Origin: Rhodocyclaceae bacterium
Lineage (GTDB): Bacteria > Pseudomonadota > Gammaproteobacteria > Burkholderiales > Rhodocyclaceae
NCBI GenBank assembly: GCA_020445745.1
Contig: JAGRGB010000215.1
Span: 1 to 55,782, forward strand
DNA: 55,782 bases
Direction of reading: 5' to 3'
Below the pieces are notes generated by a model. The model had not been told where the DNA came from. It worked only from the letters and a program-made list of their open reading frames with translations, and did not search any database. Below, one piece after another: positions 1 through 55,782 of the stretch; position 1 is the stretch's first letter; each line of letters begins with the position of its first letter. The position numbers were made by a program, and so were the translations under genes.

Positions 1-717
1 ACTCTTGAATAGCTTGGGATCGCCGACGCTTGCGACGATAGCAGTGGCGCTCAACGGCCCGATACCTTCGATCTCCATCAGCCGGCGCGCGGGCTCGCAT
101 TCGCGCGCCAAGGCCTCGATTTTGCGGTCATAGGCTTGAATGCGCTCATCAAGCCAACGCAGGCGGTCGTGCAAGTCCGCAATGGTCTCTCGGGCCAAGA
201 TGGGCATTGGATGCTTCCCAGCACCGATTTCGGCGAGCAATGTGCGGGCCCGGGCAATGCCAGACGCGGCAATGATGCCGAACTCGCCCAGCAGCCCGCG
301 GATCTGATTGACCAGTGCCGTACGCTCGGAGACCGCGAGCGCTCGGGCGCGGTGAACCGTTAGCACTGCCTGCGCCTCCTCCGACTTCACCGGCACATAT
401 CGCATCTGTGGCCGACCCACCGCCTCACAGATGGCTTCTGCGTCATTGGCATCGTTCTTCCCGCTCTTACGATAGGGCCGAACGAACTGGCCGGCCATCA
501 ACCGTGCATCGTGGCCCAGCCGAATCAGCTCTCGCGCCCAATAGTGCGCGCCTGCACAGGCTTCCAACCCAACGAGGCAGACAGGGACATTTGCGAAGAA
601 TCGTAGAACTTCGCTGCGCGACAGCTTCTTCCTGACTACCGCATTACCATGCGCATCTACGCCGTGAACTTGAAACACCGACTTGGCAATATCAAGCCCG
701 ATCCGAACAACTCTCAT
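1..717 (-). CDS. IS110-family transposase, 3' part cut by window edge
   Basis: The reading frame opens at an ATG (717) behind a good AGGAGG ribosome site and stays open to base 1, giving 239 residues without a stop; the rest lies outside the window. The N-terminal DEDD domain is clear: GLDIAKSVFQVHGVD with D9, the LEACAGAHYW stretch with E52, and KNDANDAEAI with D89 and D92. A helix-hairpin-helix-like GIGPLSA at residues 218-224 begins the C-terminal transposase domain. IS110-family enzymes use a RuvC-like DEDD catalytic site plus a C-terminal serine and move without ordinary terminal inverted repeats. The gene reads away from the cassette sites at 791-2355. Whether the copy is intact cannot be seen here. 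Confidence 0.9.
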   Translation of the reverse strand, partial: MRVVRIGLDIAKSVFQVHGVDAHGNAVVRKKLSRSEVLRFFANVPVCLVGLEACAGAHYWARELIRLGHDARLMAGQFVRPYRKSGKNDANDAEAICEAVGRPQMRYVPVKSEEAQAVLTVHRARALAVSERTALVNQIRGLLGEFGIIAASGIARARTLLAEIGAGKHPMPILARETIADLHDRLRWLDERIQAYDRKIEALARECEPARRLMEIEGIGPLSATAIVASVGDPKLFKS

Positions 718-790
718 GGATGCCTCCTCTTGATAGCCGGCAACCATGGCGGTCGCCGAAGCCTCAGTCTCCCGCGTTCAGGGAGGGGGA
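1..790 (-). mobile_element. Right part of an IS110-type insertion sequence
   Basis: The transposase start (717) and its short leader reach towards about base 790, where a folded cassette site begins. I place the element's edge near 790 only because the attC-like site there has a damaged outer core (GTCCATT where GTCCAAC is expected). No terminal inverted repeat was found, as is usual for this family. Members of the IS1111-attC subgroup of IS110 elements are known to insert into attC sites, which fits the position. The exact end is inferred, not seen. Confidence 0.5.
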
Positions 791-853
791 GTCCATTTCA
801 TTAGTTTAGATCGTGATCGCGAAGCGAGCCGCGATCTGAACCGGTTGTTGGAC
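791..853 (+). repeat. attC-like cassette recombination site 1, outer core altered
   Basis: The site ends in GTTGGAC (847-853), which fits the R' core GTTRRRY. It starts with GTCCATT (791-797), which would be a perfect partner if its last bases were AAC. Between them GTTTAGATCG pairs with CGATCTGAAC around a small GC-rich loop. The 63-base length is normal for attC. The altered left core coincides with the flank of the insertion sequence. Confidence 0.55.
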
Positions 854-980
854 AAGCCCGGTTCAGGATCGGCGACACAGGAAATATCTCTGGTTCAGGT
901 GCCCCGTTGCGGGGCCTTCAAGCCATCGCGATCGATCGGCGCGGAGCGCCAAGAGGGCGAAATCCAGCCCCCGCAGTGAC
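854..980. other. Cassette interval with no convincing gene
   Basis: These 127 bases lie between two attC-like sites and would be the body of a very short cassette. I see no open frame with a ribosome site. The stretch holds a short hairpin (GCCCCGTTGCGGGGC near 901-915) and a GGCGC-GGA-GCGCC palindrome. Cassettes without genes are known; this one could carry a promoter or a small RNA, but nothing here proves it. Confidence 0.4.
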
Positions 981-1052
981 GGCCAACAAGGTACTGCACC
1001 GGACTGTTCCACCGCTGAGCGGCTCCGCAGCCGGTGAGCGCAATCGTTAGGC
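981..1052 (+). repeat. attC-like cassette recombination site 2
   Basis: The right core is GTTAGGC (1046-1052), a perfect GTTRRRY. The left core is GGCCAAC (981-987), one base off RYYYAAC. The inner boxes pair strongly: CACCGGACTG on the left against CAGCCGGTG on the right, with one extra unpaired A in the left box, the asymmetry that marks the recombined strand in attC sites. The loop contains its own CCGCTGAGCGG hairpin. This is the clearest of the sites. A Shine-Dalgarno sequence and the next cassette's genes follow directly. Confidence 0.75.
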
Positions 1053-1116
1053 GAAAAAGGAAAAGGAAAGGAGAGAAATATGGCAGGTGAAGCAGAAGCA
1101 GCAGTAGAAACGCTAC

Positions 1117-1281
1117 ATGAACGCAATGAATTCGGGAGGTATGCTGTTTGTATTGGTAGTTGTTGGGTTTCTAGTTGCGTCTGGCGGCAGCCTCCTAGAA
1201 GGTTCGGAAGATCTATTCAAAGGCTTATCCCTCGCGGCATGCGCCAGTACTTCGATCCAGGATTCGTGGCGCGAGAGATAA
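1117..1281 (+). CDS. Possible small membrane protein (54 aa) in cassette
   Basis: A short frame of 54 codons begins at ATG 1117, with a second in-frame ATG at 1141 preceded closely by GGGAGG. It starts with a hydrophobic run (MLFVLVVVGFLVASGG) that would span a membrane once, then a mixed tail. A competing reading starts at ATG 1080 behind a stronger AGGAGA site and runs in frame into the SRPBCC gene, but its product there (many Arg, Trp, Cys) does not look like protein, so a short leader or the small membrane protein seems likelier. I do not recognise the family. Confidence 0.35.
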   Translation: MNAMNSGGMLFVLVVVGFLVASGGSLLEGSEDLFKGLSLAACASTSIQDSWRER

Positions 1282-1313
1282 ACCCTATTGGGCAGGCATT
1301 AAAAGGTGATCTT

Positions 1314-1751
1314 ATGAAATACACATTGAAACTTACCATCGACTCTCCTCGTGAAAATGTTTGTAAGTTGTTTGGTAATCCGCAGAATTGGAGTAAATGG
1401 CAAGGAACATTCGTTGGCTATGAGTCGATAAGTGGAGATGCCGGATATGCTGGCTCTAAAACAAAATTGATTCACAAATTTGGTAAAAGGCAAACCGAAA
1501 TGGTTGAAACCGTAGAGGCAAATAATCTTCCCGAAGAAATGGTATGCATATACGAGGCTCCGAGCGCATGGAACCGAGTGGTGTATAGATTCAAGGAAAT
1601 ATCACCGCAAGAAACTGAATTGGAATTTGAGTCCGAGTTCAAGTGTAGTGGTTTTTTAAAAATCCTGGCCTTCTTGATGCCCGGCATGTTCAAGAGAGCA
1701 TCACAGAAGGATATGAACGCTTTCAAGAAATTCGTTGAAACAAATGGATGA
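1314..1751 (+). CDS. SRPBCC-family (START-like) protein, cassette gene
   Basis: The 145-residue product starts MKYTLKLTIDSPRENVCKLF and continues NPQNWSKWQG, the usual opening of polyketide cyclase/SRPBCC folds, which bind hydrophobic ligands in a helix-grip pocket. The start at 1314 is chosen because AAGGTGAT sits five bases upstream; an in-frame ATG at 1080 would add 78 residues that do not resemble the family. The gene is clearly AT-richer than the chromosome around it, with codons such as AAA, AAT and TTT, a sign of separate origin. It lies between attC-like sites 2 and 3. The ligand and role are unknown. Confidence 0.8.
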   Translation: MKYTLKLTIDSPRENVCKLFGNPQNWSKWQGTFVGYESISGDAGYAGSKTKLIHKFGKRQTEMVETVEANNLPEEMVCIYEAPSAWNRVVYRFKEISPQETELEFESEFKCSGFLKILAFLMPGMFKRASQKDMNAFKKFVETNG

Positions 1752-1791
1752 CGAATGAGTGGCGGTCGTGATTGCCCTGCGTAGCGGCTTC

Positions 1792-1858
1792 GTCCAACCC
1801 ATCATTCCACCTGACCTGCGCAAGAACCCGCACAGGGCGGTGAATTCAAACCTTGGGC
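1792..1858 (+). repeat. attC-like cassette recombination site 3
   Basis: The left core GTCCAAC (1792-1798) fits RYYYAAC exactly. The right core is CTTGGGC (1852-1858), one base off GTTRRRY. Inner boxes CACCTGACCTG and CAGGGCGGTG pair with one extra base in the left box, around a CGCAAGAACCCG-type loop. The 67-base span is typical. It closes the SRPBCC cassette and precedes the membrane-protein gene. Confidence 0.65.
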
Positions 1859-1870
1859 GTCACGAAACTC

Positions 1871-2302
1871 ATGCTCAGCGCCGGTTCCCAAGCACTCCTC
1901 GTTGGTGGAGCATTGACTGCGGTTGCAGCCTTTTCGCACCTGGCTTGCATCGCTCTTGGCCCGTCGGCCTATCGGTTGATGGGTGCCGGTGAACGTGTGG
2001 CTCGCGCCGTGGAAGCCGGCAAGATGCAGCCCACGCTTGTTACCCTAGCCATCTCCGCTGTCCTCCTTCTCTGGGCTCTGTATGCCTTTTCTGGCGCCGG
2101 AATTGTGCGCCAAGTGCCCTACACCCATCTCGCGCTGCCCGCCATCAGCCTCATCTACCTCGCTCGAGCCTTTGCGTTCCCGCTGCTGCGACGTGTGTAC
2201 CCCGAGAACTCCACAAGGTTCTGGCTGGTCTCGTCAAGCGTCTGCCTTTTGCTCGGCACGCTCTACGCGGTCGGCGCCATCGCCGCTTGGCAAGCGCGGT
2301 GA
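1871..2302 (+). CDS. Small integral membrane protein, cassette gene
   Basis: The product has 143 residues with about four hydrophobic segments (near residues 5-30, 52-75, 83-100 and 118-140) and few charges; conserved-looking loops read GPSAYRLMGAGE and FPLLRRVYPENS. ATG 1871 is preferred over an upstream TTG at 1853 because the TTG lies inside the attC-like core. No strong ribosome site is visible. The stop codon sits two bases before the next left core (GCCTAAC at 2304), the tight packing expected of a gene cassette. I cannot assign a function; small polytopic proteins of this kind are common in integron cassettes. Confidence 0.7.
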   Translation: MLSAGSQALLVGGALTAVAAFSHLACIALGPSAYRLMGAGERVARAVEAGKMQPTLVTLAISAVLLLWALYAFSGAGIVRQVPYTHLALPAISLIYLARAFAFPLLRRVYPENSTRFWLVSSSVCLLLGTLYAVGAIAAWQAR

Positions 2303-2303
2303 G

Positions 2304-2355
2304 GCCTAACGAATGGGGTGGAGGAGCCCGCGCCTCGAGCGCCACGGCTCGATTC
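2304..2355 (+). repeat. Left half of an attC-like site
   Basis: GCCTAAC (2304-2310) is a perfect left core directly after the membrane-protein gene. A GAGCC...GGCTC stem around a GCGCCTCGAGCGC palindrome follows, as in the centre of an attC. No GTTRRRY core is found in the next 120 bases, so the right part is lost or too diverged to see. This is probably the edge of the cassette cluster. Confidence 0.45.
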
Positions 2356-2665
2356 CGACCCTGAAAACATTTCTTGCAGGTCCGCCCCGAACAGGGCGGC
2401 TTTGATCTTGGCGCACCGCCATCGGCACGGATGTCGCGCCTGCGCGTGTCTCGGAAAGGCCGAACTCCGGCGATTATGTCGGTTGGGGTCGAGTTTCAGG
2501 CGAGCCGATCTCTCGGCTGGCGGGCGCCGAACTCCCCGCGCGAAAGCCATGCCTGCAGCAGCTCGGCGCTTGCTGTCAAGCGACATGGCATAATGGAATA
2601 TGTCAGCGCATTGTTGGCGCTCTTCAGCGAAATCACTTGTCCAACCCCCCGAAAGGAGCGTAGAA
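2356..2665. other. Gene-free stretch at the cassette/chromosome boundary
   Basis: Short open frames occur here on both strands but none has a ribosome site or protein-like composition. A GTCCGCCCCGAACAGGGCGGC palindrome lies near 2380-2400. The last 60 bases carry an AT-richer stretch (ATAATGGAATATGTC) that may hold the promoter of the lipoprotein gene. Confidence 0.4.
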
Positions 2666-3181
2666 ATGCTTGTTGCCCTGAGAGAATGGTCGTATTCGCG
2701 AATCTTGCTGGTAGCCGCCTTCCTTTCAATTGCCGGCTGTGCGGCACAGCTTGCACCACCCTACGACAAGACCGTCGCCGACGGGTTGAATTCGGCAAAC
2801 ACAGAAGCGATGACGCTGATGGCTGCTACGTCACAGGGTACGGACAAGAACAGCTTCTCTGCCCGCGAAGACACCTACAACGCATTGATCGGAACGCTCG
2901 ACGCCCTGGCGCTTTCCGCAGGTGCGCGACCGATGCCGAAGAACCGGTTCACCGATGCAATCAACAAGGTGCTGGAGAAACGCGGTGGAAAGCCGATCGA
3001 CGATGATGATTCAACACCGCCGAGCGCCCATTCCATCAAGAAAATTGCAGAAACTTTGACCAAGATGAGAGACACGGACAAGAAGCAGGGTGTCACGGCC
3101 ATCGAGGCTCAAGCGTTCAAGGGCCAGCTGGTGATCTATTTCGACCAGGCGATTACCTACGAGAACTTCCTGCAGCGCTAA
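2666..3181 (+). CDS. Putative lipoprotein, unknown function
   Basis: The ATG at 2666 follows AAAGGAG by five to six bases. The N-terminus is a lipoprotein signal: a basic start, a hydrophobic run and the lipobox IAGC, so the mature protein would begin at Cys and be tethered to a membrane facing the periplasm. The remaining roughly 145 residues are helical and polar, with conserved-looking stretches GTLDALALSAGARPMPKN and YFDQAITYENFLQR near the end. I do not recognise a named family. The 114-residue gene starts 19 bases downstream with its own ribosome site, so the two are probably co-transcribed and may work together. Confidence 0.8.
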   Translation: MLVALREWSYSRILLVAAFLSIAGCAAQLAPPYDKTVADGLNSANTEAMTLMAATSQGTDKNSFSAREDTYNALIGTLDALALSAGARPMPKNRFTDAINKVLEKRGGKPIDDDDSTPPSAHSIKKIAETLTKMRDTDKKQGVTAIEAQAFKGQLVIYFDQAITYENFLQR

Positions 3182-3200
3182 CCAACGAGGAGCATGAAGA

Positions 3201-3545
3201 ATGGCTATCGACATCGACCAGCTTGTCAGCGACATGAAGACGGCAGCGAGCGGCGTCCTGAACGCCGATGTTTCGACGTTCCGCGGGTTTTCGGAGCGAC
3301 AGCTCAAGGCCATTGCACAACAGGCGGCTTTGGTTGCAACGGGAATTGAAACCAGGCAAATTACCGAGGAGACCGAGCAGTTCTTCCTGGATAGCCTTGA
3401 AGACATGGCACTCAGCTTTGCAAAGACCCTCCGCGGTCTGCTGATGGTCACCATCGAAAAGGTATGGAATGCAATCGTCGGTGTTCTCTGGAATGCAATT
3501 TCAGATGCGGCGGGCGTGGTCCTGCCCGTGCCCGTGAAGAACTGA
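3201..3545 (+). CDS. Conserved hypothetical protein, partner of the lipoprotein
   Basis: This 114-residue protein has no signal peptide. The first 85 residues are an amphipathic helical region (DIDQLVSDMKTAASGVL, then RQITEETEQFFLDSLED), and the C-terminal 30 contain a moderately hydrophobic helix (VWNAIVGVLWNAISDAAGVV) that could lie in or on a membrane. A GAGGAG ribosome site stands upstream of ATG 3201. The 19-base gap from the lipoprotein gene suggests an operon. The family is not recognised and the function is unknown. Confidence 0.75.
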   Translation: MAIDIDQLVSDMKTAASGVLNADVSTFRGFSERQLKAIAQQAALVATGIETRQITEETEQFFLDSLEDMALSFAKTLRGLLMVTIEKVWNAIVGVLWNAISDAAGVVLPVPVKN

Positions 3546-3921
3546 GCGCCGAATGGCCGCGTCGAGGAGCGATGCAGTGGCAATGGCTTGGCCCATGCAA
3601 TGCACGGTCCGGGAAGCACTGATTCACTCACCGGACGCGCGCGCCTCATGGCAGATGCAAGCCAGAAATGGCGACGGCGAGAGCACGACGAGCGGCTTGC
3701 CAATGCAGTCGAGCCCTTCAGTCCCGGAGTGCGCCGTCAGGAATATGCTGACCCGCCGCGATCGCTTCGCGGCCGACATCGAGGCGATCGCACCGTGCTG
3801 TGGGTTGGATGTCCATGACACTTTTCGATCGACCGGCTGCTTTGCCGGATTGGGGCATGGGCGCGAGGCCGGACCCGCGTCGCTGTCCGTCGCGGGTCGG
3901 CCCGGGCGCTGACTACAAGCG
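3546..3921. other. Gene-free stretch before the acetyltransferase
   Basis: Frames are open here on several strands, as is common at this GC content, but their translations are rich in Arg, Ser and Pro and lack ribosome sites. I find no terminator with a T-run and no recognisable promoter. It may contain decayed coding sequence. Confidence 0.35.
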
Positions 3922-4455
3922 ATGATTCGAGTCCGCGGCGCAACCGAGCAGGATCGTGAGGCCGTCCTGGATGTCCACAGGCATGCCTTCCCCGCAGGAG
4001 AATGCGATGCCGTTGCGAAGCTGGCGGTCGGTTTGCTGGCGGAAGAAACCAGCCCTGCAACGATCAATTTGCTCGCGGAGATCCGTGGCGAGGTGGTGGG
4101 CCATATCGCGTTCAGCCCGGTCACACTGAGCGGCAAAAGCGATTGGCTCGGCTACATCCTGGCGCCATTGGGAGTGAAGCCCGGGCATCAGGGAGGTGGT
4201 GTCGGGCGGAAGCTCATCGAACGCGGTATGGCCCAGGTCCGCGAGAAGCCCGTCGATGTCGTCTTCGTCTACGGCGATCCGGCTTATTACGAACGGTACG
4301 GATTCGGCGCAGATGCCGCCGCGGGATTTCTGCCGCCCTATCGGCTGCAGTACCCATTCGGGTGGCTGGCAATTTCGCTGCTTGACGGTGGGCTGTTGGA
4401 AGAAACCGTCCGTCTTTGCGTCTTGGAACCGCTGCGCGACCCAAGTCTGTGGTAG
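3922..4455 (+). CDS. GNAT-family N-acetyltransferase
   Basis: The 177-residue protein has the GNAT fold signature: an N-terminal RGATEQDREAVLDVHRHAF, a central strand with VGHIAFSPV, and the acetyl-CoA binding loop VKPGHQGGGVGRKLIERG, which matches the Q/R-x-x-G-x-G/A pattern. The following FVYGDPAYYERYGF is typical of the YhbS-like branch, whose members acetylate small molecules or protein N-termini. The substrate cannot be told from sequence. The start is the first ATG of the domain. It stands alone between gene-free stretches and faces the globin gene tail to tail. Confidence 0.85.
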   Translation: MIRVRGATEQDREAVLDVHRHAFPAGECDAVAKLAVGLLAEETSPATINLLAEIRGEVVGHIAFSPVTLSGKSDWLGYILAPLGVKPGHQGGGVGRKLIERGMAQVREKPVDVVFVYGDPAYYERYGFGADAAAGFLPPYRLQYPFGWLAISLLDGGLLEETVRLCVLEPLRDPSLW

Positions 4456-4563
4456 CGGTGTTGCGCGAAAGGCGTTGAGGGCGGGCCGGAAACCCGAACA
4501 GCGCCTGCGTGTCGCGCAGTCATTGGTCCGGCATGCCTCGCTGCGGCCCCGGGGCATGCCCGC

Positions 4564-4613
4564 AAGACGCGAAACGGCTCGCAAAGCATTCGAGTGCGTG
4601 CCGTTCGCGTCTT
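4564..4613. terminator. Imperfect inverted repeat between convergent genes
   Basis: AAGACGCGAAACGGC (4564-4578) pairs with GCCGTTCGCGTCTT (4600-4613), leaving one bulged A, with a 21-base loop. It lies between the convergent acetyltransferase and globin genes. There is no T-run, so intrinsic termination is uncertain; it could also serve as a processing or protective hairpin. Confidence 0.4.
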
Positions 4614-4626
4614 CGTCGAGTCGGAC

Positions 4627-5067
4627 TCAGTGGTTGACGACGGCTGACTTCAGGCTGCCGAGCATGGCCATCACCTCGCCGTGCTCCTTGGCCGGGACAT
4701 CGAACTTGTCGAGCGCCATTTCCACATTCTCGGCCAGCGCGGCGAAATCGGCGTCGGTCAGGCTCATGCCGGTGTGGGCGGCCTGCATGTCCTTGCCCTC
4801 GTACTGGCAGGGGCCGCCGGCGGCCTGGCAGAGAAAGTCGACGAGCTGGCCGGCGAAGGCTTCGGGCTTGGTGTTGGCAAAATAGTGATTGATGCGCTCG
4901 TCCGCCGAGGTGATGGCCCACAGTTCGCCGACCACGGCTTCCAGCGCGGGCTTGCCGCCGAGGCGTTGGTAGAGCGTCTTGTCTTCGGCGATCGCGCCGG
5001 CAGACAGTGAAAGGGCGACGAGGCCGGTGGCGACGAGGCCGAGAGTGCGACGGGAAAGGCGATTCAT
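4627..5067 (-). CDS. Exported group 1 truncated hemoglobin
   Basis: After a signal peptide (NRLSRRTLGLVATGLVALSL, cleavage near SAGAIAED) comes a truncated globin of about 120 residues. It opens with TLYQRLGGKPALEAVVGE and keeps the family block GGPCQYEGKDMQAAHTGM, where His is the proximal heme ligand, then LTDADFAALAENVEMALDKF. The Met at 5067 is preferred to one four codons upstream because GGAG lies seven bases before it. Group 1 truncated globins bind oxygen or nitric oxide and often detoxify NO. Export would place this one in the periplasm. It is a single gene with no partner beside it. Confidence 0.88.
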   Translation of the reverse strand: MNRLSRRTLGLVATGLVALSLSAGAIAEDKTLYQRLGGKPALEAVVGELWAITSADERINHYFANTKPEAFAGQLVDFLCQAAGGPCQYEGKDMQAAHTGMSLTDADFAALAENVEMALDKFDVPAKEHGEVMAMLGSLKSAVVNH

Positions 5068-5504
5068 GCGGGTCTCCATGGGTAGGTGATCGAGGCGGTT
5101 GCGATACTAGGATCCGCCTCGATGCCGGTCGGTGACCCAGGTCACCACCGACGGGGCCATGGAGCGCGCGCGTTTGAATGGCCGACCAACCTCAGGCACG
5201 CTGCGGCCGGCGGATGACGGTTCGCTGTACCGCGACGGACAGATGGATGGGGCAGGGCGGCCGGCCGACGCCTGCCGCCATTGCGCCCGGGGCCCGTCTA
5301 CGTGAGGGCGGTCGGCATGGAAGCGACGGGCGGAAGCGGGAAATGCGATCCAGGTTCGATCCCGCCGCCCGGCACGTCGTCGGTCATCCGATACGCTTCC
5401 TGCGAATGTTGGTGCCAAGGACGCTTACCGATCCGGCCTTATCGCACGCCGTCGCGCGGTATATCGTCCGCGCCAGGCGGTCCGCCCGCCAGTCGTGTCG
5501 CGCC
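5068..5504. other. Gene-free stretch
   Basis: About 440 bases between two minus-strand genes. It should hold the globin promoter, but I cannot point to convincing -35 and -10 boxes. A CAGGTTCGATCCC motif at about 5352 resembles a tRNA T-loop, yet the flanking arms do not pair. No gene is supported. Confidence 0.35.
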
Positions 5505-6260
5505 TCAGGCGCTCTGTGCCTCGCAGACGCTTGCCGGCAGCGCTTCGTACCAGTCGACGATGTGGCGGCCGTTGCGCAGTGCCAGACCGGCCAGCACCGC
5601 AGTGGACAGTGCGTCGTCCGGTTCGAGGAACACGGCCGGGTTGCCGTCGCGGCTGAAGCACGAGCCACCGCGGAGCTGCCAGCGCCACACGCTGCATTCG
5701 AGTGCCAGGTGCAGGCGCAGCATCTCGGTCGTTCCGTCGATGTCGACCGCCAGATCGACGTCGATGACGCCGGTGCGCCCGAAGCTGCGCAGTGCATCGC
5801 GCAGTTCGTCCAGCTCCGAGGTCGGCAGGATCTCGAAGGCCCCCGAGGCGAGGGCCGTGAGCAGTTGCGGGTCGGCGCTGTCGCCTGGTTCGAGGCGGGA
5901 TGCGGCCTGCTGGATCTCGGCTTCGACGGCGTTGCGAGATTCGACGGCGTGATCGGATTCGCCGGCATGGCGTGCGGCGGTGCCCAATACCGCCAGCACG
6001 GTTTCCAGCGTCTGGGCGAGGGCTTCGCGATCGAGCTGGCCACGGCGCTGGCTGCGCAGGGCCTGGCGGAGCAGCGTGCGCGCCGCATTGGCCCCGCCGG
6101 GCAGCAACTGCCCGTCCGGGATGCTGCCGCAGAACTTGAGGCAGGCGACGATGCGGGCCAGTCGCGCCGCGTGGTCGGGATCCTGAGGGCGGTTTGACGC
6201 TTGGAACAGATGCGCCAGCTTCGAATCGCTGAAGTGATCGAGGTCGTCGACGGTCAACAT
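5505..6260 (-). CDS. Hypothetical protein, 251 aa
   Basis: The start at 6260 (MLTVDDLDHFSDSKLAHLFQ) follows GGGAGA by a good distance; upstream in-frame Mets give unlikely extensions through a promoter-like AT-rich patch. The N-terminal half is helical and rich in Ala, Arg and Leu. The C-terminal half reads like an alpha/beta domain, with DLAVDIDGTTEMLRLHLALE followed by NPAVFLEPDDALSTAVLAGLALRNG. No signal peptide or membrane segment is seen, so it is probably cytoplasmic. I do not recognise the family. Codon use and acidic-basic balance suggest it is a real gene. Confidence 0.7.
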   Translation of the reverse strand: MLTVDDLDHFSDSKLAHLFQASNRPQDPDHAARLARIVACLKFCGSIPDGQLLPGGANAARTLLRQALRSQRRGQLDREALAQTLETVLAVLGTAARHAGESDHAVESRNAVEAEIQQAASRLEPGDSADPQLLTALASGAFEILPTSELDELRDALRSFGRTGVIDVDLAVDIDGTTEMLRLHLALECSVWRWQLRGGSCFSRDGNPAVFLEPDDALSTAVLAGLALRNGRHIVDWYEALPASVCEAQSA

Positions 6261-6723
6261 CGGCTTCTCCCGGTATCCGGTGTCTGCCGAGGGGGCCACG
6301 AGCGTGCATCGAGCGCGGACCGGAGCCCCGGGGATGCTGCGAGCAGACGGGGTTGTCAAGGTGTCGAGGACAGGGTATCGGAATGTGTGCTGCGGTGCAA
6401 CATAAATAAATTTTGGCACAGGTGTTGGCGCCTGGCTCGCCTGATTCGTGACGGTCCCGCGGTGCTCGGCGCCAGGGGCTCGACGCTGCGGGCCCGCGAG
6501 GCGTGCTTGTCACGGCCTGCCGCGCGGATGTACAAGACGTGGCGGGCAAGCGGTAGTTCGCGCTCCGCGCCACTGTCGATCGTAAGAAGCGGGCGCGGCC
6601 GCTGGCGATCGTGCTCGCGTCGGGCGATTACCGGCGCTTCCGCGGGCGATTGGCCCGCGAGCACCTTGCCTTGCATTCGTAACCGGGCTGGAGCGGCGCG
6701 CTGCGGTCGATCGGGAGGGCTGG
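6261..6723. other. Divergent intergenic stretch with AT-rich patch
   Basis: This gap lies between a minus-strand gene and a plus-strand gene. A conspicuously AT-rich patch, GCAACATAAATAAATTTTGG (about 6395-6414), could hold -10 elements for the minus-strand hypothetical gene. The rest is GC-rich with no supported gene. Confidence 0.4.
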
Positions 6724-7230
6724 ATGTCGCGCCGTCGAATCACGCCCGCAGGCCTCACGATGCTGGCCTATTTGGTTTCGCAGGCCAATCTGGCACGGCT
6801 CGTCGGTAGTCTCGAGCCAAGCATCTTCGCCTTGCAGCTCTCGTTCACGGCCGAGCAATTCTGGCGGGTCGTGTCGGCGTGGGGTGCGGCCGGCGTCCAG
6901 CGCTACATGGACCACTTTCCGTACGATTTCCTCCATCCGTTGGTGTACGGCTGCATGGGTGTCGTGTGGGTGCGCGATACCAGGCTGTTCGAAGCATGGC
7001 CGGCGGGCCTGCGCCGATTCTGGGCGTGGTCACTGCCGGTGGCGGCGATGTGCGACCTGCTGGAAAACGTGTTGCACATCCGGTTGCTCACTTCGGGACC
7101 GGGCTCCGGGAGCAGCCTGGTGCTGATCGCGGGTGCCGCGGCCTCGTGCAAATGGCTTCTCGCGGTCCTGTTCACGCTGGCCCTCGGGGCCGGTGCGGTG
7201 CGCTCGTGGCGCCCGTTTCGCGGTCCGTGA
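6724..7230 (+). CDS. Integral membrane protein of unknown function, 168 aa
   Basis: The protein has about four membrane segments. Conserved-looking polar motifs sit at their edges: MDHFPYDFLHPLVYG near residue 61 and CDLLENVLHIRLL near residue 108; Asp and Glu inside or beside membrane helices suggest a catalytic or ion-handling site, though this is inference. A GGAGGG stretch six bases upstream supports ATG 6724. No signal peptide beyond the first segment is evident. It is a single gene, convergent with the ThDP enzyme. The family is not recognised. Confidence 0.75.
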   Translation: MSRRRITPAGLTMLAYLVSQANLARLVGSLEPSIFALQLSFTAEQFWRVVSAWGAAGVQRYMDHFPYDFLHPLVYGCMGVVWVRDTRLFEAWPAGLRRFWAWSLPVAAMCDLLENVLHIRLLTSGPGSGSSLVLIAGAAASCKWLLAVLFTLALGAGAVRSWRPFRGP

Positions 7231-7420
7231 CGGTCGCACGGGGGAGCGTGGATCGGCCTCGTGGGGTCGTCATGCAACAGTCGGGCAGAGTCATAGATGG
7301 AATTTATGGGGTTGCCCCGAGCCACGGCTTGTCGGGCGGACGGCCGCAGGCCAGCCTGCGCCCGCGAGACCACCGCGTCGGGTCGTGAACTCGCCACCGG
7401 CGCTCGATCGCGGCTTCCCG

Positions 7421-9100
7421 CTACTGGGCATCGACGACGATTTCGATCAGGTTGGGCTGCGCCGAGGCGATCGCCGCGGCGACCTTCGGCCGGATCTCGT
7501 CGGCGGCGACGATGCGCTGCGCCGGCATGCCCATCGACGTCGCCAGGGCCTGGAAATCGACTGGCGGATCGGTGATGTCCATGGCGATGAAGCGCCCGGT
7601 ACGTGCCGAGGTGTAATGCGACTGTGAGCGCATGAAGTTCTTCAGGATGTTGTATTCGCGGTTGTTGACCACCACGAAGCTCACCGGCAGCTTCTCGTTC
7701 ACCGCGGTCCACAGGGCCTGCGGCGAGTACATCGCCGCGCCGTCGCCGACCAGCGAGACCACCGGCTTGCGCCCGAGCCCGAGGGAGAAGCCGATCGCCG
7801 CCGGCATGCCCCAGCCCAGCGCGCCGCCGCGCAGGAAGGAGTACTGGCGGGTCGAGTGATTGGCGAGGAACTTGCGCAGGTGGGTCGCGGTCGCCAGCGC
7901 TTCGTCGACGATCGGGGTGTCGCTGCCGATCGCCAGGGCGAGTTCCCGCGCCGCCACCAGCGGGTGGATCTTCGGCCGGTCCTGCAGGGCATCGGCCTCG
8001 GCCATCAGCGCCGAGCGGCGGGCCGCGAAGGCTTCCCGGGCCTGGTGGCGGCGATCCTCGAAGGCCTGCCGGCGGTCCGCCACCGCCGCCTGCAGCAACT
8101 GGTTCAAGGCCTGCAGCGACAGCTGGATGTCACCGACCACCGACAGCCGCGTCGAGTAGGTGCGTCCCAGGTCGCGGCCGTCCACCGAGAGCTGGTAGAG
8201 TTCGCAGCCGGCCGGCAGTGCCGAGGCGTCGGAATAGAGGATGGTGATGAACGACTTGCCGCCGAGGGCGAAGATGGCGTCGCACTCGGCGATGGCCTCG
8301 GCGATCGCCACCGCCTTGGTCGGCAGGTTGCCCTGCCACAGGTAGTGTCCGGTCGGATACGGGATGTGCGCCGGCCACGAGGAGCCGAACACCGGCGCCG
8401 CCAGGATCTCGGCCAGCTCGACCACTTCGCGATAGGCGTCGTTCAGCGAGATCTCGTCGCCGGCGATGATCGCCACCCTGCCGGGCGCGTAGCCCGCCAG
8501 CTCGGTCGCCAGTTCCGCCAGCGAGCCCGCCACCGGCCGCCGGTCCACCCGCGACACGCGGGGGATCTCGACCGCGCTTTCGGCCTCCATGACGTTCATC
8601 GGCAGCGACAGGAAGACCGGGCCGGGAGGCGTCGCGCTGCTGTCCTGGAAGGCCCGGCGGATCAGGATCGGGATCTGTTCCGGGTCGGTCACCTCCTGCG
8701 CCCACTTCGCGACCGGGGTGGCGATCGCCACCAGGTCGCCCTGCAGGAGCGGATCCGCGATCGCGTGGCGAGAGTCCTGTTGTCCGGCGGTGACGACCAG
8801 CGGCGTGCCGGAGGTGCGCGCATTGAGCAGATTGCCCAGGCCGTGGCCGAGCCCGCCGGCGGTGTGCAGGTTGATCACTCCCGGCTTGCCCGAGGCCTGG
8901 GCGTAACCGTCGGCCATCGCCACGACGCAGGCCTCCTGCAGGCCCAGCACGTAGTGGATCCGCTTGCGGCCGATCAACGCGTCGATCAGCGGCAGTTCGG
9001 TGGTGCCGGGGTTGCCGAAGATGTACTCGACGCCCTCGCTCTCGAGGGCCTCGAGCAGTACATGGGCACCGAGGCGTTTGTCGGGCACGCTGGTGGTCAT
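7421..9100 (-). CDS. Thiamine-diphosphate enzyme, benzoylformate decarboxylase-like
   Basis: The 559-residue protein has the three-domain ThDP layout. The N-terminal Pyr domain has GNPGTTELPLID (residues 29-40), the catalytic Glu in LGLQEACVVAMADGYA (E56), and His in INLHTAGGLGHG (H79). The C-terminal PP domain has the cofactor motif GDGAAMYSPQALWTA ending in VVNN. Benzoylformate decarboxylase has Ser at the place of T33; His, Glu and a further His (PTGHYLWQG) are kept. The family decarboxylates 2-keto acids, but acetolactate-synthase-like or other carboligase activity cannot be excluded. CAGGAG before ATG 9100 sets the start. It stands alone, so the pathway is not given by neighbours. Confidence 0.85.
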   Translation of the reverse strand: MTTSVPDKRLGAHVLLEALESEGVEYIFGNPGTTELPLIDALIGRKRIHYVLGLQEACVVAMADGYAQASGKPGVINLHTAGGLGHGLGNLLNARTSGTPLVVTAGQQDSRHAIADPLLQGDLVAIATPVAKWAQEVTDPEQIPILIRRAFQDSSATPPGPVFLSLPMNVMEAESAVEIPRVSRVDRRPVAGSLAELATELAGYAPGRVAIIAGDEISLNDAYREVVELAEILAAPVFGSSWPAHIPYPTGHYLWQGNLPTKAVAIAEAIAECDAIFALGGKSFITILYSDASALPAGCELYQLSVDGRDLGRTYSTRLSVVGDIQLSLQALNQLLQAAVADRRQAFEDRRHQAREAFAARRSALMAEADALQDRPKIHPLVAARELALAIGSDTPIVDEALATATHLRKFLANHSTRQYSFLRGGALGWGMPAAIGFSLGLGRKPVVSLVGDGAAMYSPQALWTAVNEKLPVSFVVVNNREYNILKNFMRSQSHYTSARTGRFIAMDITDPPVDFQALATSMGMPAQRIVAADEIRPKVAAAIASAQPNLIEIVVDAQ

Positions 9101-9846
9101 GGTCTCGTTCTCCTGTCGCTGGGCGGTGGTCGTCGACTGGACTATAGACAGCGGGCGTGGCGATCGGGTGGCCTCTCGCGACGCCGTTGCCGCGGTGACG
9201 CGAAGTCGGCGATGTCGTCGCGTGCGGCCCGGCGCGATGCCGCCGTGGCGTCGTCGGCGATCGTCGCGAATCGCGCTTTCCAGCGCGCAGCATCGCGGTA
9301 CGCCACGAGGTGACCGGCAGGCGGGCTCGAAGCGGGAGGACCGGGGGCGCACGGTGCTTCTGCGGCCACTCGCGGCGGTGGTCGGCAGGATCGGTCGGCC
9401 ATGTCATGAGGGCCGCCCGCCCGGCAATCGCGATCCCGGCGGGTCGAGATGCCGGTCGCGAAGCCTTTGAGCGACAGCTGCGCTCTGAACGGAGTGTCCG
9501 CACGGGCGTCGAACGGTCGTCATGGGTGCAACGGACATACCCTGCAGGGGTGGTGCTCGGCGATCGTCGTCAACGGGGACGCTCGCCTGCAGGGCTGGTC
9601 GCGCCGAGGGGTACCGGCGCAGCTGGGGGCCGGCATCGTCGCCGCGGTTCCGGGCCGGTGACGGAGTGGTCGCGGGCCGGCGGCGAGTGAGCGCAGGGGG
9701 CGCTTCGTCGCCCGGGATGCCGCCGCATCGCGGCACGGGAGCTGAACGAGGGCCGGTACCGAAGGTGGTTCCGGTGGGCCGCGATCGGCCCGGCGGGCGA
9801 TCGGGATCGGCGGTACGATCCGGCGAATCCGCGTGGAGCGGGACAA
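9101..9846. other. Long gene-poor stretch
   Basis: Nearly 750 bases contain open frames in several phases, but their translations are dominated by Arg, Pro, Ala and Gly and none has a plausible start. A patch at 9130-9150 (GACTATAGACAG) might include the -10 box of the ThDP gene reading leftward. I see no repeat or hairpin worth naming. Confidence 0.35.
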
Positions 9847-10128
9847 ATGGCTCGTGACAGGGGTGATCGCGCGGCCGGCGTGGCCGGGAGCGCCCGCGGC
9901 CGGTCGGGAGAGCCGGGCGCGTTCGCGGCGAACGCGCGGTCGGTACCGGCGCAGGCGGATGGCTGCTGGTCGGTGTGGCGCCTGGACGACAACGGCAATG
10001 CATTCCGCGTGGCCGGCGGGCTTTCCCGCGATGCCGCGGAGGCGATGGTGCGGGCTTACGAGGCGAAGGGGCACAAGCAGTGCTATTGGACGTGCCGGCA
10101 GAACGTCCAGGCGGATGGCGTCCCATAG
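9847..10128 (+). CDS. Small SPOR-like/hypothetical protein, 93 aa
   Basis: The N-terminal 35 residues are low complexity. The C-terminal part reads CWSVWRLDDNGNAFRVAGGL then SRDAAEAMVRAYEAKGHKQC and YWTCRQ, a compact alpha/beta unit seen in small conserved proteobacterial proteins with the pattern WxVWRxDDNGNxF...GLxxxxAxxxVxxFExxGHKQxYW. That pattern is from memory of the family. ATG 9847 follows GGAGCGGGA. The function is unknown. The codon pattern of the second half is convincingly protein-coding, so the gene is probably real even if the true start is further in. Confidence 0.65.
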   Translation: MARDRGDRAAGVAGSARGRSGEPGAFAANARSVPAQADGCWSVWRLDDNGNAFRVAGGLSRDAAEAMVRAYEAKGHKQCYWTCRQNVQADGVP

Positions 10129-10336
10129 GGTGAGCACCGCACCCGTCGGTGAACGTGCCGCGCCAGGCGGCAGGCGATGCGGCTCGGGCCGTGCGAAAGC
10201 ATGCGATCGAGCCGGCGATCGATCCTGGCACGGTCTCGGGCACGACGCGCCGAGCGCGGTCATCGCGCGTCGTTCGCCTTGTCACGACTGCCCGTCCTCG
10301 GCACGCTCGGCGCTGGACAGGCGATGAGGAGCAAGG

Positions 10337-10699
10337 ATGATCAAGTTCGTCATGTGTCTGACGCGACGCGCCGACATGAGCCGCGAAGCGTTTCTCGATT
10401 ACTGGAAGAACCGGCACGGCCCGTTCTTCATGCAGAATGCCGGGGTCATCGGCGCGAAGCGATATCTGCAGTCGCACACGGTGAGCACGCCGCTCAACGA
10501 GGGCCTCAGGAGTTCTCGCGGCATGCTGCCGGAATTCGACGGCATCGCGGAGGTGTGGTTCGAGTCCGAACAGGCGCTGGTCGCCGGAATGAGTTCGCCG
10601 GAAGGCCAGAAGCTCGGTGCTGCGCTCCACGAGGACGAGGCGAACTTCATCGACCACGCCAGGTCCTGCGCGTTCATCGTCACGGAGCACGAGTTCTGA
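10337..10699 (+). CDS. EthD-domain protein
   Basis: The 120-residue protein has the ferredoxin-like EthD pattern: MIKFVMCLTRRADMSREAFL, DYWKNRHGP with the conserved His-Gly-Pro, then YLQSHTV, and a C-terminal stretch AEVWFESEQALVAGMSSPEG. EthD-like proteins form small dimers and occur with degradation or polyketide pathways; the original EthD is needed for ethyl tert-butyl ether breakdown. GAGGAGCAAGG before ATG 10337 is a strong ribosome site. No pathway genes lie beside it, so the substrate is unknown. Confidence 0.85.
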   Translation: MIKFVMCLTRRADMSREAFLDYWKNRHGPFFMQNAGVIGAKRYLQSHTVSTPLNEGLRSSRGMLPEFDGIAEVWFESEQALVAGMSSPEGQKLGAALHEDEANFIDHARSCAFIVTEHEF

Positions 10700-11114
10700 G
10701 CGACGGCCGGGGTATCGACCGGTAGCCGGGCGGCAGAATTCGATCGGACATCACGCGCTGGTGGCGGTCGACCCGCCGAAGCGACGCTCGACGCGGGGGT
10801 GGCGGTCGCCAATCGATCGGCGTGATCTCGCCGCCGACCCCTGCGCACCTCGCCGGACCTGAAGCACGCTACCCGCGCCGGCAACGATTACGGGTCTTTC
10901 CGGATCGCGATGCAGCAGCCACGCCCGCGGCGCGCGATGGTCGCGTCGTGCGCTGAGTCCGGTGTGGTGGGTGCCGGCGTGGCGCGGGCGGGCCGCTGCG
11001 GCTCCGACATCCATGAAGTCGATCACGATTTACTAAAGTATCGCGCAGCGAGACCGTCAAAGAATTGTCTTGTCATTTGTCGCGCGCCATCCGTGCGCCG
11101 CGCAGGAAGTCATC
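10700..11114. other. Intergenic stretch before the kinase/regulator pair
   Basis: About 415 bases. The last 90 bases become AT-richer (CACGATTTACTAAAGTATCG, about 11022-11041), where TACTAAAGT may be part of a promoter for the two-component pair. No gene is supported. Confidence 0.4.
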
Positions 11115-12566
11115 ATGACGACAATCGTGCCGGGGGTCGCGCGTTCCGAGCCGCGACCATCAAGCCCGGCGTCGTCGATCGCACTGGTCGAGAGTTTCCT
11201 CGGGATGGCAGCCTTGCTGCATTCGGATGGTCGCGTCGAGGCCGTCAATCGGGAGCTGGCCGCCGTCAGCGGCGCCGGCGACGCCGACGTCGAAGGCAGA
11301 TGCTTCTGGGAATGCGAGTGGTGGGCCTTCGATCCCAACGTCCAGACGCGGATCCGGCGCGCGGTGGAGGCCGCCGCATCGGCCGGGCAGGCGCAGTTCC
11401 TGCGGGCCGTCAAGCGCGTGCGCGACCGGGAATTCCTGAATGTGGAGATCAAGATCTCGCCGTTCGAATGTCCGTCCGGCGGTGGCAACTGGCTGATCTA
11501 CAGCGCTCGGGATCGGACGGCGCAGGTGGCGGGCGAAGAAGCGCTCGCCCTTTCCGAACAGCGCTTCCGCCTGGCCGTGGAATCCTTTCCGGACGGCCTC
11601 GTGATGGTGGATCAGAAGGCGCGCATGGTCCTCGTCAACGCCGGCATGGAGACCTTGTTCGGCTATGCACGCGACGAGCTGCTCGGCGCCCGGATCGATC
11701 AGCTGCTGCCGGACACGCAGCGCCATGGGCACGCGGCCCACTTCGCGCGCTACATGGAGCATCCGACGGCGCGCGCGATGGCGAATCGGCGCGAACTGCA
11801 TGCGCGCCGCAAGGACGGCTCCGAGTTCCAGGTCGAGATCGGGCTCAACCCGATCCCCTCGGAGCAGGGCACGATGGTGCTGGCGACGATCCAGGACGTC
11901 ACCGCGCGCTACGCCGCCCGGCGTTCCACCGAGCGCGCCCTCGAAGAGAAGACGGTGCTGCTCCACGAGATCCACCATCGGGTCAAGAACAACTTGCAGG
12001 TGATCTCCAGCCTGCTCAACCTCCAGTCGCGGGGCGCGAGCGGCGATGTCGCGGCGGCGCTCGCCGAGAGCCAGGGTCGCATCAAGGCGATGGCGCTGAT
12101 CCACCAGCTGCTCTACGAGCGCAAGGATTTCTCCAGCGTCGATATCGCCGAGTACCTGCGGCGTCTGTGCGGCCTGTTGTCCGAAAGCTACCGCAGCGTG
12201 CGTCCGCGCTTCCGCTTCGTGCTGGAGGCCGAGGAAGGCGTGTGCGTCAGTCTCAAGCGGGCCGTGCCGTGTGGCCTGTTGGTCAATGAGCTGGTCACCA
12301 ATGCCCTCAAGCACGCGTTCCCGGAGCCACGGACCGGGCAGGTCCTGGTGTCGCTCCAGCGGGACGACGACGGTTTCACGATCACCGTGGCGGACGACGG
12401 CATCGGCCTGCCGCCCGAGGTGGTGCCCGGCGTGACGCGATCGCTGGGCATGCAGCTGATTCCGCTTCTCAGCGATCAGGCCTGTGGCAGTTGGGCACTG
12501 ACGCGTGACAACGGCACCCGCTTTACCATTCGGATCAGGCCCGACGAGGGCAAGGAGGTGGCATGA
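11115..12566 (+). CDS. PAS-PAS sensor histidine kinase (HisKA_2 type)
   Basis: The 483-residue protein has no membrane segment. Two PAS folds (about 20-130 and 145-270) precede a HisKA_2 dimerisation domain with HEIHHRVKNNLQVISSLLNL (from residue 284), which holds the phosphoacceptor His, and a HATPase domain with LLVNELVTNALKHAF and DDGIGLP. Such kinases sense signals in the cytoplasm through bound ligands or cofactors and pass phosphate to a response regulator. ATG 11115 is chosen because AGGAAG lies just upstream. The stop overlaps the regulator's start (ATGA), which marks translational coupling and a cognate pair. Confidence 0.92.
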   Translation: MTTIVPGVARSEPRPSSPASSIALVESFLGMAALLHSDGRVEAVNRELAAVSGAGDADVEGRCFWECEWWAFDPNVQTRIRRAVEAAASAGQAQFLRAVKRVRDREFLNVEIKISPFECPSGGGNWLIYSARDRTAQVAGEEALALSEQRFRLAVESFPDGLVMVDQKARMVLVNAGMETLFGYARDELLGARIDQLLPDTQRHGHAAHFARYMEHPTARAMANRRELHARRKDGSEFQVEIGLNPIPSEQGTMVLATIQDVTARYAARRSTERALEEKTVLLHEIHHRVKNNLQVISSLLNLQSRGASGDVAAALAESQGRIKAMALIHQLLYERKDFSSVDIAEYLRRLCGLLSESYRSVRPRFRFVLEAEEGVCVSLKRAVPCGLLVNELVTNALKHAFPEPRTGQVLVSLQRDDDGFTITVADDGIGLPPEVVPGVTRSLGMQLIPLLSDQACGSWALTRDNGTRFTIRIRPDEGKEVA

Positions 12567-15037
12567 ACGCCAGTCGGATCATGGTCGTCGAGGACGAGCG
12601 CATCGTCGCGTTCGATCTTCAACACACACTGGAGTCGTTCGGTCACGAGGTGGTTGCCGTCGTCGCTTCCGGAGAGCACGCGATCGAACGGGCTGCCCAG
12701 CTGCAGCCGGATCTGGTGCTGATGGACATCAACCTGGAAGGACAGATCGACGGCACCGAGGCCGCTCGCTCGATTCACGCGCAGCACGGGGTGCCGGTGG
12801 TCTTCCTGACCGCCTATGCCGAGCAGGGCATCCTCGAGCGGGCCGAGGCGAGCGCGCCTTACGGCTATCTGCTGAAGCCGGTCGAGACGCGTGCCCTGCA
12901 GGCCTCCCTGCGCATGGCGCTGGCCCGCAGGCGGGCAGAGCAGTGCATGCAGCGCGGCGAGGAACGTCTGCGCCTGGCACTGGACGCGGCCAATCTGTGC
13001 ATCTGGGAGTGGGATGCGGTCGAGTCGCGTTTCCACAGCGAAGGTGGCATGGAGCGACTTCTCGGCGGCGTGCCACGGGCGCTGGTAGGCGGCAGCGATG
13101 CCTTGCTGCAGCGGATCGATCCGACAGAGCAGGACATCATCGCCGGAGCGCTGGCGCGCGGCGAGCCCGTGCAGCGCACGGTCAGGATCGCCCCCGACAA
13201 GGCCGACGGACGACCGGTATGGGTTGATTTCCTGGCCCGTTCCTTCATTGGCGGGGAAGGGGTGCTGAAGCGGGCGGTCGGCGTGATACGCGACGCCACC
13301 GAACGCCACGAGCAGGAAGAAGCACTGCGACAGGCCAGCCTGGCGTTCGAAAGCACGGCCGAAGGCATCGCCATCCTCGACGATTGCCACCGCGTCGTCA
13401 CCATCAACGCCGCCTTCACGAGGATCACCGGCTATCCGCTGGACGAGATCCGCGGTCGGGATCCCGAGCAACTGCTGCTCGGCCGCCGCCATGACGATGC
13501 GATCTTCGGCGAACTCGGACGTCACGGCAGCGATCGCTGGCACGGCGAAATAGCCGCTCGACGGAGGGACGGAGATCGCATTCACGCCTGGCTCCATGCC
13601 TGCGTGCTGAGATCGGCCGCGGGCGAGGTGACGAACTACCTGATCGCCCTGTCGGACATCACGGTGCTGCGCCAGACCGAAGCGCTGGTGCAGCACCAGG
13701 CATTCCACGATGCGCTCACCGGTCTGGGCAATCGCAACATGCTCGGCCTGGTGCTGGACCGGGAGATCGAGCGACGACGGGCGAACGGAAGCCGCTTCGC
13801 CCTGCTGTTCATCGATCTGGACGGTTTCAAGCTGATCAACGACACCCTCGGGCACGATGCCGGCGACAAGCTGCTGATCGAGGTATCCCAGCGCATTGCC
13901 CGGGTCCTGCGGTCGACGGACACCTGCGTCCGGCTCGGCGGCGACGAGTTTCTGGTGGTCGCGCCGAGCATCGGCAGTGCCCACGACGGCGTGGTGCTCG
14001 CCGACAAGCTGCTTGGCGAGATCCGCGCGGTGGTCGATCTCGGCAACGAGCGGCTGCGGATATCGGCCAGCATCGGCATCGCGCTGTGCCCCGATCACGC
14101 CGAGACGCCTGCGGATCTGGTCAAGGCTGCAGACAACGCGATGTATGGTGCCAAGGAGAACGGGCGCAACCGTGCCGTCCTCTATTCGGCAGACATGGCC
14201 GCACGCGTCGCCGACAGACTCAAGCTGGAACAGGGACTGATGCGCGCGATCGGCAACGACGAGTTGTTCCTCGAGTACCAGCCGGTGGTCGACATTCGAA
14301 GCGGCCGGATCATCGGTGCCGAGGCCCTGATGCGCTGGCAGGATCCGGTCGAAGGGCGCATCACGCCCGCCCGCTTCATTCCGGTCGCCGAAGAGTGCGG
14401 CCTGATCGACATCCTCGGCACCTGGGCACTGCGCACAGCGTGCCGCGAGGCCCACGGCTGGATCGACGACCGGGGCGTTCCCTTGCGGCTGGCGGTCAAC
14501 GTGTCCGTGCGCCAGTTCAGGAGCGGGGAGTTTCCGCAAGTGGTCGAGAGGGTGCTGGCAGAGACCGGCTTTCCCGCCGAGAGGCTCGAACTGGAGATCA
14601 CCGAGAGCACCTTGCAGCAGGTCGAAGAGAGTCGCGAGCAGATCGCGGCGCTGACGCAACGCGGCATCCTGATCTCGGTGGACGATTTCGGCACCGGCTA
14701 TTCGTCCCTCAGCGTGCTCAAGCACCTCGCGATAAAGCGCATCAAGATCGACCGATCCTTCGTCACCGATCTGCCCGGGGACCCGAGCGACGTCGGCATC
14801 ACCGAGGCGATCATCGCGCTGGCGACCGCGCTCAACCTGTCCCTGACCGCCGAGGGCGTCGAGACCATCGAGCAAAGCCGCTTCCTGGCCGAACGCTGCG
14901 CGATGGATGCGCAGGGATTTCTTTACCACAGACCGCTCGCGGCAGCGGAGATCGAGGCCTTGATCCGGCCGGACACGACACGCAAGAAGTCCGCCGACCG
15001 GCCCCCGCGCGCACGGCGCAGGCGACGGTCGCGATGA
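12563..15037 (+). CDS. REC-PAS-PAS-GGDEF-EAL response regulator
   Basis: The 824-residue regulator turns a phosphorelay into c-di-GMP metabolism. Residues 1-120 are a receiver with D55 in LMDINLEG as phospho-acceptor and the Lys of YLLKPVE. Two PAS segments follow (about 135-250 and 262-380). The GGDEF domain keeps GGDEF at 459-463 and an RxxD inhibitory site (RSTD) just before it. The EAL domain keeps EAL at 587-589, DDFGTGYSSL and the later acidic and Lys residues. Both enzymatic signatures look intact, so either cyclase or phosphodiesterase activity may dominate. The Arg-rich tail (RRRRRSR) is unusual. It overlaps the kinase gene by four bases. Confidence 0.92.
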   Translation: MNASRIMVVEDERIVAFDLQHTLESFGHEVVAVVASGEHAIERAAQLQPDLVLMDINLEGQIDGTEAARSIHAQHGVPVVFLTAYAEQGILERAEASAPYGYLLKPVETRALQASLRMALARRRAEQCMQRGEERLRLALDAANLCIWEWDAVESRFHSEGGMERLLGGVPRALVGGSDALLQRIDPTEQDIIAGALARGEPVQRTVRIAPDKADGRPVWVDFLARSFIGGEGVLKRAVGVIRDATERHEQEEALRQASLAFESTAEGIAILDDCHRVVTINAAFTRITGYPLDEIRGRDPEQLLLGRRHDDAIFGELGRHGSDRWHGEIAARRRDGDRIHAWLHACVLRSAAGEVTNYLIALSDITVLRQTEALVQHQAFHDALTGLGNRNMLGLVLDREIERRRANGSRFALLFIDLDGFKLINDTLGHDAGDKLLIEVSQRIARVLRSTDTCVRLGGDEFLVVAPSIGSAHDGVVLADKLLGEIRAVVDLGNERLRISASIGIALCPDHAETPADLVKAADNAMYGAKENGRNRAVLYSADMAARVADRLKLEQGLMRAIGNDELFLEYQPVVDIRSGRIIGAEALMRWQDPVEGRITPARFIPVAEECGLIDILGTWALRTACREAHGWIDDRGVPLRLAVNVSVRQFRSGEFPQVVERVLAETGFPAERLELEITESTLQQVEESREQIAALTQRGILISVDDFGTGYSSLSVLKHLAIKRIKIDRSFVTDLPGDPSDVGITEAIIALATALNLSLTAEGVETIEQSRFLAERCAMDAQGFLYHRPLAAAEIEALIRPDTTRKKSADRPPRARRRRRSR

Positions 15038-15236
15038 TCTCGCGCCGTGCCGGAAGATCGATGCCGATGTGATCGTCGGCATCGCCGGCGCTGACGGCGC
15101 GCTGGCGACTGCCCGGCAACGCGCATCGGCGCGCGCGGCGCAGGGGGCTTGATCCCGCGGCCATTACCGGGCACGGTGCGCGGAGAAGGGGCGGGCCGCG
15201 GTTCACGCCGAGTGTTGTCTCGTGCGAGCATCGTGC

Positions 15237-16178
15237 ATGGCGAGATCGTCGAATTCCGTCGGCAGCATGTGGCGCCACCGTGACGTCGCGCTGATCCTCA
15301 GCGGTGGCCTGGGGTGTCTCGGTGTGCTCGCCGCGCTGGCGATGATCGTTGCCGGCTGGTGGGGCGCCCGCGGGGTATCGGCGTGGTCGTGGTGGCTCGG
15401 TGCCGCCGGGCTCGCCCTGGTGCTGGCATCCCATCGCCAAATGGATTCGCGCGCGCGTCATCACCAGGCGATTCGCAACCGGCGCGCCTGCGCGATTCGC
15501 GACGAGGTGCTGGCCGGTCGCAATCCGTCGCGCCCGTATTTCGTGTACCTGCGGCCGTTCGCGGTGGATGGCGCCTTCGTCGACGCACCGCGCGGCGATG
15601 CGGATGCACGCTACGTCGAGGAATACGGTTGGCCGACCGCCCACCATGACCTGGAGAGCGCGCTGGCTCTGCTGGTGTACCGGCACAGCGACCTGGTGGC
15701 GCTGTCGGACGAGCCGGGCAGGGCCGGCGCCGGTTACGTGCCTTCGACCGAACTTACCTGGCAACAGGAGATTGCCGCGCTGGCCGAGTTTGCCGAGGGC
15801 ATCTTCATGGTCCCGTTCGATTTCGCCGGCACGGCGTGGGAGGTGGCCATGATCGTCGACCGCGGCTGGCTGGCGAAGACCTTCCTGGTGATGCCGGCTC
15901 GGCCGCCGATCGCGGCGGGGCGGATCGGCCGCGATTTTGCAGGGCTGTGGGAGCGCGGGCGGGTGCGCTATGCGGAGCTGGGCCTGCCGCCCTACGACGA
16001 CGAGGGCTGCATCCTGCACGTCGGCGACGAGGTCACGGTCTACCGGGGTTTCGGCGGTCACGGCGGCCTCGGCGACAGTCGCGCGCGGCGACGGAGCCTG
16101 GACCAGCTCGGCGCGCGGCTCGCGGAACTGGCCGCGGCCAACGCGACGCGAAAAGGCGAGGGACGATGGCACGAGTGA
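15237..16178 (+). CDS. Membrane-anchored protein with TIR-like domain
   Basis: The N-terminus carries two hydrophobic segments (about residues 18-41 and 45-64), so the rest should face the cytoplasm on a short anchor. The soluble part begins PYFVYLRPFAVDG and continues with DLESALALLVYRHSDLVALS, LTWQQEIAALAEFAEGIFMVPF and GTAWEVAMIVDRGW. This succession (YLRPF strand, long helix, W-x-x-x-I helix, then GTxWE) is the pattern I know from TIR-like proteins with two membrane segments; the Glu of GTAWE may match the TIR catalytic Glu. No function is known. The start is uncertain: GTG 15222, ATG 15237 or ATG 15267 are all in frame, none with a clear ribosome site. Confidence 0.7.
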   Translation: MARSSNSVGSMWRHRDVALILSGGLGCLGVLAALAMIVAGWWGARGVSAWSWWLGAAGLALVLASHRQMDSRARHHQAIRNRRACAIRDEVLAGRNPSRPYFVYLRPFAVDGAFVDAPRGDADARYVEEYGWPTAHHDLESALALLVYRHSDLVALSDEPGRAGAGYVPSTELTWQQEIAALAEFAEGIFMVPFDFAGTAWEVAMIVDRGWLAKTFLVMPARPPIAAGRIGRDFAGLWERGRVRYAELGLPPYDDEGCILHVGDEVTVYRGFGGHGGLGDSRARRRSLDQLGARLAELAAANATRKGEGRWHE

Positions 16179-16191
16179 CGGGGGAGGGCCG

Positions 16192-16785
16192 ATGATCGAC
16201 CGCAACTTGCTCGCCCGGCTCGACGCGATGGCGGCGCGCGATCGGGAGACGCGTTCGCGCCTGCTCGAACAGGGCGCGCTGTACGGCGACTATGCCGTTG
16301 CCATGGAGCGGGTCCATCGCGAGAATGCCGAGGCCCTGGCGGCGCTGGTCGCGGCGCATGGCTGGCCCGGGCGTTCGCTGGTCGGCGTCGAAGGCTGCCG
16401 GGCAGCGTGGCTGGTGGCACAGCACGCGATCTGCACGCCCGATCTGCAGCGGCGCTTTCGCGCCTGCCTGCGGCAGGCGGCGGATGCCGGCGAGGTACCG
16501 GAGCGCCAATGGGCGATGCTGGACGACAGGATCCGCTTCAACGAGGGGCGAGCGCAGCGCTACGGCACCGTGCTCGACTGGAACGAGGATGGCGAACTCG
16601 CCTGCACGCTCGAAGATCCGGCGGCCGTCGACTTGCGACGGCGGTCGGTCGGACTGCCGCCGTTCGCGGAGGCGCTGGCGGCCCATCGCGCCGAGGTCGC
16701 CGCCGAGGGCGGCGGGCCTCCCGAAGACCTCGCCGACTATCGCCGGCGGGCCGAACTATGGGCAAGACGTACCGGCTGGCGGTGA
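16192..16785 (+). CDS. DUF6624-type protein
   Basis: The 197-residue protein contains the hallmarks of this uncharacterised family: HGWPGRSLVGVEGCRAAWLV, AQHA, a DDRIRFNEGRAQRYGTVLDW block, and RRRSVGLPPFAEALAAHRAE. It is soluble and has no signal. Its ATG (16192) is preceded by GGGGGAGGG and lies 13 bases after the TIR-like gene, so they form one transcription unit. Family members occur in many contexts, some near toxin or immunity genes, but no biochemical role is known to me. The pairing with a TIR-like membrane protein is the only hint. Confidence 0.75.
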   Translation: MIDRNLLARLDAMAARDRETRSRLLEQGALYGDYAVAMERVHRENAEALAALVAAHGWPGRSLVGVEGCRAAWLVAQHAICTPDLQRRFRACLRQAADAGEVPERQWAMLDDRIRFNEGRAQRYGTVLDWNEDGELACTLEDPAAVDLRRRSVGLPPFAEALAAHRAEVAAEGGGPPEDLADYRRRAELWARRTGWR

Positions 16786-16987
16786 CGGGCGGCCCGTGCC
16801 GACGGCGCCGGCTGCGATCCGGATCGCGCCCGCGTCGCCTCGCGCGACGCCTGCTGCCTTCCGCGCCGCGCCCCGGCGGCAGGCGCGCAGCCCGGGGCGT
16901 CGACTTCTCCCGTGTCGTCGGGCCTCGACCGGGCGAACGGCTTCCCCGGCCAGCGGGCCGGGGTGACGCGACGGGTCGGTGCCGTCC

Positions 16988-17572
16988 TCAGCCGAAGTTG
17001 GCCGAGGCGAAGTCCCAGTTGGCGAGGTTGGCGAGGAAGGCCTCGACGAACTTCGGCCGGGCGTTGCGGTAGTCGATGTAGTAGGCGTGTTCCCACACGT
17101 CAATACAGAGCAGCGGCTTGTCGCCGGTGGTCAGCGGTGTGCCGGCCGGACCCATGTTGACGATGTCGACGCTGCCGTCGGACTTCTTCACCAGCCAGGT
17201 CCAGCCGGAACCGAAGTTGCCCACCGCCGAGGCCTGGAATGCCTTCTTGAACTCGTCGAAGCTGCCGAAGCGGGCGTTGATCGCGTCGCCCAGCGGGCCT
17301 GTCGGGGCGCCACCGCCGCCGGGCTTCATCGAATTCCAGAAGAAGGTGTGGTTCCAGACCTGGGCCGCGTTGTTGTAGACGCCGCCGGCCGGTGCCTTCT
17401 TGACGATCGCCTCGAGGTCGAGATCCGCGTACTCGGTTCCCTTGATCAGGTTGTTGAGGTTGGTGACGTAGGCCTGATGGTGCTTGCCGTAGTGATACTC
17501 GAAGGTTTCCTCCGAGACGTGCGGGGCGAGTGCGTTCTTGGCGTAGGGAAGTGCGGGAAGGGTGTGTTCCAC
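16988..17572 (-). CDS. sodB: Superoxide dismutase [Fe]
   Basis: The enzyme converts superoxide to oxygen and hydrogen peroxide in the cytoplasm. All metal ligands are present: H27 in EYHYGKH, H75 in VWNHTFFWNS, and D158 and H162 in CIDVWEHAYYIDY. The 194-residue length and the FNNAAQVWNH-like block with VYNNAAQ point to the iron rather than the manganese branch. The start is a GTG at 17572, with AGGAG eight bases upstream. No gene follows closely; xseA lies 42 bases upstream on the same strand but needs its own initiation, so co-transcription is possible. Confidence 0.96.
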   Translation of the reverse strand: MEHTLPALPYAKNALAPHVSEETFEYHYGKHHQAYVTNLNNLIKGTEYADLDLEAIVKKAPAGGVYNNAAQVWNHTFFWNSMKPGGGGAPTGPLGDAINARFGSFDEFKKAFQASAVGNFGSGWTWLVKKSDGSVDIVNMGPAGTPLTTGDKPLLCIDVWEHAYYIDYRNARPKFVEAFLANLANWDFASANFG

Positions 17573-17613
17573 CGTGAGTGCTCCTGGGTCGGGTTGCAGA
17601 ATGCTTGACTATT

Positions 17614-19008
17614 CTAGTCGGGTTTGTCGGGCCCTGACAAATCTCCGGCAGATGACGGCCGGGCAGGCGGATGGCTGGCCACTACACGGGCATCCAGGCT
17701 TCCGCGCGCCAGCGCGACGGCGATCTGCGCACCGGGCGCGAGCTGCCCGGCATCACTCACGACCTGGCCGGCGGCGTCGCGCACGATGCCGTAGCCGCGG
17801 GACAGCACGCGCGTCGGATCGAGGTGGTCCAGGGCTTCCGCGAGTCCGTCGAGGCGGGTCGCGGCGTCGCGCAGATTCTTGCGCTGACTCGCTGCGAGGC
17901 GCTCGCCCAGGGCGGCCAGCCGGGTCGTCGCCACCGCCAGCTGTGGCCGTTGCCCGTGGAGCCGCCAGGCCAGCGCGTCGATGCGAGCGAGGGCGGTGGC
18001 ACGGACGTTGCCGATCCGCGCTTCGAGGCGCAGCTGCAGGTGCCCGAGTCGTTCGCGCTGGCGAGTGATGCGCTCGGCAGGATGCACCAGCCGCAACTGG
18101 GCGCGATCGACCCGCTGGGCGGCCCGTTCGAGGGCGCGACGCATCGCCCGGCGAAGCGCATCGGCGAAACGGTCCAGGGCCGGCCCGAGTTCGACGAAGC
18201 CGGCGCTCGCCAGTTCGGCCGCAGCGGTCGGCGTCGCGGCCCGCAGGTCGGCCGCGAAATCCGCGATCGTGAAATCGTGCTCGTGGCCGACGCCGCACAC
18301 CACCGGTACCGCGCAGGCGCGAATGCGGCGCGCCAGGGTGGCGTCGTTGAAGGCCCACAGGTCTTCGATGCTGCCGCCGCCGCGCACCAGCAGCAGGACC
18401 CCGACGCGGTCGTCACGGCAACGTGACGAAGCCTGGTCGATCGCCCCGGCGAGCTTCGCCGGCGCGTCGTCGCCCTGCACCGGGGCCGGGTAGAGGATCA
18501 CCGGAACGCCGGGGGCGCGGCGCGCCAGCGCGGCCAGCACGTCGCGCAAGGCGGCGGCCTGGGGCGAGGTGACGACACCGATCGCGACCGGATAGCGCGG
18601 CAGCGATCGCTTCGACGCCGGATCGAACAGGCCCTCGCGCTCGAGTTCGGCGCGCAGTCGCAGAAAGGCCTCGTAGAGATTGCCAACGCCGGCCCGGCGC
18701 ACCGTGTCGACGCTCAACTGGAAGTCGCCGCGGGCCTCGTAGAGGGTCGCCAGCGCCCTGATCTCGACCTTCTGGCCCTGCTCGAGGTGGAACGGCAGCA
18801 ACTGGGCGCGGTTGCGCCACAGGGTGCAGCGCACCTGGGCGCGCTCGTCCTTGAGCGTGAAATAGACGTGCCCCGATGCGGCACGCACGAGGTTGGAGAT
18901 CTCGCCAGTGATCCACAGCGGCGGGAGTCCCGTCTCGAGCAGCTCGCGCGCCATCCGGTTGAGCCGGCCGACCGTGATCACCGTGTCGTCGGGCAGCCGT
19001 TCAGTCAT
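17614..19008 (-). CDS. xseA: Exodeoxyribonuclease VII large subunit
   Basis: The 464-residue protein has the N-terminal OB-fold (ITVGRLNRMARELLE, LWITGEISN, SGHVYFTLKDERAQVRCTLW) and the catalytic domain with RYPVAIGVVTSPQAAALRDV, RGGGSIEDLWAFND and the CGVGHEHDFTIADFAADLRA block with its conserved His and Asp. A coiled-coil region follows from about residue 270. With XseB it degrades single-stranded DNA. xseB is not in this window, so the subunits are unlinked. It is followed by sodB on the same strand. Confidence 0.96.
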   Translation of the reverse strand: MTERLPDDTVITVGRLNRMARELLETGLPPLWITGEISNLVRAASGHVYFTLKDERAQVRCTLWRNRAQLLPFHLEQGQKVEIRALATLYEARGDFQLSVDTVRRAGVGNLYEAFLRLRAELEREGLFDPASKRSLPRYPVAIGVVTSPQAAALRDVLAALARRAPGVPVILYPAPVQGDDAPAKLAGAIDQASSRCRDDRVGVLLLVRGGGSIEDLWAFNDATLARRIRACAVPVVCGVGHEHDFTIADFAADLRAATPTAAAELASAGFVELGPALDRFADALRRAMRRALERAAQRVDRAQLRLVHPAERITRQRERLGHLQLRLEARIGNVRATALARIDALAWRLHGQRPQLAVATTRLAALGERLAASQRKNLRDAATRLDGLAEALDHLDPTRVLSRGYGIVRDAAGQVVSDAGQLAPGAQIAVALARGSLDARVVASHPPARPSSAGDLSGPDKPD

Positions 19009-19377
19009 TGCAGGGCAGCGCCGATCACGGGCGAGATTTAACGTCGATTGTCATGTTGTTGTTGTAAATAACTGAAAAACAAGGATTGATATCGCGTGTG
19101 GCATTCCGCGTCCTTGCCGGGCAATCGACCATCATAGTCGACCTTCCGGGACCCGGCGCAAGGTCAGGCGGGCTGGCTGCACTGCCACATTTTCGATCAG
19201 CGCAGCCCGGCGTGTGCATTGCCGGGGCCTGCGTCGCCGAATCCACCTGCCTTTCCACAGGTTTGTCCACAGCTTGTGTGGACAGCCCGTGGCAGCCGCC
19301 GCCGACGGCGCAACTTGCGAAAGGGAATGCCGGGCGGCTACATTCCGATCCTTCGAAGGCGCAGTGGGAGTCGAGAC
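19009..19377. other. Divergent intergenic region, xseA and exbB-like
   Basis: Directly upstream of xseA is an AT-rich patch (GTTGTTGTAAATAACTGAAA, about 19058-19077) likely to hold promoter elements for both directions. Further right, TTGCCG and CATAGT are spaced about 17 bases apart (19115-19137) and could drive the plus-strand cluster. A group of DnaA-box-like sequences is listed separately. No gene is supported. Confidence 0.45.
19251..19284. promoter_or_regulatory. Cluster of DnaA-box-like 9-mers with inverted repeat
   Basis: CTTTCCACA (19251-19259) and TTGTCCACA (19263-19271) each differ by one base from the DnaA-box pattern TTWTNCACA and lie 12 bases apart. TGTCCACA (19264-19271) is repeated inverted as TGTGGACA (19277-19284) with five bases between. 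The cluster is about 95 bases upstream of the exbB-like start. It could be a DnaA-binding regulatory site or an operator for another dimeric protein. Confidence 0.4.
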
Positions 19378-19986
19378 GTGTTTGCCATCATCGAGGCCGC
19401 CGGTTGGCCGATCTGGCCGTTGCTGGCCGCGTCCGTGATCGCGGTGGCGCTGATCATCGAACGGGCGATCACCCTGCGTCGTTCCAAGGTAGTGCCTGCG
19501 GGCCTGCTCGAGCAGGTGATCGTCGAACTGCGCCAACGTGGCCCGTCGGTGGAGATGACCAGCCGGGTGTCCGCCCATTCGCCGCTCGGGCGGGTCCTGG
19601 CAGCCGGTGTGCGCAACATGCGCAGCTCGCGGGAGGTCATGAAGGAATCGATCGAGGAAGCCGGCCGCGCGGTCGCCCACGACCTCGAGCGCTTCCTCGT
19701 CACGCTCGGCACGATCGCGTCGATCTCGCCGCTGATGGGCCTGTTCGGCACGATCGTCGGCATGATCGAGATCTTCGGCTCCCAGGGACCGTCGGGCTCG
19801 AACCCCCAGCAGCTCGCCCACGGCATTTCGATCGCCTTGTACAACACCGGCTTCGGCCTGATGATCGCGATCCCGAGCGTGATCTTCTGGCGCCATTTCC
19901 GTGGCCTGGTGAACGCCTTCGTGATCGACATGGAACAGCAGGCGGTCAAGCTGGTGGAGATGGTCCACGGCGAACGCCGCAACTGA
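19378..19986 (+). CDS. exbB: MotA/TolQ/ExbB-family proton channel protein
   Basis: The 202-residue protein starts at GTG 19378, eight bases after GGGAG; longer upstream readings are poor. It has an N-terminal membrane segment (WPIWPLLAASVIAVALIIER), a cytoplasmic loop, and two C-terminal segments in SISPLMGLFGTIVGMIEIF and ISIALYNTGFGLMIAIPSVI, the proton-channel signature. Five such subunits surround an ExbD dimer and couple proton flow to work across the envelope. The ExbD gene follows after 13 bases and lpxK after that, an arrangement common in betaproteobacteria; no tonB is near, so the partner is unknown. The symbol is by family only. Confidence 0.9.
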   Translation: MFAIIEAAGWPIWPLLAASVIAVALIIERAITLRRSKVVPAGLLEQVIVELRQRGPSVEMTSRVSAHSPLGRVLAAGVRNMRSSREVMKESIEEAGRAVAHDLERFLVTLGTIASISPLMGLFGTIVGMIEIFGSQGPSGSNPQQLAHGISIALYNTGFGLMIAIPSVIFWRHFRGLVNAFVIDMEQQAVKLVEMVHGERRN

Positions 19987-19999
19987 ACGGTGCCTCGGC

Positions 20000-20416
20000 A
20001 TGCGATTCCAGACCAACCGCCGGCAGGAAGATCCCGAGATCAACCTGATTCCGATGATCGACATCCTGCTGGTGATCATCATCTTCCTGATGCTCACCAC
20101 CACCTACTCGCGGATCGCCGGGCTCGAGGTCAACCTGCCGACCAGCGACGCCGAAGCCACCGAGAGCCAGATCAACGAAGTCAACGTCGCGGTCAGCGCC
20201 AACGGCGAGGTGCTGGTGAACAAGCAGCCCACCGGCGCCGGGGTCGAGGCGATCGCGGCGGCGCTGGCGGCGGCCGCGGCCGGCAACGACAAGTCGGTGG
20301 TGGTGATCAACGCCGACGCCAAGGCGAGCCACCAGAGCGTCGTGGACGTGATGCAGGGCGCCCAGCAGGCCGGTCTTTCGAACATCTCCTTCGCGACCCA
20401 GACGACGCGGCGCTGA
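20000..20416 (+). CDS. exbD: ExbD/TolR-family biopolymer transport protein
   Basis: The 138-residue protein has the expected layout: a short cytoplasmic N-terminus, one membrane helix containing the essential Asp (INLIPMIDILLVIIIFLMLT, D22 or so), and a periplasmic domain ending SVVDVMQGAQQAGLSNISFA. The Asp carries protons through the ExbB ring. Its stop shares one base with the lpxK start (TGATG), so translation is coupled. The link to lpxK suggests a role in lipid A or envelope transport, but this is inferred from position. Confidence 0.93.
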   Translation: MRFQTNRRQEDPEINLIPMIDILLVIIIFLMLTTTYSRIAGLEVNLPTSDAEATESQINEVNVAVSANGEVLVNKQPTGAGVEAIAAALAAAAAGNDKSVVVINADAKASHQSVVDVMQGAQQAGLSNISFATQTTRR

Positions 20417-21429
20417 TGGCCGGCCGCAGCGCTCCCGCCCACTGGCGCGCACGCACTGCAGCGGCACGGCTGCTGCTGCCGCTGGCCGCCCTGTACGGCG
20501 GCGTTGCGGCAATCAGGCGCAGCCTCTACCGCCATCGATGGCTGGAGGTGCGCGATGCGGCGCTGCCGGTGATCGTGGTCGGCAACATCGCGGCCGGGGG
20601 CAGCGGCAAGACGCCGGTGGTGATCTGGCTGGCGCGGCGGCTGCAGCAGGCGGGCCACCGGCCCGGCATCGTCAGCCGCGGCTACGGCCGCGGCGAGAGC
20701 GGGGTGGCGGTGGTCGAGGTGGGGATGGATGCCGCGCGGGTCGGCGACGAGCCGGCGCTGATCGTGCGCGCCACCGGCTGTCCGATGGTGGTCGGCGCCG
20801 ACCGCCCGGCAGCGGTGGAGCGGCTGCTTCAAGTCTGTCCCGACTGTTCGGTGGTGATCAGTGACGACGGCATGCAGCACTACCGGATGGCGCGCAAGGT
20901 GGAGATCGCGGTGGTCGACGAGGCTGTGCTGGGCAATCTCTGGCTGCTGCCGGCGGGCCCCTTGCGCGAACCCCTCGGGCGGCTGCGCGAGGTCGACCTG
21001 GTGATCTTCAACGGTGACGTGTCGGCGGACATGCGCGCCGCGGTGGCGCCGGTGCCGGGCCATCGCATGCGCCTCGCGCCGGCGCCGGTGCAGCGGCTGG
21101 ATGGCGGCGGAGAGCAGCCGCTGGCCGCCTGGCACGGCCGGCGGGTGCATGCGGTCGCCGGCATCGGGCGGCCGGAGCGATTCTTCGAGATGCTGTCGGC
21201 GCACGGTATCGAGCCGGTCGCCCACGGCTTTCCGGACCACCACCGTTTCGTCGCCGGCGACCTCGATTTCGCCGAGCCGCTGCCGATTCTGATGACGTCC
21301 AAGGATGCGGTAAAATGCCGAGCCTTCGCCCCGGCGGACAGCTGGGAAGTGCCGGTCGATGCCGTCATCGACGACGCCGCGCTCAACACCCTCGTGGAGA
21401 AACTGGCCGATGGACAGTCGCCTGCTTGA
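20416..21429 (+). CDS. lpxK: Tetraacyldisaccharide 4'-kinase
   Basis: LpxK phosphorylates the lipid A disaccharide precursor at the 4' position on the inner face of the cytoplasmic membrane. The 337-residue protein has an N-terminal hydrophobic helix ([20 protein letters not shown]), the P-loop [13 protein letters not shown], the [10 protein letters not shown] loop, and [20 protein letters not shown], which carries catalytic residues. ATG 20416 overlaps the exbD stop. The 3' end overlaps the Trm112-like gene by 20 bases in another frame, and kdsB follows, so Kdo and lipid A steps are grouped. Confidence 0.96.
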
Positions 21430-21585
21430 GATACTGGTGTGCCCGATCTGCAAGGGCAACCTCGACTACCGCAAGGACAAGCAGGAACTGGTGTGCCGGC
21501 CCTGCAAGCTGGCCTATCCGATCCGTGACGGCATTCCGGTGATGCTCGAGGACGAGGCCCGCAGCGTCGCCAGCGACGAACTCTG

Positions 21586-21586
<1 letters not shown>
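21410..21586 (+). CDS. ycaR: Trm112/YcaR-family small zinc-ribbon protein
   Basis: A 58-residue protein, [20 protein letters not shown], with a second pair of cysteines reduced to one in [20 protein letters not shown]. The CPxC and CxxC pairs form a small zinc ribbon. In eukaryotes and archaea Trm112 activates methyltransferases; the bacterial version is nearly always found between lpxK and kdsB and its role is unsettled. It begins inside the lpxK gene and its stop overlaps the kdsB start (TGATG), so three genes are translated as a chain. Confidence 0.93.
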
Positions 21587-23092
<1,506 letters not shown>

Positions 23093-23218
23093 TCCGCGCG
23101 CGGCCCGGACGCGTCGTCGTGGCTACGCCCGGCGGCGCGTCGTGATTTTCGGGCCTGGCAAGGGCGCGCCGGTCCCGCCGCGCGCAGGCGTGCCGGTGCG
23201 CGACACGGGGATCGTCGA

Positions 23219-24505
23219 ATGAGCGCCCGCAACGCGCTGTACCTGCAGTCCGGCGGCATGACCGCGGTGATCAACGCATCGGCATGTGGCGTGATCGAGA
23301 CCGCGCGGCGCCATCCGGCCCGCATCGGGCGGCTGCTGGCGGCCCGCCACGGCGCGCTCGGACTGCTTCGCGAGCAACTGTTCGACACCGGCGTGCTCGG
23401 GCGCGGCGAGCTGATCGGCTTGCGCCAGACACCGGGCGGGGCGTTCGGGTCGTGTCGATTCGATCTCGACGAGCCGGAGGCCAACCCGGCGCAGTACCGG
23501 CGCCTGTTCGCGGTGCTCGAGGCCCACGACATCGCCACCCTGTTCCTCAACGGTGGCAACGGTTCGATGCAGACCGCGCTGCAGATCGCCCGCGCGGCCG
23601 AGTCATTCAGCTATCCCTTGCAGGTGGTGGGCATTCCGAAGACCGTCGACAACGACATCGTCGAGACCGACTGCTGCCCCGGCTACGGCTCGGCGATCAA
23701 GTATCTGGCGAGTTCGGTACGCGAGGCCTCGATCGACATGGCGTCGATGAGCAGCCGCCGCGGGCGGGTCTTCGTGATCGAGGTCATGGGTCGCAATGCC
23801 GGCTGGCTGGCGGCCGGATGCGGGCTGGCTGCGGAAGGCCCGGACGAGGCGCCGCAACTGATCCTGCTGCCCGAGGTGGCGTTCGACGAGGCAGCGTTCG
23901 GCGCCAGGTTGCGCCAATGCGTGGAACGCGTCGGCTGGTGCACGGTGGTGGTCGCCGAGGGCGTGCGGGGGGCCGACGGCAGGCCGCTGGCCCAGGTCTC
24001 CAGCGCCGGACGCTACGTGCAGCTCGGCGGCGCCGGCGCAGTGGTGTCGCGGATGATCCAGGAGCGCTTCGGCTTCAAGGTGCATTGCGCGGTCACCGAC
24101 TATCTGCAGCGCTCGGCGCGCCACCTGGCGTCGGCCACCGACGATGCTCAGGCCTACGCGGTCGGCGCGGCCGCGGTCGAGGCGGCCGTCGGTGGCGCCC
24201 ATGGGGTGACGATGGCGGTGCAGCGCGTGTCGTCCTCGCCCTATTGCTGGCACATCGGCGAGGTGGCGCTGGCGCGGGTCGCCAACCTCGAGCGCCGACT
24301 TCCACCGGCGTTCGTGCGCAGCGACGGCATGCACGTGAGCGACGAGTTCGTCGAGTGGGCGCGGCCGCTGGTGGCGGGCGAGGCCGTGCCGACCTTCATC
24401 GACGGCCTGCCGCGTTATTGGTCACCCCGGCTCGCCCTGATGCCGGCGAGGCTGCCGGCCTACGAGCCGGCGCCGATCGCCGTTACAGCGAAACCTGCGG
24501 ATTGA
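23219..24505 (+). CDS. pfp: 6-phosphofructokinase, probably PPi-dependent
   Basis: The 428-residue protein belongs to the phosphofructokinase family: QSGGMTAVINASACGVIE at the N-terminus, GIPKTVDNDIVETDCCPGYG (K141) and EVMGRNAGWLAAG. Lys in PKTVDND marks PPi-dependent enzymes, where ATP enzymes have Gly. However, the donor loop is GGNGS (112-116), with Gly115 at the position where PPi enzymes usually carry Asp. The donor is therefore not settled by sequence. It catalyses the phosphorylation of fructose 6-phosphate in glycolysis, and PPi enzymes run both ways. The last 23 bases overlap the oppositely directed PEBP gene. Confidence 0.88.
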   Translation: MSARNALYLQSGGMTAVINASACGVIETARRHPARIGRLLAARHGALGLLREQLFDTGVLGRGELIGLRQTPGGAFGSCRFDLDEPEANPAQYRRLFAVLEAHDIATLFLNGGNGSMQTALQIARAAESFSYPLQVVGIPKTVDNDIVETDCCPGYGSAIKYLASSVREASIDMASMSSRRGRVFVIEVMGRNAGWLAAGCGLAAEGPDEAPQLILLPEVAFDEAAFGARLRQCVERVGWCTVVVAEGVRGADGRPLAQVSSAGRYVQLGGAGAVVSRMIQERFGFKVHCAVTDYLQRSARHLASATDDAQAYAVGAAAVEAAVGGAHGVTMAVQRVSSSPYCWHIGEVALARVANLERRLPPAFVRSDGMHVSDEFVEWARPLVAGEAVPTFIDGLPRYWSPRLALMPARLPAYEPAPIAVTAKPAD

Positions 24506-25112
24506 GAGTGTAGCGTCCGGTGATCGCCGCCTCGGCGATGACGTGGCCCGCCAGCGCCGCCAGCGCATCGCCGCCGCCGAAGCTGCCTTCCAGTTCCAGC
24601 CGGGGCACGTCGAGGGCGTACAGCGTGAACACGTAGTGGTGCGCGATCTCGTCGTTCCACGGCGGGCAGGGGCCATCGTAGCCGAAGTAGTCGCCCTTCA
24701 TCTGCGCGTCGCCGGCGAACCAGGCGGTGTAGTCGTTGATGCCCTGCAGGGCGCCGTGGGGCGCCCCGGGCCCGGACTTGCCGCGGGCGGTGACGCCGTC
24801 GGAAAAGCTGCCGGCCGGGATTTCGCTAATGTCCGGCGGCAGATTGACCAGCACCCAGTGGTAGAAATCGACGCGCGGCAACGAGGCCGGTACGCTGCGC
24901 CCCTCCTGGTTGACGTCGTCGCCCTTGCTCGGCACGTCCGGGTCGTGGCAGATCAGCGCCAGCGAGCGGGTGCCGTCCGGGAGGCCGGACCACGACAGGT
25001 GGGGATTGCGATTGGCGCTGAGGGTGATGTGCCCTTCGGCGGCCGGGATCGCGAAGGCGTACTCGCCGGGAATCGGGGCGCCGTCATCGAAGCTGTTGCT
25101 GCTGAGTTTCAT
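24483..25112 (-). CDS. YbhB/YbcL-type PEBP (Raf kinase inhibitor-like) protein
   Basis: The 209-residue protein has the PEBP phosphate-binding pocket: NPHLSWSGLPDGTRSLALIC, HDPDVPSK with the D-P-D-x-P motif, DFYHWVLVNLP, and the GYDGPCPPWNDEIAHHYVFTL block with GP-C-PP and HHY. No signal peptide is seen, so it is probably cytoplasmic, unlike some exported relatives. Bacterial members bind small ligands; their role is not settled. A GGAGCAGCC site lies before ATG 25112. It follows murJ on the same strand by 33 bases and overlaps the pfp end. Confidence 0.92.
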   Translation of the reverse strand: MKLSSNSFDDGAPIPGEYAFAIPAAEGHITLSANRNPHLSWSGLPDGTRSLALICHDPDVPSKGDDVNQEGRSVPASLPRVDFYHWVLVNLPPDISEIPAGSFSDGVTARGKSGPGAPHGALQGINDYTAWFAGDAQMKGDYFGYDGPCPPWNDEIAHHYVFTLYALDVPRLELEGSFGGGDALAALAGHVIAEAAITGRYTLNPQVSL

Positions 25113-25145
25113 GGCTGCTCCTTGTGGTCGGATGAGGCCCGGACC

Positions 25146-26681
25146 TCAGGCCGCGCGCCGGCGGAAGTCGGCGGGCCGGAAGCCGAGCATGAACAGTACC
25201 GAGAAATAGACTACACCGCCTGCGACGACGATGGCGGCGAGGCGCAACACCCTCTCCGCCGCGGTGGCCTGGGTCCACAGGGCATCGCTGCCGGCGCCGA
25301 AGTGGAGACATGCTGCCAGCGCCACCAGGGCCAGTGCGAGGCGAGCCAGATACCTGCGCCAGCCGGGCGCCGGCCGATATACGCCGAGGCCGCGCAGGCC
25401 GCGGAACAGCAGGCCGGCGTTGAGGCACGAGGCGAGCCCGATCGACAGGGCCAGGCCGGCGTGGCGGAGCGGCACGATGAAGGCCAGGTTCATCAGCTGG
25501 GTGGCAAGCAGCGTCATGATCGCGATGCGCACCGGCGTGCGGATGTCCTGGCGGGCGTAGAAGCCGGGGGCGAGGATCTTGACCAGGATCAGGCCGGTCA
25601 GGCCGATGCTGTAGGCGACCAGGGCCGAGCGTGTCTGCAGCGCGTCGGCCGCCGAGAATTCGCCGTGCATGAACAGCGTGGTGATCAGCGGCACCGCCAG
25701 CATCGCCAGCGCAAGCGCGGCCGGCAGGGTCAGCAGCAGGGTCAGGCGCAGTCCCCAGTCGAGCAGATCGGAAAACGCCTGGGCGTCGGCGTCGGCGTGA
25801 TGGCGCGACAGGCTGGGGAGCAGGATGGTGCCCAGGGCGACGCCGAGCAGGCCTGCCGGGAACTCCATCAGGCGATCGGCGTAGTACAGCCAGGAGACGC
25901 TGCCGCTGTCGAGGAAGGACGCGAAGACGGTGTTGATCAGCAGCGAGATCTGGCTGACCGAGACGCCGAGGATCGCCGGCGCCATCAGCTTCAGGATGCG
26001 TCTAACGCCGGCGTCGGCAAGGGACAATTCGAAGCGCGGCAACATCCCGATGCGGCGCAGCGCGGGGTACTGCAGGGCGAGCTGGAGCATGCCGCCGACG
26101 AACACCGCCAAGCCCAGCGCCATCACCGGCTGCTCGAACCAGGGGGCCGCGAACAGCGCCATGACGATGAAGGAGAGGTTCAGCAGCACCGGCGTGAATG
26201 CCGGCACCGCGAAGCGGCTCCAGGTGTTCAGTACCCCGGCGGCCAGCGCCACCAGCGACATGAAGAAGATGTAGGGGAAGGTGACGCGGGTCAGGGCTAC
26301 CGTCAGCGCGAACTTCTCGGCGTCGTCGGCGAAGCCCGGCGCCGATACGTGGATGATCAGCGGCGCCGCGAAGGCGCCGACGATCGATACCGCAAGCACC
26401 ACCAGGCCGAGCAGGGTCGCGACACGATTCACCAGCCGGTGTGCGGCGTCGTCTCCCTCGCGGTTCTTCACTTCGGCGAGGATCGGCACGAAGGCCTGGG
26501 AAAAGGCGCCCTCGGCGAACATCCGTCGCAGCAGGTTGGGCAGGCGGAAGGCGACGAAGAACGCGTCGGTGGCGAGGCCGGCACCAAAGGCGCGGGCGAT
26601 CACGAAATCGCGCACGAAACCGAGCACGCGGGAGACCAGCGTCATGCCGCTTACCGTGACGAGCGCGCGCAGCAGGTTCAT
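25146..26681 (-). CDS. murJ: Lipid II flippase MurJ
   Basis: The 511-residue polytopic protein has about 14 membrane segments and the MVF/MurJ signature: SGMTLVSRVLGFVRDFVIAR with conserved Arg residues, then FVAFRLPNLLRRMFAEGAFS. It flips lipid II across the inner membrane for peptidoglycan synthesis. The start at 26681 matches the usual MNLLRAL opening of betaproteobacterial MurJ. It is divergent from rpsT, a common arrangement, with 138 bases shared for promoters. PEBP follows on the same strand. Confidence 0.96.
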   Translation of the reverse strand: MNLLRALVTVSGMTLVSRVLGFVRDFVIARAFGAGLATDAFFVAFRLPNLLRRMFAEGAFSQAFVPILAEVKNREGDDAAHRLVNRVATLLGLVVLAVSIVGAFAAPLIIHVSAPGFADDAEKFALTVALTRVTFPYIFFMSLVALAAGVLNTWSRFAVPAFTPVLLNLSFIVMALFAAPWFEQPVMALGLAVFVGGMLQLALQYPALRRIGMLPRFELSLADAGVRRILKLMAPAILGVSVSQISLLINTVFASFLDSGSVSWLYYADRLMEFPAGLLGVALGTILLPSLSRHHADADAQAFSDLLDWGLRLTLLLTLPAALALAMLAVPLITTLFMHGEFSAADALQTRSALVAYSIGLTGLILVKILAPGFYARQDIRTPVRIAIMTLLATQLMNLAFIVPLRHAGLALSIGLASCLNAGLLFRGLRGLGVYRPAPGWRRYLARLALALVALAACLHFGAGSDALWTQATAAERVLRLAAIVVAGGVVYFSVLFMLGFRPADFRRRAA

Positions 26682-26754
26682 GTGGTTTCGGGAGGGAGTC
26701 GCTGTGGTGGCTCGGGATGATACGCCAAGACGCGCCTGAACCCGGGGGCGCGCC

Positions 26755-26783
26755 TTGCGAAAAACGGGACGAAGCGCTAATAT
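26755..26783 (+). promoter_or_regulatory. Sigma-70-type promoter of rpsT
   Basis: TTGCGA (26755-26760) and TAATAT (26778-26783) are separated by 17 bases, the ideal spacing. The start of transcription would fall near 26790, leaving about 30 bases of leader before the rpsT ATG. This is the best-matching promoter in the window. Confidence 0.7.
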
Positions 26784-26819
26784 ATGCGGTTTCTTTTACC
26801 CAGCAACGGAAAACTCGAC

Positions 26820-27086
26820 ATGGCCAATTCGGCACAAGCCCGTAAACGCGCGCGTCAGGCCACCATCGCCCGCGCCCACAATGCCAGCCTTCGCTCCCGT
26901 TTGCGTACCGCGATCAAGGCCGTGCGCAAGGCGGTCGAAGCCGGCGACAAGGCGACTGCCCAGCAAGTCTACCGTTCGTCCACCGGCATCATCGACAGCA
27001 TTGCCGACAAGCGCATCATTCACAAGAACAAGGCTGCCCGTCACAAGAGCCGCCTGTCCGCTGCCGTGAAGGCGATGGCGGCGTAA
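26820..27086 (+). CDS. rpsT: 30S ribosomal protein S20
   Basis: The 88-residue basic protein reads [20 protein letters not shown], then [20 protein letters not shown] and [20 protein letters not shown], as in S20, which binds 16S rRNA and organises the 30S body. The ATG at 26820 gives the family's usual N-terminus. It is divergent from murJ and is followed by a strong hairpin. Confidence 0.98.
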
Positions 27087-27098
27087 CGAGGAAGCCTC

Positions 27099-27146
27099 GA
27101 CCGCATCAAAAAAGGCGACCAGTCGGTCGCCTTTTTTGATGCGGTC
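27099..27146. terminator. Bidirectional terminator, perfect 22-bp inverted repeat
   Basis: Two 22-base arms (27099-27120 and 27125-27146) are exact reverse complements around an AGTC loop. Each arm holds a GGCGACC/GGTCGCC core and a run of six A or T, so both strands present a GC stem followed by T6. It serves rpsT from the left and the DUF3579 gene (stop at 27158) from the right. Confidence 0.92.
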
Positions 27147-27157
27147 GGCCTCGCCCG

Positions 27158-27454
27158 TCAGGCGGCAGCTTCGTCCGCGGTGATGCTGTCGACCTGCAGG
27201 TTGTTGTCCTTCGCGAAGTTCACCAGGAAGTGGTAGGCGAGCGGCTCGATATCGTGGATGCGCGCATCGACGATGACGGTCTTGTCGCCGGTCAGGGTGC
27301 AGCCGGGGCGGACGTAGGGCGAATACATCATGCGGTTGTCTGCCCCGAAAGCCGACATGATGCCGCACAGGCGGTCGCACCAGTCGCTCGGACGAAATTT
27401 CTTGCCTTGCCTGGTTACACCGACGATGACGAAGCTCTCTAGGTTTCGATTCAT
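27158..27454 (-). CDS. DUF3579 family protein
   Basis: The 98-residue protein MNRNLESFVIVGVTRQGKKF continues RPSDWCDRLCGIMSAFGADN and RMMYSPYVRPG, the pattern of this betaproteobacterial family, with a C-terminal IEPLAYHFLVNFAKDNNLQV. It is soluble and has no known function. It regularly sits beside rpsT and the arg genes, divergent from argD as here. The ATG at 27454 is the family start; the upstream in-frame extension is low complexity. Confidence 0.9.
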   Translation of the reverse strand: MNRNLESFVIVGVTRQGKKFRPSDWCDRLCGIMSAFGADNRMMYSPYVRPGCTLTGDKTVIVDARIHDIEPLAYHFLVNFAKDNNLQVDSITADEAAA

Positions 27455-27679
27455 TGTGCAGGTTCGAGTTGGCGATGGCTGGACGGGCGGCGTATCGCCC
27501 GCCGGTCGCGTGCTGCGCTGCGGTGCGAAACGCCGCATGGTACCAGAAAAGCCCTTTCCGCATTATGGGAAGGGTGCTCGCGAATCGGTCTGCGGCGGGT
27601 CGGGAGTCACGCCGGCGCGGCTGTCGATCTGTACAAAAAAGCCCGCGTTCAAGTAACATTCCCCGTCATTTCCGGGCCA

Positions 27680-27709
27680 ACGGCGGCAATTGCCGCCGTC
27701 TGTTTTTTT
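27680..27709 (+). terminator. Terminator-like hairpin upstream of argD
   Basis: A perfect 20-base palindrome (27680-27699, ACGGCGGCAATTGCCGCCGT) is followed three bases later by seven T (27703-27709). It is a textbook intrinsic terminator on the plus strand, yet it lies 36 bases before argD and no plus-strand gene ends here; the nearest plus-strand gene, rpsT, has its own terminator. It may act as an attenuator of the arg genes or end a small RNA. Confidence 0.75.
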
Positions 27710-27744
27710 GTGGATGTGCGCCGACCTTGGGAAAAGGATCCTGA

Positions 27745-28917
27745 ATGTCGCACCTGATGAATACCTACGGACGCCAGCCGATCGCCTTCACCCATGGCGA
27801 GGGGGCCTGGCTGTTCGACGAAGCCGGCAACAAGTATCTCGATGCGCTCTCGGGAATCGCGGTGTCGACCCTCGGCCACAATCATCCCAGGCTGGTCGAC
27901 GCGATCGCGCGACAGGCGGGCGCGGTGATCCACACGTCGAACCTGTACCGGATTCCGTTGCAGGAGCAGCTGGCCGACCGTCTGGCCGCATGCTCCGGCA
28001 TGGACGAGGTGTTCTTCGCCAACAGCGGCTGCGAAGCCAACGAGGCGGCGATCAAGCTGGCACGCCTGTACGGTCATCGCAGGGGCGTGGACAAGCCGGC
28101 CGTGGTGGTGATGGAACAGTCGTTCCACGGGCGCACGCTGGCGACCCTGTCGGCGACCGGCAACCGCAAGGTCCAGGTCGGTTTCGAGCCGCTGGTGTCC
28201 GGCTTCGTGCGGGTGCCGTTCAACGACCTCGATGCGCTCGGCAAGGTCGCGATGAACTGCCCGAGCGTCGTCGCGGTGCTGTTCGAGCCGATCCAGGGCG
28301 AGGGTGGCATCAACGTTGCCGACGTGGATTACATGCGGGCCGTACGCGAGCTTTGCGACCGCCACGACTGGCTGATGATGCTCGACGAGGTGCAGTGCGG
28401 TATCGCGCGCACCGGCAAGTGGTTCGGCTTTCAGCACGCTGATATCCTGCCCGACGTGATGACACTGGCGAAGGGCCTCGGTTCGGGCGTCCCGGTTGCT
28501 GCCTGTCTGGCAGCCGGGCGGGCCACCGGTACCCTCCAGCCCGGCAACCACGGCTCGACGTTCGGCGGCAATCCGCTCGCGTGCGCGGCGGCACTGGCGA
28601 CGCTCGAGGTGATCGACAGCGACGGCCTGATGGCCCGCGCCGAGATCCTCGGCGAGCGCATCCGCAGCAGCTTCGCGGCGGCACTCGATGGCGTCTCCGG
28701 CATCCGCTCGATCCGTGGCAAGGGCCTGATGATCGGCATCGAGCTGGATCGCGCGTGCGGTGCGCTGGTGGATCGGGCCCGCGAGGCCGGGATGCTGATC
28801 AACGTCACCGCGGATCGCGTGATCCGGCTGCTGCCGCCGCTGACCTTTGCCGATTCGGACGCCGATCAGTTGGTCGGTCGGCTGGCGCCGCTGGTCCGCG
28901 AGATGCTGGAGGCCTGA
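27745..28917 (+). CDS. argD: Acetylornithine aminotransferase
   Basis: The 390-residue PLP enzyme of fold type I transfers an amino group from glutamate to N-acetylglutamate semialdehyde in arginine synthesis. It shows the class III signatures: SGIAVSTLGHNHPRLVDAI, FFANSGCEANEAAIKLAR, FEPIQGEGGINVAD, LDEVQCGIARTGKWF and TLAKGLGSGVPVAA, whose Lys holds PLP. AAGGAT lies before ATG 27745. argF follows after seven bases and argG after that, so the three form an arginine operon. A hairpin just upstream may control it. Confidence 0.95.
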   Translation: MSHLMNTYGRQPIAFTHGEGAWLFDEAGNKYLDALSGIAVSTLGHNHPRLVDAIARQAGAVIHTSNLYRIPLQEQLADRLAACSGMDEVFFANSGCEANEAAIKLARLYGHRRGVDKPAVVVMEQSFHGRTLATLSATGNRKVQVGFEPLVSGFVRVPFNDLDALGKVAMNCPSVVAVLFEPIQGEGGINVADVDYMRAVRELCDRHDWLMMLDEVQCGIARTGKWFGFQHADILPDVMTLAKGLGSGVPVAACLAAGRATGTLQPGNHGSTFGGNPLACAAALATLEVIDSDGLMARAEILGERIRSSFAAALDGVSGIRSIRGKGLMIGIELDRACGALVDRAREAGMLINVTADRVIRLLPPLTFADSDADQLVGRLAPLVREMLEA

Positions 28918-28924
28918 GGGCGGC

Positions 28925-29854
28925 ATGTCGACCAGCACGCCCAGGCATTTCCTCCAGTTCAAGGACCTCAGCCGCGACGAGTTTGCCTATCTGTTCGAGC
29001 GCATCACGTGGATCAAGGCCAAGTTCAAGGCCTACGAGCCCTATCATCCGATGTTCGACCGGACCCTGGTGATGATCTTCGAGAAGGCCAGCACCCGGAC
29101 GCGGCTGTCGTTCGAGGCCGGCATGCAGCAACTCGGCGGTTCGGCGATCTACCTCAACACGCGCGACTCCCAGCTCGGCCGCGGGGAACCGGTGGAGGAT
29201 GCGGCCCAGGTGATCTCGCGGATGTGCGACCTGGTGATGATCCGCACCTTCGAGCAGGAAATCATCGAGCGCTTCGCTGCCAATTCACGGGTACCGGTGA
29301 TCAATGGCCTGACCAACGAGTACCACCCGTGCCAGATCCTGGCCGACATCCACACCTTCATCGAGCACCGTGGGCCGATCGATGGCCGCACCGTGGCCTG
29401 GATAGGTGACTCCAACAACATGTGCAATACCTGGCTGCAGGCGGCCGAGCTGCTGGACTTCAACGTCCATGTTTCGACGCCGCCGGGCTACGAGGTCGAG
29501 CCGGAGCGCGCGGGGCTGTACGGGACCGACCACTTCGAGCAGTTTGTGGATCCGCTCGCCGCGTGTCGCGATGCGGATCTGGTGACCACCGACGTGTGGA
29601 CGTCGATGGGCTTCGAAGCCGAGAACGAGGCGCGCATGAAGGCATTCGCCGACTGGCAGGTCGATGCCGACATGATGGCAGTGGCAGCGCCGGACGCGCT
29701 GTTCATGCACTGTCTGCCGGCCCACCGTGGCGAGGAGGTCAGCGCCGAGGTCATCGACGGACGCCAGAGTGTGGTGTGGGACGAGGCCGAGAACCGGCTG
29801 CATGCACAGAAGGCGCTGATGGAATACCTGCTGCTCGGCCGCTTGCAGGGCTGA
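28925..29854 (+). CDS. argF: Ornithine carbamoyltransferase
   Basis: The enzyme makes citrulline from ornithine and carbamoyl phosphate. The 309-residue protein has [20 protein letters not shown] with the STRT carbamoyl-phosphate site, HPCQILADI, a [13 protein letters not shown] ornithine-side loop, and [20 protein letters not shown] with the catalytic HCLP. The start at 28925 lies seven bases after argD, with GAGGGCGG upstream. It is part of the argDFG run. Confidence 0.97.
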
Positions 29855-29910
29855 GGGGCGACTCGACGGGGCGCGGATCGCCCCTTGAACGAAAGCGAAA
29901 CGGACGAAAA

Positions 29911-31140
29911 ATGAGCGACGTGAGCAAGGTGGTGCTCGCCTATTCGGGCGGGCTGGATACGTCGGTGATCCTGAAGTGGCTGCAGGACACGTACCAATGC
30001 GAGGTGGTGACCTTCACCGCCGACCTCGGCCAGGGCGAGGAGCTCGAGCCGGCACGCAGCAAGGCGCTGCAGTTCGGCATCAAGCCCGAGCACATCTACA
30101 TCGACGACCTGCGCGAGGAGTTCGTCCGCGACTTCGTCTTTCCGATGTTCCGCGCCAACACGATCTACGAAGGCGAGTACCTGCTCGGCACCTCGATCGC
30201 CCGCCCGCTGATCGCCAAGCGACAGATCGAGATCGCCCGCGAGACCGGCGCCGAGGCGGTCTCTCACGGTGCCACCGGCAAGGGCAACGATCAGGTGCGT
30301 TTCGAACTCGGCTATTACGCGCTGATGCCCAACGTCAGGGTGATCGCGCCGTGGCGGGAATGGGATCTGCTGTCGCGCGAGAAGCTGCTGGCCTACGCGG
30401 AGCACCACGGCATTCCGATCGAGATGAAGCACAAGCAGGGCGGCTCGCCGTACTCGATGGACGCCAACCTGTTGCACATCTCCTACGAGGGTCGCCACCT
30501 CGAGGATCCCGCGGCCGAGGCCGAGGAGTCGATGTGGCGCTGGACGGTGTCGCCGGAGGCCGCGCCGGACGACGCCGAGTATGTCGAGCTGGCCTTCGAG
30601 CGGGGTGACGCGGTTTCGATCAACGGCACCGCCATGGCGCCGCATGAACTGCTCGCCGAGCTGAACCGGCTGGGCGGCCGTCACGGCATCGGACGGCTCG
30701 ACCTGGTGGAAAACCGCTATGTCGGCATGAAGTCGCGCGGCTGCTACGAGACCCCGGGGGGCACGATCCTGCTGCGCGCCCATCGCGCCATCGAGTCGGT
30801 GACCCTCGACCGCGAGGTGGCCCATCTCAAGGACGAGCTGATGCCGCGCTATGCCAGCCTGATCTACAACGGCTACTGGTGGGCGCCGGAGCGGCGCGCG
30901 CTGCAGGCACTGATCGACAATACCCAACAGACGGTCAATGGCTGGGTGCGGTTGAAGCTGTACAAGGGCAACGTCGTCGTGGTCAGCCGGGATTCGGCCA
31001 GCGATTCGCTGTTCGATCCGACCATCGCCACGTTCGAGGATGACCAGGGCGCCTACGATCAGGCGGATGCCCACGGTTTCATTCGACTCAACGCGCTGCG
31101 CATGCGGATCGCAGCCAATGCCCGCGCCCGTCGCGGCTGA
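29911..31140 (+). CDS. argG: Argininosuccinate synthase
   Basis: The 409-residue enzyme joins citrulline and aspartate with ATP. It has the ATP pyrophosphatase loop [32 protein letters not shown], and the later citrulline and aspartate contacts in [18 protein letters not shown] 29911 follows a purine-rich stretch rather than a clean Shine-Dalgarno sequence. It comes 56 bases after argF in the same direction; argH is not in the window. Confidence 0.97.
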
Positions 31141-31151
31141 GCGGAGGTGGA

Positions 31152-31382
31152 ATGGGTGGCGAGCCACTGATCTTCGGGCTGACGGTCGCCGAGTTCGAGG
31201 ACATCTCCCTCACGCTCTGCTTCACCGCGCTGATCGGCTACATGGTGTTCATCATCGGTCACCTGGCGTGGGAGTCGAAGGCCGGCAAGTACGGCGCGAT
31301 GTGGATGTTCATCGGCCTGGGTCTGGGCTTCGTCGGATTTCTCGCCAAGGGTTTCATTCAGAAGCTGCTCGGCATCGAATAG
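31152..31382 (+). CDS. DUF2788 family small membrane protein
   Basis: The 76-residue protein has an acidic N-terminus ([20 protein letters not shown]) and two hydrophobic segments, about 18-38 and 48-66, with [18 protein letters not shown] between them. This matches a small proteobacterial membrane family of unknown role. GGAGG lies five bases before ATG 31152. It begins 11 bases after argG and is probably co-transcribed. Confidence 0.88.
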
Positions 31383-31554
31383 GGGGATCGAGTGGAGCCC
31401 GGTCGCTGCCGGTGCCTTGTTTCCGCAGCGCGGAGCCGGGCAGTTCGGCAACGAGGGCGCCGGCGGATCCTTTCACGGCCGTGGACGGGCGACGAGCGGG
31501 CGTACAGCGTGGCTGGGCCCCGCCGTTGACCCAATAGAAGAGGATCTTGCGCAC

Positions 31555-32040
31555 ATGCCTTCATTCGACATCACCTCCGAAGTGGATCTGGTCAGCCTGG
31601 GCAACGCCGTGGACGTCGCCAATCGCAAGATCGGCAACCGCTACGATTTCAAGGGTTCGGACTGCCGGGTCGAGCAGAACGACAAGCTGTTGACGCTGTT
31701 TGCCGACAGCGATTTCCAGCTCGACCAGATGCAGGGGATCCTGCTGCCCGAGATGACCGCCAAGAAGATCGACATCCGCTGCCTCGAGCACCGGGACGTG
31801 CAGAAGATCTCCGGCAACAAGGTCAAGCAGGAGCTGGTGGTGCGGGTCGGTGTCGAACAGGACGTCGCGAAGAAGATCGTGCGCCTGCTCAAGGACGCGA
31901 AGCTCAAGGTGCAGGCGAGCATCCAGGGCGAGTCGGTGCGTGTCAGCGGCGCCAAGCGCGACGTGCTCCAGGAGGCGATTGCGCTGGTACGCGCCGACGT
32001 CACGGACTTTCCGCTGCAGTTCGGCAACTTCAGGGATTGA
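31555..32040 (+). CDS. yajQ: YajQ-family nucleotide-binding protein
   Basis: The 161-residue UPF0234 protein reads [20 protein letters not shown] and [13 protein letters not shown], continuing to [20 protein letters not shown] and [19 protein letters not shown]. Two RNA-binding-like folds form the protein. YajQ relatives bind c-di-GMP in Xanthomonas and Pseudomonas and act with a transcription factor; whether this one does is not shown. With two GGDEF proteins in the window, that possibility deserves attention. It lies alone between DUF2788 and the YjfB-like gene. Confidence 0.95.
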
Positions 32041-32045
32041 CGCAG

Positions 32046-32231
32046 ATGGACGCGAGTTCGATTTCAACCGAGCGGCTGGCCGAGGTCCAGGGCCAGGCTG
32101 CGATCGTCACCTTCCGCAAGGCGCTGGACATCGAGCGGGCGACGGCGCTGCAACTGCTCGAGGCGCTGCCGCCGGTGCCGCGTGCCAATCCCACCGACAC
32201 CCTCGGTCGGACCATCGATGACTTTGCCTGA
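32046..32231 (+). CDS. YjfB-like putative motility protein, 61 aa
   Basis: MDASSISTERLAEVQGQAAI continues VTFRKALDIERATALQLLEA and ends PRANPTDTLGRTIDDFA. The pattern MDxSSIA..., KKALDxxxxxALxLLxAxP, then a short Asn-Pro-rich tail, is that of a small protein family often found near flagellar genes. No flagellar genes are in this window. It starts five bases after yajQ and its 3' end overlaps the protease gene by 14 bases, so translation may be coupled. Confidence 0.7.
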   Translation: MDASSISTERLAEVQGQAAIVTFRKALDIERATALQLLEALPPVPRANPTDTLGRTIDDFA

Positions 32232-32898
32232 CGCGATCACCGCGTCGGCGCGTCGCGCCCGCGGCCGCGTCATCGCGGCGGCAGTCCTGGGGCTGGTGTC
32301 GTGGGCGGCCCTGGCACAGGGTCCCGACGTGGTGGTCGCCGGAACCTTTCCGGGCAAGGCGCTGCTGATCATCGACGGGGTGCCGCCGCGGGCGGTGGCG
32401 GTCGGCCAGCGCACCGCCGGTGTCCGGGTGGTATCGGTGGAAGGCGATCTGGTCACCTTCGAGATCGACGGGCAGCGCCAGAGCCTGCGCCCCGGAGACC
32501 GCGTCGCGCACGTGGCGTCCGCTGCTTCGGGCGGCGAACTGGTGCTCAGCGCGGACGCCAGCGGGCACTACCGGACGCGCGGCCGGATCAACGGCGCGCA
32601 GGTCGAGTTCCTGGTGGATACCGGGGCGACCCTGGTCTCGATCGGGCGCTCGGACGCGATGCGTGCCGGAATCGGGCATGCCGACGGTCGCCGTGCGATC
32701 GCCCAGACCGCCAATGGCGCGACACCGATCCGCCTGGTCAAGGTCGATTCGCTGCGCATCGGCGACGTGACGCTGCACAATGTCGAAGCCGCGGTGCACG
32801 AGCACGACCTGCCGATCTCGTTGCTCGGCATGAGCGCGCTGGGGCGGTTCGATCTGCGCCACGAGGGCCAGCGGCTGCACATGCGCAAGCGCTATTGA
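32218..32898 (+). CDS. Clan AA (retropepsin-like) aspartic protease, exported
   Basis: The 226-residue protein has an N-terminal signal (RVIAAAVLGLVSWAALAQG). The catalytic motif is FLVDTGATLVSIGRSDA, with the single D-T-G expected of a retropepsin half that dimerises, and the flap-side HDLPISLLGMSALGRFDLR near the end. The closest described type is the proteobacterial family annotated as clan AA aspartic protease (TIGR02281-like). It probably cleaves in the periplasm or stays membrane-bound through its N-terminal helix; the substrate is unknown. ATG 32218 overlaps the YjfB-like gene. Confidence 0.9.
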   Translation: MTLPDAITASARRARGRVIAAAVLGLVSWAALAQGPDVVVAGTFPGKALLIIDGVPPRAVAVGQRTAGVRVVSVEGDLVTFEIDGQRQSLRPGDRVAHVASAASGGELVLSADASGHYRTRGRINGAQVEFLVDTGATLVSIGRSDAMRAGIGHADGRRAIAQTANGATPIRLVKVDSLRIGDVTLHNVEAAVHEHDLPISLLGMSALGRFDLRHEGQRLHMRKRY

Positions 32899-32955
32899 GG
32901 ATGGGCGAGGGCCGCGCGGCGCTCGCCTGCGGGAAACCAAGCGAGGAGGCGTGGC

Positions 32956-33567
32956 ATGGCGATGCAGGCCGACGATCGTGTGCCGATCGAAGTCGAACGC
33001 TTGCGCCAGGCGCTGGACCTCGCGCAGGCGCACGGCGCCGTCACCGAGGATGCCGCCGGACTGCCGGTCCAGGAGGCGGCGGTGCTGGTGCCGCTGGTGC
33101 TGCGCGATGGCGGCATCACGGTGCTGCTGACCCAGCGCACCGATCACCTGCACCACCATCCCGGGCAGATCAGCTTCCCGGGCGGCCGCGTCGAGCATGG
33201 CGACGGTTCGCCGCTGGTCACCGCATTGCGTGAAACCGAGGAGGAGATCGGGCTGCATCCGCGCCACGTCGAGGTGATCGGCCAGCTGCCCGAATATCGC
33301 ACGGTGACCGGATTCGCGATCACGCCGCTGGTGGGCCTGGTGCGTCCCCCCTTCGAGCTCGAACTCGACAGCTTCGAGGTCGCGGAGGCCTTCGAGGTGC
33401 CGCTGGACTTCCTGCTCGAACCGGGCAACCGCCAGCGCCATCGCATCGAGTACGAAGGCGTGTTGCGCGAGTATTTCGCGATGCCGTGGCGAGGGCGTTT
33501 CATCTGGGGTGCGACCGCCGGCATGCTGGTGAGCCTGGCCGATCTGCTGGCGGTCATCGACCCCTGA
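32956..33567 (+). CDS. NUDIX hydrolase, CoA pyrophosphatase type
   Basis: The 203-residue protein has LLTQRTDHLHHHPGQISFPG followed by a NUDIX box, GGRVEHGDGSPLVTALRETE with EEIGL. The box is one residue longer than the standard form, as in NudL-type CoA pyrophosphatases, and LxxRSxxLxxHxGQxxFPGG upstream of it is the NudL signature. Such enzymes split CoA to 4'-phosphopantetheine and 3',5'-ADP. AGGAGG precedes ATG 32956. It follows the protease by 57 bases. Confidence 0.9.
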   Translation: MAMQADDRVPIEVERLRQALDLAQAHGAVTEDAAGLPVQEAAVLVPLVLRDGGITVLLTQRTDHLHHHPGQISFPGGRVEHGDGSPLVTALRETEEEIGLHPRHVEVIGQLPEYRTVTGFAITPLVGLVRPPFELELDSFEVAEAFEVPLDFLLEPGNRQRHRIEYEGVLREYFAMPWRGRFIWGATAGMLVSLADLLAVIDP

Positions 33568-33924
33568 GCATGCACCCTCCGAGCCGCGGCCCGTGCGCGA
33601 ACGCGATGGGTCGCAAATCGCCACGAGATGCGGCGCATCGTGACGTTTTTCGCGTATCCTTGCGAATTGTCCGGTTGCCTCGTCCGCGCGCGGTGCGGCG
33701 GGGTTGGCGTAGGGGCGGCGTCGATGAGTGTTTCGGCCCGGCCTGCGGTCTGGGTGATCGAATCGCCCCGGGAGTGGGCACCGGTTGGCATACCGGTGTC
33801 GCGTGATGCATGGTGCCATCCGTGCGCGCTTGCGCAAGTCGGCGCTCTGCCTGTCGTTGTCGGCCCGGCGAGATTTCGGCGCGGGTGCCGACGATGGATT
33901 TCGAAGTCAACGGAGGGAAGGTAA
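33568..33924. other. Intergenic stretch upstream of the thiolase
   Basis: No gene is supported. GACGTTTTTCGCGTATCCTTGC (33642-33663) is less GC-rich and may be part of a promoter, but no clean -35/-10 pair was found. The last 20 bases hold the thiolase's strong GGAGGGAAGG ribosome site. Confidence 0.4.
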
Positions 33925-35109
33925 ATGGCAAATCGTGATGTTGTGGTTCTGAGCGCGGTGCGTTCCGCCATCGGTACGTTCGGCGGTTCGCTGAGCGGTA
34001 TGGAACCGGCCGATCTGGCGGGGGCCGTGATGAAGGAAGCGGTCGTTCGCTCCGGTGCCGATCCGCAACAGATCAACTACGTGACCGTCGGCAACTGCAT
34101 CCCGACCGAGTCGCGTTTCGCGTATGTCGCGCGCGTCGCGTCGATCCAGGCAGGCCTGCCGATGGATTCGGTGGCGATGGCGGTCAACCGCCTGTGCAGC
34201 TCCGGCCTGCAAGGCATCGTGACGACCTCCCAGGCGATCATGCTCGGCGATTGCGACCTCGGCGTCGGCGGTGGTGTCGAGGTGATGTCGCGGGGCACCT
34301 ACATGGCGCCGGCGATGCGTACCGGCGCGCGCATGGGTGACACCCAGCTGATCGACTCGATGGTGGCGACCCTGACCGACCCGTTCGGTGCCGGCCACAT
34401 GGGCATCACCGCCGAGAACCTGGCGGAGAAGTGGGGCCTCAGCCGTGAAGAGCAGGATGCGCTGGCCGTCGAGTCGCAGCGTCGCGCCGCCGCGGCGATC
34501 GCCGAAGGCCGCTTCAAGTCGCAGATCGTGCCGATCACGCTGAAGTCGCGCAAGGGCGAGGTCATCTTCGACACCGACGAGCACGTCAAGGCGAACACCA
34601 CGATGGAGACCCTGGCGAAGATGCGCCCGGCCTTCAAGAAGGACGGCACGGTGACCGCCGGCAACGCCTCGGGCATCAACGACGGCGCCTGCTTCATGGT
34701 GCTGGCCGGCGCCGACGCGGCCCAGAAGTCCGGCTACAAGCCGATCGCCCGGCTGGTGTCGTATGCGGTCGCCGGCGTGCCCAACCACCTGATGGGCGAG
34801 GGCCCGATCCCGGCCACCAAGATCGCGCTCAAGCGTGCCGGCCTGAGCCTCGACCAGATGGACGTGATCGAGTCCAACGAAGCCTTCGCCGCGCAGGCGC
34901 TGGCGGTGGCCAAGGCCCTCGAACTGGACATGAGCAAGACCAACCCCAACGGTGGAGCCATCGCGCTCGGCCACCCGGTCGGCTGCTCCGGCGCCTTCAT
35001 CGCCACCAAGGCCCTGTACGAGCTCGAGCGCACCGGCGGACGCTATGCGCTGGTGACGATGTGCATCGGCGGCGGTCAGGGTATCGCGACCGTGTTCGAA
35101 CGTCTGTGA
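33925..35109 (+). CDS. Acetyl-CoA C-acyltransferase (thiolase)
   Basis: The 394-residue thiolase has both catalytic cysteines and the His: C90 or so in VNRLCSSGLQGI, GHPVGCSGAF, and CIGGGQGIAT near the end, with NASGINDGACFMVLA and NEAFAAQALAV between. It either condenses two acyl-CoA, as in polyhydroxybutyrate synthesis, or cleaves 3-ketoacyl-CoA. Its length and motifs suit PhaA/BktB biosynthetic enzymes, but no phaB or phaC lies here. GGAGGGAAGG gives an excellent ribosome site. A terminator follows directly, so it is a single-gene unit. Confidence 0.93.
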   Translation: MANRDVVVLSAVRSAIGTFGGSLSGMEPADLAGAVMKEAVVRSGADPQQINYVTVGNCIPTESRFAYVARVASIQAGLPMDSVAMAVNRLCSSGLQGIVTTSQAIMLGDCDLGVGGGVEVMSRGTYMAPAMRTGARMGDTQLIDSMVATLTDPFGAGHMGITAENLAEKWGLSREEQDALAVESQRRAAAAIAEGRFKSQIVPITLKSRKGEVIFDTDEHVKANTTMETLAKMRPAFKKDGTVTAGNASGINDGACFMVLAGADAAQKSGYKPIARLVSYAVAGVPNHLMGEGPIPATKIALKRAGLSLDQMDVIESNEAFAAQALAVAKALELDMSKTNPNGGAIALGHPVGCSGAFIATKALYELERTGGRYALVTMCIGGGQGIATVFERL

Positions 35110-35130
35110 TCGCAGGCTGACGTCGTTTGG

Positions 35131-35155
35131 AACCCCCGCCGCGGCGGGGGTTTTT
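35131..35155 (+). terminator. Intrinsic terminator after the thiolase
   Basis: AACCCCCGCC (35131-35140) pairs with GGCGGGGGTT (35143-35152) around a two-base loop as drawn, with T5 at 35151-35155. It lies 22 bases after the thiolase stop. Confidence 0.88.
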
Positions 35156-35307
35156 CGTGCACCACGCTGCAGCCTCGCCGGATTCGATCGCCCCATGCTG
35201 GTGCATCTGATGGACAAAATCGCGGCCCTGCGCGGAATTCTGCTGGCACGCTTCTCGCGAGTTCCGCTCCATTCGGAAGTCAATATCCCAGGCGAGACGA
35301 GCGAGCA

Positions 35308-36726
35308 ATGGCAATCACCGAGTTTTACGACGAAATGCGGGAAGACGGTGGCCTGGTCCGTCCCCACTACGCGGACGTGTCGCGATGGCTCGACGACATG
35401 TCGACGGAGCGCATGGCGCGCAAGCGAGCCGAGGCCAACGCGCTGTTCCACCGCTTCGGCATCACGTTCGCGGTCTATGGCGAGGATTCCGGCACCGAGC
35501 GCCTGATTCCCTTCGACATCATCCCGCGGATCATCACCGCCGGCGAATGGCTCACCCTCGAAGCCGGCCTGCGCCAGCGGGTGATGGCGCTGAACGCGTT
35601 CATCCGCGACATCTACCACGAGCGCAGCATCCTCAAGGAGGGCCGCATACCGGAGCAGGATGTGCTGGGCAACGCCCAGTACCGCAAGGAGATGGTCGGC
35701 GTCCAGGTGGTGCACGACGTCTATGCGCACATCGCCGGGGTGGATATCGTGCGCGCCGGCGAAGGCGAGTTCTACGTGCTGGAGGACAACCTGCGGGTGC
35801 CGTCCGGCGTGTCCTACATGCTCGAGGACCGGCGCATGATGATGCGCCTGTTCCCGGAACTGTTCGCCAACAACCGGGTGGCCCCGGTGGATCACTACCC
35901 GAACCTCCTGCTCGACACGATGCGCAGCGTGGCGCCCGCCGGACAGGACAATCCGTCGGTCGTGGTGATGACTCCCGGGGCCTACAACAGCGCCTATTTC
36001 GAGCACGCCTTCCTGGCCCAGCAGATGGGTGTCGAACTGGTCGAGGGGCAGGATCTGTTCGTGCGCGACGAGATCGTGTACATGCGGACCACCCAGGGGC
36101 CCAAGCGGGTGGACGTTATCTACCGGCGGATCGACGACGATTTCCTGGATCCGCTGGCGTTCCGCCAGGACTCGATGCTGGGCGTGCCGGGGCTGCTGCA
36201 GGCCTACCGCGCCGGCAAGGTGACGCTGGCCAATGCGGTGGGCGGCGGACTCGCCGACGACAAGTCGATCTATCCCTATGTGCCCGAGATGATCCGCTTC
36301 TATCTGGGCGAGGAACCGATTCTGAACAACGTGCCGACCTACCGCTGCAGCGATCCGAAGCAACTCTCCCATGTGCTGGCCAATCTGCCGGAACTGGTGG
36401 TCAAGGAGGTCCATGGGGCCGGCGGCTACGGCATGCTGGTCGGTCCGACGGCCAGCAAGGACGAGATCGCGGCCTTCCGCGAACGGCTCACGGTGAATCC
36501 CGAGAAATACATCGCGCAGCCGACGCTGTCGTTGTCCGCGTGCCCGACCTACGTGGAGTCCGGCGTCGCGCCGCGTCATATCGACCTGCGGCCGTTCGTG
36601 CTGTCCGGCAAGGACGTGCGCATGGTGCCCGGTGGCCTTACCCGGGTGGCACTGCGCGAAGGTTCGCTGGTGGTGAATTCGTCGCAGGGCGGCGGCACCA
36701 AGGACACCTGGGTGCTGGAGGCCTGA
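35308..36726 (+). CDS. Circularly permuted ATP-grasp protein (DUF404/407 type)
   Basis: The 472-residue protein has the features of this permuted ATP-grasp ligase family: IPFDIIPRIITAGEWLTLEA, LEDNLRVPSGVSYMLEDRRM, NAVGGGLADDKSIYPYVPEM, KEVHGAGGYGMLVGP, and RHIDLRPFVLSGKDVRMVPG. Family members are thought to make amide bonds to an unknown peptide. It is followed after four bases by an alpha-E gene and then by an Anbu gene, the set known as the Anbu locus. The ribosome site (GACGAGCGAGC) is weak. Confidence 0.93.
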   Translation: MAITEFYDEMREDGGLVRPHYADVSRWLDDMSTERMARKRAEANALFHRFGITFAVYGEDSGTERLIPFDIIPRIITAGEWLTLEAGLRQRVMALNAFIRDIYHERSILKEGRIPEQDVLGNAQYRKEMVGVQVVHDVYAHIAGVDIVRAGEGEFYVLEDNLRVPSGVSYMLEDRRMMMRLFPELFANNRVAPVDHYPNLLLDTMRSVAPAGQDNPSVVVMTPGAYNSAYFEHAFLAQQMGVELVEGQDLFVRDEIVYMRTTQGPKRVDVIYRRIDDDFLDPLAFRQDSMLGVPGLLQAYRAGKVTLANAVGGGLADDKSIYPYVPEMIRFYLGEEPILNNVPTYRCSDPKQLSHVLANLPELVVKEVHGAGGYGMLVGPTASKDEIAAFRERLTVNPEKYIAQPTLSLSACPTYVESGVAPRHIDLRPFVLSGKDVRMVPGGLTRVALREGSLVVNSSQGGGTKDTWVLEA

Positions 36727-36730
36727 TCGA

Positions 36731-37675
36731 ATGCTGAGTCGAACCGCTGACCATCTGTTCTGGATGGCTCGTTACATGGAGCGCGCCGAGAATACCGCGC
36801 GCATGCTGGATGTCGGCTACCGCATGTCCCTGATGCCGCAGACCGAGGCCGAGGTCGAGCAGAACTGGGTCGGATTGCTGCGCATCATGTCGCTCGAGGA
36901 GCAGTACCGCGCCACCTGCGGCGCGGTGGACGGCGACAAGGTGATCCGCTTCATGATCTTCGATCCGGAGAATCCGTCGAGCATTCGCAACTGCCTGCGG
37001 GCGGCGCGCGAAAATGCCCACTCGGTGCGGGACACCTTGACCGCCGAACTGTGGGAAACGACCAACGCCACCTGGATCAAGGTGCGCGCGCTGACCCCGG
37101 AGATCCTCGCGGATCGTGGCGTCAGCGAGTTCTTCGAGTGGGTCAAGTACCGCTCGCACCTGTCGCGCGGGGTCACCATCGGCACCATGCTGCAGGACGA
37201 TTCGTGGCGCTTCATCCGGCTCGGCACCTTCCTCGAGCGGGCCGACAATACTGCCCGGATCCTCGACGTCAAGTATCAGGTGCTGGTGTCCGAGGACGGC
37301 GGCGAGGCGGCGGACTACTATCGCTGGAGCGCGCTGCTGCATTCGGTGTCGGCCTTCGAGGTGTATCGCAAGGCCTACCGCGACCTGATCTCCCCGGTCA
37401 AGGTGGCCGATCTGCTGATCCTCAACCAGGACATGCCGCGCTCGCTGGCACGCTGCATGCGCGAGGTCTATGCGAACCTGCAGGTGGTGGCCAATGACCG
37501 CTCCGGCGAGACCCTGAGACGGGCCGGCGAGCTCGAGGCGTCGCTGCGCTTCGGGCGCATCGACCACCTCCTGGACCAGGGCCTGCACTCCTTCCTGGAC
37601 CAGTTCATGGATCGCATCTACGATCTCGGCAACCGCATTTCGGACGATTTCCTGATCTCCCTTCGGGCGGGCTGA
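36731..37675 (+). CDS. Alpha-E domain protein (DUF403)
   Basis: The 314-residue all-helical protein begins MLSRTADHLFWMARYMERAE and continues NTARMLDVGYRMS. RLGTFLERADNTARILDVKY and NRISDDFLISLRAG are further conserved blocks. Two repeats of the ERAxNTARxLDV motif, near residues 18-28 and 167-179, suggest internal duplication. Proteins of this family always keep company with the permuted ATP-grasp enzyme. The function is unknown. It starts four bases after the ATP-grasp stop. Confidence 0.92.
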   Translation: MLSRTADHLFWMARYMERAENTARMLDVGYRMSLMPQTEAEVEQNWVGLLRIMSLEEQYRATCGAVDGDKVIRFMIFDPENPSSIRNCLRAARENAHSVRDTLTAELWETTNATWIKVRALTPEILADRGVSEFFEWVKYRSHLSRGVTIGTMLQDDSWRFIRLGTFLERADNTARILDVKYQVLVSEDGGEAADYYRWSALLHSVSAFEVYRKAYRDLISPVKVADLLILNQDMPRSLARCMREVYANLQVVANDRSGETLRRAGELEASLRFGRIDHLLDQGLHSFLDQFMDRIYDLGNRISDDFLISLRAG

Positions 37676-37763
37676 GAGCCGGTCGCGGGAGCGCGTCGCA
37701 AGAGCTTGGTGCCGGCAGTGTGATCGGCAGATAATGCGCCGTTTTCGGCGACGGGATGTCGAC

Positions 37764-38501
37764 GTGACCTATTGCGTGGGAATGCTGCTGCAGGCAGGCT
37801 TGGTGATGTTGGCCGATTCGCGCACCAACGCCGGCGTCGACCACGTCAATACCTTCCGCAAGCTGCGCGTGTACGTGCGCCCGGGAGAGCGCTGCCTGGT
37901 ATTGATGAGCGCCGGCAACCTGGCGATCACCCAGGCGGTCGCATCGATCCTCGACGAGGCGCGGCGCTTCGACGGCGATTCGCCAGGCCTGCTCGATGTA
38001 CCGAGCATGTTCGAGGCCGCACGCCATGTCGGCGACACCCTGCGCTCGGTGTACAAGCGCGATGCCGACGCGCTCGCCGCGTTCGGCATCGACTTCAACG
38101 CCAACCTGATCCTCGGTGGCCAGATTGCCGGCGAGCCGCCTCGACTGTTCAGCATCTACGCCGCCGGCAACTTCATCGAGGCGACCTGCGAGACGCCTTA
38201 CTTCCAGATCGGCGAGTTGAAGTACGGCAAGCCCATCCTCGATCGCGTGCTGCGCTGGGACACGCCCCTCGACGAAGCGGTCAAGTGCGCGCTGATTTCG
38301 ATGGATTCGACGATCCGTTCCAATCTGTCGGTCGGCCTGCCGCTGGACCTGGCGATCGTCGAGCGCGACGCCCTGGCCCTGCGCAGCCACCACCTGATCG
38401 ACGCCGACAACCCCTATTTCGCGATGGTGCGAGCACGCTGGGGAGACGCGCTGCGGGTCGCCTTCGACGCGATCCCCAATCCCGACGGCGCGTTCGACTG
38501 A
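37764..38501 (+). CDS. Anbu/proteasome-type protease
   Basis: This 245-residue protein is of the proteasome fold: TYCVGMLLQAGLVMLADSRT and NAGVDHVNTFRKLRVYVRPG, with LMSAGNLAITQAVASILDEA and IYAAGNFIEATCETPYFQIG. The GTG start at 37764 places Thr at position 2, as in Anbu proteins where this Thr is the N-terminal nucleophile; an upstream ATG at 37734 would hide it. Anbu assembles as a large helical or ring-like particle in other bacteria. It follows the ATP-grasp and alpha-E genes by 88 bases. The usual transglutaminase-like gene is missing from this cluster. Confidence 0.92.
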   Translation: MTYCVGMLLQAGLVMLADSRTNAGVDHVNTFRKLRVYVRPGERCLVLMSAGNLAITQAVASILDEARRFDGDSPGLLDVPSMFEAARHVGDTLRSVYKRDADALAAFGIDFNANLILGGQIAGEPPRLFSIYAAGNFIEATCETPYFQIGELKYGKPILDRVLRWDTPLDEAVKCALISMDSTIRSNLSVGLPLDLAIVERDALALRSHHLIDADNPYFAMVRARWGDALRVAFDAIPNPDGAFD

Positions 38502-38568
38502 CACGGTCGGCCGGACCAGGCGCGCTGCCGCCATTGCGCCACGGCGACCGTGCCGGGCCGTAGCACGG

Positions 38569-39459
38569 CTACCAGCCCCGGCCGTCGCGCCGCTGGGCCT
38601 CGATTTCGTCCCGGAAGAGATTGAAGTGGGTCCATCGGCGCGGGTGGATGCGCCCCGATTCCGCCGCGTCGCGCAGCGCGCAGCCGGGCTCGAGATCGTG
38701 CCGGCAATCGCGAAACCGGCACTGGCCGGCCAGGGGCGCCAACTCGCGGAAGCAGCCCAGCAGTCGACCGGGGGCGATATGGGCCAGGCCGAAGACCTGC
38801 AGCCCGGGGCTGTCGATCAGTTCGCCGCCACCGGCCAGCGAGTACAGCCGGGCATAGGTGGTGGTGTGCTTGCCGGAGTCGAGGCTCGCCGAAATCTCCC
38901 GGGTTGCCGCCTCGGCCTCCGGCACCAGCGCATTGACGAGGGTGCTCTTGCCCATTCCCGACTGGCCGACCAGCACCGAGCAATGGGCTCGCAGATGGGG
39001 GGCGAGCACTTCGCCGCCGGCCCTGGCCGACATTTCGATCAGCGGATAGCCCAGGCTCGCGAAGGGCTGCAGCATCTCGCGCGCCGCCTCCAGCCGCTCG
39101 GCGAGGTCGATCTTGTTGAGCACGAGCAGAACCTGGATCGACTGGTCCTCGGCGGCACAGATGCAGCGCGAGACCAGTTCATCGCTGAAGCCGGGCTCGG
39201 TGGCCATGACCAGCACGACCTGGGTGACATTGGCGGCGATCAGCTTCTCCTTCCAGGCATCGGACCGGTAGAGCAGGCTGCTGCGCTCGACGACGCGCTG
39301 GATCACGCCCTGGTCGTCGCCCCGCGGTGCGAATTCGATGTGATCGCCGCACGCCAGCGAGCTGCGCTTGCCACGCGGATAACACAGGAAATCCCGGCCG
39401 TCCGCGCCGGCGACCTCGTACTGGCGACCGAACGCGGCGCGGACACGGCCCCGCATCAT
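38569..39459 (-). CDS. rsgA: Ribosome small subunit GTPase
   Basis: RsgA matures the 30S subunit. The 296-residue protein has an OB-fold (VRAAFGRQYEVAGADGRDFL) then a circularly permuted GTPase, in which LVLNKIDLAE (G4) comes before GQSGMGKSTLVNALVP (G1) and LIDSPGLQVFG (G3). The C-terminal zinc part is CRFRDCRHDLEPGCALRDA with Cys and His ligands. ATG 39459 overlaps the stop of the upstream protease gene (ATGA), so the two are translated together, an arrangement seen in other betaproteobacteria with orn nearby. Confidence 0.95.
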   Translation of the reverse strand: MMRGRVRAAFGRQYEVAGADGRDFLCYPRGKRSSLACGDHIEFAPRGDDQGVIQRVVERSSLLYRSDAWKEKLIAANVTQVVLVMATEPGFSDELVSRCICAAEDQSIQVLLVLNKIDLAERLEAAREMLQPFASLGYPLIEMSARAGGEVLAPHLRAHCSVLVGQSGMGKSTLVNALVPEAEAATREISASLDSGKHTTTYARLYSLAGGGELIDSPGLQVFGLAHIAPGRLLGCFRELAPLAGQCRFRDCRHDLEPGCALRDAAESGRIHPRRWTHFNLFRDEIEAQRRDGRGW

Positions 39460-40736
39460 GCGTGGGCAGGCTGGGCGTTGCGGTCGGGTTGCTGCGCCAA
39501 CTGCTCGAGGTGGGCGATGCGCAATGCGGCCGGCGGATGGGAATCGTGGAAGCCCGAGTACCAAGGATCGGGCGTGAGGGTGGACGCATTGTCGCGGTAG
39601 AGCTTGACCAATGCACCGATCAACGGCGCCGCCCCGGTGTGCTCTGCGGCATAGCTGTCGGCCTGGTATTCGTGGCGGCGCGACCACAGGCTCGTCAACG
39701 GGGCCAGTGGCAGCAGAAAGGCCGGCAGCGCCAGCATGAACAGCGCCAGCAGCGTCGCGGCATCCCGCGACTGCATGCCGAGCCCGTCGTAGAACCAGCC
39801 CTGGTCGGCCAGCCAGCCCAGCAGCGCGAGGACCGCAAAGCTGACGAGCGCCATCAGCACGATGCGCTTGAGCACGTGCCCATGATGGAAATGGCCGAGT
39901 TCGTGGGCCAGCACCGCCTCGATCTCGTCGACGTCGAGGCGCCTCAGCAGGGTGTCGAAGAAGACGATGCGCTTGGCTCTGCCGAAGCCGGTAAAGTAGG
40001 CGTTGCCGTGGGACGATCGACGGGAACCGTCCATCACGAACAGCCCGTCGGCGTGAAAGCCGCAGCGCTCGAGGAGGCGGGTGACGCGATCGCGGATCGC
40101 CCCGTCCTCGAGGGGCTCGAAGCGGTTGAACAGGGGCGCGATGAAGGTCGGCCAGATCACCATCGCCAGCAAGTTGAAGGCGAGCCAGCCGGCCCACACG
40201 GTGAGCCACCAGTACTGGCTGCTGCCATCCATCAGCCACAGCGCGCCGGCGAGCAGCGGCAGACCGATCGTTGCCGACAGGGCCGCGCCCTTGACGGTGT
40301 CGGCGAGGAACAGGGACGGGCTGATGCGATTGAAGCCGAACCTGGCCTCGGTGACGAACACGCGATGGAGTTCGAAAGGCAACTCGATGGCCCAGCCGAG
40401 CACGGCGATCAGCGCGATCAAGGCGATGCCGTGGGGGAGGCTGCCGGGATCGAGGAAGGCGGCCAGCGCGGTGTGCAGATCCTGCAGCAACCCGCCGAGC
40501 GTCAGCCACAGCAGCCACGCCGTGGCCACCAGCATCTCCGGCAGGCGTGCCTTCACGCGGGCGATCGTGTAGTCGGCGGCGCGCTGGTGGGCGGCCACGT
40601 CGATGAGCTTCCGGAAGGCCTCCGGCACGGCCCCGCGGTGGGCGGCGACATGGCGGATCTGGCGCCGTGCGAGATACAGCCTCAGCGCGAGTCCCGACAG
40701 CGCGAACAGCAGGAAGACGACGGCAAATACGGACAT
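39456..40736 (-). CDS. M48-family membrane metalloprotease (Ste24/CAAX protease-like)
   Basis: The 426-residue polytopic protein has several membrane segments and the zinc motif HELGH in VLAHELGHFHHGHVLKR, with the third ligand in RRHEYQADSYAAEH. ELPFELHRVFVTEARFGFNR and GSRRSSHGNAYFTGFGRAKR are Ste24 signatures. Bacteria have no CAAX processing, so it probably degrades membrane proteins. The start at 40736 (MSVFAVVFLLFALSG) is chosen because the longer frame runs back through a promoter-like stretch. It overlaps rsgA and is divergent from orn. Confidence 0.93.
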   Translation of the reverse strand: MSVFAVVFLLFALSGLALRLYLARRQIRHVAAHRGAVPEAFRKLIDVAAHQRAADYTIARVKARLPEMLVATAWLLWLTLGGLLQDLHTALAAFLDPGSLPHGIALIALIAVLGWAIELPFELHRVFVTEARFGFNRISPSLFLADTVKGAALSATIGLPLLAGALWLMDGSSQYWWLTVWAGWLAFNLLAMVIWPTFIAPLFNRFEPLEDGAIRDRVTRLLERCGFHADGLFVMDGSRRSSHGNAYFTGFGRAKRIVFFDTLLRRLDVDEIEAVLAHELGHFHHGHVLKRIVLMALVSFAVLALLGWLADQGWFYDGLGMQSRDAATLLALFMLALPAFLLPLAPLTSLWSRRHEYQADSYAAEHTGAAPLIGALVKLYRDNASTLTPDPWYSGFHDSHPPAALRIAHLEQLAQQPDRNAQPAHA

Positions 40737-40813
40737 GGACGCTCCGGGCCGTGGGCGGGGCGCGGCGGGCCGGCTTGTGAGACCATTCGATCTTTTGGGA
40801 TACCGCACGGATT

Positions 40814-41362
40814 ATGGCACAGGACCAGAACCACCTCATCTGGCTGGACATGGAGATGACCGGCCTAGATCCCGAGCGCGATCGCATCATCGAACTGGCA
40901 GTGGTCGTCACCGATGCCGGCCTGCAGACCGTGGCCGAAGGACCGGTGATCGCAGTTCATCAGCCGGACGCGGTGCTGGACGGGATGGACGAGTGGAACC
41001 GCAACACCCACGGCCGATCGGGGCTGACCGACCGGGTCAAGGCCTCCCGCATCGACGAGGCCGAGGCCGAACAGCTGCTGCTGGCTTTCGTCAAGGCCCA
41101 TGTTCCGGCCAGGACCTCACCGATGTGCGGCAACTCGATCTGCCAGGATCGCCGATTCATGGCCCGCTACATGCCGCAGCTCGAGGCCTGGTTCCATTAT
41201 CGCAACCTGGATGTGTCGACCCTGAAGGAACTCGCCCGTCGCTGGCGACCGGCGGTGGCCAAGAGCGTGGTCAAGAAGGGGCGCCACGAGGCGCTCGCCG
41301 ACATCTACGAGTCGATTGCCGAACTGGCCCACTATCGGGACAACTTTCTGAAGCTCGACTGA
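40814..41362 (+). CDS. orn: Oligoribonuclease
   Basis: This DEDDh exonuclease degrades 2- to 5-mer RNA, including pGpG from c-di-GMP breakdown. The 182-residue protein has [20 protein letters not shown] (first Asp and Glu), [17 protein letters not shown], and [17 protein letters not shown] with the final His and Asp. The EAL protein at 12563 could feed it through pGpG. It is divergent from the M48 protease gene, with 77 bases between, and convergent with the glycosyltransferase, whose stop lies six bases away. Confidence 0.97.
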
Positions 41363-41368
41363 GCGGCT

Positions 41369-42955
41369 CTAGGGGTGTGCCGAGAGCAGGACCAGACGTT
41401 CGTGCTGGCGGCCGCCACCGCGCTCGAAGCGCCACAGTTCCCGGCCCACGGTGGCGAGGTCGCCGGGTGCCGAGCGGCGGTCCTGGAATACCAGGATCAG
41501 CGGGCAGCCGCGTGCTTCGCTTTCGCTGGCGACCCGCACGCCGGCGAAATAGTGCATCGCCGATCGCTGTGACAAGCCGAGCCCGACGCCGTCGATGCAC
41601 TCGCCCGGATGATCCCGCAGCACCACGGCCAGTTCCTGTGCCGCCGGTCGATAGCTGCGCGAATGGTCGAACCACGGTTGCCCCATCGAGATCGCCAGGC
41701 ACCACAGCAGAGTCATCCCCAGCGCCCAGGTCAGCGCCGCGTCCCGCCCGGCGGGGCGCCGCCACGCCAGATAGACGATCCACGCCACCACCACGGCACC
41801 GGAAACCGCCAGCGCCAGCACGCCGAGAGTCAGATCGAACCCCGGCGCGAGCTTTTTGAAATGGCGCGCCAGTCCGGGTGGCCAGGCATTGACCAGCGCG
41901 CTCCAGGCCAGCCACAGCAGGATGCCCAAGGCGCTGAAGGTCATCACCGCGAACCAGTCGAAGGCCGCAGCGGCACCACGCCGCAGGCGCTCCACGGCGG
42001 GCGCCGCGAGCAGTGCCAGCGGCACGATCAACGGCAGCATCTGGGCGGGCCTGAGGCTCCCGGTCAACACCACCGCAAGCAGCGCCGGCACCAGGGCGGC
42101 CAGCAACAGCGGCACATGGGAGATGGCCGCGCCATGCCAGGCGCGCCACATCGACCACAGCGCCAACGGCCACAGCGGCCACAGCGACCAGCCGAACAGC
42201 TTGAACCAATCGACCACCCGGTCCGCTGCCGGGACGGCCGGGCGCAGCGCGTCGAACTCGGCGCCCAGCCAGGAATTCCAGCCCGGCTGGGCCGACGCCG
42301 GCAGCAACCAGGCAACGGCGATCACCGTCGCGATCGCCATCGCAGCGAGGACGGCGATCGGGCTCGCCCGGTCGCTGCGATCGCTCGGCAGCAGTTGGAA
42401 CAGCAGCAGTGGCCAGGTGACCAGTGCGCCGACGATGCCGGCGAACAGGAAGGCGGCGCCGGCACAGACGCCGGCGGCCGGCAGTGCCAGCCGATGGCGC
42501 GACACCAGCATCCACAGGGTGCACGCCTGGGCGGCCAGCAGCCCCATTACCGGCTGGGTCTCGTGGGCATGCACGACCAGGCCGAGGCTGCCGATGGTCA
42601 GCAACACCACCGCGCTGCGCGCCTGCGTGCCGTGCATCAGGCCAGAGGCTCTCCACAGCGCCCACAGGGCAGCCGCTGTCAGCAGCGCGCTGGTCAGGCG
42701 GGCGCCGTCGTGCAGCGGCAGCAGCCACTCGAGCGCGATCGCCAGGGCCGAGGCCAGCCAGTAGAACAGCGGGCCGAAGTCGGTGCTGGTGTCGGCGCCG
42801 AGCGCGGGCAGCAGCGCCGGGCCACCGTCGATCATCTCGAACACCAGGCCGAAGTGCCGGGCGTCGTCGCCACGCCAGGGGTCATGGCCGACCGTGCCTA
42901 CCAACAGGTAGATCACGGCGATCGACAGCAGGATCCGGGACGCGTTTCGGCTCAT
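41369..42955 (-). CDS. Membrane glycosyltransferase, PMT/ArnT (GT39/GT83) type
   Basis: The 528-residue protein has about 12 membrane segments. The first periplasmic loop reads YLLVGTVGHDPWRGDDARHF, with the D-D acidic pair expected of lipid-linked sugar transferases, then TSTDFGPLFYWLASALAIAL. The C-terminal periplasmic part (QPWFDHSRSYRPAAQELAVV...ECIDGVGLGLSQRSAMHYFA) is a soluble domain as in ArnT-like enzymes. Such proteins move a sugar from a polyprenyl carrier to lipid A or a protein. The acceptor is unknown. No carrier-synthesis genes lie nearby. Confidence 0.85.
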   Translation of the reverse strand: MSRNASRILLSIAVIYLLVGTVGHDPWRGDDARHFGLVFEMIDGGPALLPALGADTSTDFGPLFYWLASALAIALEWLLPLHDGARLTSALLTAAALWALWRASGLMHGTQARSAVVLLTIGSLGLVVHAHETQPVMGLLAAQACTLWMLVSRHRLALPAAGVCAGAAFLFAGIVGALVTWPLLLFQLLPSDRSDRASPIAVLAAMAIATVIAVAWLLPASAQPGWNSWLGAEFDALRPAVPAADRVVDWFKLFGWSLWPLWPLALWSMWRAWHGAAISHVPLLLAALVPALLAVVLTGSLRPAQMLPLIVPLALLAAPAVERLRRGAAAAFDWFAVMTFSALGILLWLAWSALVNAWPPGLARHFKKLAPGFDLTLGVLALAVSGAVVVAWIVYLAWRRPAGRDAALTWALGMTLLWCLAISMGQPWFDHSRSYRPAAQELAVVLRDHPGECIDGVGLGLSQRSAMHYFAGVRVASESEARGCPLILVFQDRRSAPGDLATVGRELWRFERGGGRQHERLVLLSAHP

Positions 42956-43042
42956 GCGGGAGGTCGTTGGGGGCGACGGAATGGCTTGGCCGCGAGTCTA
43001 TCAGCTTGCGGTCGGCTTGCCCGGCCGCCGTCGCCGGACGAC

Positions 43043-43066
43043 AAAAAAGGCAGCCGTGGCTGCCTT
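43043..43066 (-). terminator. Intrinsic terminator of rpmE
   Basis: AAGGCAGCC (43047-43055) pairs with GGCTGCCTT (43058-43066) around GT. Read on the minus strand, the stem is followed by six T (43043-43048, partly within the stem). It lies 23 bases after the rpmE stop. Confidence 0.85.
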
Positions 43067-43088
43067 GGGGTCGTCTCGGGCGCCTCGT

Positions 43089-43307
43089 TCAGGACAGGCG
43101 CTGGACGTTGCCGTACTTCTGGCGGAAGCGCTCGACCCGGCCGGCGGTGTCGACGATGCGCTGCTTGCCGGTGAAGAACGGGTGGCACTGGGAGCAGACC
43201 TCGATGTGCATGCTCTGCTTCGGCGAAGTCGAACGGGTCTTGAAGCTGTTGCCGCAAGAGCAGGTGACTTCGATCTCTTTGTAATTCGGATGGATGTCTG
43301 CTTTCAT
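43089..43307 (-). CDS. rpmE: 50S ribosomal protein L31 (zinc-binding type)
   Basis: The 72-residue protein [20 protein letters not shown] has cysteines at 16 and 18, then CSQC at 38-41, the four zinc ligands of the C+ form of L31, with [20 protein letters not shown] after. The zinc form is used when zinc is plentiful. A GAAGGATACGAA site precedes ATG 43307. It is a single gene with a good terminator. Confidence 0.97.
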
Positions 43308-43742
43308 TTCGTATCCTTCAGTGACTGGGGCGGTGGATGTGGCCGCCGGTTAGCCATAAATTATCTCTCGTATCGTGCGGGAATCGCAAGTTCGATGCCC
43401 TCAGTTGCCACGTTCGGTTGCCAGCTTGCGCAGAAGTCCTGCCACACCCTGCCTGAGCCGTGACGCGATGAATCCACTGCTTGCCCCGATCGTGGGACCG
43501 GCGGATGCACCGGCAGGTGATCTGCCGCCGGCGCGCCCCGGCTGCGACTGCCTGTCGTTCGGTCTTGCGCCGACGTCGGCAGGGGCTGCGCCAGCCCGCC
43601 GGGCGCGGGTCGAGCGCACCGATGACATGCTGCCGGCCGTCGCCGCGGCGATCGGTGCCGTCGCGGTCGGACATGTCGGCAGTGCCCGCCCGTTACTGGC
43701 GCGCGGCCACGGCCCGGCCGGACGTGGTGTCGCGGGTCGCCG
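43308..43742. other. Intergenic stretch with the rpmE promoter
   Basis: An AT-rich patch (TAGCCATAAATTATCTCTCG, 43352-43371) just right of rpmE likely holds its -10 box when read leftward. The rest is GC-rich; open frames occur on both strands but are low complexity and lack starts. No gene is supported. Confidence 0.4.
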
Positions 43743-44480
43743 GTGAGCTACGCCAATTCGAAGATTCCGGACAGCGCGCAGGGCGGCGTGCACGAGCATC
43801 TGCCCCGTCTGGTCCGGCGTCACGCCAGCGCGCCGTTTCGCAAGCCGTTCGCCGAATTCAGCCTGCGCGCGATCGACGCCGCGCTCGCAGGCTGGGACGG
43901 ACGCGCCGGCCTGATCCTCGATGCCGGCTGTGGCGTCGCCCACAGTACCATCGCCATCGCGCGGGCCCATCCCGACGCCTGGGTGATCGGCGTCGACCAA
44001 TCGGCCGACCGGCTCGAACGGCGCAAGCCCTATCCGGCATCGCTGATGCCGGACAACATGGTGCTGGTGCGCGCGGATCTGGTGGACTTCTGGCGGCTGC
44101 TGTCGGCGCGCGGGCTGCGGCTGGCGCGCCACTACATCCTGTACCCGAACCCGTGGCCGAAGATCGGGCACCTCGGCCGGCGCTGGCATGGCCATCCGGT
44201 GTTTCCGACCATCCCGGAACTCGGCGGCCTGCTCGAGCTGCGCAGCAACTGGCAGGTATATGTCGAGGAATTCGCAGCGGCGCTCGGCGTGTTGCTCGGG
44301 CGGCAGCCATCGTGGCAGGTTTTCGACGGCAGCGAAGGGCTGACGCCGTTCGAGCGCAAATACCGTGACTCCGGGCAGACCCTGTACCGGCTTTCGGTCG
44401 AACTCAGCGACATCACGCTTGATGGTGTTCGATCTGCGGTGCATGCTAGCGGCCAATGCCATCGGGAGAGTCACCAATGA
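43743..44480 (+). CDS. TrmB-like SAM-dependent methyltransferase
   Basis: The 245-residue protein has the SAM-binding strand LILDAGCGVAHSTIAIARAH followed by VIGVDQSADRLERR, and YPNPWPKIGHLGRRWHGHP, close to the PDPWPKKRH block of tRNA (guanine-N7) methyltransferase. TrmB itself has GFG-type Gly motifs, Asp in place of the Asn, and KRR rather than LGRR, so this may be a paralogue with a different RNA target. A C-terminal TPFERKYRDSGQTLYRL resembles the TrmB end, TxFExxGxxxG. It starts at GTG 43743 and its stop overlaps the YecA-type gene. Confidence 0.8.
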   Translation: MSYANSKIPDSAQGGVHEHLPRLVRRHASAPFRKPFAEFSLRAIDAALAGWDGRAGLILDAGCGVAHSTIAIARAHPDAWVIGVDQSADRLERRKPYPASLMPDNMVLVRADLVDFWRLLSARGLRLARHYILYPNPWPKIGHLGRRWHGHPVFPTIPELGGLLELRSNWQVYVEEFAAALGVLLGRQPSWQVFDGSEGLTPFERKYRDSGQTLYRLSVELSDITLDGVRSAVHASGQCHRESHQ

Positions 44481-45187
44481 ACGCCGCCGAGACCGAAGAA
44501 GTGCTGCTGAGCGACGAGGATTTCGAGGCGCTGGAAGCCGTCCTGGTATCGGACGATGTGCCGGCTGACTGCATGAATCTCGAGATGCTCGACGGCTACT
44601 TTGCCGCACTGGTCTGCAGTCCGGAGCCGATGGCCGTCGAGCGCTGGCTGCCCGCGGTGTGGACCGCGGATGGCGAGACGGCGGACTTCGGCTCCGGCAG
44701 CGCGGCGCGCAAGGCGCTCGCACTGGTGCTGCGCTACTACAACGAGATGCTGGCGACGCTCGCCGCCGAGCAGGATCCCTGGGAGCCGTTCTGCTATGCG
44801 CCGGACAGCGAGGACTCGCCGCCACTCGGTGACGAGTGGATCGCCGGTTTCGAGCAGGGTGTCGAATTGTGGCCCGACGACTGGAATGCGGGCCTCGACA
44901 GCCAGGACGTGGCGGTCGCCGAGGGCCTGCTGGCCAAGGTCTTCAAGCGCTGGGGTGCCGACGAAGCCGCCGAAGCCGACGACCAGACCCGGCTCGGATG
45001 GCTGGCCGAATCCGCCCAGGCGGCGCGTGGCCTGTTCGCGCTGTGGCGGGAGGTGGGCCTGCAGGAACCGCGGCCGGTGGACATTGCCGAGCCGGCGACG
45101 GTGATGCGGGCCGCGGCCGGCCGCAACGACCTGTGCCCATGTGGCAGCGGCAAGAAATACAAGCTCTGTTGCGGCGCCGAGATCTGA
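44477..45187 (+). CDS. YecA/UPF0149-family protein with C-terminal SEC-C motif
   Basis: The 236-residue protein has the UPF0149 core: LEMLDGYFAALVCSPEPMAV, WEPFCYAPDSEDSPPLGDEW and IAGFEQGVELWPDDWNAGLD. Its last 24 residues form a SEC-C zinc motif, AGRNDLCPCGSGKKYKLCCG. In Escherichia coli YecA is linked to SecA and ribosomes through this motif. ATGA overlap with the methyltransferase gene shows coupled translation. An rpmE-TrmB-like-YecA neighbourhood suggests a translation-related role, by inference. Confidence 0.9.
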   Translation: MNAAETEEVLLSDEDFEALEAVLVSDDVPADCMNLEMLDGYFAALVCSPEPMAVERWLPAVWTADGETADFGSGSAARKALALVLRYYNEMLATLAAEQDPWEPFCYAPDSEDSPPLGDEWIAGFEQGVELWPDDWNAGLDSQDVAVAEGLLAKVFKRWGADEAAEADDQTRLGWLAESAQAARGLFALWREVGLQEPRPVDIAEPATVMRAAAGRNDLCPCGSGKKYKLCCGAEI

Positions 45188-45752
45188 AGGCCGGAGGCGT
45201 GCCGGCCGGCGATCACTTGCCGGTGCCGGACCACGGCGAGCGCATCGGTCGGACGCTGAGCTTGTGACCCGGTCGGCCGCGCGACGCAGCCGGCGAGCCA
45301 CGCAATCGTAATCGGGTCGCGCGATCCCTGCCAGTCCGGCGCAGCCCGATGTGCCAGCCTGCAGGTCGATCTCCACGCCGCCGGGGCAGGGCGGCAGGTC
45401 GATTCTCGCGGCCGCGATGACCGCCACGACCGTTTCGATGCCGTGCCCGGGCTGCGCCGGCCGGGCACGCGTCGTGACTTGTCGCCGCATGCGCCGATCG
45501 GCAGCGCCGGCGCCTGAAGGTTCCTCGAAATATTTCCAGAAAAGTTAAATAACAAACTGAAAATATTAATGTTTTATCGCTGCTTGCAGAATCCTGGCGG
45601 CGCCATAGAATGCGTGCGCCGAGCCCGGATGGTGGCCGCGATGATGAGGTAGGGATGGGCGTTGCCTGACCTCCAGCAGATCGAGCGGACGAATCCTTGC
45701 AGGTGGCGATTGCGGTCGCCTTGGTCGTTCGACGGTCTGCGTGGGTGGTCCA
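45188..45752. other. Intergenic stretch with AT-rich island
   Basis: The left 300 bases are GC-rich. A minus-strand frame from 45490 begins with protein-like sequence (GIETVVAVIAAARIDLPPCP, GGVEIDLQAG) but then runs antisense through the YecA gene and has no ribosome site, so it may be a decayed gene. Bases 45528-45580 are strikingly AT-rich (AAAGTTAAATAACAAACTGA, then AAATATTAATG). A promoter beyond it is listed separately. Confidence 0.4.
45584..45611 (+). promoter_or_regulatory. Candidate sigma-70 promoter of the YkgJ-type gene
   Basis: TTGCAG (45584-45589) and TAGAAT (45606-45611) are spaced by 16 bases, immediately right of an AT-rich island that could act as an UP element or bind a nucleoid protein. 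The predicted leader is about 135 bases. Confidence 0.5.
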
Positions 45753-46112
45753 GTGAGCGCCTCGAATCCCTGTCTCGCATGCGGTGTCTGCTGTACCCGT
45801 TTCCGGATTTCGTTTTACTGGGCCGAGGGCGACGATGCGCCCGGCGGCTTCGTGCCGGCGGCACTGACCGAGAAGCTCAACCACTTCATGCGCTGCATGA
45901 AGGGCAGCAACTCGGTGAACCGCCGCTGCGTCGCCCTCGAAGGTGAAGTGGGCACTGCCGTGGCCTGCACGATTTACCACAAGCGGCCGACACCGTGCCG
46001 GGAGTTTCCGGTCATTCTCGAATGCGGAACGCCAAATCCGCGCTGCAACGAATTGCGCTCGGAGGTCGGTCTGCCGCCGTTAGCGGGGCCGGTGCTGCCC
46101 AGGGCTGCGTGA
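45753..46112 (+). CDS. YkgJ-family cysteine-cluster protein
   Basis: The 119-residue protein begins SASNPCLACGVCCTRFRISF and has later cysteines in MRCMKG, NRRCVAL, VACTIYHKRPTPCREFP and NPRCNE. This CxxCxxCC pattern with distal cysteines is that of the zinc- or iron-chelating CxxCxxCC family. GTG 45753 is chosen because family members begin just before the first Cys; a GTG four codons upstream is also possible. The final 33 bases overlap the oppositely directed phosphorylase gene. The function is unknown. Confidence 0.85.
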   Translation: MSASNPCLACGVCCTRFRISFYWAEGDDAPGGFVPAALTEKLNHFMRCMKGSNSVNRRCVALEGEVGTAVACTIYHKRPTPCREFPVILECGTPNPRCNELRSEVGLPPLAGPVLPRAA

Positions 46113-46991
46113 CTGCCACGGCCGGCCGACCGACTCGAGGATGCCGAAGGGGGTCAGCCGGTGCACCGTCGCGATTCGTTCGCGGCGGCTGACGAACAGC
46201 GAGCCGGCAAAGCCGAGGGCGTTGATCGAGATGCCGTCGACCGATTCCTGCGTACGCGGGACCAGCAACAGCGCGGTGCGGGTGAGCAGCAGGTTGTAGG
46301 CGCTGGCATCGTGGCCGGCCAGGCCGAGTGCCTGGCGGCCTGCGACGTAGCAGTCGTGCAGCCGGCGCGCGGCCTGCGCGGCACCAGGCGTCAGGATGCT
46401 CCGGATGCCGACGATCCAGTGGCGATAGGGCCACTGTCGACAATGGTCGCTGCCCGCGCCGGCCGCCGATTCGAGCCCGGCGAGCAGCGGCAGCGCCGCT
46501 TCGTCGTGACGTGGAATCCATTGCAGATGGCGGTGGCGCTGGCTGGCACCGGCGACGCGATCGCCGTTGTAGAAGGCGAGGCCGCCGAAATCGCGCAGCA
46601 GGGGCACGATGGCGGCGAAATCCGCCTCCCACAGCGGCAGCGACTGGTCGACGAAGTCGCGGCTGACCACCAGCAGGTGGCCGTCCAGCACCGGGAACTT
46701 GTTGAGCAGTATCAGGTGGTCGCGGCCGGCCTCGGCGACCATCAGGTCGGGCTCCGGCGCGGAGAAGGGGTCACCGCCGGCAGGCGGCGCGGCGCCGGCC
46801 TTGCGACCGAGGCTGTCCACCCACTTGACCGGAAAGCGCAGCCCGTCCTGCACGACCCACTCGATCGATGTCCGAATCGGCTGCAGGGCGCCGCTCGACA
46901 GCGCGCCCTTGCGCGAACGAGCGGCCAGCGCAATGATATCGCCCGAGCCCGGGTTGCGAGCAGAAGTTTCGCCGTCGACCGAGTCGTTCAT
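46080..46991 (-). CDS. Ap4A phosphorylase / ATP adenylyltransferase-like protein
   Basis: The 303-residue protein has the HIT-like fold of diadenosine tetraphosphate phosphorylase: HLILLNKFPVLDGHLLVVSR, then FYNGDRVAGASQRHRHLQWI with the HxHxQ catalytic motif, and ASAYNLLLTRTALLLVPRTQ followed by INALGFAGSLFV. These enzymes cleave Ap4A by phosphorolysis, helping to control stress dinucleotides. ATG 46991 begins MNDSVDGETS; the upstream in-frame Met lies across the divergent S4 gene. It is a single gene, divergent from S4 and overlapping YkgJ at its end. Confidence 0.88.
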   Translation of the reverse strand: MNDSVDGETSARNPGSGDIIALAARSRKGALSSGALQPIRTSIEWVVQDGLRFPVKWVDSLGRKAGAAPPAGGDPFSAPEPDLMVAEAGRDHLILLNKFPVLDGHLLVVSRDFVDQSLPLWEADFAAIVPLLRDFGGLAFYNGDRVAGASQRHRHLQWIPRHDEAALPLLAGLESAAGAGSDHCRQWPYRHWIVGIRSILTPGAAQAARRLHDCYVAGRQALGLAGHDASAYNLLLTRTALLLVPRTQESVDGISINALGFAGSLFVSRRERIATVHRLTPFGILESVGRPWQSRSPGQHRPR

Positions 46992-47006
46992 CGTACGGAG
47001 TGGAAC

Positions 47007-47237
47007 ATGTCGCAGGTTTTCGTGGTGCGCGGAGACTTCATCCAACTCGACCAGCTGCTCAAGGCGACCGGGCTGTGCGGTAGCGGGGGCCAGGCACATG
47101 AAGCGGTGAGCTCCGGCCAGGTCCTGGTGGACGGCAACACCGAGATCCGCAAGCGTGCCAAGCTGCGGCCGGGTCAGAGCGTGCGCTTCGAGAACGAGAC
47201 CGTGGTACTGACGGCGGAGCGCTATCCACGCCTGTGA
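47007..47237 (+). CDS. S4-domain RNA-binding protein (YbcJ-like)
   Basis: The 76-residue protein MSQVFVVRGDFIQLDQLLKA continues GQAHEAVSSGQVLVDGNTEI and RKRAKLRPGQSVRFENETV, the alpha-L RNA-binding fold of S4, with the conserved VxVNGxxExRxxxKLxxGDxV pattern. Small proteins of this kind bind structured RNA; their targets are unknown. ATG 47007 follows CGGAGTGG. It shares a 15-base divergent gap with the phosphorylase gene. Confidence 0.9.
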   Translation: MSQVFVVRGDFIQLDQLLKATGLCGSGGQAHEAVSSGQVLVDGNTEIRKRAKLRPGQSVRFENETVVLTAERYPRL

Positions 47238-47247
47238 GCACGGGCAT

Positions 47248-48975
47248 TCATCCGGCGCGTCGCGCCAACTGCTGCCATATCCAGCCGCCGGGCAGATCCC
47301 TTCCGGTCAGCACGTAGTCGAGGGTATTGGGGTTCTCGAGGGTCAGCGCCAGATGGCTGCGCGCCAGCCGATCGCCGACCAGCAGCAGTTCGTCGCCGGC
47401 ACGGATCGCGTAGTCCGGCCCGGGCAGCAGTAGCCGGGAGCCGTCGTCGCGGTGGACGTACAGGACATCGCAGTCCAGCGGCCGATCGCGTTGCGCGTGG
47501 TCGCGCAACAGGGCATCGATCGTCACGTCGGACTTCGGCAGCCTCACCAGCGCCGACAGCGCCGGCGCCTCGCGCGCGTCGACGCGCACGCTCCAGACAT
47601 GCGGGACATGCCAGCCGAAACGCCCGGTCAGGCGCTCGAGCAGGCTCGCCGCCCAGTCTTCGCGGGCCGCCTTGACCTCGTCGAGGAAGGGCACCAGCAG
47701 CGGCGTGATCAGGATCGCAAGGCACTCGTGGGCGATGATCCGGCTCGGCACGACGCGGGCGTCGGATTCGAAGGCCTCGAACAGCGCGTTGTTCGAGAAG
47801 TGGTTCTGGCGGATGACGATGAACAGATCCGGGTTGAGCTCGCGAGCAGTCACGCAGATCGACAGATTGTCGACGTCGCTGCCGGTGCACGCGACGATGC
47901 CGCAGGCCTTGTCGATGCCGGCCTGCCGCAGCGCCGGCGCGCAGGTGCCGTCCCCCTGGACCCAGCGGTGGCGTGCGCCGTCGGGCGGCGCATCGCGGTC
48001 GATCAGCACCACGGTTATCTGCTCGCTTTCGAGGGCACCGGTCAGCAGGCGCCCGAAGTTGCCATAGCCGCACAGGACCCAGGTGCCGCGCGGCGGGTCC
48101 CGGTGGCGCCTGACCTCGGTGCCGTCGATTCCGGTCAACCACTCCAGCAGGTGATAGGCGGACGGGGCGTGCAGCGCCAGCGCCAGATACTCGCCGAACT
48201 TCTCGAACGGATTGATGATGTGGCGCGTGCCGAAGGACGCCATGTTGGCCTCGATCTCGACGCTGCCGGTGCGGCACAGGGCAGGCACCGCGGGTGCCAG
48301 CAGGCGGGCGGCGATGGCGATCGCGAGATTGGTCTCGTCGCTGTTGGTCAGTGCCATCACGCCCTGGCACTCGGGCTTCTCGAGGCCGGCGAGGCGCACC
48401 AGCTGCGGTTTCGCCGCATCGCCGACGAGGCACGGCACATCGGCGCGCAGGCCATGCAGATCGAGCTCGGCCGCCTTGACCGGATCGCGCTCGATCGCCA
48501 CCACGCGGATGCCCAGGTGGTCCAGCGCGCGGGTCACCAGCCGGCCGGACTCGCCGTAGCCGCAGACCAGGTAGAACGGTTCGCCGAGCTGGCGTACCTC
48601 CCGCGCGAAGCGCTCGGTGCGCAGCGCGTCCTGAAACGCCGAGTCCTGCATCAACGCGAACAGCGAGCCGATCGCATAGGCCCAGCCGATCACCGACAGG
48701 TAGATGCAGACGGTCACCCACATCCGCTGGGCTTCGCTGAACTCGACGGGCACCTCGCCGAATCCGATCGTCGTCGCGGTGTAGCTGATGAAATAGAAGG
48801 CGTGAAAGAAACTCATGCGGCGCGCTTCGCCGTCCACCTCGATGCCGGGAACGACGGTCAGGCCGAGCACCGCCAGCGCGAAGATCGAGATCAGCACCGT
48901 CAGCGGCGCGCGCATGCGTCGCAGCACCAGAAAGATGACCCCGCGGTGGGAACTGAGGGTCACCGGAGCACCCAC
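47248..48975 (-). CDS. Potassium channel with two TrkA-N (RCK) domains
   Basis: The 575-residue protein has an N-terminal pore region: two membrane segments (about 23-42 and 85-107) around a filter TTIGFGEV (68-75), the K+ selectivity signature with F in place of Y. Two Rossmann RCK domains follow, YLVCGYGESGRLVTRALDHL and WVLCGYGNFGRLLTGALESE, each with a TrkA-N dinucleotide loop, then a TrkA-C-like end. It gates K+ flow in answer to a cytoplasmic ligand. GTG 48975 or GTG 48963 may be the start; neither has a clear ribosome site. The REP-like cluster stands directly upstream, then DUF6394. Confidence 0.9.
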   Translation of the reverse strand: MGAPVTLSSHRGVIFLVLRRMRAPLTVLISIFALAVLGLTVVPGIEVDGEARRMSFFHAFYFISYTATTIGFGEVPVEFSEAQRMWVTVCIYLSVIGWAYAIGSLFALMQDSAFQDALRTERFAREVRQLGEPFYLVCGYGESGRLVTRALDHLGIRVVAIERDPVKAAELDLHGLRADVPCLVGDAAKPQLVRLAGLEKPECQGVMALTNSDETNLAIAIAARLLAPAVPALCRTGSVEIEANMASFGTRHIINPFEKFGEYLALALHAPSAYHLLEWLTGIDGTEVRRHRDPPRGTWVLCGYGNFGRLLTGALESEQITVVLIDRDAPPDGARHRWVQGDGTCAPALRQAGIDKACGIVACTGSDVDNLSICVTARELNPDLFIVIRQNHFSNNALFEAFESDARVVPSRIIAHECLAILITPLLVPFLDEVKAAREDWAASLLERLTGRFGWHVPHVWSVRVDAREAPALSALVRLPKSDVTIDALLRDHAQRDRPLDCDVLYVHRDDGSRLLLPGPDYAIRAGDELLLVGDRLARSHLALTLENPNTLDYVLTGRDLPGGWIWQQLARRAG

Positions 48976-48977
48976 CC

Positions 48978-49044
48978 GCCGCTTCGCGGCGTCCTCCCCG
49001 GGGGAGGGAGAGCGCCCCCTTCGGGCGGCCGAGCGGGGGCGCTC
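48978..49044. repeat. REP-like cluster of three hairpins
   Basis: Three palindromes lie in a row: GCCGCTTCGCGGC (48978-48990), CCTCCCCGGGGGAGG (48993-49007), and GAGCGCCCCC (49010-49019) with GGGGGCGCTC (49035-49044) around a 15-base loop. The last arm touches the DUF6394 stop. The GC-only, compound form and its place between two genes suggest a repetitive extragenic palindrome. No second copy was noticed in the window. Confidence 0.7.
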
Positions 49045-49426
49045 ATCGCCTCTGCATGATGGTTTCGGCGATCAGGATGACCACCGAAACCACGTTGGCG
49101 AACAGCGCGCCGCCGGACAGTGAAACCACCTTTGCGGTGAAGCTGGCGTCCATGCCGGCACCGGCCACGTGGCTGGCGTAGCCCCACACCATCGCGGCGG
49201 CGATCAGCTGCAGGTCGGCGACCAGGCTGGTGGACAGGTGAATCGCACCGATCTGCGTGCGATCGCCGAACTTGAGGACGGTGGCGATCAGATTGACGAC
49301 GATCGCGGCAAACAGCTCGTAGATGTCGTGATGCCGTGCCAGATCGATGTCGCCGACGAAGAATCCGAAATTCAGCGTGGCGGCGAGAACGATGAAAAAA
49401 CCGAAGACGACCTTCTCGAGATTCAT
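49043..49426 (-). CDS. DUF6394 family membrane protein
   Basis: The 127-residue protein MNLEKVVFGFFIVLAATLNF has about four membrane segments with RHHDIYELFAAIVVNLIATV and KFGDRTQIGAIHLSTSLVAD between, then LQLIAAAMVWGYASHVAG. The start is set at ATG 49426. The family is uncharacterised, and I recall it lying beside K+ channel genes in other proteobacteria, as it does here across the REP-like element. A link to potassium or membrane voltage is inferred from this neighbour only. Confidence 0.8.
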   Translation of the reverse strand: MNLEKVVFGFFIVLAATLNFGFFVGDIDLARHHDIYELFAAIVVNLIATVLKFGDRTQIGAIHLSTSLVADLQLIAAAMVWGYASHVAGAGMDASFTAKVVSLSGGALFANVVSVVILIAETIMQRR

Positions 49427-49512
49427 GGGGTGGTTTCCGACCGATTGGCGGCGAGGATTGCGCCCGATGATTATAGGGTGCGGCGCGCCGCCGGCCGGAA
49501 CCGCGGCGGCCT

Positions 49513-49905
49513 TCAGTCTTCGCGCACGCGACCGTCGAGATAGTACCAGCGGCCATCGAGGCGTTCGAAGCGGCTGTGTTCCGAGAGGCGGTGGGCACGA
49601 CCGCCCAGCCGGTAGCGGGCGGTGAACCTCACTTCGGCATGATCGTCGTCGATGGCGCGGTGGGCGTGTACGGTCAGGCCGATCCACTTGCAGGCCGGGT
49701 CGATCTCCACGCCGTCCGGGCGGGTGCGCGGATGCCAGCTTGCCAGCAGGTAGTCGCGGTCGCCGTGGGCATAGGCCGTGTAGCGTGATCGCATCAGCGC
49801 TTCGGCGTCGGCCGCAGGCGCCTCGCCCGACAGCAGGGGGCCGCAGCAGGCCGCGAAGACGGGATTGCCGCATGGACAGGATGGTGGGCGCCGGCCTCTC
49901 GCCAT
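49513..49905 (-). CDS. YchJ-family (UPF0225) metal-binding protein
   Basis: The 130-residue protein begins with a SEC-C-like cysteine group, PSCPCGNPVFAACCGPLLSG, then AEALMRSRYTAYAHGDRDYL and FTARYRLGGRAHRLSEHSRF, as in the NTF2-like YchJ family. It may bind zinc; its role is unknown. ATG 49905 stands three bases after the diguanylate cyclase stop on the same strand, so they are co-transcribed. Confidence 0.92.
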   Translation of the reverse strand: MARGRRPPSCPCGNPVFAACCGPLLSGEAPAADAEALMRSRYTAYAHGDRDYLLASWHPRTRPDGVEIDPACKWIGLTVHAHRAIDDDHAEVRFTARYRLGGRAHRLSEHSRFERLDGRWYYLDGRVRED

Positions 49906-49908
49906 CGC

Positions 49909-51396
49909 TCAGGCGCCGTTGCCGTTGCGCGCCACGACGACGCGGTTGCGGCCGGCATTCTTGGCCCGGTAGAGGGCCTGGTCGGCCTGCGCGATGGCGG
50001 CATCGAGATTGCCCTGCCCGGGTCGCAGCACGGCAGCGCCGATGCTGATCGTCAGCGATTCCGGGTAGGTATCGCTGTCCGGGAATTCGAGTGCCGGGAT
50101 GGCCTCGATCGCCGCTCTCAGCTTTTCACCGACGGTGGCCAGCCGCTGCTCGTCGGCACCCGGCAGCAACAGCAGGAATTCCTCGCCGCCGTAGCGCCCG
50201 AGCACATCGCTGCCGCGGCCGGACATCCTCAGCGTGGCGGCGACCTGCCTCAGCACCTGGTCGCCGACGACGTGGCCGTAGCGGTCGTTGATGCGCTTGA
50301 AATGGTCCACGTCGATCATCATCAGGCCGAGGCCGCCGGCATCCTGCCGACGCTCCTCCTGGCGGCGGGCCTCGGTCATCAGCGCCCGGCGATTGAGGAT
50401 GCCGGTGAGGCCGTCGATCGATGCCAGGTAATCCTGCAGGCGGACGTCCTCGGCGAGGCGGCTTCCGACGTGGGCGGCGATGCCGGCGAGCAACACCCAC
50501 AGCACCGCCAGCACCGCGCCGCGATGACGCCAGTGCGCCATGACGTGGTCGATCTCGCGGGTCGCCGCCACATAGAGCGGGTAGCGCTCGAGGCGCTGGG
50601 CGACGATCAATCGCTCGCGATCGTCGAGGCGGGAGCGCAGACGCACCGTGCGTGACTCGCCCTCGCCGGCGGGCAGCACCTGATCGACCCGCGGTATCAC
50701 GCGGCCCATGTGTATCGCCCGATCCGGCTCGCGCACGTACACCTCGCCGGCGACCGACACCACGGCGAAACTCGAGGCCGGCGTACGATTGACGATCTCC
50801 GCGTAGTCGAAGGAGTAGAGCAGGTCGCGGATCGCCACGTAGATCCTGACCACATTGCCGTCGGCGTCGCGCTCCGCGATGCTCATCGCGAAGAACCACC
50901 TGCCGTGGTGCACCCGCGACAGCTGCGGTATGCCGAGGTAGACGGTCTGATCGTGCTGTTGCAGGTGGTGGGCGACGTATTCGCGATCGGCAACCAGTGG
51001 CGGCTCGCCGGTACCGGTCCAGTCGACGATCACACCCTGGCGGTCGACGACCAACAGGTCCATGCAGGCAGGATCGCTCCGGCACCAGCCGAGCATCACG
51101 TCGCGCACCGTCATGCCGCCACCGGCGGCCTGCTGGCGCTGGCTCTGGTGGAGCTCGCGCAGCACGTCCAGCTGGCGTTCGATGGCGCCCAGCTGGGACT
51201 GGATGTTGCTTGCCATGACGCTGGCCAGCACGGCGAGACGCTCGCCGGCGTTGCGCTCGACCTGGCCGTGGTCGAAATAGCTGTAGAAGGCCAGCGCGAC
51301 GCCGAGCGCGAGCATGAACGCAGCGACCCACGACCGGATCGCGCCGAGGCGCCTGCTCAGCGAATTCTGCCGGTTCTGTGGTCGTCGGTCGCGCAA
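49909..51396 (-). CDS. Membrane-bound diguanylate cyclase
   Basis: The 495-residue protein makes c-di-GMP from two GTP. An N-terminal membrane helix (WVAAFMLALGVALAFYSYF) and another at about 300-320 flank a periplasmic sensor of roughly 250 residues (dCache-like). The cytoplasmic GGDEF domain has GGEEF at 403-407, an active signature, and an RGSD inhibitory site from residue 394. The start is a TTG at 51396 with GGAG upstream. YchJ follows immediately. The sensor ligand is unknown. Confidence 0.9.
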   Translation of the reverse strand: MRDRRPQNRQNSLSRRLGAIRSWVAAFMLALGVALAFYSYFDHGQVERNAGERLAVLASVMASNIQSQLGAIERQLDVLRELHQSQRQQAAGGGMTVRDVMLGWCRSDPACMDLLVVDRQGVIVDWTGTGEPPLVADREYVAHHLQQHDQTVYLGIPQLSRVHHGRWFFAMSIAERDADGNVVRIYVAIRDLLYSFDYAEIVNRTPASSFAVVSVAGEVYVREPDRAIHMGRVIPRVDQVLPAGEGESRTVRLRSRLDDRERLIVAQRLERYPLYVAATREIDHVMAHWRHRGAVLAVLWVLLAGIAAHVGSRLAEDVRLQDYLASIDGLTGILNRRALMTEARRQEERRQDAGGLGLMMIDVDHFKRINDRYGHVVGDQVLRQVAATLRMSGRGSDVLGRYGGEEFLLLLPGADEQRLATVGEKLRAAIEAIPALEFPDSDTYPESLTISIGAAVLRPGQGNLDAAIAQADQALYRAKNAGRNRVVVARNGNGA

Positions 51397-51615
51397 CGGT
51401 GCTCCAGGGGGGCGGACGTCCAGCTCGTCGATGGGGTCATCGGGCGCGCTCGCCAGCTCGATGAATGCGTGGGCGCCGCCGTCGGCCGCGTGCCGTACCC
51501 ATCGGCACGCCTTCGCGGATTGTCAAACATTGTTCGAGGACGGGCATGGTCGGCGACATTGCGGTGCATCCGCAGGGCGGCGTCGGACGAACAATACAGG
51601 CAAAATGGCGGAACC

Positions 51616-54318
51616 GTGACTCCAAGTAGCGCCGACTCCGAGCCGTTCCATGCCGTTTCAGGCCCGCAGGCCGTCATCCGGCTCGCCAGTGATCGCGGTG
51701 CAGGCCTCGCTGCCAGCGAGGTCGAGGCGCGGCTGGCGCGATGGGGCGCCAACGTCATTCCGCCGCCGTCGCGACGCGGCCCGCTGCGTCGCCTCGCCGC
51801 GCAGTTCCACAATGTGCTGATCTATCTGCTGCTGGTCGCCGCCGGGGTGACCGCGGTGCTCGGCCACGGCGTCGACTCGGCGGTGATCATCGCGGTGGTA
51901 CTGATCAACGCCTTGATCGGCTTCGTCCAGGAGGGGCGTGCCGAGGACGCGCTCGCCGGCATCCGCAAGATGCTGTCGAACCGTGCACGGGTGGTGCGCG
52001 ACGGGCGCCGCATCGAGATCGCGGCAGAAGGGCTGGTCCCGGGCGACATCGTGCACCTGGTCGGCGGCGATCGGGTCCCGGCCGACATTCGACTGCTCGA
52101 GCTGCGCGGCCTGCGTGTCGACGAATCGGCGTTGACCGGCGAGTCCGTGGCGGTGGACAAGTCCCTGGCCGCGGTCGCGCCGGCTGCGCTGCCGGCCGAT
52201 CGCAGCTGCATGGCCCATGCGGGCACGATGGTGACCCAGGGCATGGCGGTCGGCATCGTCGCTGCGACCGGCCTGGACAGCGAGATCGGCCGCATCAGCG
52301 CGATGGTGCGCAGCGATCTGCCGCTCACCACGCCGCTGATGCGCCAACTGGCCCGATTCGGTCGCCAGGTTACCTGGGCGGTGCTGCTGCTGGCGGTGGC
52401 CGCCTACGGCTTCGGTGTGTGGTGGCAGGGCTATTCGGCGGCCGACATGTTTCTTGCCGCGGTGGGGCTGGCCGTGGCCGCGATTCCGGAGGGCCTGCCG
52501 GCGATCATGACCATCGCGCTGGCCATCGGCGTGCGCCGCATGGCCCACCGCAAGGCCATCGTCCGGCGCCTGCCGGCGGTCGAGGCGCTCGGCTCGGTGA
52601 CCGTCATCTGCAGCGACAAGACCGGTACGCTGACCCGCAACGAGATGTCGGTCGAACGGGCGTTCGTCGCCGGCTCGCGCTTCGACGTGGCCGGCGAAGG
52701 CTACTCCCCCGAGGGTACCGTCACCCTTGCCGATGGCGACATGCCGCAGCCGTCCGACGACGGCATGCTCGAGCTGGCGCGTGCCGGCCTGCTGTGCAAC
52801 GACGCGACGCTGGAATTCCAGGACGGGCGCTGGACGGTCGGCGGCGATCCCACCGAAGGGGCGCTGCTGAGCCTTGCCGGACGGCTGGGCCTCGACCTGC
52901 GCTTCGAGCTGGAGGCCTGGCCGCGCGTCGATGCGATTCCGTTCGAATCCCGACACCGGTACATGGCGAGCCTGCACCATGATCATGCCGGCCATCACCT
53001 GGTGCTGCTGAAGGGCGCGCCGGAGCGTGTACTGGAATGCTGCGACGGCGAGCGACGGGCGGGCGAGCGCGTGGCGCTCGACCGGCACCGGTGGATGTCG
53101 GCGATGGCGAGCGCGGCCGACGACGGCATGCGGCTGCTCGCGGTGGCGATGAAGATCGGACGTGCGGATGCCCCCGAGCTGGCCTTCGCCGACGTCGAGG
53201 CCGGTGGGTTCACGCTGCTCGGCATGCTGGCGATCAGTGATCCGCCCCGATCGGAGGCGGCCGGGGCGGTGGCCCGCTGCCGTCGGGCCGGCATCGGCGT
53301 GCGGATGATCACCGGCGACCATGCCGCCACCGCGGTGGCGATCGCGCGCCGGCTGGGTCTGGCCGACGAGGTCCGCAGCATGACCGGCAGCGAGATCGAG
53401 GCCGCCAGCGACGACGCGCTGCGCCGGGCGGTGCGCGATACGCAGGTGTTCGCACGGGCCAGTCCGGAACACAAGCTGAGGCTGGTGCAGGCACTGCAGG
53501 CCAATGGCGAGGTCGTCGCGATGACCGGCGACGGCGTGAACGACGCGCCGGCCCTGAAGCAGGCCGACATCGGCGTCGCGATGGGCTGCAAGGGCACCGA
53601 GACCGCCCGCGACGCCGCCGAGATGGTGTTGGCCGACGACAATTTCGCGTCGATCGCTGCGGCGGTCGAGGAGGGCAGGACCGTCTACGACAACCTGCGC
53701 AAGGCGATCGTCTTCATCCTGCCGACCAACGGTGGCGAGGCGCTGATGATCCTGGCGGCGATCGTCGCCGGCCTGAGCCTGCCGATCACGCCCGCCCAGA
53801 TCCTGTGGGTCAACATGATCACGGCCGTCACGCTGGCGCTGGCGCTGGCCTTCGAGCCGACCGAGGCGGACATCATGAAACGTCCGCCGCGGCCCTCCGA
53901 CGAGGCCCTGCTCGACCGTTTCCTGGCGTGGCGGATCGTGCTGGTGTCGCTGCTGCTGGTGGGTACCAGCCTCGGCCAGTTCCTGTTCGATCTCGCCAGC
54001 GGTGCATCGCTCGAGGTCGCCCGTACCGGCGCCGTCAATGCGTTGGTGATCGGCGAGGCGGCCTACCTGTTCAGCGTGCGCAGGCTGCGCACCGGGGCCC
54101 TCGGCGAAGGCGGGCTGCGCGGGCTCCAGGCCTGCCTGATCGCGGTCGGCGTCGTCGCCTTGGCGCAGCTGGCGTTTACCTACGCGCCACCGATGCAGGC
54201 CTTGTTCGGTTCGCGGCCGCTGGATCTCCAGGTGTGGATGCGGATGCTGGCGGCGGGCGTGGTGGTGTTCGCCGTCGTCGAACTCGAGAAGCTGCTGATA
54301 CGCCGGCGGCTGGCCTGA
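51616..54318 (+). CDS. Type II cation-transporting P-type ATPase
   Basis: The 900-residue pump has all P-type landmarks: ALTGESVAVDK in the actuator, AAIPEGLPAIMTIALAIGVR in the membrane ion site, CSDKTGTLTRNE with the phosphorylated D334, MITGDHAATAVAIARRLG, and MTGDGVNDAPALKQADIGVA. IPEGLP places it in the type II group with Ca2+ and Na+/K+ pumps. An N-terminal cation-ATPase domain and ten membrane helices are present. The ion cannot be told from sequence; Ca2+ is the usual choice. GTG 51616 is the likely start because upstream in-frame sequence is the promoter region of the divergent cyclase. Confidence 0.92.
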   Translation: MTPSSADSEPFHAVSGPQAVIRLASDRGAGLAASEVEARLARWGANVIPPPSRRGPLRRLAAQFHNVLIYLLLVAAGVTAVLGHGVDSAVIIAVVLINALIGFVQEGRAEDALAGIRKMLSNRARVVRDGRRIEIAAEGLVPGDIVHLVGGDRVPADIRLLELRGLRVDESALTGESVAVDKSLAAVAPAALPADRSCMAHAGTMVTQGMAVGIVAATGLDSEIGRISAMVRSDLPLTTPLMRQLARFGRQVTWAVLLLAVAAYGFGVWWQGYSAADMFLAAVGLAVAAIPEGLPAIMTIALAIGVRRMAHRKAIVRRLPAVEALGSVTVICSDKTGTLTRNEMSVERAFVAGSRFDVAGEGYSPEGTVTLADGDMPQPSDDGMLELARAGLLCNDATLEFQDGRWTVGGDPTEGALLSLAGRLGLDLRFELEAWPRVDAIPFESRHRYMASLHHDHAGHHLVLLKGAPERVLECCDGERRAGERVALDRHRWMSAMASAADDGMRLLAVAMKIGRADAPELAFADVEAGGFTLLGMLAISDPPRSEAAGAVARCRRAGIGVRMITGDHAATAVAIARRLGLADEVRSMTGSEIEAASDDALRRAVRDTQVFARASPEHKLRLVQALQANGEVVAMTGDGVNDAPALKQADIGVAMGCKGTETARDAAEMVLADDNFASIAAAVEEGRTVYDNLRKAIVFILPTNGGEALMILAAIVAGLSLPITPAQILWVNMITAVTLALALAFEPTEADIMKRPPRPSDEALLDRFLAWRIVLVSLLLVGTSLGQFLFDLASGASLEVARTGAVNALVIGEAAYLFSVRRLRTGALGEGGLRGLQACLIAVGVVALAQLAFTYAPPMQALFGSRPLDLQVWMRMLAAGVVVFAVVELEKLLIRRRLA

Positions 54319-55047
54319 GATGCGCCGTGCCGGACTGGCGGCAAGAGCGCCAGCGGGCGACTCGCGGACGATTCCGGTGCCTGCCGTGCCGGGCCGCAGC
54401 GCCGACACCGCCAACTCGCCGCCCAGGCCCGGGGTGTCGCGGGCGACCACGCCGGCCCCGATTCACGGGCCTGCTACGGCGCCTGCCGCGGGCTGGCGAT
54501 TCCGCTGTGCACAAGTCCTGCGGCCCGGACCGGGCCGCCGCGGGGTGCCGGATCCCGCCCATCGATGCCGTCGATGGCGGGCGGCTTCCGCGGGTCGCCT
54601 CGGCAGGGCCGCCAGCCCCGCCCGGCGATCGCGATGCCTGCCGCCGACGGCGAGTCGCGACTGGGGTCGGCCATGCGCCACCACAGCGCGGAACCATCCT
54701 GCTGCGCCGGCACGCAATGGCCTGCGGAGAACGAGATGGTCGGTCGTGCCCGCCAGTATCGAGCCGCCGGATGACCGCGAACCCCGCATCCGGCAACGCA
54801 TCGCCGCCGGTTCGCGCGGTTGCGGCCGGCGCCGCGGGCCCGGTGGCGGCAAGCGCCGTCCGGCCCTACGCGCCGGGGCCGGCTGGGCATACAATCGACG
54901 TGTTTTGCCCAGGGGCGTGGTGTCGTGATGGCGGACCCGGGCGCGAGCCGGCAAGAGGCCTGTGCGGTGCACAATGACAGCCGCCGAAAGGCCGGTATGC
55001 TATCGCCCGGAGCGCCGTATGTGTCAGGTGCCCGAAGGGAAAAACCG

Positions 55048-55076
55048 TAGGTTAAGTCTTATAAAAGATATATAAT
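55048..55076 (+). promoter_or_regulatory. acnB promoter with candidate operator
   Basis: TATAAT (55071-55076) is a perfect -10 box; TAGGTT (55048-55053), 17 bases before it, is a weak -35. Between them lies TCTTATAAAAGA (55057-55068), a near-palindrome that would block polymerase if bound. Its TCTT...AAGA form recalls operators of GntR-type regulators of central metabolism in betaproteobacteria; that link is from memory. Confidence 0.6.
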
Positions 55077-55090
55077 CTAGAAGTCCGCTC

Positions 55091-55107
55091 CTGGTGCAAT
55101 GCACCAG
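55091..55107. promoter_or_regulatory. Hairpin or operator in the acnB leader
   Basis: CTGGTGC and GCACCAG are perfect 7-base arms around AAT, 37 bases before the acnB start. It falls in the leader transcribed from the predicted promoter, so it may be an RNA hairpin or a protein site. No T-run follows, so it is not a terminator. Confidence 0.55.
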
Positions 55108-55143
55108 AAGTATCCGAGCCACCCTGAACGTAAGGAATTCGCC

Positions 55144-55782
55144 GTGCTAGAAGCCTATCGGAGCCATGTCGCCGAGCGCGCCGCCCTCGGTATCCCCGCG
55201 CTGCCGCTCACCAAGCAGCAAACCGAAGAACTGGTCCAGCTCCTCAAGAATCCGCCCGCCGGCGAGGAGGAATTCCTGGTCGAGCTGTTGAGCTACCGCG
55301 TTCCCGCCGGTGTCGACGACGCTGCCAAGGTCAAGGCCGAGTTCCTGGCCAAGCTTGCCAAGGGAGAGGAAAGCTGCGGCCTGGTGAGCCGTGCCAAGGC
55401 CACCGAACTGCTGGGCACGATGCTCGGCGGGTTCAACATCAAGCCGATGATCGACCTGATCGACGATGCCGAGGTCGGCACGATCGCCGGCGAGGGCCTG
55501 AAGAAGACCCTGCTGATGTTCGACTACTTCCACGATGTCAAGGAGCTGGCCGACAAGGGCAGCGCCAACGCAAAAGCGGTGATGCAGTCGTGGGCCGACG
55601 GCGAGTGGTTCACCAGCCGGCCGGAAGTTCCGGCCGCGATGAAGATCACGGTCTTCAAGGTGACCGGCGAGACCAACACCGACGATCTGTCGCCGGCGCC
55701 GGATGCCTGGTCGCGTCCCGACATCCCGCTGCACGCGCTGGCGATGCTGAAGAACCCGCGTCCGGGCATCACCCCCGAAGAG
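55144..55782 (+). CDS. acnB: Aconitate hydratase B, 5' part (cut by window edge)
   Basis: The frame opens with GTG 55144, eight bases after TAAGGA, and runs 213 codons to the edge. It reads LEAYRSHVAERAALGIPALP, then the HEAT-like helical domain, with YRVPAGVDDAAKVKAEFLAK, LLGTMLGGFNIKPMIDLIDD and TVFKVTGETNTDDLSPAPDA, as in AcnB. The full enzyme is about 860 residues and turns citrate into isocitrate using a 4Fe-4S cluster. The cluster-binding cysteines lie beyond the window. It has its own promoter. Confidence 0.97.
   Translation, partial: MLEAYRSHVAERAALGIPALPLTKQQTEELVQLLKNPPAGEEEFLVELLSYRVPAGVDDAAKVKAEFLAKLAKGEESCGLVSRAKATELLGTMLGGFNIKPMIDLIDDAEVGTIAGEGLKKTLLMFDYFHDVKELADKGSANAKAVMQSWADGEWFTSRPEVPAAMKITVFKVTGETNTDDLSPAPDAWSRPDIPLHALAMLKNPRPGITPEE

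Follow-up and report, generated by a model that had tools for sequence, protein, structure and literature searches.

Two Mobile Elements in the Probable Remains of an Integron Cassette Array of a Cognatazoarcus-like Rhodocyclaceae

The Locus and Its Genomic Setting

The window analysed here, a stretch of 55,782 nucleotides, corresponds to contig C168 of a Rhodocyclaceae genome of 4.88 Mb assembled in 217 contigs, for which a completeness of 100% was computed. The nearest named genomes for a flanking decarboxylase were Rhodocyclaceae bins and Cognatazoarcus halotolerans, and many of the contigs compared below are metagenome bins. The contig starts inside an IS110-type transposase gene, 0.8 kb to the left of the attC sites, and the features found from this edge onwards are listed in Table 1.

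Table 1. Features at the left end of the window (scores are given for the covariance models R1 and R2).
Feature	Position	Strand	Observation
IS110-type insertion sequence, cut by contig edge	1..804	-	transposase 717->1, PF01548 54.7 bits
Element right end, attC-shaped hairpin	806..853	-	R'' GTCCAAC 847-853; repeated unit
Heptamer GTCCAAC	847-853	-	within mobile-element right end
Element tail	854..944	-	806-944 92.8% identical to same-genus G005
attC site	981-1052	+	R1 37.3 bits; R2 36.0 bits, E 3.5e-7
Heptamer GCCTAAC	1046-1052	-	part of attC 981-1052
Decayed attC-like palindrome	1219-1290	+	similar to a C138 palindrome; absent from the preliminary description
SRPBCC-type gene, 145 aa	1314..1751	+	PF10604 34.9 bits, cut-off 27.4
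Element left end GTTGGACGAAGCCGCTACGCAGGG	1775..1798	-	left-end pattern match, 2 mismatches
attC site	1792-1858	+	R1 49.4 bits; R2 43.9 bits, E 2.8e-9
Heptamer GTCCAAC	1792-1798	+	part of attC 1792-1858
Small membrane-type gene	1871..2302	+	open frame from 1853, first ATG 1871
Heptamer GCCTAAC	2304-2310	+	partner not detectable

Two small genes were found in this region. The first, of SRPBCC type, sits between the two ends of a mobile element. The second owes its membrane label to the preliminary description, which assigned it from sequence only, and it had no Pfam match. The mobility inferred there is putative for both genes. For the membrane-type gene, homologues were found in 2 of the 149 other genomes among 150 of the family, and neither presented an attC model match within 1.5 kb on each side.

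A comparison with relatives showed that the locus is not ordinary conserved chromosome: in the same-genus genomes G001 and G005 the DNA match begins only at about window position 5486-5505, and the sequence preceding it in both genomes held no attC model match. Over positions 2300-7700, same-genus DNA matches were found only from about 5490 on, the GNAT gene excepted. The stretch 2300-5490, between the array and the first DNA common to the same-genus genomes, was variable too, and its GNAT gene matched other contigs of G001 and G005. No Rfam match at E<=1 was obtained for window positions 1-12000.

attC Sites and a Second Array

The attC sites were searched with two covariance models, both covering one attC subtype. 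R1 was built from 12 attC sites of other genomes. Because three of these had been chosen by similarity to window 1794-1854, a second model, R2, was built from nine script-found sites located in five stretches beside integron integrases, none of them chosen by similarity to the window. The palindrome script was noisy and was used only to gather seed sites, and the R2 search of the 55.8 kb window was run with filters off.

Four attC-like sites had been proposed from the sequence, and all four of their heptamers are present. Both models recovered two of these sites, 981-1052 and 1792-1858, the next-best scores in the window being 13.5 bits (R1) and 11.9 bits (R2), but gave no support to the other two: the core at 847 belongs to a mobile-element end of the inverse orientation, and for that at 2304 the search of the window yielded neither an R1 or R2 match nor a supported partner. 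As to the one-base asymmetry, both supported sites carry the extra base in the 5' arm. Both are also decayed. In 981-1052 the R'' box is altered (GGCCAAC, at 981) and R' reads GTTAGGC, and in 1792-1858 the R' box is altered (CTTGGGC, at 1852) and R'' is common to the left end of the element. The best copies of 1792-1858 in other genomes were 85-89% identical.

Genome-wide (4.88 Mb), R1 matched four places at E<=1, namely the two window sites and two on contig C138, where a third match of 27.2 bits was obtained in a smaller R1 search. Small genes and attC sites supported by the model make up a second cassette array on C138 (L028, 6533-8147, minus strand), which reaches the contig edge. The window palindrome at 1220-1289, which had no R1 or R2 match of its own, was 94% identical over 70 nt to C138 8753-8822, inside this second array.

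Clusters of attC sites that hold no integron integrase are known as CALINs. As in these clusters and in chromosomal integrons, the attC sites of the window share one orientation and are separated by small genes, and its contig as assembled holds no integrase; 981-1052 and 1792-1858 give it the two close attC sites, here on the same strand, that are the minimum for a CALIN. It differs from them in that its two supported sites are both decayed, in that two mobile elements are present and in that the left side is unassembled. CALINs are named in PMC9229058. The window array is of an ordinary, already-known kind, one more decayed cassette cluster, and the interesting part of the locus is the element.

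The Missing Integrase

As the preliminary description had noted, no integrase gene lies in the window: a genome-wide search for integron integrases gave no match on C168. No intact gene was found elsewhere in the genome, where the trace recovered was a 54-position C-terminal piece on another contig (C193:468-629, plus strand, 90 bits). On C193, this fragment directly adjoins a further tyrosine recombinase gene, which is divergent and runs off the contig edge. The genome has two other genes for tyrosine recombinases, taken to be putative XerC and XerD.

The array would once have been part of an integron whose integrase was lost or lies on unassembled DNA. That the integrase was lost, C193 holding what remains of it, is a reading whose chances are about even. 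The C193 fragment points in this direction, as does the second array on C138, which has no intI in view either. Against it, blastn found no sequence common to C193 and either the first 6 kb of the window or C138, on which ground a link between C193 and the window array was rejected, and the left side of the array is hidden by the contig edge. Since the contig starts inside the IS110, the two readings offered in the preliminary description, an integrase-less cluster and the end of a (here broken) chromosomal integron, cannot be told apart.

A Recombinase/IS91-Type Element and Its Ends

Window positions 800-867 recur in relatives. In the copies, the sequence past the GTCCAAC box (on the window minus strand) is conserved, and the sequence past GTT is not. 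The right-end unit pattern was found in 37 of 297 family genomes, with 17 occurrences in genome G312 (reversed control, one in all), and the left-end pattern in 40 of 297 (control, none). The genome under study has exactly one right end and one left end at <=2 mismatches, both in the window. Among 36 distinct right-end loci read, 22 run unbroken through the hairpin to CTTANTCGTT, with A or G as the next base in 21 of them; in the remaining 14 the unit is cut (in the window by the IS110), decayed or variant, or the match arose by chance. In 10 loci, the C-terminus of an IS91-type transposase ends 115-299 nt upstream.

Several candidates for the 847 core were set aside. An ordinary attC of a 200-bp cassette was rejected on account of the conserved flank on the R'' side and the repetition of the unit. 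Invasion of half an attC by an IS91 end was rejected, as was a REP, given that the hairpin and the GTT belong to the repeat in G312, and a group IIC intron end was dropped once the IS91 transposase appeared upstream.

Ten of the 17 G312 copies were fetched. Eight are 2.43 kb long, 97.9-100% identical and sharp at both ends, one carries an insertion, and one consists of the tail only. One such 2.43 kb element (L209, 2692-5122) was seen among many dispersed near-identical copies in this genome. Of the two genes in the element, one is for a tyrosine recombinase (PF00589, PF13495), the other for an IS91-type Y2 transposase (NF033538 361.8 bits, cut-off 125; PF04986, PF14319). The recombinase stays below the TIGR02249 cut-off for integron integrases (88.5 bits, first frame only, vs 265). 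In all five full copies translated, from five genomes, its reading frame breaks at one and the same position, which may reflect decay or else a programmed frameshift. The plasmid version of the recombinase shares about 30% identity with integron integrases and has a long gap in the region of their additional sequence, which we take to be their extra domain.

The right end forms a helix in which 98.9% of cells are paired in an alignment of 15 sequences (5 plasmid rows out of 20 were left out). Four pairs are changed on both sides and, since the 15 sequences are related, these changes count as support only.

A Cassette-like Build

In gene cassettes, the 5' end is complementary to the R'' box of the cassette's own attC. 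The left end of the element is GTTGGACGAAGCCGCTACGCGG, the heptamer of which is complementary to the right-end R'' box GTCCAAC. If this is the cassette arrangement, elements with the R'' box GTTCAAC should begin with GTTGAAC. In all 21 complete elements from family loci (22 rows, the window being present twice), the left heptamer and R'' are exact complements, although the independent cases are fewer, because nine of the 21 are G312 copies. The GTTGAAC/GTTCAAC pair is found in three of the 21, from two genomes. Among plasmid elements with both ends, the match is exact in three of six and has one mismatch in the other three, always the same, which would be a G-T pair on the complementary strand. 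G107, where GTCCAAC is found in 4 of 5 right ends and GTTGAAC in 7 of 7 left ends on split contigs, is a probable exception. In the open full-text literature, no description of this complementarity was found.

Like a gene cassette, the element has a 5' (G)TTRRAC complementary to the R'' of a 3' attC-shaped site and lies at G/TT. It differs from a cassette in having two mobility genes and not one promoterless gene, in lying inverse to the cassettes in arrays and in having many copies outside arrays in G312.

Target Sites and Wider Occurrence

Outside G312, 26 of 46 distinct left ends, that of the window included, fall with single-base precision on the R'' box of an inverse attC matched by R1; the left-end heptamer itself supplies R'', and the rest of the attC comes from the flank. 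Twenty-two of these 26 matches are at E<=0.01, and R2 gave the same 26 places. A 47th left end (L274), searched with R2 only, had no match. In G312, the nine copies that have both ends are followed by GTT and a purine, and none of the nine is in a supported attC.

On the E. coli plasmid RCS41_p, the same two-gene unit, with a transposase 38% identical, lies in the attC preceding the aadA1 cassette gene. This unit (L272, 2003-4345) is inside a class 1 integron and inverse to its cassettes. Left ends of the same type precede recombinase/IS91 pairs in Salinivibrio, Photobacterium, Pseudoalteromonas and Rhizobium; the pattern search found no right end for the Pseudoalteromonas and Rhizobium pairs and neither end in Shewanella. 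On a Pseudoalteromonas plasmid (L279, 376-3571), a recombinase/IS91 pair directly adjoins an integron integrase, at the position of the first cassette.

Guide pairing is known in related single-strand transposons. The element may be an IS91-type rolling-circle transposon whose terminal hairpin and short guide sequence are no more than attC-like, the complementarity serving the transposase with no integron chemistry, and this reading stands a little short of an even chance. It is favoured by the transposase score over the NCBIfam cut-off, by the dispersed copies outside attC in G312, by the one-mismatch left end/R'' pairs and by the lack of any score for the element right ends with R1 and R2, which represent another attC subtype. 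The insertions exactly at attC R'' boxes outside G312 argue against it, and so does the linked recombinase, which is related to integron integrases.

Associations between IS91 elements and attC have been described. An attC was seen beside ISShvi3 in PMC9229058, and another at the end of ISCR28 in PMC12772301, both being members of the IS91 family. The element shares with them the IS91 transposase and the attC association, and it may differ in four respects: the attC-like hairpin is its own end, the R'' box of this hairpin pairs with the left end of the element itself, the transposase gene comes after one for a tyrosine recombinase, and attC R'' boxes are the frequent target. Targeting of attC R'' boxes by IS91 elements was not found in the open full-text literature.

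The Window Copy

In the window, the left end at 1798 and the right end at about 806 lie on the minus strand in the correct order and orientation, and the left end is the R'' of attC 1792-1858 in inverse orientation, that is, the frequent target. The copy spans about 1 kb (996 bp by script) and has neither the recombinase nor the IS91 transposase gene; between its ends are the SRPBCC-type gene, the palindrome at 1219 and attC 981-1052. It is either a remodelled member holding cassette material or what remains of two copies.

Two truncated copies are quite conceivable, if somewhat on the improbable side. In their favour, homology to the tail stops at 944 and left-end homology at 1775, and attC 981-1052 and other cassette pieces lie in between. 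This is countered by the finding that the genome has one right and one left end, at the right order, orientation and distance, and by the existence, in four other genomes, of five short gene-less members with lengths of 315-770 bp.

The IS110-Type Insertion and the Contig Edge

The IS110 end abuts the right end of the element, with the junction at about 804/805, and sits after TCTAA of the attC-like hairpin, the last bases of the right end (CTTATTC-GTT) being lost to it. It is a single copy in its genome, and its end TAATGAAATGGACTCCCCC is common to the two closest homologues (L141 and L142, 77-79% identical). Junctions at which AAC is directly followed by GAATGAAAGG were found at 7 of 29 loci homologous to the window IS110, a pattern that attC-targeting members of IS1111 would give. 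The two closest homologues present no such junctions and are not next to attC cores. IS110/IS1111-type elements with this junction were observed at L154-L159 and L163, and some homologues of the window IS110 lie close to integron integrases (e.g., in G048, G092 and G106).

The IS1111-attC group comprises mobile elements homing on attC sites. The recombinase/IS91 element likewise homes on attC, with another enzyme. The window IS110 itself sits in an element end, and its closest two homologues are not next to attC cores. The group is named in PMC11187229.

An insertion sequence at the contig start also leaves room for the plain distal end of a working chromosomal integron, whose intI and attI would lie beyond the IS110, on its left, in DNA that the assembly lacks. 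In keeping with this, 74 of the 121 family genomes searched have a TIGR02249 match that passes the cut-off, and in the same-genus G005 an intact intI starts 1.2 kb from the counterpart of window 806-944. This reading is nevertheless unlikely, given that the genome, computed as complete, holds only the intI fragment, on another contig, and that decay has affected both of the supported attC sites.

Chance palindromes in ordinary chromosome are extremely improbable: RYYYAAC heptamers alone occur at chance frequency (41 in the window vs 45.7 expected) and the single-strand folding energies of the four sites, which the preliminary description had offered as a check, do not stand out (z -0.74, -0.67, -1.09 and -0.21), but the window-blind model R2 gave the E-values of Table 1 and near-identical site copies exist in relatives, so that chance is refuted for 981-1052 and 1792-1858 and stands for 2304.

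Proposed Origin and Meaning

Taken as a whole, the locus is most probably the remnant of a decayed integron cassette array, with no integrase as assembled, in a Cognatazoarcus-like Rhodocyclaceae, broken by an IS110 and by a cassette-shaped recombinase/IS91 element. This element has a left end (G)TTGRAC and, as its right end, an attC-like hairpin, the R'' of which is the complement of the left end; it inserts at G/TTR, and the point of insertion is often precisely an attC R'' box, to which it lies inverted. The sites, the ends, their order and the coincidence with the target are observed. The movement itself may proceed through a circle that recombines at its attC-like junction or, alternatively, by rolling-circle transposition ending at the same sequence.

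We tentatively suggest, as a proposal that is more doubtful than probable, that the recombinase/IS91 elements are self-mobile gene cassettes: with an attC-shaped terminus, they would rebuild a perfect attC in the circle, invade attC R'' boxes inversely or GTT sites in other places, and leave gene-less or cargo-bearing derivatives.

The origin of attC sites and gene cassettes is, to our knowledge, an open question. Members of this family occupy attC sites in settings as far apart as Rhodocyclaceae chromosomes and the class 1 integron of an E. coli plasmid, and by uniting a recombinase with an IS91 transposase and an attC-shaped terminus they offer a testable route between transposons and cassettes. 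The ends of such elements can pass for ordinary cassette sites, as at 847. If the proposal is true, each landing would plant an attC-like site beside host genes, and new cassettes, like attC clusters without an integrase, could in part stem from self-mobile elements; the window copy, with the SRPBCC-type gene between its ends, would be an example.
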